Shown here: piece by piece, positions 1 to 64,000 of the stretch
Layout: each line of letters begins with the position of its first letter
Position numbering within the stretch: position 1 is the stretch's first letter
Assembly: GCA_934047225.1 (NCBI GenBank)
Contig: OW203993.1
Location: 27,852,069 to 27,916,068 of the forward strand
DNA length: 64,000 nucleotides
Reading direction: 5' to 3'
Source: Ypsolopha sequella
Taxonomy: Eukaryota; Arthropoda; Insecta; Lepidoptera; Ypsolophidae
Position numbers and translations under genes: made by a program
The notes under the pieces: model-generated
The model's database searches: none
What the model saw: only the letters and a program-made list of their open reading frames with translations
What the model was told of the DNA's origin: nothing

Positions 1-482
1 TACTTCCGGGCTTGCGTTATTAATTACCGGAGTGACACCAAACAACGATAAACACGCGAAACTTATAGTATCTACGTCACTTTCAGTAAAGTCTGTGAGT
101 GATCCGGTAACTGTTTTTAGCACAGGTTTCCACACCGCGGGCAAAGCCCAACCACTGTCTCTATTGAAATTCGGACGTCGGCTTATTTCTATGGATTCGC
201 GAATTTTACGTGGCACAAATAACTTTTCACGAACTAACACTTTCGCTTTATCGAATCTCATAAAATGTGTAGTATCCGAATTTACGACATGGTCTGCAAC
301 GGCGGATCCGTTGCAATCGAGTTTTCTCATGCATCTAATGTGTTCCATCAGTCTGGTTGACACGTTCCGTCTCGTCTCACCGATGTAACTCTTTCCATAG
401 TCACATGGGATGGAATAAACACCGGGGGTATTTAGTGGCTCTTTGTCCTTCGGTGAACGCAGTAACTGCCTTAATCTGGTGA
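1..482 (-). pseudogene. Penelope-like element fragment, GIY-YIG endonuclease end
   Basis: The minus strand reads from about 482 to the left edge as the C-terminal part of a Penelope-like retroelement protein. It has a linker, then a GIY-YIG nuclease core: GVYSIPCDYGKSYIGET followed by RLMEH and a basic stretch. In this family the nuclease nicks target DNA for insertion. The reverse transcriptase part is not present upstream, so this is a fragment, cut off on the left by the window edge. It differs from the second Penelope-like element at 18655-20640, so the two are not recent copies of each other. Confidence 0.8.
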
Positions 483-944
483 GCCGTTTTTATATAAATC
501 ATGAATTATCCTCAAGTCTCATTTAATTCTAAAAAATTGTTTTATGTTTATCTCACCTTCTTCGGATCTTTCATCTCAATTATTGTCATTAAATGGCAAA
601 CTCGTATAATGGCCATTTGATAGAGTGTGCAAGGTTTATCCCAATATATGCTAGAAATCATTCTCTTCTATAATTTGGATTTACTAGCTCAAATACACCT
701 CAAACAAGTGACAAAAAATTACAATCTCTGTAGTTTAGCCTTTGACTTAAAAGCTACCGGACCATTTACTGTCAAACAAAAAAACATTGTGATCGAACCG
801 TCATCTTATTCAAATTTCTGACATCTTGGCAGATGGCCAGGATGCAATGAGGTTCATCACAAACCTGTGGCAAACTAATTTAAAACTTATTCCACCTGAT
901 ACAACATAATTCCTAAATATGTATTTTTCATTTGGTCATATCTA
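483..944. other. Unassigned stretch between two retroelement fragments
   Basis: There is a short open frame at 627-821 on the plus strand, but its translation resembles nothing I recognise and it has no conserved motif. The composition is AT-rich. I see no RNA gene, repeat array or terminal repeat here. Confidence 0.4.
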
Positions 945-1232
945 TCAAACGGGACCATGACTCCAAACAGAGGACTCATCCTTCGGGTTGGCAGTTGAGC
1001 ACTCAGCTTGTGCCCGCGCGAGGTCTTGTTTTTGACTGGATCCGCTATTTCCGGAGGCTGTCGAGACCGGGGATTTTTCCGTGACTTGGGCTTTTGTCAA
1101 AGGTTTGTATGGCGGTGTGGTTTTTATTAAAACATCTCTTCTAAGCGATGTGGAGGTGGAGATGCGAGTTGGGGGCACCCTATCCAATGGTGATATTGGT
1201 TTTGAAGATACATTTTTTGTTCTGTTATCCAT
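945..1232 (-). pseudogene. Probable LINE ORF1 N-terminal fragment, TRAS-like by context
   Basis: This 95-residue frame starts MDNRTKNVSSKPISPLDRVPPT and is rich in Ser, Thr, Pro and Lys, as gag-like ORF1 N-termini of R1-clade LINEs often are. No zinc knuckle is present; the frame stops before that part. It lies about 1.4 kb downstream (minus strand) of a TTAGG array. The flank there ends in CC, the insertion site I recall for TRAS telomeric LINEs (CC|TAA). The assignment rests mostly on this context; the protein itself is not diagnostic. Confidence 0.35.
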
Positions 1233-2664
1233 TTTGCTACTAAACTAACTATACTAACTATAAGCTAAAGCTCTTAATGTTATAATATATAAACAATAAC
1301 GTATAAAGTAAAATTAAATATATAAGTTACTAAGGTCTTCAGTGATGATGTTGTTTTGAGCAAGCTCTGCTGTGCGTGGTGGCAGTATTCACTGGAGTGG
1401 ATTTTCTTGGCCAGAGGGATACACTCTAGGGGTGGGATTGGGTTTGGGGGTTGGGGAGGTTTTGAGTGGGGGGAGTGGTTCGTGGGTCGATAAAATGGAG
1501 GGGGAAAATATGAAGTGGAGGAGGGAACACGTTTTTGCTCCTGTAGGCTGACCTGGTTGGAATATCGAAATTCTGGCAGAGCCAAAATGTTCCTTTCGAC
1601 GTCCCGGTGAGTTTGAGTCCAAACTCGGTGGTCCTAGGCCAACAGGATCAAAAATAAAGAGAGGGGGGGTGAGGTAAAATGTTGCGGGGGGAGGGGGGAT
1701 TTTGGTAGATTGATTATACTAATATTAGGTGGGGGTGGGAACACGTTTCAGCTCCTGTAGGCTGACCTGGTTGGGATATCGAATTTCTGGCAGAGCCAAA
1801 ATGTTCCTTTCGACGTCCCGGTGAGTTTGAGTCGAAACTCGGTGGTCCTAGGCCAACAGGATCAAAAATAAAGAGAGGGGGGGTGAGGTAAAAATTTGCG
1901 GGGGGTTGGGGGGGAAGGTTCGTGGGTAAACTATTGAGAAGGGGCCCGAAAATGCCCCTGGGTAAAGAGGTTATGTCCAGTGGGTGGGGGTGGGTTTATG
2001 GCACATGTGCGTGCGCGGGTTGAGGAAATAGGGGAGGTTTAAATTTAAGGGGTGTAAGGGTTAAAGGGTGGTTTGGGGTGGGGACCTTTGGGGTGAAAGG
2101 TCTGGAATTTCCAAGACCAATGAGCCCAAACAGGGGGTGGGTGGGATCAGGGGTTCAGGAGTTCCCTAGGTGTACCTCTGGTCTCCGAACGTCTTCAGGG
2201 TGCTGCTCTTCATCAGCCGGACGAAGTCCTAAGGTCGGCAGAGGTGTCTTCAGCTCGGGCAGTCTGGCTGATACGTCACATACACGCGCGAGGTTTGGCA
2301 CGTGTAACCTACTTATCTAGGTCATAGCAGTTTTGTATGGGGGCTATAGATGTTAATAACTCCCGTTCCTGAAGGCGTATCCTGGAGATTTTTTCTGCTC
2401 TGGACAGGTCTTGGCGCGGGCTGCAGTCTGAGATTGAACTCACGGTTTTAAGTCCTTTTGTCGCCGAACTGCGCTGTCCCAAAGTTGAAGGTCTCCAGAA
2501 CCGGAACCCGTTGGCAGATTTTTTTGCCTACACAAATCCTGGTGATTTGAGCACTACTTAATCACGACACTACACTTTCACGGTTAAATTTTGGGTGGAA
2601 CTATTTTTTCCGAATTTTTGTTGCGGAGTGACGTGGTATCTGGATGGAGTTTCGAGCAGTACTT
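1233..2664 (-). other. G-rich leader-like region, possible LINE 5' UTR
   Basis: The plus strand is strongly G-rich from about 1430 to 2170, with many runs of four to seven G, so the minus strand is C-rich. Read on the minus strand it sits between the telomeric motif array and the ORF1-like frame, where a long LINE 5' UTR would be. The short open frames here (1280-1622 minus, 2078-2320 plus) run through low-complexity sequence and look non-coding. The G runs could form quadruplex structures; that is inference. Confidence 0.35.
1523..1905 (+). repeat. Direct tandem duplication of about 165 bp within the G-rich region
   Basis: The segment starting at 1523 (GGGAACACG, then CTCCTGTAGGCTGACC) returns at about 1737, an offset near 215 bp. 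The match continues through CTTTCGACGTCCCGGTG and AAATAAAGAGAGGGGGGG. The copies differ at few positions, so the duplication is fairly recent. Tandem blocks of this kind are common in LINE 5' UTRs. Confidence 0.85.
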
Positions 2665-2693
2665 GGTTAGGTTAGGTTAGGTTAGGTTAGGTT
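2665..2693 (+). repeat. Insect telomere-type (TTAGG)n array, 5.8 copies
   Basis: There are 29 uninterrupted bases of GGTTA units. TTAGG is the telomere repeat of most insects. The left side (minus view) ends at CC and the right side (plus view) ends at TT. These are the sites I recall for TRAS (CC|TAA) and SART (TT|AGG) LINEs. A shorter run of the same motif occurs at about 25305-25320. Confidence 0.9.
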
Positions 2694-3117
2694 CCCGTGG
2701 GAGATGCTGGTCTTCTATCGGGCGCGTCCCCAGGTGGCGGATAGGGGAATGCCTCCTAGATATAGGAGGTACCGGTTTATACGGCGCGGACCAAAACCAG
2801 CAGGGGGGGAGTTGCTCTCTGCATTCCTCTGCTCATCAGAGGAAGCAGAAGATGCGACTGAGTGCGGCGAGCTTGGCTAGTATAACAGCTGGCAGGCACG
2901 GGCTTCGGCCACCGTCGGACAACCCGTAAGCCCACACATGTGGGAATGGGGGCCTTTCTGCAAGGCCGTGAGGAAGAAAACCTCTATAAAACAATTACCC
3001 TAATCCCAAGGTGTCCCGTGCTGATGGGATGAATGGCTGGAAGGACTCCAGTCCCGAGCGGGAAGGGGGACCGTCCCCCTCTCAGAAAAGGCGATAGGAT
3101 TATCGACAAAACCACCC
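2694..3117 (+). other. Probable 5' UTR of an R1-clade LINE
   Basis: This begins right after the TTAGG array and leads into the ORF1-like frame at 3118. It is GC-rich compared with its surroundings and has no open frame of note. The abrupt junction with the telomeric motif is what a full-length 5' end of a telomere-specific LINE would look like. Confidence 0.5.
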
Positions 3118-3625
3118 ATGGAGGCGAATTGTAAAAATAAGCTACCCCAGGAGGGTACCGGCTTAGCCGGTGAATCCCTCCCTGAGCATAGCTCGGGCTG
3201 CCCGTCGTATTCTGGGGGGGGCAACAACCGCCAAAATATTGAAGGAGACAGTGACAGTGGAGAGAGCGTTAAATCGTTCCTCTCTATTTCGTCACAAATG
3301 TCAACAGCTTCGGAAACTTCGCGAAAGCGGAAGAAGACCTCACCGTTGAGTCAACGTGGACGAAAAAAGAAGGTTTTGTCAACCGACGAGACTGAATTCC
3401 TTGTTCCCCGCGAAAGGGGGACCAGTGAAACCCGTACCATGCGGACCTTACCAAGACCGGAGGACCTGGCAAGTTCCATGCAGGACTTGCAGACCGCAGA
3501 GTTGGCCAATCGCGTCACCGAGCAGCTGGATGAGGTTGAAAAGGTAGCCACGACATCCGGCAACCTAAAAGGAGGATATGTTTGAAGTCTTCGAATTGCT
3601 GCTCGCACCTTGCTTAATGTCGAGC
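3118..3625 (+). pseudogene. R1-clade LINE ORF1 N-terminal fragment, SART-like by context
   Basis: The frame encodes a Ser/Lys/Arg-rich gag-like N-terminus with a basic block (SRKRKKTSPLSQRGRKKK), then a helix-forming part ending SGNLKGGYV. The next codon is TGA. The same frame then continues SLRIAARTLLN, matching the NLKGxYV...IAAR segment I know from R1-clade ORF1 proteins. This is therefore one ORF1 with an in-frame stop. At about 3625 the sequence switches to an unrelated LINE, so zinc knuckles and ORF2 are missing. Unusually for a LINE, the 5' end is kept and the 3' end lost. Confidence 0.65.
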
Positions 3626-3629
3626 CTCC

Positions 3630-4390
3630 ATGAGATATGTCGGAGTTTTGGCCTAAAAATCAGTGTTAAGAAAACCGAAGTGATGGTTCAAAACACTCTC
3701 AGTGCGCCGGTCGATATAAAACTCGGTGAGGCATCGCTGAAGCAAGTAGAGAAATTCAAATATCTGGGGAGCACGATTACATCCAAGTGACGAAGTCAAC
3801 AGCAGAATAGGAGCAGCTGATGCAGCCTACGGCAAACTTCGTCCCAAGGTGTTCCGGTCACATGTCCTAAAGCTCCATACAAAAGTTTCTGTGTACATGG
3901 CGATAGTTTTTCCTAATCTTCTCTATGCCTCCGAATCGTGGTGTCCATACCGGAATCATATCCGCACATTGGATAGGTTTCACCTTAAATGCCTGCGTGA
4001 CATCTAGAACATCCACTGGTCGGACCGTGTGAGAAACACGGAAGTTCTGCGACGAATGACATGTCGGTGGGATTGAGGCCTATCTAATGAGGCGTCAGTT
4101 GCGATGGTGTGGCCATGTTTCCCGAATGTCTGATGCCAGGGTGGCTAAGCGCATCTTCTTCTCCGAACTACAGGAAGGAAAACGGAAACAGGGCGGCCAA
4201 TTGCTGCGGTATAAAGATATGCTTAACCGCCACATGAAGAAATGTGCAATAGACCCAGCACAATGGGAAACACTGGCAGCAGACAGATCGCATTGGAGGC
4301 AGGCTGTGAACACTAAGGTGTATGCTTTCGAATTGATTAGATGCGCTGAGCTCGACACAAAACGAGACCAGCTTAAGGCCCGACCACAAG
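3630..4390 (+). pseudogene. LINE reverse transcriptase 3' fragment, frameshifted
   Basis: Three pieces in shifted frames together cover the post-catalytic part of a non-LTR reverse transcriptase. The first (3632-3788) has FGLKISVKKTEVM and FKYLGSTIT. The second (about 3790-4080) has NLLYASESW and [12 protein letters not shown], then a stop. The third (4087-4380) has [24 protein letters not shown] and AADRSHWRQ. The catalytic YADD region is upstream of the breakpoint and absent. I cannot name the clade with confidence. Confidence 0.75.
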
Positions 4391-4427
4391 TGGCCATCAA
4401 TTATAGTATAGTTTCTTTCAAACTTTC

Positions 4428-5833
4428 TTGTATTTTACAGACTGATATAAACTTCGGTTGTTTTTTTGTACCCGACTTGATCCAAACTTGACTTGGAAGA
4501 CTATCATAAAAGCAAAGCACAAGCAACAGTACATCTGTGTCACGACAGTTGATAATTAGTCTTTCGAAATCCAACTCATGGCAGTCAATGTCATGAAGAA
4601 TGAAACGTGTGTCAGCTTCTTCATGATCGCTCTTCAAGTGTTCAACGTTTCTCTGAAAATTGGTGCTGATCTGCTCATTGTCTAAATATCCTCCAGATGT
4701 AAAAAGTTCTTGAGTAGCGGGTAGCTTTAATGATTGAATTGTGATTTATTTTAAGAGAAAATCGGCTAAACGGGCTTTGTTTTCAGCAGAATGTATAAAC
4801 CTGTTCCATTTCATAAGTAGAAGTGTATCACGCCGTGTAATCGGATGTTCGATTGGAGTGACGGATTGTTTTCGCTTTTCACGAGTATTAGATTTGATAG
4901 AACTTCTATCATACCTGTCAAAGAGAACATGGACATTTTGGCAATTATTTCTTTTAAAATTTTATACTAGAGATCCTACAAAGATGTTGCCTAGGTCTCC
5001 GAATGTTTTAGCACCTTTGGGTTTTCCAATACTTTGAATCAGAGCATGGCCATCGATCAAGGTGGCAGTTTTTATATTTCGTTCATCAGGTATAGATTCA
5101 AATGTGGCTTGTTCTGCAATCAAATTGCCAAGAGCTACCTTTAGTGTGTGTCTGATCAGTCTCTTAGTATCAAAAAGTGATGGAGGAGGATCACGTAACT
5201 CATTTTTCATTATGATTTTTAGATCAATTGGGCGCCCGCTCTTGACAGCTGAAAACATTTGATGAACCAATATATTTGTATCAATAGTAGCAACATTTTT
5301 TCCGGTTTTTCCAGTTAATTTGGAGATATGTAATCTTAGAATGTTTTTGTTCTCACTTTCTTAATAGGGCTGTAAAAATCTATTTCTTTTTCGACTTAAC
5401 GTCGAAGCAAAAAGTCTTCAGCTAACTTTACTCCACGGGATTGAGCCGAGAGTAGATCTTCTGCAATCTCATTCGATGCTATTTCACCCGTAAAAATATT
5501 AATCAACTTTGTGTTTCCATCCTCGAAGTGTTTCAGTTTTTGAAATGTTTTTACTAATTTTTTTATATCATCCTCGTCTTTTTGGAGATTCGTTGTACAT
5601 ATATGATCACAATCTTCATCGTGTTGCAGTCCAAAAAGATTCCTTGCCATTTCTGATAAATGGGAACGGTAGTTAAAAGTCACACTCCATCTATCACGCG
5701 CCGAGTAATTTCTGGTAATTCCTATTAAGCCACCAGCAATTTTATGAATTTTGTTGATGTGCTCAAAGGCTTGATCCGGAGATTTTTCATTGAAGGCGTT
5801 TGACGTTTCTTTTACCACAAAATTGCCATTCAT
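4428..5833 (-). pseudogene. Broken member of the EEADTR multicopy family, function unknown
   Basis: Read on the minus strand, blocks follow in the order I recall for a large multicopy family in invertebrate genomes. The first, at 5833-5396, has DQAFEHINKIHK and GGLIGITRN. Next, at 5270-4962, comes LIDGHALIQSIGKPKGAKTF. Last, at 4640-4430, come SDHEEADTRFILH, INCRDTDVLLLVL and [14 protein letters not shown]. The frame is broken by stops and shifts in the middle (about 4740-4960). The conserved acidic residues in EEADTR and DTDVLLL suggest a nuclease-like fold, but that is inference. It may be a mobile-element gene; no terminal repeats are visible. Confidence 0.6.
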
Positions 5834-5849
5834 AAAATGTTATTATTTT

Positions 5850-6026
5850 TAACAGAGAAGTGAGATGGAGGTTTTCTTTGGATTAATAGTTTGAGATAAC
5901 ACACATATTATTCAGTTTTTATTTACGAGTGACATTACATCGAGATGACAAGAGACTAGTGATAATAAAGTTGGTAGACTAGCAACAACTCCAAGAAGAT
6001 TTCATTCTAGTGCCATCCAACCTTAT
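5850..6026 (-). repeat. Copia-type 3' LTR
   Basis: About 177 bp here reappear, split, at 7054-7073 plus 12252-12412. Read on the minus strand it follows a purine-rich tract (GTGAGGGAAAG, just right of 6026), as expected for a 3' LTR next to its polypurine tract. The exact ends are uncertain because identity runs a few bases past the likely boundaries. Confidence 0.75.
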
Positions 6027-6042
6027 TATTTACTTTCCCTCA

Positions 6043-7031
6043 CTAGCAGGAAATACTTTGCAGCCCCAAGTCAGCCCTGATCTTCACCAGTCTGGGTTTA
6101 GGTACTGCCTTTGTCAAAAGTTCAGCTAACTGTTCATAATCAATTCCTTTTGTTTGTTTGAAACCCTTTACTACCAGCCTGGCCTTATATTTGTCAATGG
6201 TTCCATCTGAATTGCGCTTAATTCTAAAAACCCATTTGCATTGAAGCGCCTTTCGGTTGGAAGGTAGCTCGTACAACGTCCAGACATCATTTTCTTTCAT
6301 AGACTTTAGCTCACTTCTCATAGCTTTCTGCCATTCAGCACCGTCATGTCTCTTAATTGCTTCTTCGTATGTTTCCGGGAAATCGTCAGAGCCAACGATG
6401 CATACGTAGTCGTCAAACTTCTTAGGATATGCGATAGTTTGTCGGTCTCTTAAATAGTATCGAGGCTCCGCTTCTCTCAGGGGCTCAATTACTTCTAATT
6501 GCTCATCTGCGTCGACATATTCTTCGTCACAATCATCATTGTTTTCGACCTCAGCTCTGATAGTTGGAGCTTCCTCCTCTTGAACTTGGTCTTCTATGCC
6601 ATCTGTTCTTCTATCTCCCTCTAGAACATGTTCAAGATTGTCTGGCTCTTGTACGGGAACATTTCCGTTATCGTTTATGCTTGTTTCTCCCTCTGAACAA
6701 ATAGGAAAACTGGTGGTGATCTTGAATTCGACGTAAGTTTCGAAAGTAAGATCCCTAGACCTCAACGTCTTGTGACCATCCCAGACACGATAACCATCAT
6801 CATTCTCGTAGCCTATAAGAATGCCCTTGATAGCTTTCTTACTTATTTTTTTCGCTTTTGTTTCGGAATATGGGCATAGCATTCACTCCCGATGATCTTG
6901 AGATGACTTATCTTGGGCTTCTTACCATGCCATAGCTCGTAAGGTGCCTTGTTCTCCACTCTAGTGGGACCTGTCCTATATAGTACATAAGCAGCAGTAT
7001 TGATCAATTCAGACCAAAGTAGTTGTGGCAT
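6043..7031 (-). pseudogene. Ty1/copia pol fragment with internal deletion
   Basis: The first part (7031-6843) is the end of integrase: MPQLLWSELINTAAYVLYR and APYELWHGKKPKISHLK. One base shift near 6845-6880 moves the frame on to the KAIKGILIGYENDDGYRVWD segment. An acidic linker and the start of the copia reverse transcriptase follow (EWQKAMRSELKSM, CKWVFRIKR, KARLVVKGF). At GIDYEQ the protein jumps to LAELLTKAVPKPR, the tail normally found after RNase H, so most of RT and all of RNase H are deleted. Gag and protease are missing too. It is flanked by LTR copies and cannot move on its own. Confidence 0.85.
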
Positions 7032-7467
7032 CTCCCTTCTTGTATTTATTACTTTAACAGAGAAGTGAGATGGAAAGAAAGAAAGAAAATAAATTTATTG
7101 GCGCGTTTACAAAAGAATAAAAAGAACTTATAGCTAACACAGTAGATAAGGTTTATTTAAGTAGGAGTAATCTATAGATAAAAATAACACGACAAAAGGA
7201 TGTAGCTCAGCTATGTGCCATCCAAAACATGCTTTGGTTGGCGCTGGTTTTCAGCTACCTCCGTTACAATTGCCCGATAAGGTATTAACGAGTTGTTAAC
7301 AATTTTATTTACTAAATTGAAAAATCAATAAAAATTGGCAGAAATGGCTTATAACTAAATTAAAGAAAATAAAAACAAAAACCAAAAATGCGTAACAAGA
7401 CAAAAAACAATAAAAAAAAAGGTAATTAGTATATACAGATATAGACTTATTAGTTGGGTGTATAGTC

Positions 7468-10400
7468 TTAAGCATTGCAGGCTTTCCAAGGATGTTTCAA
7501 ATGTCCAGTGTCCATTTGCTTTTTCATAAGATACTGTTTATACCTAAACTTAAATGTATGGGCTGAGCACTTGTCTCAAGGGCGGTGGTAAATTATTCCA
7601 TATTTTTGCACTTCGGTATGAAAAACATCCTCGGAATCCTGCAAGTTTATGTTTAGGAGTATACAGTAGGTTTTGATCCTTTGATCGTGTTCTAAAACAA
7701 TTAACATTTTTCAAAAATTTTAATTTTTCAAATAGGTAATTAGGACACTGTTTCCAAATAACTTTTTGGATTACGCAAGCCAAATGCAACTCCCTTCTAG
7801 CTTCCATGTTTAAAATTTTATGTGCGTTTAGATAAGGAGTGACGTGGGCGCGCCTCGGTATCTTATAACAGAACCGCGCACACGCATTTTGAACTCTCTG
7901 TATAGCATTTGCTGTTTTCCTACATATTCGATAACCATAAACCGCACTGCAATAGTTAAATGGAGACAATACCAGGAGCTCGACCAGTTTTTCTCTTATG
8001 TCTTTGGTTAGGTAATCTCTTATCCCATATAGAACTTTAAGTTTGAAAAAGGCGTACCTAATTTTTTCTTTAATATGAGACTGGAACTTTAACTCTTCAT
8101 CGTAGATTAAACCAAGATTTCTAGGTTCTCTAGCTAATGGTATTTTTTTATTGTCAATATTAATGTCAGGGTTCTGATTTAGTACACTATTAATTTGATG
8201 TCTGGTACCTATCACAGTGAACTTTGATTTTAACGGGTTTAGAACTAAGCAATTTTTTTGTGCCCATTTAAATATTTTACTGAGATCATCATTAATTCGT
8301 GAAACCGCCAGCGCAGTTTCAGCCTGGTTAAAAGAATAATAGATTTGTGTGTCGTCCGCGTACAAGTGGCACCTACAAGTGGTTAGAAGTTTAGGCATAT
8401 CTGCGGTATAAATTGTAAACAATACAGGACTCAGAATTGATCCTTGTGGTGTACCTCTGTCTAATTTAGAAAGATCGGATGTCCTGATGTCTCCATTAGC
8501 GTTCTCTGTCGATACGTATTGTGTCCGTCCCGTAAGGAAGGAGCAAAACCATTTACAGGTATTATCAGAGAGTCCGTAATATTTCAGTTTAGCGACCAAG
8601 AGTTCTACGTTAATACAATCAAATGCACGTGAAAAATCTAGAAGTATCAAAATTGTTGTGAGTCCAGTATCGGACGCCGAAAGTATGTCATCTGTCACCT
8701 TTAATAACGCTGTTTCGGTACCGTGCTCGCTACGGAACCCAGATTGTATAATCGGCATAATTTTCTCACTAGATAGGTACTGTAACATATAGCTAGGCAA
8801 TATGTTAGGTTTAGGTAAGGCTAGGTTTTATAGGTAGGTTAAAGGACTATTTGTTCGTGTTTAGTTGGCAATCGATAACCTTTATGGATCGACATACGTC
8901 GCATTGACTGAATTATTTCGTGTTTTCCAAAAATAAATACAGATCGAGTATAAAAGATCTTTCAGAAAAAACACGAGCAAGATTCCTCAGAGAGTCCGAT
9001 TAGTGCGGATGTGCTTCTCCATCCATAAATTATTGAAGAAATATAACAAGCGAGTGCTCTACCAAATTTAGAGCTCCCCTCCCTTAATATATGCATGATA
9101 ATTAGGGTGCATCATATAAAAGAAAATATAAGAGAAGATAAACTGAAAAATAAAGTGGTGTGATTCAGAAATATCCCTATAAGATCCCGAGTACACGGTG
9201 TGCACATCACAGTACTGAGCTAATTGTTTTTGTATTGCTTTTTCAACCACCTTAGACAGTACTGGTAGCACGCTTATCGCCCGTAGATCTTTAAGGCTAG
9301 AAATATTATTTGTTTTAGGTATTGGTGTTACAACTGCTTTTCTATAACTGTGTGGAAATGTTTGTGTTTCAGTAGATTTATTCACAATTGCCGTAATTAC
9401 AGGTAATGTGTACTTCAAGGTCAACTCGATCATTTCTATTGAAATTCCATCATGTCCTCGAGCATTCGTTTTAATATTTGACAATATTTTTTCTATTTCG
9501 TGTTGATTTACCAGTATTAGGGTAAAAAAGCTTTTATTGAACCTAGATGTTTTAAAATAATTTAAAAGATCTTGCTCAGCATAAGAGTTTCCGGGTATAT
9601 TAAGAAAATGTTCATTTATTTTTTGTGGGTCATTCAGTTCTGCAGGGATATCAATATTTTTGTTTGAATAGAATGATGATGTTTCTTTAAAATGTTTCCA
9701 CATTTTGCGAGGATTGCATTTATTATTGTTTACATAATGCTTATAGTAAGCAATTTTTTCCCTATGTATTGTTGAGGTGACTAAGTTTTTGAGGGACTTA
9801 TAATATTCAATGGCAGATATTGTTTTACTTTTATTCGCTTTTTTTAAGGCTTTATCTCGTAAGTCTATCATAAATCGAACCATGTTCGTGATCCAAGGTT
9901 TTTGTTTTTCTGTTATTTCAGTTTTTCTAATTGGAGCATGAATATCAAATAATGAAGTTATATATGTATTAAAAAGGTCCACCATTGAATTAATATCCCG
10001 CAACTCTAAAATACCTTGCCACGGAGTATTAGCCAAATCTATCTGAAATTTTTGTAAATTTATTTGTTTTAATGGCCGGGTAAATGTGTAGCTGACAGCT
10101 GGTTTCGGTTTTTTTATGTCAAAATCAAGCCACACCAGCCCATGATCACTTAGGCATCTGTTATGGATAACACTTATCTTTTTTACTTTACTAGGAGTGT
10201 CAGTAATAACTAAATCTAAGAGAGTTGCTGTTTTGTCAGTAATTCTAGTCGGCTCGCGAACTAACTGTTCTAAATTAAGCTGATGAAGGAAGCTTTTTAA
10301 TTTATTTGCATTGTATGAATCCGATATCATGAGATCTGTGTTGAAGTCCGTGAGCAAAAATACATAATTACAATAAGAAAAAGTAGCAACGGATTCTGTC

Positions 10401-10784
10401 AGTGCATCAATTGCCACTCCTCGGTTAACTTCTTCGGGTCTGTACGCGGTACCAATAGCTATGCGGGTGCCGGATATAGATAGTTGTAACCACATCTGCT
10501 CAAGCTTAGATACAGGGTGCTCTAACACTTTTACCCGAAGTCCTCTGCGCACATAGAACCCTACCCCACCCCCTCTAACTGTCGCCGATCTAGCCTGAAG
10601 CTTTAAAGAGTAATCAGAAATCTTAGGAGCGATCATTTTCTGCACCTTTTTTTATCCAAGTTTCATTTAACGCTAAAATGTCTAATTTCAGTTTTGTAAC
10701 TGTAGAGTATAATTCATCTGTACCCGTATTTAATGACCTAACATTTAAAAGACCTAATCGTAAATATTTATTTTTAATAGCCAT
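7468..10784 (-). pseudogene. LINE ORF2: AP-type endonuclease and reverse transcriptase, interrupted
   Basis: The best start is ATG at 10784 (MAIKNKYLRLGLLNVRSL). The endonuclease motifs then run on: LDILALNETW, TDFNTDL, LLDLVITD, LSDHGLVWLDF. A frameshift lies near 10640. The reverse transcriptase begins with PIPKTNNISSLKDLRAISV and is split by a 431-bp insert at 8781-9211. It resumes with SGFRSEHGTETALLKV, LLDFSRAFDCIN, GTPQGSILSPVLF and the catalytic HLYADDTQIYYS. A second shift near 7550 leads to the true C-terminus (FKFRYKQYLMKKQMDTGH). The endonuclease GDFN motif reads TDFN here. The gene is dead but well preserved. Confidence 0.85.
8781..9211 (+). mobile_element. Solo LTR inserted in LINE ORF2
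   Basis: The insert begins TGTAACATATAG and ends CACATCACA, with GTAC on both sides (8777-8780 and 9212-9215), a 4-bp target duplication. Removing it restores the LINE reading QLAQY to LSSEKIMP. It contains a TATA-like TATAAAAG at about 8952 on the plus strand. TG...CA ends, a 4-bp duplication and no coding fit a solo LTR of a gypsy or BEL type element. Confidence 0.7.
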
Positions 10785-10848
10785 GTTAAAGATCTAAAGT
10801 AGATACTAATAAGTCTAGTGCTAAAGTTTTACCTTTTTGTTAGCGCTC

Positions 10849-12084
10849 TTAGGCGCCCTCATAATCGGTAGAGTTTATATATTTAGTTTCAGCATATTTT
10901 CGTGCAGGGCAAGTTTCGTCACCGGTTTTATGGTCATTTGGTTTTTTGAAGCGTAGACAAGTTGCACATACTGGTGTCTCGGCTTTCTAATTGCAGTCCG
11001 TAATGGTATGACCGAGCTGCCCACAATGACCGCACGTCGAATCTGTGTCTCGACAGTACTTAGCTGAATGACCATATTGCTGGCACTTATAACACCTGGA
11101 TACATATGTGAAGTCTCGCACTGGACAAGAGGTCCAGTTTAGGAAAACACGACGCTTAGATATAATAATGTTTCTTAAATTACCTGGTACCTCTAGAATA
11201 AAGTTACACGTCGGACCGTCTTTTTTGCCTGATTTGTGGCTTTTATTGATGGAACTCACAACAGACTCGCGTGTTGCGTTTGGAATCAGGTCAGCTAAAT
11301 TTTGCTCGTACAGACATTCCACAACTTCCTTGTCGCTTAAGTTGTTCGGAACACCAATAATAATGATCCTTGGTTTTCGTTTGTTGACGTCTGATACTGT
11401 TAATCCAGAAGTTGAGAATTTCTCCGATTGCTTGAGCTTCTGTATATCTTCTTTCCTTTCCGTGTTGATAATTCCACCGCCATTTTTCGTTTTTCGTACA
11501 CTACACACGTGAAGTTTCATTTCCTCAGGACAAATTATAGATTGGACTAAAGCTTTTGTGTCCTCACTGCTTGTTTCCTTATTTTTTGGGAATATAGCTA
11601 CGGAACTTAAATTGGATGGTCTGATTAGTTTATTACTGCCTTTTTTTGTAATTTCAGCAAAAGACAATGGCTCGGAAGTCTGCTTTTTTGATGCATCTTG
11701 AATTGAAACTTTGAGGTCTTGAATACTTTTCACCAAAACATCCTGTTCTCTTGTGTTCTGAATCGTGATATGGGCTGAAATGGCTTTTTGTTTTAAGGAT
11801 TGGTATTCAACTGCCATTTGGGACGTTCCGCCTGCAATTTTGCGGCACAGATTATGTATTTTCAGTTTTTGATCTGAATTCAATTTTCCCTCCGCGGAAA
11901 TGGAACAAACTTCATTTAAACAGTGTTCGATTGAGGTCATCCATTTCTGAATTTCCGGCGTCGAGATCACATCAATGGCTGGTACACTAGGGGCCCCGTC
12001 ATCCTCTGGACATGGAAGGGTTGGCGGAGGGCTCCTCCGAATCAAGGAGCTGCGGTTAAACGGGCTCTCTGCTGGGTTTGACAT
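10849..12084 (-). pseudogene. LINE ORF1: gag-like RNA-binding protein with zinc knuckles
   Basis: The frame starts MSNPAESPFNRSSLIRR. It has a helical middle part and an RNA-recognition-like segment (IIIIGVPNNLSDKEVVECL). Two CCHC knuckles follow: CYKCQQYGHSAKYC and CGHCGQLGHTITDC. Right after DCN comes TAG, and the same frame goes on KAETPVCATCLRF...ETCPARKYAE to TAA at 10849, giving a third Cys-rich motif. So the full protein is about 411 residues with one in-frame stop. In LINEs this protein coats the RNA. Confidence 0.8.
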
Positions 12085-12412
12085 TGTAATGTTAGATTAA
12101 ATGTCCATATTCATCACTCACTAGCACTCACGTATGACACACTTATTGCCAAATAATTGCTTACTCGTGAACTAGATTATTATTTAATGTGAACAAATAA
12201 AACTTATAAAACGCGACCGCACATGACGACGTCGCGCAAGCAAAAAAAAAAATGGAGGTTTTCTTTGGATTAATAGTTTGAGATAATACACATATTATTC
12301 AGTTTTTATTTACGAGTGACATTAAATCGAGATGACAAGAGACTAGTGATAATAAAGTTGGTAGACTAGCAACAACTCCAAGAAGATTTCATTCTAGCCA
12401 ACCTTATTATAA

Positions 12413-13009
12413 AATGATCGTACACCTCCTTTGCAGTTTCTGGCAACGCTTGCATACCGCGTAGTATATCATACTACCACCGTTTTAGCACGCTTAGCGC
12501 TACCACCGCGCACGTAAATGGTCGTAGCTCCCTTGTTTATTGGTCGATTGACTTGATTTAAAGTTAATTGTAATCCTGATTAATGCTGCAACATGCTTTA
12601 TTTCAAGCAAAAATTGCAAAATCCTGATATTTTGCGAGTTATCTAGAAAATAAAAAAGTGTTTTTTATTGAGAGGTTTGTTTTTTGTATTATCTTATTTT
12701 AATTAAGTTTTACATAAATCAATGTAGAAAGTTAGTTATTTTTCATTAAATGCACTTTAATTTGACACCTTTATCAAGTAAATCGGTCAAGTAGTTATCG
12801 AGCTACATCGCTGAACATTATAGGCCAGCCGCCATCTTTTTTACGTAATATCTACCCCCTCCACCACTGAGAGAGTCTACTACCGCACTGTTGGTATTAA
12901 GGAAAATGTGCCTAACAAGTACATACCGGTAGTAGGTATGTCCGAGATGAGTCCTACGAAAATCGTTATTTGAGCACTGTTTTAGAATTGGGTCCCGTAC
13001 TATACCATT
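12413..13009. other. AT-rich stretch with no recognised gene
   Basis: No open frame of note, no tandem array and no terminal repeat. A GC-richer patch near 12460-12530 (TACTACCACCG, then TTAGCGCTACCACCGCG) has a repeated ACCACCG word. I could not assign it. Confidence 0.4.
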
Positions 13010-13762
13010 TTTTTGATGTTCTTATTTTATTTGTCGTGTTTATTTTTATTTTTATTTCGCTCCGTTACAATGTAATGCTTACTCTAACACATAATGAAGA
13101 CCATGCTATTAACAAATAATATAGTGATATATATACAAGGTAACTTTTTGACCATCGTCCAAATTCATACTGGAGGCTTGGTAAGTGATCAGCATCATGA
13201 ATCGTTAACAGTTTTTGTGAAATTCGTATCATGAAATTTCGACTTCCCATAGTAATTTACGCCCAGTCCTGAGTGAATCACTACGGGGAGGCGAAATTTC
13301 GTTTTATGAATTTTACAAAAATCGTTATTGGTTCATGACGCTGATCACTTACCAAGGCTCAAGTATGAATTTGGACGATGTTCGAAAATTCACCTTGTAT
13401 ATATATTTTTTTTAACAATTATATATTATATATTGTAATTAAATGTAAGTTATGGGTAACTTAGCTGGAATAAAATAAATTTATTATTATTATTTCTTAA
13501 ATTTAACATGCACATTTATAAAGTGTTATTTATTTACCAGAATCAGATTCCCGAGGCCTCGCCCGCTTCTCCCCCACGCATTGCATTTGCGACTTCTGAG
13601 TCTCTGTTTCTAATCGCCATTTTTAAATTATATTCCCGAATTTTCCCGGTCCCGACTGACTGCCAGGGTGCTCTGGATGAGATGAGCAATGGCGTTATTT
13701 TCACGGCGAGCCGTGTAGTATGTACACAGCTGCCGGTATGCCTCGCCACAGCCACGACGGCG
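13010..13762 (-). pseudogene. Endogenous viral element copy 1: C-terminal remnant of an SF1 helicase
   Basis: The sequence from about 13541 to 13762 is closely similar to 24330-24535. On the minus strand it holds the last part of the viral-type helicase in broken frames, including the ARHTGS tail of motif VI and the CGEAYRQLC region. The copy ends abruptly near 13762, where the larger copy goes on towards motifs V to I. Similarity to the second copy extends on the other side through non-coding flank (about 13010-13500), so the unit was duplicated together with its flank. Confidence 0.65.
13136..13397. mobile_element. Long-arm palindromic MITE at a TA site
   Basis: Starts CAAGGTAACTTTTTGACCAT and ends with the diverged reverse complement ...AAATTCACCTTG, flanked by TA on both sides. 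The arms are about 105 bp with scattered mismatches, around a short centre near 13255-13290. The related segment at 24220-24250 has only a TA-rich run at this point, so it serves as the empty site. TA duplication suggests Tc1/mariner-type mobilisation. Confidence 0.8.
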
Positions 13763-14354
13763 CGGCGTCAGAGAATATAAAGTATTACTACGTAAAGAAG
13801 CAACACTCACCTCCCCGCGCGAGTTTATCGTCCCCCGCGGTCCCCCGCAAGTTATTGGCAAATCTGGAGGCAGGCAGAGCTCGAGTACCACTCGTTCGTT
13901 GCGCGCGTATTTTGTTTTGTGTTATTACGATATTGATTTTTGGCAATTATGTAATTTTGTAAGTTAAGTTTTTGCTCGTACATTATGTTACCGGCAAAAT
14001 CCGATTTAGGGACAAATTATTTTGCTTTGTTAGTTATATTGTTTGTTACATACAAGTGAAGCTAATAAAAGCGTGTTGAAAATCATCGGTGAAGCGTGGG
14101 TGTAAGAGTATTGACTATAAGCTGCACTTCACAGTTCATACTTAAAAGCACCTCTGACTCCTCTGAAAGGATTCATGTCGTGACATGACGAATATCACGA
14201 TGTTTAAATTTTACTCATATAAAATTCGCGCGTGCCACCGTTACAAAGTTGCGCCGTTGCGGCATCATAAAGGGAAGGGCCATTGATCCCATTTGGACAG
14301 ACGGGAAGTCGTTTGAAGTATTCGTCTAATTTACTTTTAAAGTAATGAAAAAGC
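13763..14354. other. Unassigned region before the SINE
   Basis: It opens with a GC-rich piece (to about 13910), then turns AT-rich. It has a polyadenylation-like AATAAA at about 14065. No protein similarity seen. The segment between the viral remnant breakpoint and the SINE could be another retroelement end, but no motif supports that. Confidence 0.3.
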
Positions 14355-14592
14355 GGCGTGGTAACTCAGGGGTAGAACGCTGGCCTCTCAATCTTGAGAT
14401 CCAGTTTCAATCCCCGGTCGGGCATGCACCAATGAGTTTTTCGGAATTTACATAATGTGCATAGTATTTGCTAATAGGTAGGTACTTACCACTTACTGAA
14501 CGGTGAAGGAAAACATCGGGAGGAAACCTGCATGTCCTAAAAAGCATGTATTTGTGCCCGAAGTACGGCGATAGAGCTCACCACCCAGCACG
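14355..14592 (+). mobile_element. tRNA-headed SINE, lepidopteran type
   Basis: The 5' part is tRNA-like: TGGTAACTCAGGGGTAG matches a pol III A box region, and GTTTCAATCCC a B box. The middle has GGTGAAGGAAAACATCGGG and GAGGAAACCTGCATG, words I recognise from very abundant lepidopteran SINE copies. It ends just before the poly(T) stretch that is the tail of the neighbouring minus-strand LINE. The B box deviates from consensus, so this copy is probably silent. Confidence 0.8.
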
Positions 14593-15457
14593 TTTTTTTT
14601 GTTTTTTTTTTAATGGATCCCACCGTAGTGGGACCCGGCTTATTGCCCACGAATTTTAACTTTCGTGCCGAATTTTAACTCTCGATAAAATATTTATGTA
14701 AAAAGTGACCCCGGATAAAGGGCTGGGACAGGGAGGGTGGGATCCTTCGTCCAGTTACACACAACCTTAAATAAATACAGTAAAAGTCTCTTTTTCTCTT
14801 TTGTGTACGTTATTCTTCTCTTTTTTTTTTTTTCTTATTTTCTTTTCTTTATTTCTTAATTTACTAACTTATACATTCTAATATATCTTCTTAATCTATT
14901 GGACGAAGGAGCCCTACCCTTAACAAAACTAAAGCCATATAACCTTATAAAAATCAGTAACTATTTACAATTAATTAATAATTATCGTTTATAATTTTAA
15001 AAACATTGAAGCATAAATTAAAAAGTTTACAAATTTAACAAAACATTAATATATCTGTTCAAAATACAATCAATTTAAAATAACAATAATTTAAAAACTG
15101 TGACAGTCGGTCATTTGTTACGGACTGCCGCTCTCCTCATCACTTTCTCCAGGAATCCTAGTAGGGTTGGCCTCTACCCTTAACAAAACTAAAGCCATAT
15201 AACCTTATAAAAATCAGTAACTATTTACAATTAATTAATAATTATCATTTATAATTTTAAAAACGTTGAAGCATAAATTAAAAAGTTTACAAATTTAACA
15301 AAACATTAATATATCTGTTCAAAATACAATCAATTTAAAATAACAATAATTTAAAAACTGTGACAGTCGGTCATTTGTTACGGACTGCCGCTCTCCTCAT
15401 CACTTTCTCCAGGAATCCTAGTAGGGTTGGCCTGTCTACTTTGTCCTGTAAGATCAC

Positions 15458-16133
15458 TGCAAAGGCCTTCCTTCCTGACGTAGCGATTGCGCATACGTCC
15501 TAAGGAAGGCCAAACTTAACCCCATACACGTGCAAGCCCTTACAGGGCATGGGGGGCTCGCATCGTACCTTTACCGCTTCAAGCTGAAGGACAGTCCAGC
15601 CTGCGTATGTGATCTTGATCAGGAGGAGACGATCTGGCACGTCGTATTCGATTGTCCGAGGTTCGGTCTGTGGAGGGCGGAACTGGAGGTGAAGATCGAA
15701 ATTTAACAAAACATTAATATATCTGTTCAAAATACAATCAATTTAAAATAACAATAATTTAAAAACTGTGACAGTCGGTCATTTGTTACGGACTGCCGCT
15801 CTCCTCATCACTTTCTCCAGGAATCCTAGTAGGGTTGGCCTGTCTACTTTGTCCTGTAAGATCACTGGCAGGTTGGCTTTATTGAATGCCATTTCGATCT
15901 TCACCTCCAGTTCCGCCCTCCACAGACCGAACCTCGGACAATCGAATACGACGTGCCAGATCGTCTCCTCCTGATCAGGATCACATACGCAGGCTGGACT
16001 GTCCTTCAGCTTGAAGCGGTGAAGGTACGATGCGAGCCCCCCATGCCCTGTAAGGGCTTGCACGTGTATGGGGTTAAGTTTGGCCTTCCTTAGGACAGTA
16101 TGCGCAATCGCTACGTCAGGAAGGAAGGCCTTT
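15458..16133. repeat. Inverted repeat of about 245 bp arms inside the LINE
   Basis: The plus strand at 15470-15700 (AAGGCCTTCCTTCCTGACG onward) is the reverse complement of 15889-16130. A spacer of about 190 bp contains another copy of the element's 3' end. The arms differ at few positions, for example a short loss near 15496. The minus-strand frame at 15500-15730 is the shadow of this flip and not a gene. Confidence 0.85.
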
Positions 16134-17772
16134 GTAACCCCTTGTAACTGGAGGACTCGTATCGCCCTTGCCACTGTTGAACATCGCGTATCGTCCTTCT
16201 CAGGTAGGAGAGAGGGACAGCGTCGTAGTCGGCCGCCGTTTTCCTGCGGAGGGCGGCATCTTTGGCGAGCTCGTCCGCCCGCTCATTGCCGGCAGTCCCC
16301 ATATGCGCCCGCAACCAGAAGAGCCGTACGTCACGGCCCTCCATGCGGATTTGACGCACGCACTGCTCAATGCCGTGAGCCAAGGGGTGCAGGAGCGCCC
16401 GGCTTTTGAGCAGGTCCAGCGAGGACCTCGAGTCACTTAAAATGTTGACAAGTGGCTCCTCGCTGTCTTTGACCTGCTCCACGGCTCTGAGCAGAGCGTA
16501 CATCTCCGACTGGAAGACCGTGCAGTAGGGCTCCAGACGGAACTTCGAGTGCCTGGTCTCTCTGCCGTCTGACCACCACGTCAAGGCTGCACCCACCTTC
16601 CCCTGTATCTTACTGCCATCAGTAAAGATACAGGGGCCAGCGATTTGGTGAGCCTCGACTGTTGCCGGCTCGAGATCGTCCACGCACTCGAAGTTCAGTG
16701 ACTGCCTAATGGCAGGATGTGGGAACCGCCCCCAAGGAACGCGCAGTTCTACAGGTCTGTCGGCTGGAATCTGGTCGATTCTCGCTCCTCGCTTTGCCCT
16801 GTATAGACTTGCCGCCTCCTGAACTCGGAGGTCAAGGGGGAGTACATCCGCCAGTACCAAAGCCGATGATAGAGACACCGTGCGGTACGCCTTGCAGAGT
16901 TTTTGCGCGAACCCCCGCTGCAGAGACTCTAATTGATTTTTAATCATTAGCTTCTCGGCAGCCGGAGCCCACACACTCGCGGCGTACAGCACGATAGGCT
17001 CTATCACCGAGACATAGATGGTTCTGATGACCTCTCGGTTCAAACCCCAACTCACTCTGGCAGCACAAGCCAGCTGCTTGTAGATGTCAGTGACTTTTCT
17101 ACAAACAGCCGATACGTGTGCGTTAAAGGTGAGCTTGTTATCTATAATAACACCCAGCAGGCGGATTTTCTGCACTAGCGGCAGGACCTGTCCATCCATG
17201 CTGATGACTGGAGGATCAAACTTCAGCTTCCGCGTCAGCACCATTGCAAACGTTTTGTGCGGTGCGAATTTCAGCTTGTTTTTGAGCCCCCAGTCTAGCA
17301 CGGTCTGAAGGGCCGCGTTTGCTCTCGCCTGAAGGGGGGGGGATTGATGAACCGGAGATCACCAGCGCCACGTCGTCCGCAAAGGCCTGGCAGTGCACTC
17401 CTTCCTGCTCCAGATCTACGAACAGGTTGTCGAGAATAAGGTTCCAACAAGTGGGTCCAGCTATTGAGCCTTGGACGTGTGTCCTTGTTGGTCCCCTTTT
17501 CCCAACACTCCCTTGCGAAATTGACCTTGACCTTACGGTCCTCCAAATAGGAGGCGACAAGTCCATAAATGTTGGCAGGGCACTTATGAGCGAGGAGCTG
17601 GGTCTTTAAAGCCGGCCACCAAGCATTGTCGAAGGCTCCCTCTATGTCCAGTGAGATCATGATAACGATTTTCCGACTCTGTATTTCAGAGCGGACATGT
17701 CTCACGAGGTCATATAGGTAGTCCTCGGTGCTTTTTTGTGGCATGAAGCCATGCTGCCTAGTGCTCATTTTT
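15779..17772 (-). pseudogene. R1-type LINE ORF2 C-terminal half: reverse transcriptase and RNase H
   Basis: Three frames follow one another. The first (17772-17510) has STRQHGFMPQKSTEDYLYDL and the RT A motif SLDIEGAFDNAWW. The second (17500-17330) has GSIAGPTCWNLILDNL and the catalytic QAFADDVALVISG. The third (17301-16111) has the thumb region, then an RNase H domain with FTDGSKIQGK, SEMYALLRAVE, ILSDSRSSLDLL and GNERADELAKDAA. The last frame (16174-15779) carries a Cys/His finger (CVCDPDQEETIWHVVFDC) typical of R1-clade C-termini. Two or more frameshifts inactivate it. RNase H would remove the RNA strand during insertion. Confidence 0.85.
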
Positions 17773-18100
17773 TTATGAAGACAATAACAAGAACAACAAC
17801 GAAAATAAAATAAAAGAATTTGAAATGAAAATAAAAATAAAAAATAAAAATAAAAAATGAAAATAAAAAATGAAAATAAAAATAAAGGTAAAGAGAAAGA
17901 TAAAAATAAAAATAAAAATAAATAAAATAAAATACTTATAATAGAATAAAAATACAAAATATATAAATATAACTTAAATTATTGTTATAATTATGTTAAT
18001 AAAATATTTTTATAAAACACCGTTCAACGGCCTTTTTTATTTTTTATATATATGTTTTACTTCATATAAATACAAACATTTAAATGGTTTTAGTCGCTAT
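17773..18100. other. A-rich low-complexity spacer
   Basis: The plus strand is made largely of AAATAAAAAT-type repeats from about 17790 to 17960. The minus frame over it is Phe/Leu/Tyr-rich by composition only. It separates the truncated LINE from the 3' end of the Penelope-like element. Confidence 0.6.
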
Positions 18101-18101
18101 A

Positions 18102-18130
18102 TTTCGACCCCTCTGTGGGGCCGTCATCAG
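18102..18130 (-). ncRNA. Hammerhead-ribozyme-like core in the 3' repeat of the Penelope-like element
   Basis: Read on the minus strand: CTGATGA, then a strong hairpin (CGGCCCC, loop ACAGA, GGGGTCG), then AAA, the last G of the stem also giving GAAA. CTGANGA, stem II and GAAA are the conserved core of hammerhead ribozymes, which are reported in long-terminal-repeat-like ends of Penelope elements. There is one more base on the 5' side of stem II than in the standard fold. Stems I and III are not clear. It lies about 500 bp downstream of the element's stop codon. Confidence 0.45.
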
Positions 18131-18388
18131 GCGAATAGGAAAAAATATTATATGACATATATGTATAGGTATTTGAAGTAAGAAAACCGCTGACATCTAT
18201 TGATATAAAAAAGTATACTATAAATCATGAACCAGACTTTTTGAGGGAGAATTTGGTCAGCCGGCGCTAGGTGGCGTTATCATACAGAGTGCTCCGATTC
18301 TGAATATTTTGTAATATAAAAAAATAAATATAAAAAAAAAAAAAAAAAAATAATAATAATAATAATAATAAACCGTAAATTTGGATTT

Positions 18389-18659
18389 GTCAGTGAGTCA
18401 AGTCAGTCAGTTAGTCAGTCAGTCAGTCAGTCAGTCAGTCAGTCAGTCAGTCAGTCAGTCAGTCAGTCAGTCAGTCAGTCAGTCAGTCAGTCAGTCAGTC
18501 AGTCAGTCAGTCAGTCAGTCAGTCAGTCAGTCAGTCAGTCAGTCAGTCAGTCAGTCAGTCAGTCAGTCAGTCAGTCAGTCAGTCAGTCAGTCAGTCAGTC
18601 AGTCAGTCAGTCAGTCAGTCAGTCAGTCAGTCAGTCAGTCAGTCAGTCAGTCAGTCAGT
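18389..18659 (-). repeat. (CTGA)n microsatellite, over 60 units
   Basis: The plus strand reads AGTC repeats, pure from about 18413 to 18659 with two variant units on the left. On the minus strand the first TGA of the array is the stop codon of the Penelope-like protein. The plus-strand frame of Ser-Val-Ser-Gln repeats over it is an artefact of the 4-bp unit. Confidence 0.95.
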
Positions 18660-20640
18660 GTTGTTTGTTCAGTCCAGGTCCATAATGAGCTCCAAGTGAC
18701 CATATGAATGATGTCTCCCATGTCCGTAATTCAATGTCGGTTAATGGAGGTGTGAATGATTTAATGATACGTAGGGTGAAACAGTCGTTAAAGGTCTGGT
18801 TGTGGAGTCGCGTGTGTGTAGGTATGGGAAGAATGTTGTTTGGTATGCGATCTGCTGTGTGTCGGTGTTGGTTCATTCGTTTGTGTATTGGGTTCTTGGT
18901 TTCACCTACGTAGAATGCCGGGCAATGACGGCATTCTAGTAGGTAAATGCAGTTGCTGGTTTTGCATGATGTATTAGGCTGTGTTTTGTATGTGTTTGAT
19001 GTGTGGTGAGTGTTGATATGTGTAGCTGTGTTAATAATGGGACATGTTTTGCACCGAGGTTGTCGGCAAGGAGCTGTACCAGGTGATGAGTTGATGAGGT
19101 TGATGGGTTGTGTTGTTTTTGTTTTACTGAATATGTGTCTGAGGTTTTGGTTTTGTCTGTAACAAATTTTTGGATTAGCGGGTAGTAGATTTTGGGTTTC
19201 GTTGTGTTGTCTGAGAATTGGCAGGGATTCTTTAATAAGTGATCTGAGTTTGTGACTGCCGTGGAAGTAAGTGGTGATGAGACGTGTTTGGTTGGTTGTG
19301 TTTATGTTCTTGTTTTGTCTGTAAAAGTGTGGTCTGTGGTGTAAGTGTTTTTGGAGAAAGTGGTTTGGATAGTTTCGTTTGGAGAGAGCATTGTGGATTT
19401 TGTAATGGTAGTAATTAAGTGCATTTTGATTGTTGCAAATTCGGTGTCCGCGGAGTGAAAGTGAATATGGTATTGATTTTTTAATGTGAGCTGGATGGCA
19501 GCTATTGAAGTCCAAATATTGCAGTTTGTTAGTTGGTTTGAAGTGTACAGCGGTCTGGATGTGGTTGTTTTCGTCAATGGAAATGTCTACGTCTAGGAAT
19601 GTAATTTTGTCAGCTGAGATGATGTGGGTGAATTTCAGTGAGCTGCAGTCGTTAAGTCGGTTTAGAAAAAGTGTCAATGATTCACTGTTGTGCGGCCAGA
19701 TCATGAAAATATCGTCGATAAATCTTTTCCAAATAATGGGCTGCAACGGTTCCGAGGCTAAAAAGTTGGTTTCTATGGACGACATGAAAATATTTGCATA
19801 GCTTGGAGCCACCCGGGTCCCCATGGCTGTACCTTTTGTTTGATGATAAAATTTGTGTTCGAAACTGAAGAAGTTGTTTTTTAGTATTATTTCGGAAAGT
19901 TTAATAATGAAGTTTGTGGACGGTTGATGTGGTAATGCACGGTAATTTAGAGCAGTGCGCAGGGATGAGAGGCCAGCGTCGTGAGGAATATTGGTATAGA
20001 GAGAGACAACGTCTATGGTCACTAGTAGATATTTTGTATTTGAAGGCAGTTGTATAGAGTGAATGATTTCGAGGAAGTGTTTTGTATCTTTTATGTATGA
20101 TGGAATGGTTTTTATGAGTGGCTGGAGGTGAAAATCTACAAATGCTGATATATTTTCGGTTGGTGCGTTGTATGATGCTACAATTGGCCGTCCTGGGTTG
20201 TTTTGTTTATGTACTTTCGGTAGCATATAGAAGTGAGGTGTCCTAGGGTGGCTCGGCAGCATTAGTGTCATGTCAGCTTCGGAAAGACCTTCTGTCGCGC
20301 CATCTGTGTCCAACGTACTCTTGATAATTTCAATGACCTGGTCGCATGGATCACTTGGAGCTGGCGAGTAAAATGTCAGGTTGTTTAGCTGTCTGTGTCC
20401 TTCATTGATATAGTCAGTTTTGTCCATGATTACCGTCGCGGAGCCCTTATCAGCGGGTAAAATAATTATGTTCTCGTTGTTTTTTAATTTGTTCAGAGAA
20501 TGTCTTTCAGTTTGTGTCAAATTTTCGGTTTGGTCTTGTAAATTGTTGATGTAGTTGTCATCAGATAATTTGGCGAAAATGTTGGTTAGGAATATTTCTA
20601 GCGGGTGATTTGGAGGTAGTTGCGGTGGTTCATTTAACGA
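18655..20640 (-). CDS. Penelope-like retroelement protein: reverse transcriptase plus GIY-YIG endonuclease
   Basis: The open frame from TTG/ATG near 20520 is 621 residues, and similarity to the family continues in the same frame up to about 20640 (PALQKFKPNSLNEPP), where tandem repeats begin. Motifs: FYMLPKVHK at residue 97, YLLVTIDVVSLYTNIPH at 164, TAMGTRVAPSYANIFM at 231, catalytic WKRFIDDIFMIWP at 264. The C-terminal nuclease has CIYLLECRHCPAFYVGETKN and KRMNQHRH. The frame has no stop in its conserved part. The N-terminal start is uncertain because of the repeats. This is the best-preserved coding retroelement here apart from the BEL one. Confidence 0.85.
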   Translation of the reverse strand, partial: SLNEPPQLPPNHPLEIFLTNIFAKLSDDNYINNLQDQTENLTQTERHSLNKLKNNENIIILPADKGSATVIMDKTDYINEGHRQLNNLTFYSPAPSDPCDQVIEIIKSTLDTDGATEGLSEADMTLMLPSHPRTPHFYMLPKVHKQNNPGRPIVASYNAPTENISAFVDFHLQPLIKTIPSYIKDTKHFLEIIHSIQLPSNTKYLLVTIDVVSLYTNIPHDAGLSSLRTALNYRALPHQPSTNFIIKLSEIILKNNFFSFEHKFYHQTKGTAMGTRVAPSYANIFMSSIETNFLASEPLQPIIWKRFIDDIFMIWPHNSESLTLFLNRLNDCSSLKFTHIISADKITFLDVDISIDENNHIQTAVHFKPTNKLQYLDFNSCHPAHIKKSIPYSLSLRGHRICNNQNALNYYHYKIHNALSKRNYPNHFLQKHLHHRPHFYRQNKNINTTNQTRLITTYFHGSHKLRSLIKESLPILRQHNETQNLLPANPKICYRQNQNLRHIFSKTKTTQPINLINSSPGTAPCRQPRCKTCPIINTATHINTHHTSNTYKTQPNTSCKTSNCIYLLECRHCPAFYVGETKNPIHKRMNQHRHTADRIPNNILPIPTHTRLHNQTFNDCFTLRIIKSFTPPLTDIELRTWETSFIWSLGAHYGPGLNKQH

Positions 20641-21169
20641 GTTTGGTTTGAATTTTTGGAGCGCTGGATTTATGTTATTTTGTTAACGAGTTTGGTTTGA
20701 ATTTTTGGAGCGCTGGATTTATGTTATTTTGTTAACGAGTTTGGTTTGAATTTTTGGAGCGCTGGATTTATGTTATTTTGTTAACGAGTTTGGTTTGAAT
20801 TTTTGGAGCGCTGGATTTATGTTATTTTGTTAACGAGTTTGGTTTGAATTTTTGGAGCGCTGGATTTATGTTATTTTGTTAACGAGTTTGGTTTGAATTT
20901 TTGGAGCGCTGGATTTATGTTATTTTGTTAACGAGTTTGGTTTGAATTTTTGGAGCGCTGGATTTATGTTATTTTGTTAACGAGTTTGGTTTGAATTTTT
21001 GGAGCGCTGGATTTATGTTATTTTGTTAACGAGTTTGGTTTGAATTTTTGGAGCGCTGGATTTATGTTATTTTGTTAACGAGTTTGGTTTGAATTTTTGG
21101 AGCGCTGGATTTATGTTATTTTGTTAACGAGTTTGGTTTGAATTTTTGGAGCGCTGGATTTATGTTATT
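20636..21169 (+). repeat. 49-bp tandem repeat, 10.9 near-identical copies
   Basis: The unit starts AACGAGTTTGGTTTGAATTT and ends TATGTTATTTTGTT. Copies start every 49 bp from 20636 to 21126; the last is cut at 21169. The copies appear identical. 49 is not a multiple of 3, so each unit shifts the frame of the Penelope-like protein whose N-terminal coding region it duplicates. Confidence 0.95.
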
Positions 21170-21257
21170 AAATTATTGTTGATATTGTTATTGTCCTCCC
21201 CCACTAGATCTGGATTTCAGTGTCAATACAACAAAATTGAGGCGGCAGTCGTTTCCA

Positions 21258-22465
21258 ATTTAAGTAGTTTTGGATCAGCATCTTTCATTTAAGGAGCATA
21301 TTCATGCTCTTTCTGGTAGGGTCAGAAAGATAATAAATATTATGAAACATTTGCGAAACGCAGCATACATAGTCCTCTTAAAGAGTATTTATATCGCTTT
21401 GTGCCAATCTGTAGTCACATACTGTATATCTGTTTGGGGTGGTGCAAATGAAACTGTTATGCTTGAGGTAGAGAGGGCTCAACGATCTGTAATAAAAGTT
21501 ATGTTTAAAAAGAAATACAGGCACCCAACCAATTCACTCTATCGAGAATCAAAACTGCTCAGTGTCCGTAGAATATATATTCTGAGAGTTGTGCTCATGG
21601 TCCATAAAGCCTTACTTAATTCGCCTATGTACCCTAAAATCGTAAAGAAACGTGTTTACAGAGCCCCGGTTAAGAAGGTCAACACCAAATTCGCCAGTAA
21701 GTTTGATGAATTTATGCACCCGTTCATTTACAATAAAATCCACAAAATTTGTGACCTGCGCGGACTCACCTGCCGTGAAGTCAAACTAAAATTAAATGAA
21801 GCTCTTCTGGAAATGACATACGAGGAATCGGAAGACCTTCTAAATGTTCCTTCCTAACATACTGAGAAGCCATAGAAATAATGTCCATAAAAATAGATAG
21901 ATATGAGATAATATGTATCAATTAAATCCTATTTACTTACCAAATCTGATAATTTATACAGTAACATTTTATATACAGCTCCTTTGTTCGTAGTATTCAC
22001 ATATAATCAATAAAATAATAGTCATACATAAATAATTATATATTATTGTTTAAATATATATATATTTTTTTATTTATCTTATTTTATAATTAATAAAAAT
22101 AATATGTTTGTGGTCAAACTTTGCTATGTTTAATTTTAAATTTTAAATGTGCATGCCTTGTGTAAATAATTAATATTTCTTGTATTTTTATTTTTAGATG
22201 TTTTTTTTTGTTTGATATTAGGCTAACTTTGAATGACAAACACTTGCCTATCCTTACCTGTGCGAAAATAATACAACTGGAAATCTCTTATGTTGGTACC
22301 CACGAGTCAAGCTTGCTTAGTCTGGGGCCACAAGAACACTATGTATTACAAAATGTCAAATTACAAAGTACCTACCTACTTAAGGCAATTTTTGTAAACG
22401 GAAATATATTTGTGCTTGTGTTTGGAAATAAATAATTTTGTTTGTTTGTTTGTTTGTTTGTAAAT
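21258..22465 (+). mobile_element. LINE 3' end with (TTTG)n tail
   Basis: The coding part (21270-21857) is the C-terminal region of a non-LTR reverse transcriptase: DQHLSFKEHIHALSGRVRK, QSVVTYCISVWGG, then a conserved tail. The catalytic part is missing by 5' truncation; a TAA precedes the frame at 21261. An AT-rich 3' UTR runs to the (TTTG)5 tail at 22438-22462, the 3' terminus. The open frame at 22208-22435 lies in this UTR and is not supported. Confidence 0.75.
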
Positions 22466-24109
22466 AAAATAAAATCAAATCACAAAATATTAAATAGAAT
22501 TCAATAGAATTAGAGTCAAAGATAAAATGTAAATAGTCTATAGCTTATTAAAATTGTATAAACACACAAAAATCAAAGAACAAAATTAATTAATATGGCA
22601 AAAGCCTAAAATAAGTAAAATGTATCAAAAATGGACGGACAATAAAAAGTAAACTAAAATCACACTAATTATCACTGTTCTATAAATAAGAGGGCAAAAA
22701 TATCACAGAAGAAAATTAATCATCAAATTTAATTCAAAATTCTACTTAAAGTTAAATCAAATCAAATAAAATGTAACATAAATCTGAATAAATTAAGAGA
22801 CTCAAAAGAGTTAAAATAAATTAATTAATTAAAATCAAAAAATAAGTTGAAAGGTAAAATAAATTTATCAACTGTCTGAGACTAAGTCCAATATTTATAT
22901 AGTTAAAAGTTGTGACAGTGATATTACGAACATAGAACAGTAAAATTAAAACAAAATTGGAGATCCGCCAACCGGCAAAACAACCGAAAAAATAAGCGTT
23001 ATCTTTACAAAAGCCAAAGGGAGAACAAAGGAAAAACTAAAAAATTAATTTAGAATTTATACAGAAGGAGTAGCGAAATTTTAAAACCAGATTATTGTAG
23101 GTGGCAATGAGCACTACCTACTAGAATTTTTTCCGAAAATTTTCCCCTCTCCAGGAAATTTTGAAAAAATTTTGAAAACATTTTTTGATAGGGGGGGGGG
23201 GTCAAAAATAGTAGAGAACGAAAAAACGCTTATTTTTTCGATCCGAGCCCTGGTTCCCGAGCTATCACGATTACCAAGGTTTTTGCCGATGGCGGATTCT
23301 TCCCGCCCTCAGTAAAAAATTAATATTTAAAAAAGTAATAACAGTAAAAATCTAAAATACGTCGCTATTGAATCCTTGTCAGACCGCCGTTCTTCTCGTA
23401 AAATAAAATTTATGGGTCACCGATCTTCTTCCCGAAATAATGGGTCGGGAAGACGGGAGTCAGATTACCAACAGCGGTATATGGTCCACTGTGATCAGAG
23501 TATTTAAAAAAAAAATCAAAAACCTCTTGATTCGTCGTCCAGCAGGCGTTGTCTGTCACGGGACACCTCCAATTTGCCCGTGGCACTTCCGGTTCCGGAG
23601 ATAGGGGCCCACGTGGTTTTTGTTTTTTTGCCCCTAAAATCCGTAATCCTGGACCGAAGTGGGCAAATGAGGTGTCAGGAGATAGGGCCTGACTAGATGA
23701 CCCCAGCCGTGTCCAAATACCGCTGGGGCACTCGATCCGATTTTGAGGAAAACACCAAAAACCAAAATCACAGTTATTTTTCGGAACTTTTGTTCCAGAA
23801 AATCCTCAAAAAACACTTTTAGTCACTTTTTCTTGTTGACCAAGGAAGAGCTCGGCTATCTGATCAAAACGATACCTTGCTTGTTTTGATCGGGTTTTTT
23901 TTTATATTTTTAGCGATTTATCGCGTGCGGAGCAGTGTAAAAATGATGCGCTCTGGGCGAGAGTTGGCACGCGACTCCCACCCATCACGTTGGGATGTAA
24001 TATTTGTAGGTGTAGGTTCCAAATCTTCATCTCCCTCTAGGTATATGGATTAGGTTTTTTTTTTTTTTTTTTTTAAATGAAAGATTTTGCTATTGGATTA
24101 GATCTCCCA
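22466..24109. other. Unassigned 1.6-kb region
   Basis: 22466-23100 is A-rich on the plus strand with no coding. 23130-23300 has poly-purine runs and a stretch of eleven G at about 23193. 23400-24060 is more mixed in composition. The small minus frame at 23634-23816 has no recognisable motif. No inverted ends or tandem array were found. Confidence 0.4.
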
Positions 24110-24311
24110 TACCATTTTTTTGTTGTTCTTGGTTTATTTGATGTGTTTATTTTTATTTATATTTCGCTCCGTTACAATGTAATGCTTACTCTATGAAGAC
24201 CATGCTAAACAAATAATATAGTGATATATATATATATATATTTTTTTTTTACACAATTATATATTTCTTATATTAAATTAAATTAACATGCACATTTATG
24301 AAGTTTTTTTA
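24110..24311. repeat. Flank shared with the first viral-element copy
   Basis: TTTCGCTCCGTTACAATGTA and GAAGACCATGCTA here match about 13050-13110, and AACATGCACATTTAT matches 13505. The two segments share both viral coding and this flank, except that the left copy carries a MITE where this one has a TA run. Confidence 0.8.
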
Positions 24312-25300
24312 CTAGAAACAGATTCCCGAGGCCTCGCCCGCTTCTCCCCCACGCATTGCATTTGCGACTCCTGAGTCTCTGTTTCTAATCGCCATTTTTA
24401 AATTATAATCCCGAATTTTCCCGGTCTCGACTGCCAGGGTGCTCTGGATGAGATGAGCAATGGCGTCATTTTCACGGCGAGCCGTGTAGTATACACAGCT
24501 GCCGGTATGCCTCGACACAGCCACGACCGCGTGGTGGAAGCTGCTGTGCAACTGCTGTTTTTCTTTGGCAGTTCTCACGATGACCACTCTCTCCCACGTA
24601 AGTCCCTGAGCTTCATGGATTGTGTGGAGACGCGAGCCCTCCAACCCCCCGTACCCTTGGTCTTTTAGGTACGCTTTTTCAGCCTGGGTGTGAACCAGGT
24701 AAGGGGCTTGTTGGGGAGCCGCGTCTCTTCGTATGTTTCCAGAGTCAGGGAACGTGTTTGAGCCTTGGATGAGTATATGCCACTGTAGATCTCCCTTAGG
24801 GCATATGCTACATCCATGGGGTTCCTGTGTGTACACAGCAGTTCCTTTGTTATCTTCACGTACGAGCTGGGACGTTTGTATTTCATCGGAAAAAGGTTCT
24901 CTCGATCGATGTAAGGGACCTGGTTGTGGTCTCCAAGGAGTAGAGACTCGCTGGCGCCGGTTAATTTCATGGCTAGCACTATGGCTCCAAAGTGGATCAT
25001 GAGAGCTTCGTCAACAATAAGCCGACTGCAGCTCTCACCCTCACTCACGCCGTTTGCCAGCAGGGAGGCTCTGCCAAATTTAGGCTTGAGTATTTCGCGG
25101 AGGTCTCTGGCTCCGTCACTACCATGTCCCTTTCACCGTTGACATTATTCACCACCCAGGTTGTTTACCCGCTCCCTGGGACTCCGTTGACCCACTCCAT
25201 TTTAGGCGTCGGCAATTGTGTGAGGGTTTCGGTGGTTTCAAGGCCCCGTGGCAACTGATTTGCCATGTTAAGGATCCTTTCTTCCAGCATTACCCTCGTA
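24312..25300 (-). pseudogene. Endogenous viral element copy 2: RNA-virus-type superfamily 1 helicase
   Basis: On the minus strand, helicase motifs appear in order. A Walker A block GVPGSG-stop-TT is at about 25180-25150, where TAA sits at the lysine position. Motif II (LIVDEALM) and motif III (LLLGDHNQVPY) lie at 25010-24890, motif V (TIHEAQGLTW) near 24610 and motif VI (HHAVVAVSRHTGS) near 24530. This matches helicases of alphavirus-like plus-strand RNA viruses (virga-, cile- and nege-like groups). Endogenous copies of such helicases have been reported in insects. At least two frameshifts and several stops break it. No methyltransferase or polymerase domain is seen nearby. Confidence 0.75.
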
Positions 25301-25470
25301 TGGATTAGGTTAGGTTAGGTGATAAAGATAAGTCATCATAAAAAGTAGACATACATACGTGTACACTAAAATATGTTAATTAACTTACACCCTGCGATTT
25401 TATATAACTACCATATACCTACATAAATAATAATGAAGTAACTATTTAAACAATAAACATATTTTAAACA
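25301..25470. other. Spacer with short TTAGG run
   Basis: Three TTAGG units lie at about 25305-25320, directly after the end of helicase-like similarity. The rest is AT-rich with no feature. Confidence 0.5.
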
Positions 25471-25541
25471 TTATTAGAGTGCAATACAAACTAGAAAATA
25501 TCAATCAGAAACAAATCCAAAGACAAGAATTTGAAAAAATT

Positions 25542-25612
25542 CCCCGGGCCAGGATTCGAACCTGCGACCTCTTGTTATTAAGACAAGCGCGTTTCCAATT
25601 GCGCCACCGCGA
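25542..25612 (-). ncRNA. tRNA-like sequence (arm 1)
   Basis: TGGCGCAATTGG fits the D-arm/A box and GGTTCGAATCC is a perfect B box. The anticodon stem CTTGT/ACAAG encloses the loop CTTAATA, which would give anticodon TAA by position. The other arm gives TGA, and the acceptor stem pairs poorly. I treat it as tRNA-derived and not as a working tRNA gene. Confidence 0.4.
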
Positions 25613-25747
25613 AAATCACATAACATGGCGTGAAATCAAATAACCCCCTCGTGAGCGTTCTGTATGTGCAGTACAAGCTAGTATATCAAGCAGATGCAAA
25701 AATAACAGTGGACAAGTATGATGGAAGAATTCGCCGGTCTAGGTAGG

Positions 25748-25820
25748 AACCTCGGTGGCGCAATTGGTAGCGCGCTTGTCTTGATAACAAGAGGTCGCAG
25801 GTTCGAATCCTGGCCCGGGG
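25748..25820 (+). ncRNA. tRNA-like sequence (arm 2)
   Basis: Same layout as arm 1 with the loop CTTGATA (anticodon TGA by position) and the B box GGTTCGAATCC. Only about 5 of 7 acceptor pairs form between ACCTCGG and CCCGGGG. There is no long variable arm, which argues against a true serine tRNA. Confidence 0.4.
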
Positions 25821-26029
25821 AATTTTTTCAAATTCTTGTCTTTGGATTTGTTTCTGATTGATATTTTATAGTTTGTATTGCACTCTAATAATATTTAGAG
25901 TATTCATAGCGATGGATTTCCCAAAATAAAAATAAACATATTTACTTATATACATAATACTTACAATAAATAGGATAAAAATACATAACAATAGTTAAAA
26001 TAAATATTGTGATATCTACAGATAGATAC

Positions 26030-26206
26030 TTATGGAGTTGAGAGGTAGTACTCTGTCACTCTGTTTTTAAAGATACCGAGTGTAGGACAGACTCTGATGT
26101 TATGGGGAAGCGAATTCCATAATCTTATGGCCACGACGATGAAAGACTGGCCGAATGCACACGATTTGTGCACAGGAGTTTTAAGAAGAGAGACAGTACG
26201 TGCACT
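26030..26206 (-). pseudogene. LINE ORF2 C-terminal tail
   Basis: The minus strand encodes HKSCAFGQSFIVVAIRLWNS, then LPHNIRVCPTLGIFKNRV and a TAA stop at 26030. The RLWNSLP...FKNRV signature is the usual end of many CR1/Jockey-group reverse transcriptase ORFs. The rest of the element is missing upstream. An AT-rich UTR follows to the left. Confidence 0.7.
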
Positions 26207-26279
26207 ATATTAACATGTCCTTTTTCAATTTCAAATTTTTCTGTTCGCTGAGCCAAATCCTGCTCTAAAATTTTACTTT

Positions 26280-26644
26280 TTATGTCTTCCACTGTGAATG
26301 ATTCAGAAATTCTGCGGCGCCGAGATGTTTCAGGGAGATGGCGTACTTCTGTGGTGAAGACTGGTGGGGTAGTGGTGACTTCAGGATGTGTGCTGCTGTG
26401 GCGTGGAAGAGTTGGATGTTGGTGACTTCGGGATGTTGTAGTGCTGTGACTAGCGGGGTAGTACTAATTTCGGACCTTGTTTCCGGCATGGAAATAGTAG
26501 GGCAGTGAGACGATGGTACTGATGTCACAACTACTTCACTTTCAAAATTATGTTGTATGTGATCAGCATCGATTGCAAGTTTCTCTGTTATAAATTCTGT
26601 CTCCACCCATTGTTCCCATGTTTTATGGTAGAGCCAGTGCTCAG

Positions 26645-26711
<67 letters not shown>

Positions 26712-27274
26712 TGATTTGGCTGTAAAATATAAGTGACATGTTTAAAATAAGTCAACTAAAAAACAAGTAGTAGCTATGAAAAACTAAAAAAAGTTGGTCT
26801 TAACTTCTACAGCATTACTGTCAATGACTTTAATGACAGGCAACACTTTCGGCAATGTGCTAAGGACCTGCTGATACTCTGGTTTTCAACAGTTTTGGCT
26901 TCTCTTGCCAGAGCCTTACTATTATTCCAATGCTTTTTTATTTGCGTAACTGTTGCCTGAAAGCAAATTCATCTATTAATAACCAAAATCAAAATATGGA
27001 ACATGTTGATAGGGGAGCACAGGCTTGTGCCATAAGTGCTCCATAACCACAATATGTTTATAAACTGATAGAAGAAAAAATTTTCACTGACCTTTTCTGT
27101 TATCCCGGGAGAGGAGTTATAGTCCTGTGTGAGTTTAGCCCATCCTGCTGCTTTTTTGGGCACTTATTTGATTTTTTTTTATTATTTACAATGACATTTG
27201 CGTGTTGTTGTATCAAATTTCTCGAAATCCGTAAAAGCTTTCTTTCTTGATTTGGCACCCACATCCTCTGCCAT
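26280..27274 (-). pseudogene. Myb/SANT-like DNA-binding gene, interrupted
   Basis: From ATG at 27274 (MAEDVGAKSRKKAFTDFEK) the sequence continues through LIQQHANVIVNNKKK in a shifted frame, then KKAAGWAKLTQDYNSSPG and GITEKV. A GT follows, and after an intron-like gap comes QATVTQIKKHWNNSKALARE. This is the W-spaced pattern of Myb/SANT-like domains. A last exon begins after a TTTACAG acceptor near 26720 with a poly-Asp run of about 22 residues, then SEHWLYHKTWEQWVETEF. Frameshifts and a stop suggest decay. Such genes occur as host regulators and as companions in Harbinger elements; I cannot tell which this was. Confidence 0.5.
26647..26711 (-). repeat. (ATC/GAT)n microsatellite encoding poly-Asp
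   Basis: About 21 uninterrupted trinucleotide units. On the minus strand it reads GAT codons inside the last exon of the Myb/SANT-like locus, keeping frame with the residues that follow. Confidence 0.9.
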
Positions 27275-28007
27275 TTTCCTTGATTTGCTTAACAACTTTA
27301 TTTGCAATTTCGAAAAAAAAAAACAATTTTTTCTCGCAACAACTGCCGTTTATTTTCACAGATTACGTTTTTAAAGGGCTTGAAGCCTGGAGTCTAGTCC
27401 TTTGGGATAAATTTGAACTAAAATATTTAGCGTTTAAAATTTTATTACTTTGGTATTTCGTTTCTCAGCTGCATTATTTTTTTTAAATACGAGCGAGAAA
27501 AATGATTTCACTATAAAACAAACATAATAACTTCTTTTGGAATTCTCATTTCCTATTAGTTCATACGATAAAAAAAACGGTAAACCAAAGATTTATGAAC
27601 TTATTATTCACCACAGATAACAATCTCATGTCAAAGAAAGAATTACTTTCATCTTGAACTAAGCTTGTGTTTAGTTGAGCCAAGTGCAAAGCATCTTTTA
27701 TTATAGAGGTATTGAAAGCCTTTGCTAAGATAGCTTAAAGTTAGTCTTGCGAAAGTAATGCTTTGAGCTAGTTCTTAGTAATGTCTATATATCTGGGCCT
27801 CAGTGTACTTGCAGATGTACACGACATCAGTTGCAGCCCTTGTCAGGCCACCTTTGTATTTAACTTGAATTAAGTAACTTGTATTTGTATCATCGGTAAG
27901 GGCTTTGATACACTGTTGACATTATATACTTCTCTGCAATTTTCTGGCAATGTTTCCGGCCAAGTAGGCAATTACATGTTCGCTGTATTCCATAAGGATA
28001 TTTACGC
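27275..28007. other. AT-rich spacer
   Basis: The plus frame at 27247-27486 is AT-driven and lacks motifs. No repeat array or RNA gene was found. The last bases (ATTTACGC, 28000-28007) precede a hAT-type terminus. Confidence 0.4.
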
Positions 28008-28388
28008 CAGGGTTCGAAAAAATCGGATTTTTAAAATAAAAATCTAAATATCGGATTTTTTTATATATATCCGATATATATCAAAACATTTATAAATAAA
28101 TATCAAGTTTTTTTCTTATTTTGTTTGATTTGCTCCATTGCACTTTGCGATAATTTAGTAACAACTGGCAAACTTAAAAGAAAAATAAAAACTCATGAGA
28201 CATGTATGTATCAGTAAATAAAACATAGTTTGAATGAAATAAAATCAACATTTATTTGGACTTTGCATGCGTAATCAGTCTGTGTAACATGTGGTCACAA
28301 GTAACAAAAATATAACATCAGTCTTCTAAAATTAATAACAAAACTTAAAACCAAACCTTCAATTTGTATTTTAATTAATAATTAGTCT

Positions 28389-29290
28389 GTGTATGATCAC
28401 ATTGTTAATGCCCACACAGCAGACTATTTAAAAGATATTGCTCTTGAATCAATCAAGAAGACAGAAGAACGTTGTGGAGTAAAAGTAAAAAGTTTTGTCA
28501 CTGACAACACCGGTAACGTGGCTAAAATGAGACGAGAACTGGATAAAGAAGATGATATAGACATAATTCAATATGGGTGCAATGCCCATATTTTAAATCT
28601 GCTGGCAGAGGATGTGGAAATAAAAGGCGCATCATCACACATTTTAAAAGTGATTAAATACTTCAGGAATAAACATCTGTCAGCGGTAGGTTCAAAGAGG
28701 CTAGCGGAAGTAAAATGATAACACCCATCGCAGTTAGATGCGAGATGCAATAAGATCATATCTCAAGACCGCGGCATACTTGTCCAGATATGTCAAAATC
28801 ATCGAACTGAAATCGACGGCGATATTTACAAAATTGTAAATGACATACAAGTAGCAAATAATGCTATTGAATTGATGGTTAGATTAGATCCAGTTGCAAG
28901 AGCGTTGGATAGATCTCAACGAGATGGTACAACCATCGCTGTCGCAGTGGAAATTTGGCATAGGTTGTCAGAAGATTTGGAGGGCCAGCCTACTCAGGTA
29001 AAGAAAGCATTCATGGCACGACGTGACATGGCGTTAGGAGCACCACATTATCTCGCCAACATATTAGACCACCGATTTAGAGGAAATAATCTAGAACAGA
29101 AGCAAAGAGATGAAGCTTTTCAACAAATGGAACCTTATTACTTATCCAAGGTTACGTCTCTCATTACAGAGTCTGCAATTTATCCTGCTTACTTGTTCAG
29201 TACAGAATTTCGAGATACTTTGCCTTCAGCATGGTGGAAGCTTTTAAACCTAAATACCAAAGATTCGGAGTGGCAAAACTGGTGCCAAAA
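28389..29290 (+). pseudogene. hAT transposase, central part
   Basis: The frame encodes KVKSFVTDNTGNVAKMRRE and IIQYGCNAHILNLLAEDV, the DUF659-type catalytic region of hAT transposases with its Asp in VTDN. Two stop codons at 28716-28721 are in frame; the same frame continues through ALDRSQRDGTTIAVAVEIW and WWKLLNLNTKDSEWQNW. It breaks off at about 29287, where a minus-strand LINE begins. Confidence 0.8.
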
Positions 29291-30272
29291 TTCAAAAATT
29301 CAAAATTCAAAAAGTTTATTTTTCAAAGTAGGTATATATAATACACGTTTCACAAGTCAAATTTTAATCTTATAAAAATATATGTAATAAAATAATAAAT
29401 GTACATGAACTACTTAGATTAAATGTTTATTTAATTTATGTAGCAATATATATACGATTAAAATTATAGGTAAAATATTATTATACAAGGCGAAATCCAA
29501 TCAACCGCCCGAACCCATACCGGACACCCGGCCAGGGACCATGAACAAGGTTCAATGATCACCAACCGAGCCCCCAGCACGAATCCAGGCGGCCGACCAA
29601 ATCCCATCCTATATACTACATAGTAATAGGTTACATATATAAATACATGCCTACCTCCGCCCATTCGATTAGTCTTGCTAAGAAGAACGGGCAAGAAACT
29701 TGGCAAGATCATGTCTTTTTTTTTTAACATAAACTTATACTATACATCAAATTACTTATATCTACTTTAACCAAGGGATAAGAAAATACAAGACAGCAGG
29801 AATTCAGGTTAATGAAAAAAGAAAAACATATATATATCTTTGCCTACCTGTCTCATATAGTCTATTTCCTTTTACAGTCTGTAATTAATTAATTAAATTA
29901 TTACCTACTATCATCAAAATCAGTATCACTATAACACCATGCTTCACCATCATCCAAATATTTTATAATATGCCTTTTTCAGTAGGCCCCGCTTAATATA
30001 CTGTTTAAACTTATTCTCTGACAAAGTAAGGACCTCTTTTGGAAGTTTATTGTAAAATCTTATATCATGTCCTACGAAAGAGGTACTCACTTTGGCGAGT
30101 CTGATTTTTGGAAAAGCCAGTTTATACTTATTTCTGGTTTCCTTACAATGTTGCTCACCAAGCCTTGGGAGAGACTCAACATTTTTTCTGACATATCTAA
30201 GGACTTGGTAAATATATTCACAAGGAACAGTTAATATATTTATTTCTTTCTCACAAAAATGACAAAATGAAT
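29288..30272 (-). mobile_element. LINE 3' fragment inserted into the hAT transposase
   Basis: Its 3' tail on the minus strand is a TTTTGAA-type repeat at about 29288-29315. The coding end (30270-29950) reads LAFPKIRLAKVSTSFVGHDI, then RFYNKLPKEVLTLSENKFKQ and a stop. This is a reverse transcriptase C-terminus. The UTR in between contains a GC-richer block at 29490-29610. The hAT protein resumes at once on the right. Confidence 0.75.
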
Positions 30273-30280
30273 TCCTAGAA

Positions 30281-30628
30281 ATGTCTTACCAACTGTTAAC
30301 TGCTGTTGCATTAATGGCAGGCCTCGAAAGGATATTTTCCTGCTTCGGCCTCGTTCAATCAAAACTGCGAAACCGATTGGGTAATGAAAAAGCCAACAAA
30401 TTCGTATTCATGTTCAAAATCTTCAATCAGCCAGAAAAACGGATTGGCAATCTCAGATGGATCTGGGAGTCTAACAGTGATGATATCCAAATATCATCCG
30501 ATGATACCGCTGGTCCTAGTGCCGGGATAAGTACTGCTAATAATGAAATAATTCAGGAAATAGCAGTGGTTAATTTGAACACAGATGAGGATGATGAAGA
30601 CATTCCACTGTCTCATTTGTGCCATTAA
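30281..30628 (+). pseudogene. hAT transposase, C-terminal dimerisation region
   Basis: AGLERIFSCFGLVQSKLRNR and LGNEKANKFVFMFKIF are the hallmark of the hAT C-terminal dimerisation domain, followed by an acidic tail to the stop. It is the continuation of the piece ending at 29287, with the LINE between them. Confidence 0.85.
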
Positions 30629-30769
30629 AAGTATTTTTTACATACTTAATATTAGATATTATGTGTGGTTATACTTTTTAAGTGATCATATGCTGATTTT
30701 AAAGGATTCAATTAAAGATTTAGCTTGAATTAAATTATTATAATTATAAATTATATAATTATTATTTTT

Positions 30770-31400
30770 TTATATATTAATTTTATATATTATATAAGCT
30801 CTGACGTGCCTCATATTTTGGTGTCCAAGACGCTCGTGATACAATTGTGTCTCGGTTGTCATAAAGACTTCGAGTCGTTGTTTGGGTTTTATGTTCGTTA
30901 CTGCGAGTTTGTAGAGTCCAACTTTTAAGCATCGATTGCCTATGAATTTCGTTTTTCCGTCAATGGTTAGTCGACATTGCTTCGGGGTTAAAGAGAACAT
31001 GCTGCTGGGATTAAAATCGTGTGTAGCTAATATCGAGAATAGGTTTCTTTGCATGGCCGGGACATACCATACATTTTGCAGTGTAATCGGTACCTTCTTT
31101 CCGTTGACTAACGCTTCTAACAGTACGTTTCCTTTTCCGACGGCGCGAGCTGTATTTTCGTTGGCTGTGGTCACTGTTGACATTTCGTCGAAACGTTCGA
31201 AGTTTTGAAATAGGTCGCTCTGATTCGTGATGTGACTTGTCGCACCGTTGTCGACATACCAGTTGTCTCGATCGCGGTCTGCGCTTATATTGTCTACGGC
31301 AATAGCTATCATTGTAAGTGCTGTATTCGCTCGTTCACGCTTATCAGACACTTCTTATTAGGAGGAATTGGATTCGAGCTCTTCGGAGGTTTTATTTAAA
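30770..31400 (-). pseudogene. Ty1/copia gag-pol fragment: protease and pre-integrase domain
   Basis: WYVDNGATSHIT is the copia protease active site (D-N/S-G-A). It is followed by ITLQNVWYVPAMQRNLFSI and the GAG-pre-integrase motif LYHERLGHQN. Two stop codons just before SDKRERANTAL interrupt the frame, which continues upstream as DSLNKTSEELESNSS. The fragment ends at about 30780 in AT-rich DNA. It comes from a different part of a copia element than 6043-7031. Confidence 0.85.
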
Positions 31401-31559
31401 GAGTCGCGTATGCTTTCGATGATAAAAAATGGAGTGTTAATGCAAAATTTTTAATTTCTACTGGATATTCCTTCGGTAAAGATGCTCCTTGCAGTTTCAT
31501 CAAAGAATTGGATACAACCTGATTATCACAATCAATATAGCAATTAATATAGCAATATG

Positions 31560-32035
31560 CTCACTTTACATTTTTTCATTAAGTGATTGAATAATTGTCT
31601 CTAAATCAGCAGTCTTCTTTGTGAGCCGAGAATATTTTCGTTGTAAGTTTTTTAACTTTCTTCTGCGTCTTTCTGCTTTCTGTATCGCCTAATCAACTTA
31701 TTCGCTTCAACAAGTTCAGAATTACCATCATCATTTTCTGTTTGCGTCATACGACTGATTTTTGGTACAGATTCGTGAACCTGGAAGAACAGAAATATGG
31801 TTAGGCTCTGTACAAGTGTTACTTATGGTTTACAAAATATTTAATAACTGGCATAACTGCAAATTTACTACAACAATAACAGATGTCTTAACATGCCGAG
31901 AACAGGTAACGTACAAGCTATAATAAAAAACCACTGTTCCTCATCAATATTTACAGCTGCAGTTGATATTGACGCTTGGGTATCCACGTATTTTCTAGGA
32001 AGTTTTCTTTTTCTGGGTAATTTCTGAAAATAAAC
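31560..32035 (-). pseudogene. THAP-protein-like fragment with coiled coil
   Basis: Two exon-like pieces have plausible acceptors (TTTTCAG near 32030, TTCTTCCAG near 31780). The first encodes LPRKRKLPRKYVDTQASIST. The second contains VHESVPKISRMTQTENDDG and, after a frameshift, a basic coiled coil RRRRKLKNLQRKYSRLTKKT, then ADLETIIQSLNEKM. Coiled coils of this kind follow the zinc finger in THAP-domain proteins and P-element-like transposases. The THAP finger itself is not seen. Confidence 0.4.
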
Positions 32036-32575
32036 GGTTTTCGGTTAAATCATTACAAGTTTTATGGTAAATTTGATTTTTCGTATTTTTATGAGACCGA
32101 AAATGATTGAAAAGTGTCCATTATTTTAAAAAGATCATCTTTTTAATACTTTAGCATAATTTCTATACAGGTAACTTGGAAATTTTGCACTTCCTGTATT
32201 GCACGACGAAACAATATAAATTTGAAAATATTGTCGGCACGGCATACGATTGTAGAGTTTTACGCCCATATAAATATAAAGTATTAAAGTATTTTAAATA
32301 AACTATTAAAATTATAGTGCAAAGTATTAATTTTTATGCCCGGCCTCTTATATTGGGAAACGTTATTTTTATAGATCATTTATATTTTACATATACTCGT
32401 ATCCCTACAAAATTGTCAACACTCTACTAAAGAAGAATATTAGTTATCGATATACTTAATAAAATCAGACTACAACACTATAAAGTATCTCATATCTTTA
32501 AAATCCTGACTAGCTTTTGTTTTTATAGAGTTTAAGTTATGAACACCTGCTTTTATTTGAATTTATCGATATCAT
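32036..32575. other. AT-rich spacer with no recognised feature
   Basis: No open frame above background, no inverted ends. A small AT-repeat and several poly(A) signals only. Confidence 0.4.
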
Positions 32576-32960
32576 CATATATATAAAAAGAGAAGTCCTG
32601 ACTGACTCACTCACTCATTCCCTGACTCATCAACGCACAGCCCAAACCCTTGGACCTAGAAAGCCGAAATTTCGAACAGGGCTTTCCTTTGTAATGTAGA
32701 CAAGGAATAAGAAAGGATTTTTCGAAATTCTACCTCTAAGGGGGTGAAACGGGGGTCCAAAGTTTGTATGGGGAAACAAGATTAGTTAAGACTATTTTAG
32801 TCGAGACTTCACAGAAGTACTTCTATCCATAAATGAGTAAACATGTGTTTCAGTTTTTTTCAGAATTCAACCCCTAAAAGAGGGAAATGGACAAAGTCTG
32901 AAAATCAACATGGGTATTGTTTGTATGATTTACCGGGTCGCTGATTACGAAAACAACAAC
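32576..32960 (+). repeat. Dispersed non-coding repeat
   Basis: The sequence from ATATATAAAAAGAGAAGTCC through TCATCAACGCACAGCCCAAA and GGGGGTGAAACGGGGGTCC resembles a short repeat family I have seen spread through arthropod genomes. It has no coding potential. I cannot place it in a class. Confidence 0.45.
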
Positions 32961-33039
32961 GATTTCTAAATCCAACGTGGTGGATGTGAAATACCATCAT
33001 CCCCTGTTGGGGTGCGATGGGCTTGAAATGTTGAAATGT

Positions 33040-33380
33040 GTAAACATCAATATGAGGCTGAAAGTCAGGTTTGAGATGCAGGATCCCTGAGCGACACCCA
33101 TGTCCAGACTCCTTGACTCCGATCTAAGTGCACCCGCGGAAGCCACGACCGTCTGCTGTCTGTCCCTCATGAAGTCAGCCATGTGTGCCAAGGCCGGCCC
33201 ACGCATCCCGTAGTACTCCAGCTTCATCTCAAGGAGACGATGATCACATACATCGAAAGCACGCGACAGATCACAGCTTAGTAGTGCGACCTGCAGGCCG
33301 GCTTCACGCGCGCTTAGTACCTGCCACACTAGCTCTCGAGCTAGGTCAGTTGTCGAGTGTCCTGGTCTATACGCGAATTA
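33040..33380 (-). pseudogene. LINE reverse transcriptase fragment
   Basis: The minus strand encodes FAYRPGHSTTDLARELVWQV, then LLSCDLSRAFDVCDHRLL (RT motif A) and SLDMGVAQGSCISNL (motif B). The YxDD box is missing, since the frame is lost at about 33040. The left neighbour is a dispersed repeat, the right an LTR fragment. Confidence 0.8.
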
Positions 33381-33463
33381 GAATAGACAACAGCGGAGGA
33401 TCTAAAAAAAATGTCTATTTGATTTTAAAACACTTTAATGAAAGTAAAGACTATAGCTAGGGT

Positions 33464-33600
33464 ATGGTACAATCGCGTTCAGAGTTATGGTAGACACGCA
33501 CACAGGTACACTTTATGCACACATACGCACACTTCATCCACACATAAGCAGATCGTCGTGTCGTATGAACCGGCTCTCTTTCAATAATATATCTAAAGCG
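33464..33600 (+). repeat. Gypsy LTR fragment related to 39240-39415
   Basis: TACAATCGCGTTCAGAGTTA, GTAGACACGCACACA and GAACCGGCTCTCTTTCA match, with differences, the reverse complement of about 39255-39415. It is therefore a diverged second LTR copy in the opposite orientation. It abuts the left end of the Ginger-type transposon. Confidence 0.65.
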
Positions 33601-33650
33601 GTTGCAGAAATTGAATAATCTAGGGATAATTTATATACTCGTATTATATA

Positions 33651-33732
33651 TGTCGCAGGCAATTTGTATGATTCTGCATTATACATAATGCGTCGGCACT
33701 TTAAAAAACTTTGCAGTTATGTATAATGCCGA
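33651..33732 (+). repeat. Left terminal inverted repeat (82 bp)
   Basis: Identical to the reverse complement of 36447-36528. Inside it, GCATTATACATAATGC and GCAGTTATGTATAATGC are near-palindromic and partly inverted copies of each other, a likely pair of transposase binding sites (inference). Confidence 0.95.
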
Positions 33733-34258
33733 ATACTTTTTCAAGTGATATGGTTTTGCTGTTGATTATACTCGTAATTGTAGGGTGACCATAATGAAAA
33801 TAATGGTTGGTAAAATCAAATCAGTCTTTAATCATCGAATTAAAAATTGGCTTAGTTATCTAAAGTAAAACAAATTTAAAATATGTAGTTAGAAAACAGT
33901 ACTATACTTATTAATATGTTAAAGCATAGGTCAAACTTTAATTAAAAAAAATAACATATTCGTTAATTATAAGGTACTTAAAATAAGATTGCAATAAGTT
34001 TTTTTCATTTTACGAGAAAGTAAAAAAAATGAAAACATTTCGCATGAGTTGCACATGAGTTTAACGTTAACTTTAACCATTTTATATGACTGTCACTGTC
34101 TTTTTCTTTCTGACTGTAAGTGACAACTATACCAAATTGACAAAGTTACACGTTTACGTTAAAGTTAGATGGTGCAACTTAGGCTTAAAGACTAAAAATC
34201 AAAAGTAAGAACAGATTTCAATACAAGAAGTAGCAAAATAATACTTAGTAGTAATCAC

Positions 34259-36299
34259 TTATTTATTTGCGCATGTCAAACTTGAGTGACATTTTGATCC
34301 ACAAAGAACATTTTTTTTAAAACATGCGCAACGGTTATTTTGGCACTGTTTTTTAGCAGGCTTGCACAAACATTTACTAAACCCCTGTCCACCAAATAAA
34401 GATTCTTTGGAAACTGCCTCTCTCAATGATATAATGTTCTGAGGGATTTCTTCTAGGGCTTTCTTTGATGATATTTGTAATTCTTGTCGTGAAAACCAGT
34501 TTTTGATAACTCCACTACTCATGCCAATTTGGTAAACCCCATGTCTCTTATCCAATATTTTGCCTGTTATATTTTTAGCATCATTTTGGAACATTCAAAA
34601 AAATGCTATCACCTACATCGAGTGCTGGGAGTTTCTTAGCCGTGTCACTAATCATTCTTTCTGCAGCTTGTTTCACGCCTTGATGTGATTTATTCCTTTC
34701 TGATTGGATGTCTTGTTCTCGTTGACATAGAAGACATAGAACACTTGATCCATAACCTTCATTACCATTTGGTACTCCGCAAATAGTATGAACTGGTCTA
34801 AGACATGAATAGCATTGGTGAGCTCCACTAGTAACATCTTTGCATACAGCGCATCTCATATCAGCGTTAAAGGCAAAATCATCACTCGACTCTTGCATCT
34901 CAATGGAATTTGGCAGAATTAAGTTTTCATTGGCGGGTTTTGATAAGCCACTTGGCAATTGAATTGAAGTGCAGTTATTTGTACTATTATTTGAAAAAGG
35001 GTCATGGTATATTTGTACAGGCGGCGCTATTAACTCGTTAGATAATATTTTGACAGAATCTGATGCGACTTGTGTAAAATTGTCGTGAGAATCATCTGGT
35101 GGAGGTTCGGTTTGGTCTGAAAACTCGTGTACTTCAACGACTTCACCAATATCAGGCAACTCCGGAACATCCGGATCATGCACCTGTCTTCCATCACAAA
35201 TAACTTGCAATTCTTGTTCAGTTGTGATATGCTGAAGAACCCCGTGTGGAATTACAGAACTTTTAAAACCAGATTTTGGTTCACAGCCAAAAAGAGCACG
35301 ATAAGGCGACCTTCCTATAATTCGATGGAATGATGTATTTTTACTATACTGCACGAAGAAGCAGCCCATCGCCCATTTGATTATCTTGCATCCAAGCCCT
35401 AAGCATATTTTCAACGTCTTGATTACTTCGTTCAACACTTCCCTGGGTCTCTGGGTGTCGCGGAGTGCCATGTATTATTTTGCATTCAGGCCACATTTTT
35501 ACCATCTCTTCGATGATGTTCGCAGTAAATTCTCTGCCATTGTCGCTCTGAAGTATGTTTGGTGCACCGAATTCTAAAAATATTTTAAGAAGCTCAGTAG
35601 TAACTTCATTTGCTTTCTTTGAATGGAGTGGTCTTAGATGTATAACCTTAGTGTTGTGATCTTGGTAGTTAAGCAGCCATTTAAATTCACCATCTGGTGC
35701 TGACTGTAGGTCTATAAGATCTACTTGACCCCGCTCATTAAAATCTCTAGGTATAATTGGTTTTGTTACAATACCTTTCTTGGGTATATTTGGTTTGGAT
35801 TCGCAGATGGGACACAATGATACGAATAAGTCTATTGCCATTCTCACAATTATAAATCAATTTTTAAGTTGGTACTGAATTTTATCTCGACCACCATGCC
35901 CACTATCTCTATGAATATGTAACAGTATGTCGTAATACTCTTCCAAAGGTATTACACGAACTGTTGGACTCTCAGGGCTATTTTTCTTTAGAATAAGATA
36001 GTCTGCCTGGCCAATACTCATTACGTCATACTTTTTATACCAGTAATATTCTGCAGGAGTCCTCCGAGCGCCGGAACTGATGGTCACCTTAGCATTTTTT
36101 ACGTGCTGGATAACCTCAAAAACTTTGTCAGTTGTCCAAGGCTTTTTCACTGATCCCGTTTGAGAGTCGTAGATTTTTTTAGCTCACTGTAGTAAATGTC
36201 TTTAAAATCACTCTTTTGCTGTGTAATTTCTTTTGTACAGTCAGAATTTGCAGCTTTATCAATATTATTAGCCGACACGAAATCACTACCGGACGCCAT
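34259..36299 (-). pseudogene. Ginger-type transposase (integrase-like DDE) with Cys-rich C-terminus
   Basis: From ATG at 36299 (MASGSDFVSANNIDKAAN) the order is as follows. An N-terminal helical part ends in the H2C2-like region (IHRDSGHGGRDKIQYQL, CPICESK). The DDE core has RGQVDLIDLQSAPDG, ILQSDNGREFTANI and HPETQGSVERSNQD. Next comes the GRSPYRALFGCEPKSG block. Then two extra modules follow: a Cys/His finger (MRCAVCKDVTSGAHQCYSC) and a Cys-rich end (CLCKPAKKQCQNNRCAC). The breaks are an in-frame TGA at 35857-35859, a frameshift near 35345-35470 and one near 34583. This family is known from KRBA2-like genes. The element is dead but recent. Confidence 0.85.
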
Positions 36300-36446
36300 T
36301 TTGCTTGTTTTGACCAGCAGCGACGCCCGTGGCCAGAAATAGAACTAAATTCATCAATTTGCCGTGGCATTATGTAAACAGCGGTTCGAATGATTAGAAC
36401 ATGTTACGGCATAACAAAAAAAGTCAAGGCATTTTTCAATTTGCCT

Positions 36447-36528
36447 TCGGCATTATACATAACTGCAAAGTTTTTTAAAGTGCCGACGCATTATGTATAA
36501 TGCAGAATCATACAAATTGCCTGCGACA
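36447..36528 (-). repeat. Right terminal inverted repeat (82 bp)
   Basis: Exact reverse complement of the left repeat. The inner side continues into different sequence on each end, so the repeat boundary is sharp. Confidence 0.95.
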
Positions 36529-36639
36529 TATACATTATTATGCTTTATAGTAAGCTCAAAATGCAATAATATAGGGCAGAACTTAGGTGACGCGTTTATA
36601 ACAAACATAACACTACCTTAATTTCGCCCTCACTATCAG

Positions 36640-36720
36640 AACTCAAATAGCACAGTGGTTTTTAAAGCTACACTACAGAAACACTAAGAATGATGGTTCG
36701 AATCCCAGCCGCGGAGACTT
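36640..36720 (+). ncRNA. Possible tRNA-like relic
   Basis: GGTTCGAATCC at 36695-36705 matches a pol III B box, with a weak A-box-like AGCACAGTGG about 45 bp upstream. No cloverleaf can be folded with confidence. It may be a SINE head or chance. Confidence 0.25.
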
Positions 36721-36949
36721 TTTTTTAGATGTTTCTATTTTATTGAAATCAAAGAAATAATATGAGTTTGCCCAAACGGATATCGCAACACTTGATTGAA
36801 GAAGTGCGAGTCTGTTGCGGGTAGATGAAATTATAATTGAAGATTTTAGATATTACCCTGCTATACTCAGTTATAGCTAGTCTTTCCGACACTACAACAG
36901 TTGTTATTTTGTGATTTCCGACTCCGATACGTTTTTTGGTTTTTCTTAG

Positions 36950-37060
36950 TAAAATATCTAACTATCAGTTAACCGACTTGATGAAAGCTCGCATTATAGT
37001 TATGTTTGAGGACAATAATACGAGCAGACGTTCAATTTCAAACAGCTCCATTTACCGGTA
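36950..37060 (+). other. Probable first exon of the Tc1-type transposase
   Basis: The frame ATGAAAGCTCGC... encodes MKARIIVMFEDNNTSRRSIS, like the helix-turn-helix start of Tc1 transposases. It is followed at 37061 by GTAAGT after TTTACCG. The next open frame begins after a TTACACAG acceptor at about 37471. The phase of the join is not clean, so the exon structure is tentative. Confidence 0.35.
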
Positions 37061-37237
37061 AGTAAACACTAAATAAATCGCATTTTATGTTATTCATGCA
37101 TAACGTTTGTGTTGAGGTAATAAATACTTAGAAAAGAAGTGAGTAAATAATGTTTTCAATCCTTTTTTTCGCCTTTTATTGTTTTAGATAGATTATAGTA
37201 TATAGATAAAAACAGTATTTATTAGTTTCGAAATATA

Positions 37238-37264
37238 TTTCGGCCAACTTGTGGCCTTCGTCAG
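37238..37264 (-). ncRNA. Hammerhead-like motif (left arm)
   Basis: Minus strand: CTGACGA, A, stem GGCC with loop ACAAGTT and GGCC, then GAAATATATTTC. The palindromic TATA after GAAA resembles the tiny stem III of hammerheads that work as dimers. Stem I is not convincing. Confidence 0.4.
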
Positions 37265-37321
37265 TGACGAATAGTTACTAATAATTAATAATATTAATAA
37301 TAATTATTGACAATTATTCGA

Positions 37322-37348
37322 CTGACGACGGCAACAAGTTAGCCGAAA
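37322..37348 (+). ncRNA. Hammerhead-like motif (right arm)
   Basis: Plus strand: CTGACGA, C, stem GGC with loop AACAAGTTA and GCC, then GAAATATATTTCG. Stem II is shorter than in the left arm, so this copy is more decayed. Confidence 0.35.
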
Positions 37349-37460
37349 TATATTTCGAAACTAATAAATACTTTTTTATTTATATATTATAATCTATCTT
37401 AAACAATAAAAAAGAAGTGAAGATTTTACAAATATAATTTTTGCAAAACGTGTTTTTTTT

Positions 37461-38384
37461 TTGCTTACACAGATTAATACCGTTTGCCGGTGGGTAAAAC
37501 GTTATGAAGAGACAGGGAATATTCAACGCATTCGACCTGGCCCTGCACCTGTTATGTATACATCTGCATCGTCACGTCATCAAGCTATAATTGCTAGACA
37601 TACCCAGGATCCATTTACCAAAACACTTGCAACGGTCATAGAACACGATGTGTCATTATTAACAGTTTGCCGACACTTGCATGCTGATGGCATACATTGC
37701 TACAGACCGGCAAGAAAAATTGCAATGAAAGCTGACCACCGGGAACAAAGAGTGCGTTTTGCAGAGCAGTTCAACGGTTTTGATTGGGAAAATAAAGTGG
37801 TAATTTTTACCGACGAAAAGGTCTTTAAGTCTGATAAGGATGGCCGAAAAATTTTATGGCGAAGGGGAGGCGAGCGCTATAAAGAGATAAATGTTCTAGC
37901 AAACAGAGCGAGTGGTAAAATTATTCTTGGTTACTGGGGGTGGATGTCATCGATGGACGAACCCGGCGAACTGATCGAGATTGGTGGCCGGTTAACAGGC
38001 CAAAAGTATTTGGAAATATTGCGTGACTTCATGATGCCATCTGTGCGTGTAGCTTACCCAGACGAACACATTTATTTTGTGCATGACAACTGTGCAATTC
38101 ATCGCGCCGCGATGGTGAAACAATGGCTAGCTGCACAAAATGACGTCACAGTTATTAATTGGCCTTCCAAAAGCCCAGATTTAAACCCAATTGAAAATGT
38201 ATGTGGTCAAATGATTTTAAATTGGGATCCATCACAAGTAAGATCAAAAAATAACTTGGATGAATTGGTAACATTAACATGGGAGGCAATGCGTGAAAGT
38301 AATTTGTGTTGGAACATGGTGTCAGGTATGAATAGCCGACTTCAACAAGTAATCGAAAGTGGAGGTAGCCAATTTCGGTATTAA
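37461..38384 (+). CDS. Tc1/mariner-group transposase, DD35E
   Basis: The 307-residue open frame has no internal stop. The N-terminal part has a helix-turn-helix piece (INTVCRWVKRYEETGN, a GRPR-like RPGPAP). The catalytic residues are Asp118 (VIFTDEKVF), Asp209 (YFVHDNCAIHRA) and Glu245 (PDLNPIENVCG). I count 35 residues between the second Asp and Glu, against 34 in classic Tc1. The length fits a transposase of about 340 residues minus its first exon. No terminal inverted repeats could be confirmed. It is the most intact DNA-transposon gene in the window. Confidence 0.85.
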   Translation: MLTQINTVCRWVKRYEETGNIQRIRPGPAPVMYTSASSRHQAIIARHTQDPFTKTLATVIEHDVSLLTVCRHLHADGIHCYRPARKIAMKADHREQRVRFAEQFNGFDWENKVVIFTDEKVFKSDKDGRKILWRRGGERYKEINVLANRASGKIILGYWGWMSSMDEPGELIEIGGRLTGQKYLEILRDFMMPSVRVAYPDEHIYFVHDNCAIHRAAMVKQWLAAQNDVTVINWPSKSPDLNPIENVCGQMILNWDPSQVRSKNNLDELVTLTWEAMRESNLCWNMVSGMNSRLQQVIESGGSQFRY

Positions 38385-39090
38385 ACCTAAGCATTGGTAA
38401 TTTCATTGTTCTGTAAGAGTTTATTTCATTTGTTTTGTCCATTATGCAAAGATTATAATTTACCTTTAACGTGATCTTAAAATGCATGTGATGTTATTGT
38501 TAGTTACTTGGTAGCATGGAATTCAAAGCATTTTAAATCATTTTAATAATAGGTCTTTACATATGAAATTTCCAACAATTTTATAACAGATTCATGAGTT
38601 CATAATTTCTGTAATTAAATAGCTATTACACTAAAGACCTAATAAAGTAAAGACCTAATAATTGAAAAAATATGTCTGTGAGTAGGTTTTTGAAACCAGA
38701 ACATTGTTTAATGTACCGAAATATTTATTTGTTCATATAACAATTTGGTTTCAGCTAATTGATTCGAATCTGCTCCTCAACTGTAAATTATAGTAGGTAT
38801 ATATATATAAATATATATATAGAAAGATAAAAATTATATAAATTTACGGTGAAATATAATGGGAGTTTTATAATTTTAACATAATAAACAATATAAAAAA
38901 AGATAAATAAATAATATGATAACTGAACTGAGTTTATTTTTATTTCGTAGTATATTCAAACTTCTCTTTTTATATCAAATACAAACTAAATTTTAATATT
39001 TATAATTGATATTTAAAAAGAAAAAACATGATAAAAACATAGTTTATTGCATAATAAATTAAAAAATAAAACTTAGATACAAAAATTACG
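38385..39090. other. AT-rich region downstream of the Tc1 gene
   Basis: Contains a short inverted word (AGGTCTTTAC at 38552 against GTAAAGACCT at about 38645). Otherwise it is featureless AT-rich sequence, with AT dinucleotide runs near 38800. Confidence 0.4.
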
Positions 39091-39099
39091 CCCGTCTAA

Positions 39100-39522
39100 T
39101 GAGGATCGAACCAGAGACCCTCATGAAATATCTGATGTGACGACGACGCTTTAACCACATGGAAATTTTGAACCATAACATACGAGTATTTTGTGTGATT
39201 CTACACCAGCTATTTTAGAAAATAAATATAATTAAAATGAGGATGTCTAGTTATGAAGTGAAAGAGAACCGGTTTAAGCGCTGACATTAGTAGTGGTAGT
39301 GGCATACTACGTTGCGTTGGTGTACATGCGACAAATTATGACGACGGGCGTACTTATGTGTGCATGAAATGAGTATGTGTGCCTGTCTACGATAACTCTG
39401 AACGCGATTGTACATTGGCCGATGTCAGGAAACAAAATACGGCGAAAACAAAGTGACAATGGTTTTTATGTATAACATTGAATGTGTTTCGCAAAACAGT
39501 AAAGGGCTTATTCTAATATAAC
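39100..39522 (-). repeat. Gypsy 3' LTR, left end undefined
   Basis: On the minus strand a purine tract (AATAGGGGAGG) precedes TGTTATATTAGAATAAGCCC at 39522, the expected PPT and LTR start. The LTR continues past 39255, where it matches the fragment at 33464-33600. A tRNA-like B box (GGTTCGATCC, minus strand, near 39110) lies near or within its far end, so the exact end is unclear. Confidence 0.6.
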
Positions 39523-41560
39523 ACCTCCCCTATTAGTCTAGCATCTAATTGCAAAGTTTATAGCAAATGGTGCGGTCTTCATTTCCGATGATTGGTTCGG
39601 CTGCTCGGTCGGTTTACTTTCTGGTTTCTCGGAACGTTGTTGACATCGTAGTCGATAATACATATAGCAGTACAGTTACGCCGAAAAGTGCAATTAAGTA
39701 GAGTGGTATCGTTGTGTGGTAAATTGTTGATGTCTGCAGCTTGTCTGTTTCGATTGTTGGTTCCATAGAAATACGTTACTCAACTGAATTTAAGTTACTT
39801 AAGTTCACTGAGTTTAATTTCAGAATACTTGATTGTCTTGGAGTTGATGGTTTCAAAGGCAGGGACGTAATTTTCAGCGGCTGACCTCGAAGTTTGTTGT
39901 TAATTAACCGTGATGGGTGCTGAAATTCAGTAATGATTTCACTATATTTGGAGCGGTACAATCGTCGAGTAGGTATGCTTGGGCATACTTGGAAGATGAG
40001 TTAACAATTGTTAAGTACTTTTCTTTTTCAATAGTGAATGTGTCAGCATGTAATATTTCGAAAGATTTTGTCGGCGGTGGTACTACTCGGAATTGGGGCC
40101 GATTTGGGTTTCTTTCATATTTTGCGCAACCACATATGTTGCACTCATTTATGTACTTGAAAATACTTTCGCGCATTTTTGGCCAAAAACATCTTTGCGA
40201 AAGAGCTAACATCATTTCAGATATGCCACGATGGTTTGTTTTACCTTCGTGGTATTTCCGAATAATATCTTGTTGATTGAGATATCCTTGAATGTTTTCT
40301 ATTTCAGATTTAACAAGAGTTAATTTCATAGCGGAGTTTTTGAACGTCTTTTGTATTATGGGGACGATAGAGTACATTCGGTCTAGGGGTTGAACTAGTA
40401 TAGCAGTGCGTAATTTTGGGTCGGTATGTTTTTTTATCGCTTCTATCAAATCATTTTCTAGGGTGTCTTCATTTAGCTCAATGTAAGTCTTTATATGAGA
40501 GTCAAATGGTTTTGCCACTGTAGCCCTAGTACGTGGAGACCGGTTAGTTATATTAAGAACTAACTGTCTATATGTTGCACTCATTTATGTACTTGAAAAT
40601 ACTTTCGCGCATTTTTGGCCAAAAACATCTTTGCGAAAGAGCTAACATCATTTCAGATATGCCACGATGGTTTGTTTTACCTTCGTGGTATTTCCGAATA
40701 ATATCTTGTTGATTGAGATATCCTTGAATGTTTTCTATTTCAGATTTAACAAGAGTTAATTTCATAGCGGAGTTTTTGATCGTCTTTTGTATTATGGGGA
40801 CGATAGAGTACATTCGGTCTAGGGGTTGAACTAGTATAGCGGTGCGTAATTTTGGGTCGGTATGTTTTTTTATCGCTTCTATCAAATCATTTTCTAGGGT
40901 GTCTTCATTTGAATTTCTAGGATAGGATTTTCTAGGCTTGTATGTCTTGTTGCCGTCTGTGCGTCGTCATCAACTATCTGGATTGGGGTTTCAGAAGCGT
41001 TTGCAATAATAGAGTATTCTTTATTGTAAATTTCAATACGTGACAAAGCGTCAGCATTTTGATTAGCTTTACCTTTTTTATAGTGAAGCGTGTAGTTATA
41101 ATCCGCTAGGCTAAGTTGCCATCTAGTAAGCCTGGAATTTGTTATAGGATTTGTCGTTGCAGTTGTCGTAAGGGGTTTATGGTCCGTAAATATTTTAAAC
41201 TTTCGGCCGAATAGATATGGACGGAAGTACTTAGTAGACCAAACAATGGCGAGTAATTCTTTATCGGTTGTAGAGTAATTAGTTTCACTACTGTTTAACG
41301 TACTCGAAGCCGTTCTCTATGGGTTTGTCCGCGCTAATTGGACCCTGAGACGAAATTCCAGAAACCGCGAAATTTGAAGCGTCAGTTGTCAAATCGGGGT
41401 ACTGTAGTATCGGATCATTTAATAAGAGGGTTTTACAGTGATTAAAGCATTTAGTGTATTTGTATATGTTTTGTATGTTTAAATTGTTAATATTGACTAG
41501 TTTTTTGTAATTTCTCTTGATGCTAATGTTTTCTGATAATGCTGTGTTCACCTGTCATTG
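39523..41560 (-). pseudogene. Gypsy pol 3' portion: RNase H and integrase, with possible env tail
   Basis: On the minus strand, 41551-40920 in broken frames encodes the RNase H part (LTTDASNFAVSG, DHKPL-type region, LTRWQLSLADYNYTLHYK, NQNADALSR). Integrase follows: YHEGKTNHRGISEMM, the H2C2 finger YINECNICGCAKYERNP and the catalytic ILHADTFTIEKEKYL. The core breaks off at about 39905. Further down, 39770-39610 encodes a membrane-spanning stretch (IYHTTIPLYLIALFGVTVLL), possibly the tail of an env protein as in errantiviruses. A large deletion lies between. A 340-bp part of integrase is present twice. Confidence 0.8.
40135..40910. repeat. Direct duplication of 340 bp in gypsy integrase
   Basis: 40135-40474 and 40571-40910 are near-identical at an offset of 436 bp, with only a few base differences (for example GAACGTC versus GATCGTC). 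The 96 bp between them belongs to the first copy's upstream coding. The repeat puts the N-terminal integrase part in twice. Confidence 0.9.
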
Positions 41561-42339
41561 ACGGCAACACCAGAACAAGGCCCAATATATCTATATGTAG
41601 TTTGTACCTTTTTGATAAATAAATAAATGATAAATTATCATCCGCTAACAGCAGATCTCTTGGTTCAATGTTCATCCATGTGTTGTCAATTTTGTTGGTA
41701 ATATATGGTATAGTAATTGTCGCAAAATACTTTCTGCGAGATTTTCTAGCCTAGATTCTGTGGATTTAACTCTACAATATAACCCCTTATTGTAGGGTGA
41801 CATTAGTCACATCTTGGTGTGATGGATGCTCTACTGTTATTGGGACTTCTTGTCCCCACATTTATATCTTGGCTTCTTGTCCTTATGCAGGTATCAGGTG
41901 AGGCTTCTTGCCCTTATGTATCAGATGTGGCTTCTTGCCCTTATGTATCAGGTAGGACTTCTTGTCCCTATTAATTAGGCGGGACTTATTGTCCCTAAGA
42001 ATCTTATACTTTGGCGGCTTTCTGCCTCCCCTCTTAACCATCCCAGTCCTCCGTAATGCCTTTTCTTTGTGTGTTATATTAAGGACTTACCCGGCAAGTT
42101 CTTCTTGCTCTGATGTCCTTACCAACCACTTCTCCCATAGTCTTGTGTCCCGGCACAGGAACTTATTCTATTTTGTCCTTTGTTTTCTGCACCACTTCTT
42201 ATTTTATTCTGCCAAAAACGCGTTTCTTTTCTGACGCCATTATTGTCCACCATTTTACAAAGCTGCCACCAGTTCTCGCGGACAAAAAAGGCTCTTGACT
42301 TCTAACCATAGACAATCTTGATTAATATTTTTTATCTAG
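41561..42339. other. Mixed region with a degenerate minisatellite
   Basis: At about 41840-42000 a unit of 26-30 bp with the core GGCTTCTTGCCCTTATGTATC or GGACTTCTTGTCCCT repeats five to six times with variation. The minus strand at 41700-41640 can encode NTWMNIEPRDLLLADD, which may be BEL-related. The plus frames at 41962-42298 cross low-complexity sequence and are not supported. Confidence 0.45.
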
Positions 42340-42634
42340 TGTTGCCAGCATTTACATTTACAGTTTCGCGAACGTACTCGTCGCGACAGTAATAGCTTCT
42401 GTAATTATCTTTGTATCTCTCTTTGTATATAGGTCTATCTTCACTAACTTTGTATGAACCTCCTTGGGTCTGTTAGAGCCAAAATGTATAGACCAATAAT
42501 TTATTTTCTTCCATCTCCTCTAGGTTCAACAGGGTAGCAAATTTTTTAGTCACAGAACTTCTTTGTGAACCGCAGTCCAATAAAATTCGACAGTCATACT
42601 GTTTTCCATCTCTTCCTATAGCTTTAGCTACTGC
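42340..42634 (-). pseudogene. BEL/Pao protease-domain fragment
   Basis: The minus strand reads AVAKAIGRDGKQYDCRILLD, then CGSQRSSVTKKFATLLNL, a retropepsin-like domain (D-C-G-S-Q in place of D-[ST]-G) as in BEL/Pao gag-pol (DUF1758 type). A frameshift near 42490 leads to GSNRPKEVHTKLVKIDLYTK and a stop at about 42350. Harbinger coding joins it directly on the right. Confidence 0.6.
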
Positions 42635-43513
42635 AGTCTGTAACAAACTTTTCTCGGATACTTATTGCTTCATTAGGTGATCTTATGTTGTTTCTTCGCA
42701 ATGGTATTAGCGCACCATCTCCTTGATTTCCTTGGCTCTGGTTCGCGTTTCGTCCATCGGGAGCAACTTGTGTCATTGTTCCATGTTTCACTCTAACATA
42801 ATTGTGCAAAATGCAGGCAGCTTTTGAGACATGTATAGCTCTTTCGACACTACATTCTATGGGGCGATGAAATACCCTCCACTTTTCAGTCAAAATTCCG
42901 AAAGTATTTTCTACAATACCTCGGGCGAGGCAGAGTCTATAATTGTACCTTCTCTTTCTTAGCTCCTGAATGGATGTGGCTCTAGGAAAGGGTCGCATTA
43001 AGTATGGTTGCAATGCAAAACCTTCATCGCCTATCAAAACACGAGGTACTGGCTCAGCAGTATCAGGCAGTGGCTTAGGATAGGAGGCATCAAAGATTTT
43101 CCGTCCAGGTATTGATGGTAGAATGCGGAATTTTCGAAAATGTTACTGTCGCTGTGTCGGCCATAACTGCCAATGTCAACCATACTAAATTTGTAAAATG
43201 GGTCTGCAATAGCAAGCAATACCACCGAAAAATGAGATTTGTAGCAAAAATAGTTTGACCCGCTGCTTTTAGGGCACTCTATCCGTACGTGCTTCCCATC
43301 TATACTGCCGACACAATTTGGAAAATTTCATATTTCTCTATACCCCAATTCAGACTGTTTCCAAGTCTCTTCAGTAGGATTGGGCATGTATATAGGTTGT
43401 AAAACCTTCCAGATAGCTTGTGAAACTTCCTGAACAATAACGGAGACAGTGCTCGCCCTACGCGTAATGAAAACGATATTGTCAGAAAGGAGTCACCCGT
43501 TGTTATGTATCTA
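42624..43513 (-). pseudogene. PIF/Harbinger transposase
   Basis: After an acceptor-like TTTTCTTTTAG the minus strand gives YITTGDSFLTISFSLRVG, then STVSVIVQEVSQAIWKVLQP in a shifted frame. It continues with CVGSIDGKHVRIECP (first catalytic Asp), LLAIADPFYKFSMVDIGSYG (second) and VENTFGILTEKWRVF (Glu). The DDE residues are thus all present. A TGA before NFPNCVG and frameshifts near 43020-43060 inactivate it. The N-terminus is missing. The C-terminus runs into BEL sequence, so one element broke into the other. Confidence 0.85.
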
Positions 43514-44789
43514 AAAGAAAAAAATATACATATACAGGATGTTAAGATTATATTTTAGAAGCCGGAAACTGGCCATAGTACTCAACCATACAAAGAATCT
43601 GCTGTTTTACAGTTATAAAAGTTTAAATACCTATTCGACCAAAATGTATGAGACAGCTGTTTTTTTTTAGATTTCATGGTTGGGTCCTTAGTAAAAGTTG
43701 TTCGTAAGGACGACAAATATCACAAGTTTTCGGCTTCCACAACATCATCTTAAGGCACTAAGATGTCTCAAATTCCAAAATTTGTGCTTATTCTAACCAA
43801 AATATTGAAAAACCTTCTCGTTCAACAAAATTAATGTCTGGTAAATTTAGAGTCTAAAAGACATTTTGAATTGAATATAATCGTATTTTTGTCTTCAGCT
43901 TCTAATTATTTTAAAATAAATTATGAATATAAATAAAAAAGTATTACTTGTAATCGATATATATTTCGACCCACTTGTGGTCGTCGTCAGTCGAATTATA
44001 ACAATTGTCTTCAGCTTCGTCAGATTCGATCGCGCTGGATGACGTCTTTAAAACACTGGACTGGATTATTTATTTGCTTCTGCAGCTCTTATTCACTCTT
44101 TTTCCTAAAAACTGCAATGATATGAAAACTAAGGCATGAAATCAAAACGTTAAAATTTTATGATATTAATTTATATATTAAATAAGTTATAAAATGCTTC
44201 GTAACAATTAAAACTTTAAATATTAATAAACTTAAATATTCCAAATATCAGTACTAAAGAAATGTCTTCCTTGTACCACTAGTGATGACGTCACATTTGA
44301 GTTGTCAGGCCTGTACAGAATGTACACTGACAGTTACTGTAGGTGTTGGTTCAATGCATGATACACATGACAAACAAACAAGTCTTCGCAGTTCATCAAC
44401 TGTAAACTTTTGTCATAGTAAAAACTATGCTTTGGATCCTAAGTTATAGAGAGCATATTAGTATTGTTTGAATATGTGGCTACAAACTTATCTGTTCTGG
44501 TGGTGAAGACTGTCACATACCTAATTTAGAAACAATTTTATTTGGCTCACCGAAACATAAGTTTGTATTGCTATATCTCGCTCCTCGAGTCAGCTCCTTG
44601 ATTTAACGACCGAATCATTTCCGTCGTAGAGACCTTATCATTCGTGCAGATCTTGAGAACTGGTTTATAAGATTTGTTCGTTCGCGAATGACACCTTTTC
44701 TAGCAGACACATCCCCTCGCGCTGCAGCATTTTTACATGATGGGAACTGTATAATTGTCATTACATTAAACATTTAAGTTATCGTATGG
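43514..44789. other. Unassigned spacer with one ribozyme-like motif
   Basis: Mostly AT-rich. The hammerhead-like motif at 43964-43990 is listed separately. An open stretch at about 44600-44776 (RPNHFRRRDLIIRADLENWF) has no similarity that I recognise. Confidence 0.35.
43964..43990 (-). ncRNA. Hammerhead-like motif
   Basis: Minus strand: CTGACGA, C, stem GACC with loop ACAAGT and GGGTC, then GAAATATATATCG. Same layout as at 18102 and 37238. No Penelope coding is nearby, so it may be a solo terminal repeat. Confidence 0.4.
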
Positions 44790-45125
44790 AGAAAAATTGT
44801 AAATTAATTGTAAAGATGCACGTCCGCTATGTACATAAGTAAGAGGCTTAATATGCCGTTTTTTGTTTCTACCACAGCAAATTCAAGAAGTATTGTGTCG
44901 CAAACACTGCCACATATGTTTGTGGCTTCTGGGCGGAGAGAAGGGCGCTAAGAAAGCATGGTATGTATGTAGAAACGGAACGTAAGAATGAGTGAGTGAG
45001 AGGTCGAATGAAAGAGAGAGAGGGAGATACGACGTAAAGATGGCTACCGGTGTGTTTGGTAAAGACAGTATAAAATTATTAAAAAAGTGAATAAAATCGA
45101 AGGAGTTTAATTTACGAGCCTACAA
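44790..45125 (+). repeat. Probable gypsy 5' LTR, left end undefined
   Basis: It ends CGAGCCTACA just before the primer binding site. It contains a TATA-like TATAAAATT at about 45069 and AATAAA at about 45090, in promoter and polyadenylation order. The start of the LTR could not be fixed, and there is no second copy in the window. Confidence 0.45.
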
Positions 45126-45127
45126 AA

Positions 45128-45145
45128 TGGGGGCTAGTCCGGGAT
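45128..45145 (+). promoter_or_regulatory. Primer binding site, tRNA-Pro type
   Basis: TGGGGGCTAGTCCGGGAT differs at one position from the complement of the 3' end of tRNA-Pro as used by several retroviruses and retroelements. It sits 3-4 bases after the likely LTR end, where a minus-strand primer site belongs. Confidence 0.65.
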
Positions 45146-45242
45146 TCACGCAAGACGAAAGAAAGACTACGACGAAAACGACTTAACGACGAAAAACTGA
45201 CTGTTAAGTACATCGCGTGGCGTTTTACGAACAAAGAACCAC

Positions 45243-47080
45243 GATGTCCAAACCTACCAAGCGAGGCAGCCGGCAAGAAGATTATGAAGACTTGGTCGAG
45301 AGCCATGCTAAGCCGGGAATCCTACAATACACGGAGGGCTTAGTGCCGAAATTTGATGGTCAGGAGAAAAACCATCCGGCACTACAATGGATTTAAGACC
45401 TGGAGGACAACGCAGAAATTTTCAAGTGGATGCCATTATAATTGTTGGTCGTAGCTAGAAGGTCCTTGGTTGGAACGGCCGCACTTTGGCTAAAGAGTGA
45501 AAAACCATTAAAAACGTGGAACAAACTTAAAAGTGGCCTGTTAAAGGAATTTCCGGATACTATTGATCAAAAGACGATTCATGAAATGATGAGCAGCCGT
45601 AAAAAGGGTGCGAATGAATCCTGTCACTATTATTTACTCATAATGAAAGAAATGGTTAGACGTGGTAAGATGCCTATGTTGCCATTAAGTATATTGTCGA
45701 TGGCATTGATGACGCCGAAATTAATAAGATAATGTTGTCCGGTGTAACCACATACATCGAGCTTAAAGAAAAAACTAAAATTTACGACTCAATCAAGGAA
45801 AAGTCAAGAAGCGCTCGATTAGAAGATCGCCGGTTATTTGAACGATCCAAGAACCAGAAAAGGTGTTTAAGTTGTGGTGAAATGCGTCATCAGTTTGTCC
45901 ACATAAAGAGCAAGGAATCAAATGCTTTCGATGCAATTTGTTTGGACATATTTCAACCAACTGCAAGAATCCATCATCCGGAAGTCGGCCGCGAACGAGT
46001 GGAAGCGCCGATAGAACAAAGCGAACGATGTTCACTTCATGCGACAACAACGTACTCTGTGACGACAACACGGAAACGGAATGTCACTGCGGTGCAGTTG
46101 GTAGTACTGGTGACGTGCAAACGCACATGAACGCAGCAGAGAACGGCTTTGACAGCTCTCTGTTTACGTTGGAATCCGAACAAGATAACGGTAGCGGCGA
46201 GGTGATGAATATTTTGTCGTATGGAAATTCACGAAAACCTTTAAAAACGATGAAGATTTCTGCCTATAATGTTGACGTGCTGGTTGACTCGGGAAGTGAG
46301 GTTAATTTAGTAGCTGAAAGATTTTATCGGGAGATAGGAGCGCCGAAATGTGAGGAGTATTTGCTGACAGGCCTTGGACATTTATGAGTGAAATCATTGG
46401 GGAAGTTCAAAACAAAGGTTACAATTGATAGACAAAGCTATGAAGAAGTGGTTTTTCATGTAGTTCAAACTGATTATATAGCCTATAAAGCAATTATAGG
46501 GCAAGAGTTTCTTCAAAAAGTTACAATGGTGATGAGTGATGGGTCGGTGTAGTTTCTACCTGTTGAGCAGGACTGGATGAATGCAATTTCTTGTTTCCCT
46601 TGTGATTTGGTTATAGATTATGTTAGTGACCAAGAGCTAAAGCGAGTGCTATTAGAGAGTGTGGAGGGCTACAAACTAAAACAAACAAAGGAAGTTCCGA
46701 TTAAGCTGAAGATTATTTTGAAGGATGACATGCCAGTTGCTCAGCGGCCGAGATGACTTGCCCTAGCGGAGAGAGATATTGTTGAGCGACAGGTAGCTGC
46801 ATGGCTTGAAGAAAACTTGGTTCTTGTAAGAAAGAAAGGTGGAGGGACACGTGTCTGTGTTGATTACCGTAAAATTAACCAAAAGATGAGTTTTCTTTGC
46901 CAATAATAGAGGACTTAATAGATAACCTACAAAGTGCTATTTGCGATCTTCTGTTTTAGATTTAAAGAATGTTTTTTTTTTTTTTCATTTAAGAGTTAGT
47001 GAAGAGTCTGTTAAGAACACTTCTTTTGTGACGAATCAGGGGCAGTATGAATTTTTGAGAGCACCTTTTGTTCTATCTTC
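45243..47080 (+). pseudogene. Gypsy gag-protease-reverse transcriptase 5' half
   Basis: Gag starts at about 45243 (MSKPTKRGSRQEDYEDLVES) and has in-frame stops near 45396 and 45440. A zinc-knuckle-like stretch (RCLSCGE, then FGHISTNCKN in another frame) follows. The protease has VDVLVDSGSEVNLV. Reverse transcriptase starts with VRKKGGGTRVCVDYRKINQK and, after shifts and an AT-rich gap at about 46970, FVTNQGQYEFLRAPF. Sequence is lost at about 47080, before the YxDD box. At least four frame breaks are visible. Confidence 0.75.
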
Positions 47081-47340
47081 TAGACCAGTTAGTTTTATTT
47101 AGTTCGGCTTTCAGTATTGTGTAATCACATTTTTCAAAATTGAAACGTTAATAATTTTTCTGTAATATTTACATTATCACCTATTACTGCTTTTCTTTTT
47201 ACTACTTTCGTCCTCTTATTTCGGAGATAAGGGAGGGACATGATATTGTTAAAAATGCTACTTTTTAGTTATTTTTTTTTCGCCTGCCGTTGCAACAGAA
47301 TTTTCCCTATTATATTACCTATATTTGCTCGCTTCTTTTA
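47081..47340. other. AT-rich junction between gypsy and MULE relics
   Basis: T-rich sequence without coding or repeats that I can define. Confidence 0.4.
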
Positions 47341-48295
47341 GGGTCAGTGTGAGATTTTAAATCGCAAACATCATTGCGCTAACTGTCTGCCGGACCTAAC
47401 GCAGAATCTTATTGATGGAGTAATTGGTGATTGCTGTGCAGAAGCTGTACAAAGTAAAGAGACAGCACCTCGATTATATAAAATGGGCATAACCCTAACA
47501 GAGAAGCATCAAAAACACCCGTACCAACATTCGAAGAAAAAAAATCTTCGATATATCGGCAAAGAAATAAAAACGCTGGTATATGCAGAAATACTGCTGA
47601 AGAAGTAGAAGTTCCAGACCAGTATAAGGACTTTTTACTAGCAGACTATGGACAAAACGAGATGAGGATAATTGTATTTTGTTCACAACATCCTGCCCTC
47701 CACCTTTTCGGCAGATCTATGCATTTCACGGAGACATCGGCAGTAATTCTGATAACACAAACATAGTACCATTGGTGTTCGCCTTTATGACGAACCAAGC
47801 TAAAGAAGCATTTGACATCCTTTTTCATTTAATTGAAAAGCATGTGCAGTGGCAACCACTAAAAGTCACCATCGAGTTTGAATAAGCTGCAATGCTAGCT
47901 TCATCTGAGATGAATGTGGAAGTTGAAGGCTGCCATTATCATTTTTCATACGCACTTTTTCAAAAACGAAAAAACGAAATATAAAAAAAATAAAGACAAC
48001 ATGAGAATTATTTCATTGTGCAGTAAACTGGCATTACTGCCAGAAAATATGATAAATGAGGGTTGGAATTACATTAAAAATGAAGTGGTTCCTGACCATG
48101 AAATGAATAAGTTCATAACATACTTTGAAAACTTTTGGATGAAAGATGATTTCTAAAAGATGTGGAATGTTTATGGGCAGCAACACCGAAATAACAATAG
48201 TACTGAAGGTTGGCATCACAGTCTCAATGTTGAGATTAATAAAACAGAAATGCAATTATTCCAGATTCTGCACTTAATATGCTTGGCCTACTGAT
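47341..48295 (+). pseudogene. MULE-type transposase relic
   Basis: The first part (GQCEILNRKHHCANCLPDL) looks like the end of a FLYWCH/WRKY-type finger. Next come AFHGDIGSNSDNTNIVPLVF and TNQAKEAFDILFHLIEKHV, then KVTIEFE and VEGCHYHFSYALFQK. These are the MULE catalytic region (the DFE Glu, CxxH). The C-terminal part has LALLPENMINEGWNYIKNEV and STEGWHHSLNVEIN. At least three frame breaks and a TAA after KVTIEFE. No terminal repeats found. Confidence 0.75.
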
Positions 48296-49339
48296 GATGG
48301 GTTTCAAAGACAGATGGTAGAACAAAATGCTAAATAGCTGTAGTACGGAGATTGCAACATAATAACACAGGTGTTACAGAAAGGTCCTGTCATACTTGAG
48401 AGGGTCATTAAACTCATCACTACAAGCAACTTATACTATACACGCAGTATAATAGGTATTTAATTGCACTTGGTGCCTCTTTTGTGCAGATCCCACATCA
48501 TACACTGCAGATTCCAAAGAAAGGAGAAATTCCGAACATCTCAATAATTGTTAGTATTTTTAAATATTCTTAAAAAAATGTTATCAACCCACTTCGAAAA
48601 AACCGATAATAAGTAGATTCTAAAATATAATGATCAAAATACCTTTTTTGCATTACAACTACCAACTTAATTGCTCATTATCTCAAAACTTGAAATTGTG
48701 GGTTAACGCTCTTCACTACCACGGCGACGATATACAAGGAATCTCTGTTATTAAGATTTCGATGTCATCAGTTGCATAAATTTAAAAAAAGTACTGCTCC
48801 AAAGCGCCGAAAAGTGAGTTTAAATAATGACAACCGCATTGTATTTGCTCAAATGCAACTCATAACCGGAGAAATCACCGTAGGATATTTCCTGGAGAAA
48901 TTGCGATGGTTTAGTAATAAATTTCCGTGAAGCTATAAATACACCGCATGAGGAATAAAATATTTTACATTTTTCTTCATCATAGTTTAAACCATGATAA
49001 GGCTCCAATCAAGAACAAATTTCCCTAATAGTGGGATTGTTCATGTTAAATATCACCAATTAGTTACGAAATATAATTATCGAAAATAGCTTTCCAATTG
49101 GAAAGAGGCAGTTTATGATGATCATTTATAATGATCAGTGCTTAATTGTGAATCTTTGCAGAAAATACTGAGTCGGAGCCCTTTTACTATTGTAATATGT
49201 CCAAAATTGTGTATCTGTCTCATTATAATTATTGTTAAAACTAGTTCCGTGTCTTTTATAGTTAATGTAAATGTTTAATTGTGTTGAATGTAAATTGTGT
49301 ACGTGTTGTAATAGTGAATAAATGTTTTATCTATCTATC
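48296..49339. other. Unassigned region
   Basis: Up to about 48450 it may still be MULE 3' sequence. The rest is AT-rich with no motif. A (TATC)n run of about four units lies at 49327-49345. Confidence 0.4.
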
Positions 49340-50395
49340 TATGTGTCAAGGTATCGCTATTTGAACTTCTGTAAGTAGTTTGTGCTACGTGACACAAAAA
49401 CAAAAGAGGACACATTCATAGTCACATATAGAGGTATTTAAGTAAATCATATTATAGCATTAGAACTATGAGATGAAAAATTACACGTCAAATGTAGGTC
49501 ATTCACTATCCAAACCTTCAAAGTGACACACGTTAAGCGCACAAGCGAAAAAAATACCCTGAACATGGATACTACTCCTGAAGAAGCTGCACAAGTTATT
49601 GCACTGCTGCGCCGAACGGTGCGGCAGTGTGATATTCCCCGGCAACTCAACCTTAGCCGTTTTGCTGTTCGAAGAGTAATCCAGCGATTCCGGGAGACTG
49701 GTGGCTATGTCCAAAGACATGGATCTGGGGGACGACGCTGCACATCTGATAGGGATGACCGCTTCATATTGTCGAAGAGTTTGAGAAATCGGTTTTCCAA
49801 TGCTGTTGAGATAAGACAGCAACTGCAAGCAGTTCGCGGGACAACTGCAAGTGACTCTACGATTAGAAGAAGATTGGAAGAGAAGAAAATAGCCGCCCAT
49901 AGAGCTGCTACAGGCCCAAGATTGATTGTAGAGCATCGTAGATCCCGCTTGCAGTTTGTCCGCGATCACGTCAATTGGACGCTCGATCAATGGAGCACAG
50001 TTCAATGTCAATGGGACACAATATGAAGTCCTGAAATTGGTCAGGTCTATGAGAGATCGAATGGAAGCTGTTATCCGGGCAAGAGGAGGTAACGAGGAAG
50101 TAAAGTAAAGAGGAGGTTTTAGAGTACTTTTAAGAATTATTTTGAGATTCTTTTCTGAATAATTAATCCTTTTGTTTTAGAGCGTAAATAAAGATGATTT
50201 TTCTTTCCCAATCAACCTGTATTTTTTTATACCCTGGTAATGAAAAACACAATTTATTTCAATATTTTAATAGTCTGTTTCATTACCTCTTAATGAATAC
50301 CTAAAAAATCCCGCAAAAATGGTGTCAAATAGGAATAAAATTTGTTTGGAGTACATTTTTTAAAAGGTGCGATTGTTTTGACGCTTAGTGTATAA
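49340..50395 (+). mobile_element. Tc1-type element lacking its catalytic core
   Basis: The right end ATTGTTTTGACGCTTAGTG, read in reverse, roughly resembles the left GTGTCAAGGTATCGCTATTT, so these may be decayed inverted ends. The N-terminal transposase and the short C-terminal tail (RSMRDRMEAVIRARGG) are present, but the DDE domain between them is gone. A deletion derivative of this sort depends on another transposase. Confidence 0.6.
49565..50026 (+). pseudogene. Tc1-type transposase N-terminal DNA-binding half
   Basis: From MDTTPEEAAQVIALLRRTV the frame has two helix-turn-helix units (LNLSRFAVRRVIQRFRETGG, then TASDSTIRRRLEEKKIAAHR) with a GRPR-like GSGGRRCTSDRDD between them. It stays open to NWTLDQWSTVQ. 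There the next motif should be the first catalytic Asp (FTDE), but the frame joins a C-terminal piece and stops. A protein of this kind could still bind the ends. Confidence 0.8.
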
Positions 50396-50435
50396 AGTGA
50401 TATTGTGAAACAGTACAAGTGTTTTTATCAAGATT

Positions 50436-50920
50436 ATGATGATGTTTCAACAATGTATCACAAAGTTTGTTTGGGCTCGTGAAGTGTGCAGTCGTGAAAC
50501 TCGCAGTAGGCAATTAAACTTAATGATTCTGCCGAAACATGTAAGATCTGGCTTCAGGGGAAGTTTCAAGTACGCCGCCGCAAAGATCTGGAACAATTTT
50601 TGTTTCTTCAAAATTGTAATTGGTGTGTATTTATATATATATATATATATAACTATATATTTATTTTATTTTATTGTTATGTTGTATGTAGTTGCTTGTA
50701 TATTGTGCATCACCTATCGAAATTTATGTTTAATTGTAGATGATACAGGATCAGCTAAAAATCAGCGCTGTGTAGACATGTTTTACCATGCTCACAGCAT
50801 ATGCTGAGCTGTCTCCTTTTTGTTTATTGTATTTTTGTGTTCAATTATGTTGTGTTACTTGTATATGTTTTTTTTAGACAAATAAACTTTTTTTATTTCT
50901 ATTTCTAGTGCCCACAATCG
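50436..50920 (+). mobile_element. LINE 3' end remnant
   Basis: HVRSGFRGSFKYAAAKIWNN is the ending signature of a Jockey-group reverse transcriptase ORF, similar to GFRGCFSYRSAKIWNN at the end of the LINE at 7074-12251. A T-rich 3' UTR follows, ending with AATAAACTTTTTTTATTTC near 50880-50910. Confidence 0.65.
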
Positions 50921-51212
50921 CAAGTATTAATCATAAGTCTATATTTGTTGGAGGCTGTCCAATACGTTTTTTACGTTGTATTAATGCATGCTATTTTTAT
51001 TTGATTTAGTTGTCAATATAGCGAGCAAGCGAGCAGACGTTTGTTTTAATACACACCGTCCCTGCAATCGAAATTGTACCTTAGCGCAGTAGACATAATG
51101 GTCCTTGAGACGGATACAAGCGCTTGAACGGGCGGCCGGCGAATATAATAAGTAGAAACCACATTCCTGAGATAAGAAGTGTTGTTTACATCAAGTTAGA
51201 AGGCGTATTATA
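50921..51212. other. Spacer, no feature recognised
   Basis: Short non-coding stretch; a GCGAGCAAGCGAGCAGACG word near 51020 is the only odd composition. Confidence 0.4.
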
Positions 51213-52345
51213 ATTTATTTATTTATTTATTTATTTTCAGTTACAAGTACAATATTTTAACATTGTTCAGTACCATGAAACCATGTTTGGTTTGTCTTGG
51301 TCATGGAGTCTACGATACTTTAAAAGAATATAATTTATAATGGATGTAACGAGTTAAATACTAACTTACTAAGATACAAACATTTTCTAGGTGTAACAAA
51401 GATCTCTATTGACAAAAGTAGACATTTAAATAAAAATAGAAGTTTTTCATTTTTATTCGAATGTGTCTAAGGTCTATATGAGCCTGCTTCACAAAGTTAT
51501 GTTATCAGTTATTGTAATTGGCAAAGTTGTTACACATTTATCTAAGAGTTTATACAATTTCTAATAGCATGCTCATAAGAACTATTATCGAATCACTTAA
51601 GTTTCCTAGAATAGTTTGCAAAACTGCCGTATTGTATCTTGTTTGTGACTTTAATATATATACTGTTCCATGTTTCAAATGCGATATTGCGAATAATAAG
51701 TTAATCATTAGGTATAAGATTTAAAAAGTATTGCTTTAAGATATTCGAGTGTTTTTTTAAATTTATTTTTTGTTTTATTTCGTTAGGTAAGTCATTGATT
51801 AGGCGCGGTATTATAAATTTTGAAGTTCTTTTGCCATAAAAGTTGTGGTATGACGAAGTTTTAAGGTGTTTATTTGTAATTTTTCGTGTGGTTATGTTAT
51901 GTTCTAATTTATGCTGAATCTCAGAGCGGAAGTATTGTTCTATTAGTAGATTAAGTTTTAGTTTGTCATGAACCGAAAGTATTTTACAGTAATGGAATAT
52001 ACAATTTTGACTTTTCATATTTATTTTAATTTTAGGCGGTGTAATTAGTTTTAGAATTCTTCCTTGTAAGCTATGTATTTTTTCTAGGTATGACGAAAAT
52101 GTTCTTCCGTAGCTGGTAAGGCCGTAGGAAGTAATACTCTCAGCTAAGGCTTTGTACATTGTTAAGAGAATTTGGAATGGAACTCTGTTTTTTATTATAT
52201 AAAATTTGGCCATAATCGCTCGTAACTTTTTGCAAACCTTTTCGATATGTTTTCTCCAGTTAAACCTATTGTCTATGACTAGCCCGAGACATGGACGAAT
52301 AAATACTAGAGGACCGCCAAGCGTCTTACTTTCAACCGTAACTTG
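51213..52345 (-). mobile_element. LINE 3' portion with (AAAT)n tail
   Basis: The tail, read on the minus strand, is AAATAAATAAATAAATAAAT at 51236-51213. The coding (52345-51701) begins LGLVIDNRFNWRKHIEKVCK and runs through LLTMYKALAESITSYGL and HSLQGRILKLITPPK to a stop at 51701. This is the post-catalytic part of a non-LTR reverse transcriptase with one open frame of 170 residues. 5'-truncated. Confidence 0.75.
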
Positions 52346-53146
52346 ATTTTTAGTTCAAATTTTGTAGCAAGATGGAGCTACTAGTTCAAAACAATCGAAT
52401 TCACGGCTAATTGGAAATGACTTTCTTTCCTAGTAAAGGTAGCTTCGTAGTGGTTGCGCTTAATTACGGAAAGATGGCGTTGTACGCGCGCGCGCCCCTG
52501 GCCCTTCGGTCCGCGCTCAGCCGCTGCGCTGCCTCAGAACAAATTGTTCAGCGCGGTGCCGCCCCGCGCGCGCCCCGCCCGCCTGATACCCATTCATGAT
52601 CATGGCTTTTAGCCTTTTAGCATCGAGTAAATGCTACAAAGTGTGCTTGATGTCCTTGTTTTAGATAGCTCGATGAAGTATGAGAGCATTATAGTCTCCG
52701 AAAACGTTTTCGCGCTATTAGAATGTCGACATTGAACAAATTGTAGGTACGCTTTTATGAACTTCTCGCGCTATTTTTCCGAAAGAAAACTGAATTCGGC
52801 ATTATGTACTTATCGCTCGTATTAACTCTGCAGGTGTTAAATTTATAAGTACCTATCTTCGTTGCTGCGTGACTCGCTCATATTTTATGATTTCTTACGA
52901 TTGTATAAAAAAATAAACCAAAATGATGAAAATTATGTGAATTGAATACAGAGAAGTAAAATTTTAAACAGCAGATTATACAACAAGGACACAAAACAAG
53001 TCATTTTACTCGAGACGTAACGACGAGGGCGTATTATATTTGAGTCGAGGATAAAGTGGGTTCTATCAGGGACGAATTCGTCCATGGTTCTATGCCAAAG
53101 ATATACACGCTACTTTTTACTTCAATTGCGAGGAAATGAAGTGTAC
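52346..53146. other. Non-coding stretch with a GC-rich island
   Basis: At 52478-52595 the GC content is far above the surroundings (GCGCGCGCGCCCCTGGCCC, CCGCCCCGCGCGCGCCCCG). No motif or frame of note is found in the rest. Confidence 0.5.
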
Positions 53147-54414
53147 GCTTGTGTAACTCCGGATATAGTTATATCTTCGGATATGTGTTCTGTCCTGGAG
53201 TTGTTTCCATGAAGTCGCTCCGGACAAATTTAGTATATCTCATATCCAGCCTAGAGCCTAGTCTCCCACGCATTAAGGTTAACTTTACTGTAAACTGTTT
53301 CAATCGCTTGTGACGCTTCGTATTACTTTTTTCAATATACTTCTCGCTCGGCACAATTTGCTTTTTTGATGGAAGACCATTTCTGTTCTGGTCACGCGTG
53401 AGTGGTTATATAGGAAGAAATGATATGTCATATTGTCAGATCGGAGTTGGAGCAGTTAAAATCCTACAACAGATGATGTGGTAACTCGGAGCGACATAAC
53501 TCCGCGGTGCGTCATTTCGGATATATATTATCTTTATTTTATATTATCTCTCTTTAAAGTAACTGTATATATCCTTCTTGAGCATCATCATCTGAAGCTT
53601 CTGTCCTGTCAATGCGCTAATATGATAGAATCTTAGCGTGAACATTATTGAATTTCATAAAGTTTGTCTATGAAGTTGCACTGTGTATCTGGCTGTATGG
53701 CCTATTGCCATAGTCTTAGGAGAAGGAAACACTTTTATGCACTAGAGTATAAAATGCAGTTTATGCCGCTTACACCTAGCACAAACAAGTATCGTTTCGA
53801 AAATCGAATTTTCTGGACCCCGTTACAAAATAACTAAAGCCAAGCCAGTACGCGCTTGAGAGTGTAGGTAAATAACTTGAGCGCTATCTATGGAGTGTCG
53901 GGGGTGGGGTATTAGTATGTGGCCAATTTTCTCGCTTCTGGCTTGATCGATTTGAATATGTTTTTTTATTCAAAGGGATTTAAAATAATAATTAAAACAA
54001 AATGTCTTTATTGCAGGCAATACAAAACCTATATGTAAAATTATATTAAATTGAGCTGAAAATAAAACCAGTACCTATAACTTGTATGGGTAGAATGACT
54101 ATAAGCAGATACATATATGAGTGGTTATGCGAAAAGGGACCTGTAGGATCTGAAACTACTTGGCAAATTAGAGCTTTCAGGAATACGTTTTAAAATTCGA
54201 TTTCTCTGGATAATTGCATCCATTCAGGTCCCTTTTCGCGTGACCACTCACATATATTTTGATATTATTGATTAACTTTTTGTAACCGCAGTCGCTTGTC
54301 TACGCTGCGTAATATGCGAGCGGTGCAATATGAGCGCTCTATGCGACTCCATGGAAACATCTCCGGGACAGGACACATATCCGAAGATATAACTATATCC
54401 GGAGTTACACAAGC
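53147..54414. mobile_element. Non-autonomous DNA element with 71-bp inverted ends
   Basis: The left end GCTTGTGTAACTCCGGATAT (53147) returns as the reverse complement at 54414. The arms are about 71 bp with some seven mismatches, ending GAAGTCGC on the left and GCGACTCC on the right. The 1.27-kb body has no transposase coding. It contains a smaller MITE (54113-54257). No clear target duplication was found. Confidence 0.75.
54113..54257. mobile_element. Small MITE of about 145 bp
   Basis: ATATATGAGTGGTTATGCGA at the left matches, in reverse complement, CGCGTGACCACTCACATATA at the right. The word AAAAGGGACCT is also mirrored. It sits inside the larger inverted-end element. Confidence 0.75.
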
Positions 54415-54738
54415 CTATTATGTTGTTGTTGTGTGTGGTTGAAAATAATTGTCGCGTTTAAAAGGCTTCCCTACATCGCCGCAGCCGATTCAGTTTGCGT
54501 CGGATGCAAAGTGTTATAAACGACCATTTCAAATGTCAAAACAAGCATCGATGCAACAATCGGGAATCGCAAATAATTTCTGATGCTCTCCGCGAGACAA
54601 ATGGTCAGCCAATAATCACCTCTGTCATATGGTAATAAGGTCTTTTAAGTTACGAGTATTTGTTATTTCGACAGGTTAAAATTGGTCGTTTATCACACAT
54701 CCATCGCCGCATCATGATTTGAATTTTGAATGAATGAA

Positions 54739-54919
54739 TTTTTTTTTTTAAATATACACTATAACAGCTTTTAAAGTTTTTTTAAACAATACAAGGATAC
54801 TGATAAATAAGATAAACAAATACAAGGATCCTTGTATTTGTTTATCTTATTTATCAGTATATTTATATTTTTTTTAAAAAACTTTAAAAGCTGTTATAGT
54901 GTATATTAAAAAAAAAAAA
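54739..54919. repeat. Near-perfect palindrome, arms of 90 bp
   Basis: Centred on GGATCC at 54826-54831, with no spacer. The arms read out through GTATTTGTTTATCTTATTTA and AAAGCTGTTATAGTGTATAT. A third, single arm copy lies at about 55155-55210. Zero-spacer palindromes are unstable in vivo and in cloning, so an assembly fold-back is possible. Confidence 0.85.
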
Positions 54920-55112
54920 ATTTATTCGCACCTGCGATATTATATATCATATTAAGTAAGAAGACATCAAGAGCTTCTACACGGCAAAAAACCAGGAAAG
55001 CACTACAGTTAATATTTTCTCCTTTTGATAACTGGTGGCTTCCTTGCAAGATAGGTCATGTACTTTTATTATATATATGTCAATGTCTATTTATTTTAAT
55101 TAAGATACTCAA

Positions 55113-55141
55113 CTGATGCCGGGTCCAGGTCGGACCCGAAA
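55113..55141 (+). ncRNA. Hammerhead-like motif, mutated core
   Basis: CTGATGC (consensus A replaced by C), then stem GGGTCC with loop AGGTC and GGACCC, then GAAATATATC. Stem II is perfect, so the fold was conserved, but the core change would stop cleavage. Confidence 0.35.
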
Positions 55142-55874
55142 TATATCTTGAGATTTCCTTGTATTTGTTTATCTTATTTATCAGTATATTTATATTTTTT
55201 TTTAAAAACTTTATATTTAATAACTATTTTACCACCGCTGCTGGCTAATTTTGTCCTTACTACCTGCTGGTAATGAGTGGTAGAAAGACTGGAGGTACTT
55301 ACCACCATCTTACTCGCAAACCCTCCCGAAGTTATTTTTGAAGTTATTTGGAGAAGAGTAAGAGGACAGCTCAGGCATAAAAACAGGTAGCACACCCTAC
55401 CTCGGTGGGACTGATTGATGGTGGGATATCCATCAAAAGGGTTTTGGCACTGCGCTCACCAACCCGCCTGGACAGTGTGTGAGTATGGGCATATCTTCCA
55501 ACATTTGCTCGGAAAGGCAGTGGACGAACGTAGGCTGATAGATGGATTGACTTGGTGGTAGGACAATAGGATTAGAAATTTACTGTCACAAATGAATGAA
55601 AGAAAAGAAGTTAGTTTATTCATCTGAATGGGTTATATTATCAGCTATTTAAAATTTTTCAAAAAACTCATAACTTAAACATCGGGGCAAAATATTATAT
55701 TATAAGCAGTCGGGCTAAATGTTTGGAAAGCCATATCTGAATCAGACTGGTTGGGAATTAGATGCTGGGGCTCGATATTTCAATATTTTTGTGGCAATTA
55801 TTGTGTATCATTTTCTTGATGAATATTTGAAATTGTGTAATGCAAGCAAGTTATATGTGTAATAATCTTTTCAG
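55142..55874. other. Region left of the THAP exon
   Basis: Contains the extra palindrome arm (55155-55210) and GC-mixed sequence at 55380-55560. No first THAP exon (with the C2CH cysteines) could be found here; it may lie further left, or be missing. Confidence 0.4.
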
Positions 55875-57227
55875 GAAATTTATTCCTCGATTCTCTTACA
55901 AATGAAGAGCTGCGTTGCCGGTTTATTTGTGCAGACCACTTTCCTCCATCAAGTGTTTACAAAGGAAACATAAGGAACCGATTGATTGGACCAGCAATTC
56001 CTATACATTTTCAACAGGGTGAATCTCTTGAAGAACCTTCGTCCTCTCATGCAGATGCACAAATAAAAATTGGTAAGTTCAACAAAGACAAAGATAGGTA
56101 CAGACTTTATTAAGCCGCCATCTAGATTGGGGTTAACGGTTAACTCATTTCAAATAAAAAAACATGAGAAATTGAAACATAAAGCAAGGACCCTGCACAA
56201 AAATTGCAACAAATATAACAAACATTGTTTTGGGACATGTTATTTATAGGGTTCCATACCCAAAGGTTCCGGGACCCTATTACTATATTACTAAGACTCC
56301 GCTGTCCACCTGTCTGTCCGTCTGTCACCAGGCTGTATCTCATGAACCGTGATAGTTAGACAGTTGAAATTTTCACAGATGATGTATTTCTGTTGCCACT
56401 ATAACAACAAATACTAAAAACAGAATCAAATAAATATTTAAGGGGGGCTTCCATACATCAGACATGACTTTTTTTGCTGTTTTTATAGATAATGGTACGG
56501 AACCCTTTGTGTGCGAGTTCGACTTGCATTTGGCCGGTTTTTTATAATTAAAGTTATTGACTAACTTAGCCTACACGGGCTAAAATATTGGACATAGGAC
56601 AGCTGTCAGAGGTAAAATAACTGTGAACGGTCTGTATGTATGCTCATGCCAAATTACAGCTCTCTAGCACTAAGCGTCTTTGAGCTCAGGTGGAAGGTCG
56701 GCTCTCTATTTGGAGCTATTCTGTCCAAAAAGTTGTGTATATTCATGAAGTGCTGTAAAGTTACTTGGTATTTTTTTATTTAATTTTTAATTGTCATTTT
56801 TCAGACGTACCCTCTCCAAAAGTACTAAAGGTGAAAACACCTAAAAAGTTTTATGCTAAGAGAAAGCGAACACCGAACACCGACAGGAGATAATACTGAA
56901 AGATCTTCACCAGTTTCAATGCTGTCAACACCGACTATCCACATATCCAGGCAGTGCCATTTTGAAGAACCAAAGAAGAGGTTTTCAAGAAAATGTTTAT
57001 TTGAAACCAAAGCCACCGATACTCCAAAAACAAAGCGTATGAAAGATAGTGCACGTAGCTTGATACGAAAAAATAGAGCTCTTCAAGCTCAAATTAGGAG
57101 GCTCAGAGCCAAGTGGGAACAAAATCAACACCTAATTGATATAAATGAAATTGAAAGTGATGTTGCCAAAACTTTAGTATTGATGCAAATGAGAAAAAAG
57201 GATGTAGGGTGTATCCCTTGGGGTTGA
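55875..57227 (+). pseudogene. THAP-domain gene, two exons visible
   Basis: Exon A (55875-56072) lies between TTTTCAG and GTAAGT. It encodes CRFICADHFPPSSV and NRLIGPAIPIHF, the second half of a THAP zinc finger (C-x2-H, then the A-x-P-x-x-F end). Exon B (56805-57227) follows TTTTTCAG and begins DVPSPKVLKVKTPKKFYAKR. After a one-base shift it has SRKCLFETKATDTPKTKR and a basic helix SARSLIRKNRALQAQIRRLR. THAP proteins bind DNA and include P-element transposase relatives. The first exon is not seen and the shift suggests decay, though sequencing error is possible. Confidence 0.55.
56232..56545 (+). repeat. Lepidopteran dispersed repeat in the THAP intron
   Basis: TAGGGTTCCATACCC...GGGACCCTATTA, then CTGTCTGTCCGTCTGTCACC, TGAAATTTTCACAGATGATG and GGTACGGAACCCTTTGTGTG. 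I recognise these words from an abundant non-coding repeat of moth and butterfly genomes. The starting GGGTTCC and ending GGAACCC are mirrored. Confidence 0.75.
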
Positions 57228-57538
57228 TATATAAATGATAAGTCTAGATGTCCACTATTGATTATATTGATTATATTGATAAGGTATTGATATTGATAAT
57301 TGATATGAGAGGTGAGAGCGCGTCCGTCGTGATGTAGGCTCAAACGTGAACTGAATGGTGGTAATTAGGTAAATCGCCGGTTGACGCGCTGTTTGATGAG
57401 TTAGCGATATTGTGCGGTGTACGTACCGTACATGCTCCCGCGCCAGAAAAAGACTAAGATTTTATGAGGTGAATGATAAGATGGCAGATGAAATTTATCT
57501 AAGTGACAAGGTGATAGACAATGATTAGTTATGTTGAT
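57228..57538 (-). other. Probable 3' UTR and LTR of the BEL/Pao element
   Basis: This lies between the end of env coding and the THAP exon. No coding. There is a polymorphic ATTGATTATATTGATTATAT run at about 57260-57300. The LTR ends cannot be set because the other LTR is outside the window and no clear purine tract is seen. Confidence 0.4.
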
Positions 57539-60300
57539 TTATAATATAGTGTCTCTAAAATTAAACCGTATCTTATTATCTACACTTGCACTTTGTGAGC
57601 GCGGTGGTTCGATCACTTTTAGCTCAATGGGTATATTTGCATTCGCGCACTGATTCGTACTTGCACTGATATCCCGAGAGTTCAATGTTGTTTCGTTAAC
57701 ACTATAAACGCTGCTGGGCCCCGTTGTCTCCGCTGCCGCTGCGTGTGTAGTCAGGCGCGCAGCATGGCGCGAGCGGCGCACGCGCCGTCGCCAGAACACC
57801 AACGCCGCTGCCGCACAGCTACCCGCCACCACGTAGATTGCAATGTAGTGATGGACATCATGATTTGAAAGCTCATCGACGTAGGGTCTTTCTGTCTTCA
57901 TCTTTTGCAAAGTAGTGTTATCGTTTTCCAACTTTCCTTCTAATTTACTGATAGGGATGGTCAAATTTATGATGTTATTGATGGAAGGAATCTCCTCTGC
58001 AATTATATCGGTTTGCGTATGTATTTCGCTGACTTGCTCCTTTTGTGACAGTACAATGAAGTCCTCGCCCTTGATGACGCAGCCATGTCTGAGACTGATA
58101 GTCCCCGCCTCGCTGAGTCGTTCTATCGACATTTGACCGTCGCATATTATGGTGATTAAGCATTTGTCACAACAACTGTATAAGTACGTATTCGTTTTAA
58201 CCAGCTATTGCCATTTGTTTGTACACAAACCTATTTTATAATGACATTCATTTTTTGTAGTTTGTTTGATACAAATGTCATTATCGGATTTTTTTGTATA
58301 AACTGGGGTATGAAGCTCACATAATTGAGTATTGGAGTCATATTCAATACATTGATGGAGGTCATTATCTGATATTGGTAGGTAAATATCTCTCTGTATG
58401 TTAATCGCTAGATGGTCTGCGATGGGAATAACGCTGATCATCTTTTTTCCGACATGTTGAGGTATGCTTATCATTCTATAAATGTTGTAGTTGTCTCTAC
58501 TTAGTAATGGAATTTTTATCTCAAATATTAAATAATTTTTCGTTACTCTTCCTTTCACCTTGAGTAAATGATATATTTTTGCTAGGTCTGTATGAAGATT
58601 GTTGATGGGCAATGTCAAGTCTTTTGATAATTGTCCAGAAATGATACTTAATTCGTCTCTCAGTTGATTGGGTGTTATGAGATGAATATCAAATTTCCCG
58701 TGATAGACGTCGGTTACGGTATCCAAAAGACTGTTTTGAATGTTTTTCAAATTATTCATGAGATTGTTGGCAATGACTGATGCTAAAGTAAACTCATTGA
58801 AGTTGATTTCGCTTTGTAAGTCCTTTTTCAAGCTGTTGGTCGCTTGTTCCAGTTGATTTAAATGTAGATTAAAAAGTTTGTACTGTTGATTCATGGTTGT
58901 TTCGACTCGTTTTAGCAGGTTATATTCCGCTTCCACGACTGATGTCTGATTCCGCCACAGAGATGCCAAATGTTTTTGATTTTGTGTAAGTAATTGAATG
59001 TCCTTTTCATACTGTTCCGCGAAGTGGTCGTCCAAGATACCGAATAGACTATTTGCTATGTAGCCCACTCCATTGATAAGTCCACGTCGTTGACGTAATC
59101 GTGCGCTTGCATCGAATTGCTGTCCTAGCAGATTGATATTATAATATTGCAACTCTGTATAGCTGTGACGTAGCTGTAAAAGGACTACGTCACATTGATT
59201 GTTTACTTTTATTCTTGAGCAAATGTTGTCTAAATGATTGATGTACTTGTTAAATAATATAGTGCTCTGGTAATAAGGTTGAAGATTGTAGTACACAATC
59301 AATTTCCAATCATCTTGAATTAAACGCATGCTGGATACCTTATCAAAATAGATACTTTGATTAGTACCGAATTTGAATATGTTATATGCTGCTCCGTTTA
59401 CACTGGATGTAAAGATGGTAATTAGCATTAAAACCATGGTGAGAAAATTGAATTTTTTGATAGGTCGTCGTCTTGTTTCTTGCGGTGGTCGCTGCGTCTC
59501 TTGATCATCAGTGGGTAGAAGTGACAGCTTTGTGATAGGCCTCTTCATGATACCACTTTTTGTTTTTATGGAAACGACTCTCACTAGTCCGTCGGTACCG
59601 GGATGTAGCTCGATGACCTTACCTAAGGCCCACTTTCCTGCCGGAAGGTTTGCTTCGTGAACCAAGACGATGTCATTTAGTTTGAAATTTGGTTGTGTTT
59701 TTTGCCATTTGCTCCTGGCTGATAGTTGTGTTAAATACTCTGACTTCCACCGTTTCCATATGTCATTGAAGATTTTTTGTGTGAGTTGCCATCTTGTACG
59801 TTGATCACGCTCTGTTTCAATGATGGTCATTACAGGTCCACTCGATAAGAAATGGGATGGAGTCAAGTAATCGAGGTCTTCAGGATCTTCAGATAATGTA
59901 CTGAGAGGTCGTGTATTCAAGCATGCTTCTAGTTGTGCCAGTACTGTAGAGAACTCTTCAAATGTGATTTTTTGCTCCCCGATGACTCTCTTGATATGGT
60001 GCTTGAGGGTCTTCACTGCGGCTTCCCAAAGGCTCCCACTACTAGGATTCAAAGGACACATGTGGTGCCATTGAATGCTCATCATACTGAGTTCCGATTG
60101 AAATTCGGAATGGTTAATCATTAATTCCATCATTTCTTTTTGTAGTACATTGCCTGCTCCGACAAAATTGGTGCCATTATCACTGTAAATGTGTCCTGGT
60201 GAACCACGTCTTGCTGACATTCGTCGGAGAGCTGCTAGAAATGCTGACGTCGTCAGATCGGATACCAGCTCGAAGTGTACCGCCTTTGTCACCATACAAA
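57539..60300 (-). pseudogene. BEL/Pao pol end (integrase) and F-type env in one frame
   Basis: The frame opens at about 60400 with integrase core sequence (GYIAVFVCMVTKAVHFELVS, IYSDNGTNFVGA, GSLWEAAVKTLKHHI) and its C-terminal domain. Without a stop it then enters a signal-peptide-like stretch (FLTMVLMLITIFTSSVNG) and an envelope of baculovirus F-protein type. A furin-like RQRR precedes the fusion-peptide-like GLINGVGYIANSLFGILD, followed by heptad-rich helices. An in-frame TAG lies at 58205-58207. The frame then goes on to a membrane anchor (YIAIYVVAGSCAAAALVF) and a basic cytoplasmic tail ending at 57539. The integrase HFGG-type motif reads NPSSGS. Roo-type BEL elements also have gag-pol-env in one frame. 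Confidence 0.85.
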
Positions 60301-63300
60301 CAAAAACAGCAATGTATCCTTTTGATGTCTTGCTACTTCGGGTCTTGTTAGCCTTGATTTCGACGAACCCCGTATATTTTTTAATCTCCCATTGACCCTT
60401 AACAATCCTTCTTGATCCAGGAAAGGATTTAGATTAAGTAATCTGCTTCTTGAATCGATGCATTTTTTCTGCTTTATGTGTTTAATTTCCTCTTCAAACG
60501 ATAACGTCTGCACATGTTTGATTATCATGCGTTTTGCTTTGCGTAATTCACCTATTGTCAGGTAGGGAAGCCTGCATGATTCACGTGTTACCATACGAAG
60601 AATCCATGCGAGTATGCGGACTGCTCGTGTCCAGTTACTATTCTTGCTGATGACGTCACTGATTATGTCGTCACTGGGGCTACGCGTTAATGTTGTGACG
60701 TTTGATTTGTTTACTTTCTTGATCTCTTGATCTGTGATACAAACCGGTTGTTTTTGGTTTTCGTCAAACGATAATAACAGAGATGGTCCTTGCCACCAAA
60801 TAGGGTGATGTTTTAACGTTTCGGCTGATATACCTCTGCTAGCACAATCCGCTGGATTTTCAGCAGATTTTACGTAGTGCCAATTTTCTGCTGGAATGAC
60901 TTCTGTTATTTGTTTCACCCTGTTGGCAACAAACGACTTCCACCTGTTAGGATCTCCTTGAAGCCATCCCAGCACAGCTGTAGAGTCCGACCAAGCAAAG
61001 GTCTTCAAATTATGTTTTGATAAACAAGTTTGTATTTTCTCGGTTAGCTTTGCTAATAAGTGGGCGGCGCTTAACTCCAACCGAGGTAAACTTAATTTTT
61101 TAACAGGCGATATCAAACGAGATTTTGCTGCAACTAAGACGATTGAGGTATTCTTATCTCCGTCGCTCTTGTCCTTGCTGATCTTGCAATAGATGACGCA
61201 CGCATACGCCTTTGTTGATGAATCGCAAAATCCGTGTAGTTGAATATCCTTGTTCTGGCTTATTTGCAGCCATCTAGGTATTTGAATATCATTGATAATT
61301 TCAATATCTGTTTTTATTCGATTCCACTCATTATTGATGTCGCTCGGCAAATTGTCGTCCCATTTAAGGTTTTCTATCAGCCAAGTCTTTTGAAATAAAA
61401 GCTTTAATTTTGTTGAAACTGGGGAAAGCCAACCTAACGGGTCATATATCTTTGATATATTAGATAGTAACTGACGCTTAGTTGTGCGAGTGCTTGATGT
61501 ATCTATTTTGATATTGTATCCAAAATTATCACTGGATGAAAACCAGCGTAATCCCAATGTTTTGGTGGATTCCTGATGTTTGAAATCGAATGCTTCTTCA
61601 GCATTATTTTGTGCTGTTTCAACGCCTTCTAACAATTCTGGCTTATTAGAAGACCATTTTCTTAAATTGAAGCCTCCTGATTGAAGTAGAGCTATTAAAT
61701 CTAGCTGTAATTTTCTTGCTGATGGTATGCTGTCACACCCGCTCAAAAGATCATCCATATAAAAATCTTCCTTTAAAGCCTGTATAGCTTGATTTGAATA
61801 ATTACGGCTTTCGTCACTTGCCAGTTTTTGAAGAGTCATCATAGCAAGGAATGGCGCTGATTTTGTGCCATACGTGACTGTCGTTAATTTATATTCTTGT
61901 AAGGGTTGATCTATGGAGTACCGCCATATGATTTTGTGGTACAGTTGATCATCAGGGTGGAGAAGGATTTGCCGGAACATCTTCTCGATATCCGCTGTAA
62001 ATGCAACTTGATGTGTTCTCCATTTCAGAATTAACTCAAATAAATCTTTTTGAAGATTAGGGCCTTGTTTCATGACGTCATTAAAAGTGCAACCTGATGA
62101 AGTTCGAGATGAGGCATTATACACAATCCTTAAAGACGTCGTTGTTGATTCTGGACGTTGCACACCGTGATGTGGTAAATAATTGCTTGGTGTTTCGTCA
62201 CGGGTTGTAGGACGCATGTGACCTAAATCTTCATACTCCTTCATAAACTCTCGATAGCGACGCGCCATATCTTCTTGTTGGTTGAACTTGCGTTCTATTT
62301 GTTTAAACTGTGCGACTGCTTTATATCTGGAATCTCCCAGTTGTTGTGCTGCATTTTCTTTCAATGGCAATCTGACGACATATCTTCCGTCGCGCTGTCT
62401 CGTTGTTGTTGCTTGATAAAACTCCAAGCATTCACAATCTTCTTGGGACATGCTGGAGTCCTCATTGATATCCTCTGTTGTCCAAAATCTTTTGATGTCT
62501 TCAAAATGGTTTGTGACAACGTTGCAGTTATATGATTTTATATTTCCACATAAAATCCACCCTAATCGGGTTTGTTGTGCAACAGGTAGGTACTGATTTT
62601 CCTTAATGATTCCGCTCAATATTATTGAGCTGTAAATATCCGCGCCAAACAAAATATCTACGGGGCGACTAAGATGAAAGTCTGGGTCGGCTAATTGAAT
62701 ATTCTTTATAAATGACCATGATGGTTTCGAAAATGATTGGTTAGGAAGGTTATTTACAAGGCTTTTCATGATAAAAACATCCGTAGTGAATTGATAATCA
62801 CTTTGATTTGATAAACATGATATTGTGAGTACGCCTTTGCAGGTATTTTCCTTCACGCCCACTCCGACAATAACACCTTTGCATCGCTGACGTGTTAGGC
62901 CTAATTTTTGGGCCGCAGTTTCGTGAATCAGGGAGGTCTGGCTCCCACCATCGATGATTGCACGCATCTGGTGATATGTTCCATCAGCTGCTTGAACCTT
63001 GAGAAGAGCAGTCACCAAAAGTACTTCTGATATGTTTTTTAAATCATTTTGGGCTACGTGACTTGCTTGTTTTTTGGAACTTTCCCCTGACCTGGAAAAT
63101 GCCTCGTGTAACAAAGTATTGTGCAATGAATTGCATTCTCGACAACGTTTTTCTGATACGCAAGCATTTCCGTAGTGGTTGTGCAAACAATTTGAGCAAT
63201 AATTAAATTTGCGAACACAATTCAATTTTTCTTTTGGTTGCAATTTCAGAAATCTTTCGCAATGAAATAATCCGTGCCAATTTTTGCAGAGTGGACATCC

Positions 63301-63981
63301 GGCCTTTGGGGTCAATTGCGTGTTATTGATTGAATTTTGATGAAAGTTATGATAATCTGAATCTTTACTGCTACTAAATGATTTAAAGAATTTATTATTC
63401 TTGGTGATTTTTGTACTCTCTTGATATTGAGATGATTTTTGGGGCTCTTTGCGTCTTGATGATGATTCTAAAGCCGTAAATTTGTTTTCTAAAAACTCTA
63501 GAAATTCATTCAGCGATGGTAAAGCCCGTGGATCTGACACTGATTGTATGTATTCTTCGTGTGTTTCAGAATCCAGTTTCTGTGATATTATGTATACCAC
63601 CAACGGGTCCCAGGTTGATGTATCGACACCTAGGTTGTTAATGGCATAAATACACTCCTTGGTGGTGTCATGTATTTTCTTGATGTTAGCTGCTGATTGC
63701 TGCTGCATGCTTGACAAATTCATGAGAGAACTTGCGTGTGACGAGAAGATCAGTTTGATATTATTATATCTGTGGCTGAGTATATCCCAGCAGGTTTTGT
63801 AGTTATCTGCGCTGATCTTTAGGTGTTGAACCAACTTCCCTGCTTCGTCCTTGAGTTTACTTTTCAGAAATTGCATCTTTTGTGCATCCGACAGAGATCT
63901 GTTACTGTGGATTGCTTCGATAAATAAATCTTTGAAAGATACCCAGTTTTGATAATTACCATAAAAATATGGTATGTCCAT
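60289..63981 (-). CDS. BEL/Pao gag-pol: gag, protease, reverse transcriptase, RNase H
   Basis: The 1,230-residue open frame begins with the DUF1759-type gag (IPYFYGNYQNWVSFKDLFIE); the same frame runs off the right window edge, so the true start is outside. Order: gag; Cys/His knuckles (CPLCKNWHGLFHC, CSNCLHNHYGNAC, CRECNSLH); protease IIDGGSQTSLIHE; RT with RIVYNASSRTSSGCTFND, VAFTADIEKMFRQILLHP and the catalytic FYMDDLLSGC; RNase H with HGFCDSSTKAYACVIY, FAWSDSTAVLGWLQ and ENPADCASRG. After GLLRVNGRLKN the frame jumps into core integrase in another frame. The H2C2 finger and the segment with the first catalytic Asp have been deleted. It is otherwise remarkably intact. Confidence 0.9.
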   Translation of the reverse strand: MDIPYFYGNYQNWVSFKDLFIEAIHSNRSLSDAQKMQFLKSKLKDEAGKLVQHLKISADNYKTCWDILSHRYNNIKLIFSSHASSLMNLSSMQQQSAANIKKIHDTTKECIYAINNLGVDTSTWDPLVVYIISQKLDSETHEEYIQSVSDPRALPSLNEFLEFLENKFTALESSSRRKEPQKSSQYQESTKITKNNKFFKSFSSSKDSDYHNFHQNSINNTQLTPKAGCPLCKNWHGLFHCERFLKLQPKEKLNCVRKFNYCSNCLHNHYGNACVSEKRCRECNSLHNTLLHEAFSRSGESSKKQASHVAQNDLKNISEVLLVTALLKVQAADGTYHQMRAIIDGGSQTSLIHETAAQKLGLTRQRCKGVIVGVGVKENTCKGVLTISCLSNQSDYQFTTDVFIMKSLVNNLPNQSFSKPSWSFIKNIQLADPDFHLSRPVDILFGADIYSSIILSGIIKENQYLPVAQQTRLGWILCGNIKSYNCNVVTNHFEDIKRFWTTEDINEDSSMSQEDCECLEFYQATTTRQRDGRYVVRLPLKENAAQQLGDSRYKAVAQFKQIERKFNQQEDMARRYREFMKEYEDLGHMRPTTRDETPSNYLPHHGVQRPESTTTSLRIVYNASSRTSSGCTFNDVMKQGPNLQKDLFELILKWRTHQVAFTADIEKMFRQILLHPDDQLYHKIIWRYSIDQPLQEYKLTTVTYGTKSAPFLAMMTLQKLASDESRNYSNQAIQALKEDFYMDDLLSGCDSIPSARKLQLDLIALLQSGGFNLRKWSSNKPELLEGVETAQNNAEEAFDFKHQESTKTLGLRWFSSSDNFGYNIKIDTSSTRTTKRQLLSNISKIYDPLGWLSPVSTKLKLLFQKTWLIENLKWDDNLPSDINNEWNRIKTDIEIINDIQIPRWLQISQNKDIQLHGFCDSSTKAYACVIYCKISKDKSDGDKNTSIVLVAAKSRLISPVKKLSLPRLELSAAHLLAKLTEKIQTCLSKHNLKTFAWSDSTAVLGWLQGDPNRWKSFVANRVKQITEVIPAENWHYVKSAENPADCASRGISAETLKHHPIWWQGPSLLLSFDENQKQPVCITDQEIKKVNKSNVTTLTRSPSDDIISDVISKNSNWTRAVRILAWILRMVTRESCRLPYLTIGELRKAKRMIIKHVQTLSFEEEIKHIKQKKCIDSRSRLLNLNPFLDQEGLLRVNGRLKNIRGSSKSRLTRPEVARHQKDTLLFLFVW

Positions 63982-64000
63982 TGTTGGAGTTGATTTTTCT

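Follow-up and report, generated by a model that had tools for sequence, protein, structure and literature searches.

The sequence at positions 24057-25298 (minus strand) of the window, i.e., of the whole 64-kb stretch of DNA analyzed here, represents almost certainly a 5′-truncated, decayed copy of a TRAS-type (R1 clade) non-LTR retrotransposon (LINE), whose ORF2 C-terminus is a virus-derived SF1 helicase. The insertion anatomy, the family identity, and the relatives of the copy were directly observed. The locus itself is an ordinary copy of a known kind of element, namely the TRAS-SF1H LINEs, and its interest lies in two corrections to the published picture provided by its sister copies.

Anatomy of the inserted copy and its target site

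The inserted unit was found to be wider than the segment 24312..25300, for which the original prediction had claimed an endogenous RNA-virus helicase. Homology to the intact element L028 of the same genome ends at 25299 on the DNA level and reaches through the end of the 3′ UTR to the poly(A). The following features were distinguished:

24057..25298, minus strand: whole insert, a 5′-truncated TRAS-type LINE copy with its 5′ end at 25298, lying inside a 13-bp direct repeat and containing the helicase with the ~28 residues that precede it, the 3′ UTR, and the poly(A)
25168..25299, minus strand: ORF2 piece up to motif I (GVPGSG), 59% identical to P0015 1664-1707
24665..25132, minus strand: helicase piece with motifs II and III, PF01443 E 6e-9, 75% identical to P0015 1729-1880
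24312..24701, minus strand: C-terminal helicase piece of ORF2, containing motifs V and VI, PF01443 E 2e-11, 74% identical to P0015 1880-2002
24055..24170, minus strand: end of the LINE 3′ UTR, 86.6% identical to the 3′ end of L028
24057..24074, minus strand: poly(A) tail, with CCTAA directly after it, as in sister copies
24044..24056, no strand: target-site duplication on the 3′ side of the insert, 13/13 identical to 25299-25311
25299..25311, no strand: target-site duplication on the 5′ side of the insert, 13/13 identical to 24044-24056
25305..25319, plus strand: (TTAGG)3 target; the 64-kb window has just one other perfect array of ≥3 units

As originally predicted, helicase motifs I, II, III, V, and VI were read in order on the minus strand between 25185 and ~24504, namely GVPGSG followed by a stop (25185-25165), VDEA (25015-25004), the motif III region LLLGDHNQVPY (~24943-24911), IHEAQG (24620-24603), and VAVSRHT (~24524-24504). 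The stop codon at motif I (25165-25167) and four gaps relative to L028, two of them frame-changing, agree with the view that the segment is dead as a protein. The Viral_helicase1 family (PF01443) scored above its cut-off in two of the four separately searched pieces, with 24665-25132 aligning to profile positions 56-147 and 24315-24701 to positions 164-228, and the two short motif-I pieces gave no family match in Pfam. Furthermore, both long pieces matched the tobamovirus-type replicase helicase structures 3vkw/3wrx in the right order (E 4e-7 and 8e-6). The helicase signal was thus confirmed to be far beyond chance, and the proposed assignment to the plus-strand RNA virus (virga-like) type holds for the distant ancestry of the helicase only. 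A pseudogene of a cellular SF1 helicase, to which weak matches of the pieces to the generic AAA_19 and UvrD_C_2 profiles could be ascribed, was rejected as wholly implausible, since these scores stayed under the curated cut-offs whereas PF01443 was above its own, and since the relatives found were LINE ORF2 proteins or viral replicases.

Compared to an intact element, the window copy starts at ORF2 residue ~1664 and contains no ORF1, endonuclease, or RT part; it is therefore not a complete TRAS-SF1H LINE. As in LINE ORF2, coding stops shortly past motif VI, with no continuation to an RdRp.

The A run of the insert (24055-24074) extends two bases into the 13-bp duplication, so that the insert edge is ambiguous by two bases. 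Identical 11-mers at the spacing of the insert's repeat were found at three of 62,732 window positions, which is what one 13-bp repeat would be expected to yield by itself. The 5′ copy of the duplication overlaps the (TTAGG)3 array, and its start is compatible with the T/A cut within TTAGG given for TRAS-kind endonucleases in PMC4700185. Taken together, the insertion anatomy points to target-primed reverse transcription by the element's own enzyme, and the earlier assumption that a reverse transcriptase had placed the segment is borne out to the extent that we infer this process. The LINE RNA would have been carried by LINE proteins to the short interstitial TTAGG array, where the endonuclease would have nicked the telomere-like repeat; reverse transcription would have begun at the poly(A) tail and stopped early within the helicase-coding part, and repair would have left the 13-bp duplication, with the copy presumably dead on arrival.

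The window copy resides in the chromosome interior, ~2.6 Mb from the contig end (C10:27852069-27916068, 867-Mb assembly). Such an off-telomere target is unusual, because the sister copies on chromosome-sized contigs lie at most 124 kb from the contig end. Truncated TRAS copies outside telomeres were also described in PMC4700185, as being "not at the target site", whereas the window copy is located at a TTAGG target; recombination was suggested there for off-telomere copies. Movement of a helicase-bearing LINE segment from a chromosome end to this place by recombination or gene conversion is, however, very improbable, as the 13-bp duplication at both edges, the clean 5′ truncation, and the poly(A) edge are marks of retroposition. 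A probe joining the two flanks recovered no uninterrupted paralogous empty site among the 40 places scored of 1108 candidates: its own two halves were found at 100%, no match extended over more than one half, and the first ~129 bases were recognized as a dispersed repeat, with 90-93% identity in the other 38 listed places.

Further repeats were noticed in the surroundings of the insert. The dispersed repeat makes up the 5′ flank (25320-25448), occurs in at least 38 other places at 90-93%, and stops just short of the TTAGG array. Beside it, two 151-nt inverted arms (window 25459-25903) are 95% complementary and each overlap a tRNA-like sequence (called Leu and Ser); this region looks like a tRNA-derived repeat pair beside the insertion. 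In addition, a long open frame with RT and GIY-YIG domains at 18655-20682 (minus strand) corresponds to a Penelope-like element.

Relatives of the helicase and its place in the tree

Searches with the window pieces, which admit only proteins of similar length, returned 12 proteins of 298 candidates for the first piece (56-69% identity) and two of seven candidates for the second. Eight of the 12 first-piece matches were named, all of them lepidopteran (Heliothis, Helicoverpa, Epargyreus, and Eumeta), and one of the two second-piece matches was named Papilio machaon; such relatives point to a moth or butterfly as the probable source of the LINE. Because of this length limit, a second search, open to viral replicases as well, was started from the helicase region of an intact LINE ORF2. 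Among the 81 proteins obtained, as classified by Pfam domain assignments, 53 featured both RT and helicase domains, 26 appeared to be viral (RdRp_2 present in 22), and two carried a helicase without RT.

The three pieces were 75%, 74%, and 59% identical to the LINE of the same genome and 52%, 46%, and 43% identical to P0070, the best-scoring virus. Identities of the first piece to the next five viruses listed were 38-39%, and the second piece reached 44-53% with other viruses over shorter stretches and with lower scores. P0070 is a 3147-aa replicase encoded on a contig of 10,908 bases, with 46% identity over 92% of the helicase query. P0014 from Papilio machaon shares 56% identity with the second window piece; its annotation, "Replicase large subunit", is probably a wrong name for a LINE fragment.

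Of the 81 rows in the tree, 54 were LINE-type proteins (including P0049, which has no RT domain) and 25 viral replicases, and each of the two window pieces was given a row of its own; P0071 and P0072 were excluded for their short length and P0080 for its split match. All LINE rows fell on one side of a branch (support 97/92), both window pieces grouped with the LINE of their own genome (100/95), and, among the viruses, P0070 was the first to join the LINE group (100/99). Several distant viral rows were long-branched and unsure in their order, which leaves these three nodes unaffected. Since all LINE helicases form one group, the virus-to-LINE transfer is old and shared, and the capture, on the tree, a single one. 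As judged from these comparisons, P0070 would be the closest viral relative of the donor virus found here.

The original prediction had proposed that an RNA virus integrated at this locus by means of a host or retroelement reverse transcriptase; on this view, virga/nege-like viral RNA would have been reverse-transcribed by a host LINE and inserted. The viral-type SF1 helicase (PF01443, 3vkw/3wrx) would fit this proposal, and the poly(A) and the target-site duplication are likewise in accordance with LINE-mediated insertion of viral RNA. However, the insert ends in the LINE's own 3′ UTR, followed by poly(A), inside the target-site duplications; near-identical copies exist elsewhere, and in related intact elements, RT and helicase are part of one ORF2; the coding part does not run on to an RdRp; and the LINE matches exceed those of every virus found, the best match of the translated fragments being transposon-encoded (75% versus 52% for the nearest virus), an outcome that the original prediction itself had named as its refutation, in agreement with the placement of the pieces among the LINEs. 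Direct viral integration at this locus was therefore rejected on the basis of the LINE 3′ UTR, the sister copies, and the tree, and is considered highly unlikely. Of the claimed endogenous viral origin, the distant ancestry of the helicase persists, and the integration of a virus at this place does not. Viral motifs in insect DNA can be passengers of transposons, so that this locus does not belong in a count of virus integrations.

Sister copies and telomeric repeats

The insert had at least 78 matches in its own genome. In the helicase part (929-933 ungapped columns), the closest copies L021, L022, and L023 share 99.0%, 98.3%, and 98.3% identity, respectively, with the window copy, which has four private substitutions; its identity to L028 is 79%. 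The corresponding whole-query identities of L021-L023 (91%, 90%, and 87%) are lower because of gaps and the UTR. Given the sister identity of 98-99% and the four private substitutions, the window copy is probably young.

Copies with an intact motif I are also present in the genome. An open ORF2 of 2011 aa was found in six of the 12 telomeric-subfamily copies retrieved with their upstream part (L028, L029, L030, L032, L034, and L043). In L028, this single ORF encodes endonuclease, RT, RNase H, and Viral_helicase1 (PF01443), and is preceded by an ORF1 of 692 aa.

Further LINE remnants reside in the same 64-kb window, among them a second remnant of the helicase-bearing LINE and, near it, a remnant of a helicase-less TRAS type:

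13486..13765, minus strand: second remnant, helicase C-terminal part, 89-94% DNA identity to sisters, tblastn match to P0015 1944-2002
13002..13149, minus strand: 3′ UTR piece, probably of the second remnant, 87-89% identity to sisters, with varying match lengths (the longest to 13149)
15460..17767, minus strand: helicase-less TRAS-type remnant (RT, RNase H), partly rearranged, 94% to L026

In the latter, PF00078 and PF00075 were detected in neighboring frames. A segment at 2665-3613 (plus strand) begins at the one remaining (TTAGG)≥3 array in the window and is 96% identical to L023:3073-4020, which likewise has its start at a TTAGG array, close to the end of contig C21. The strand of L023:3073-4020 carries a 715-aa frame in an orientation opposite to TRAS; the segment is perhaps a SART-type LINE, this name being a guess.

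To describe the surroundings of the helicase-bearing elements, 31 sister copies were considered, defined as those matching query positions 336-1260 in the own-genome search. In 29 of them, the poly(A) was directly followed by CCTAA; one copy (C11:74867) featured a single G in between, and one (C13:87145) had no CCTAA. The adjoining array comprised at least three perfect units in 26 copies and one or two units in four. All 18 copies on chromosome-sized contigs (≥18.8 Mb) were located within 124 kb of a contig end, and the other 13 reside on contigs of at most 144 kb, where the position relative to a chromosome end is not placeable. On the upstream side, an array of at least three units was detected in four of the 12 retrieved stretches (L027, L028, L030, and L040) and was not seen in the other eight, some of which may stop short of the 5′ end of the element. 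Arrays flank the intact copies L028 and L030 on either side (24 + 33 and 39 + 20 units, respectively), and the intact L030 and L034 are located on chromosome-sized contigs. Helicase-bearing copies thus abut (TTAGG)n in this genome (30/31), contrary to a 2019 paper, which describes helicase-bearing TRAS copies as absent near (TTAGG)n; this observation may be new.

The viral replicase piece and comparison with known systems

PMC4686597 reports a spacer of >300 residues that separates the LINE part from the helicase and is without any match; the word "spacer" is absent from the main text of Morozov 2017 (PMC5563155). A spacer profile was built from 46 LINE ORF2 proteins (>1900 aa, of the 54) and cut 15 residues before motif I, with E-values given for a set size of 100,000. 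It matched P0070 at 1502-1704 (5e-22) and 1827-2071 (4e-38) and, furthermore, the Atrato virga-like replicases P0077 (8e-7) and P0073 (1e-6); P0076 was marginal (0.004), and three further viral proteins were not significant (0.12-3). Altogether, seven of the 25 viral proteins gave any row, compared to none of 25 reversed and 125 shuffled sequences. Sorted by virus, P0070 as well as Atrato 3 and 4 showed a clear spacer match, Atrato 1 a marginal one, and Atrato 2 none of significance, with the strong match resting on the single viral protein P0070.

In P0070, FtsJ (975-1145) is followed by the spacer-matching stretches, the helicase (2083-2336), and the RdRp. On the LINE side, homology of the helicase-less TRAS-like element L026, also from this genome, to ORF2 extends to residue 1253 and spans an in-frame stop; an extra match of 19 residues in the L026 stretch falls in the next, helicase-bearing copy, whose start follows a CCTAA array. 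From profile positions, the start of the viral match was estimated at ORF2 residue ~1268, the helicase match to P0070 ends at ~1991, and ~120 viral residues are without counterpart in the LINE extension. Since spacer and helicase are collinear with the replicase, most of the C-terminal extension of ORF2 looks like one captured viral replicase piece, larger than published.

Between subfamilies of the genome, dN/dS values of 0.17-0.19 for the helicase (three comparisons) and 0.19-0.24 for the spacer (two) were obtained, compared to 0.105 for RT (one) and 0.12-0.14 for RNase H (two); the endonuclease value of 0.17 (one comparison, L033) is doubtful, dS being saturated at 2.2, and comparisons of near-identical copies were uninformative, with few changes each. 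These ratios indicate that the extension is under purifying selection, somewhat weaker than that on RT.

On balance, we slightly favor the view that the intact sisters are residents of telomeric repeats, keeping a replicase piece of ~720 residues that was captured once as a unit and is under purifying selection. If so, and if the arrays help to build chromosome ends, telomeres would be partly maintained by a retrotransposon using a captured viral replication module, and the published statements that the spacer matches nothing and that helicase-bearing TRAS elements are not near telomeric repeats would both need correcting. Regarding the role of the helicase, our preferred guess, held at about even odds, is that it helps in unwinding or protecting the LINE RNA. 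The main rival is silencing suppression, reported as weak in plant tests in PMC4686597 and PMC6338049 and called not unequivocal by the authors of the former.

No report of a spacer-virus match or of a telomeric location of helicase-bearing copies was recognized among the titles and abstracts listed in our literature searches, and both results are possibly new. They point to the extent and the likely donor lineage of the LINE-captured viral piece, i.e., a collinear replicase segment closest to the virga-like P0070, and, with helicase-bearing elements occupying telomeric repeats in at least one genome, the role of the module in telomeric retrotransposition becomes testable.

Lepidopteran TRAS-family LINEs with a C-terminal SF1H helicase were described by Lazareva et al. 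2015 (PMC4686597) and Morozov et al. 2017 (PMC5563155). The intact sisters resemble them in encoding ORF1 and an ORF2 in which EN, RT, and RNase H are combined with a C-terminal SF1 helicase of viral type, and share a tree group with proteins of Ostrinia, Plodia, Plutella, and Spodoptera. In contrast to these described elements, the window copy is a 5′-truncated dead fragment, the copies analyzed here abut (TTAGG)n, and their spacer is recognizably viral, as far as the published descriptions consulted extend. Placement of the window LINE in TRAS (R1 clade) rests on the RT tree of PMC4686597, by which helicase-bearing elements are assigned to TRAS. Insertion next to (TTAGG)n is shared with TRAS1 and TRAS3 of Bombyx mori, telomeric repeat-specific R1-clade LINEs; unlike the helicase-bearing elements, TRAS3 is without the helicase extension according to the same source, and a helicase-less TRAS-like element (L026) is also present in this genome. 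With the virga-like replicases (P0070 and Atrato Virga-like viruses 1-4), the elements have a homologous helicase in common and, except for Atrato 2, where the match was not significant, a homologous pre-helicase region, marginal in Atrato 1; methyltransferase, FtsJ, and RdRp domains, which are absent from LINE ORF2, were additionally present in P0070 and P0077.
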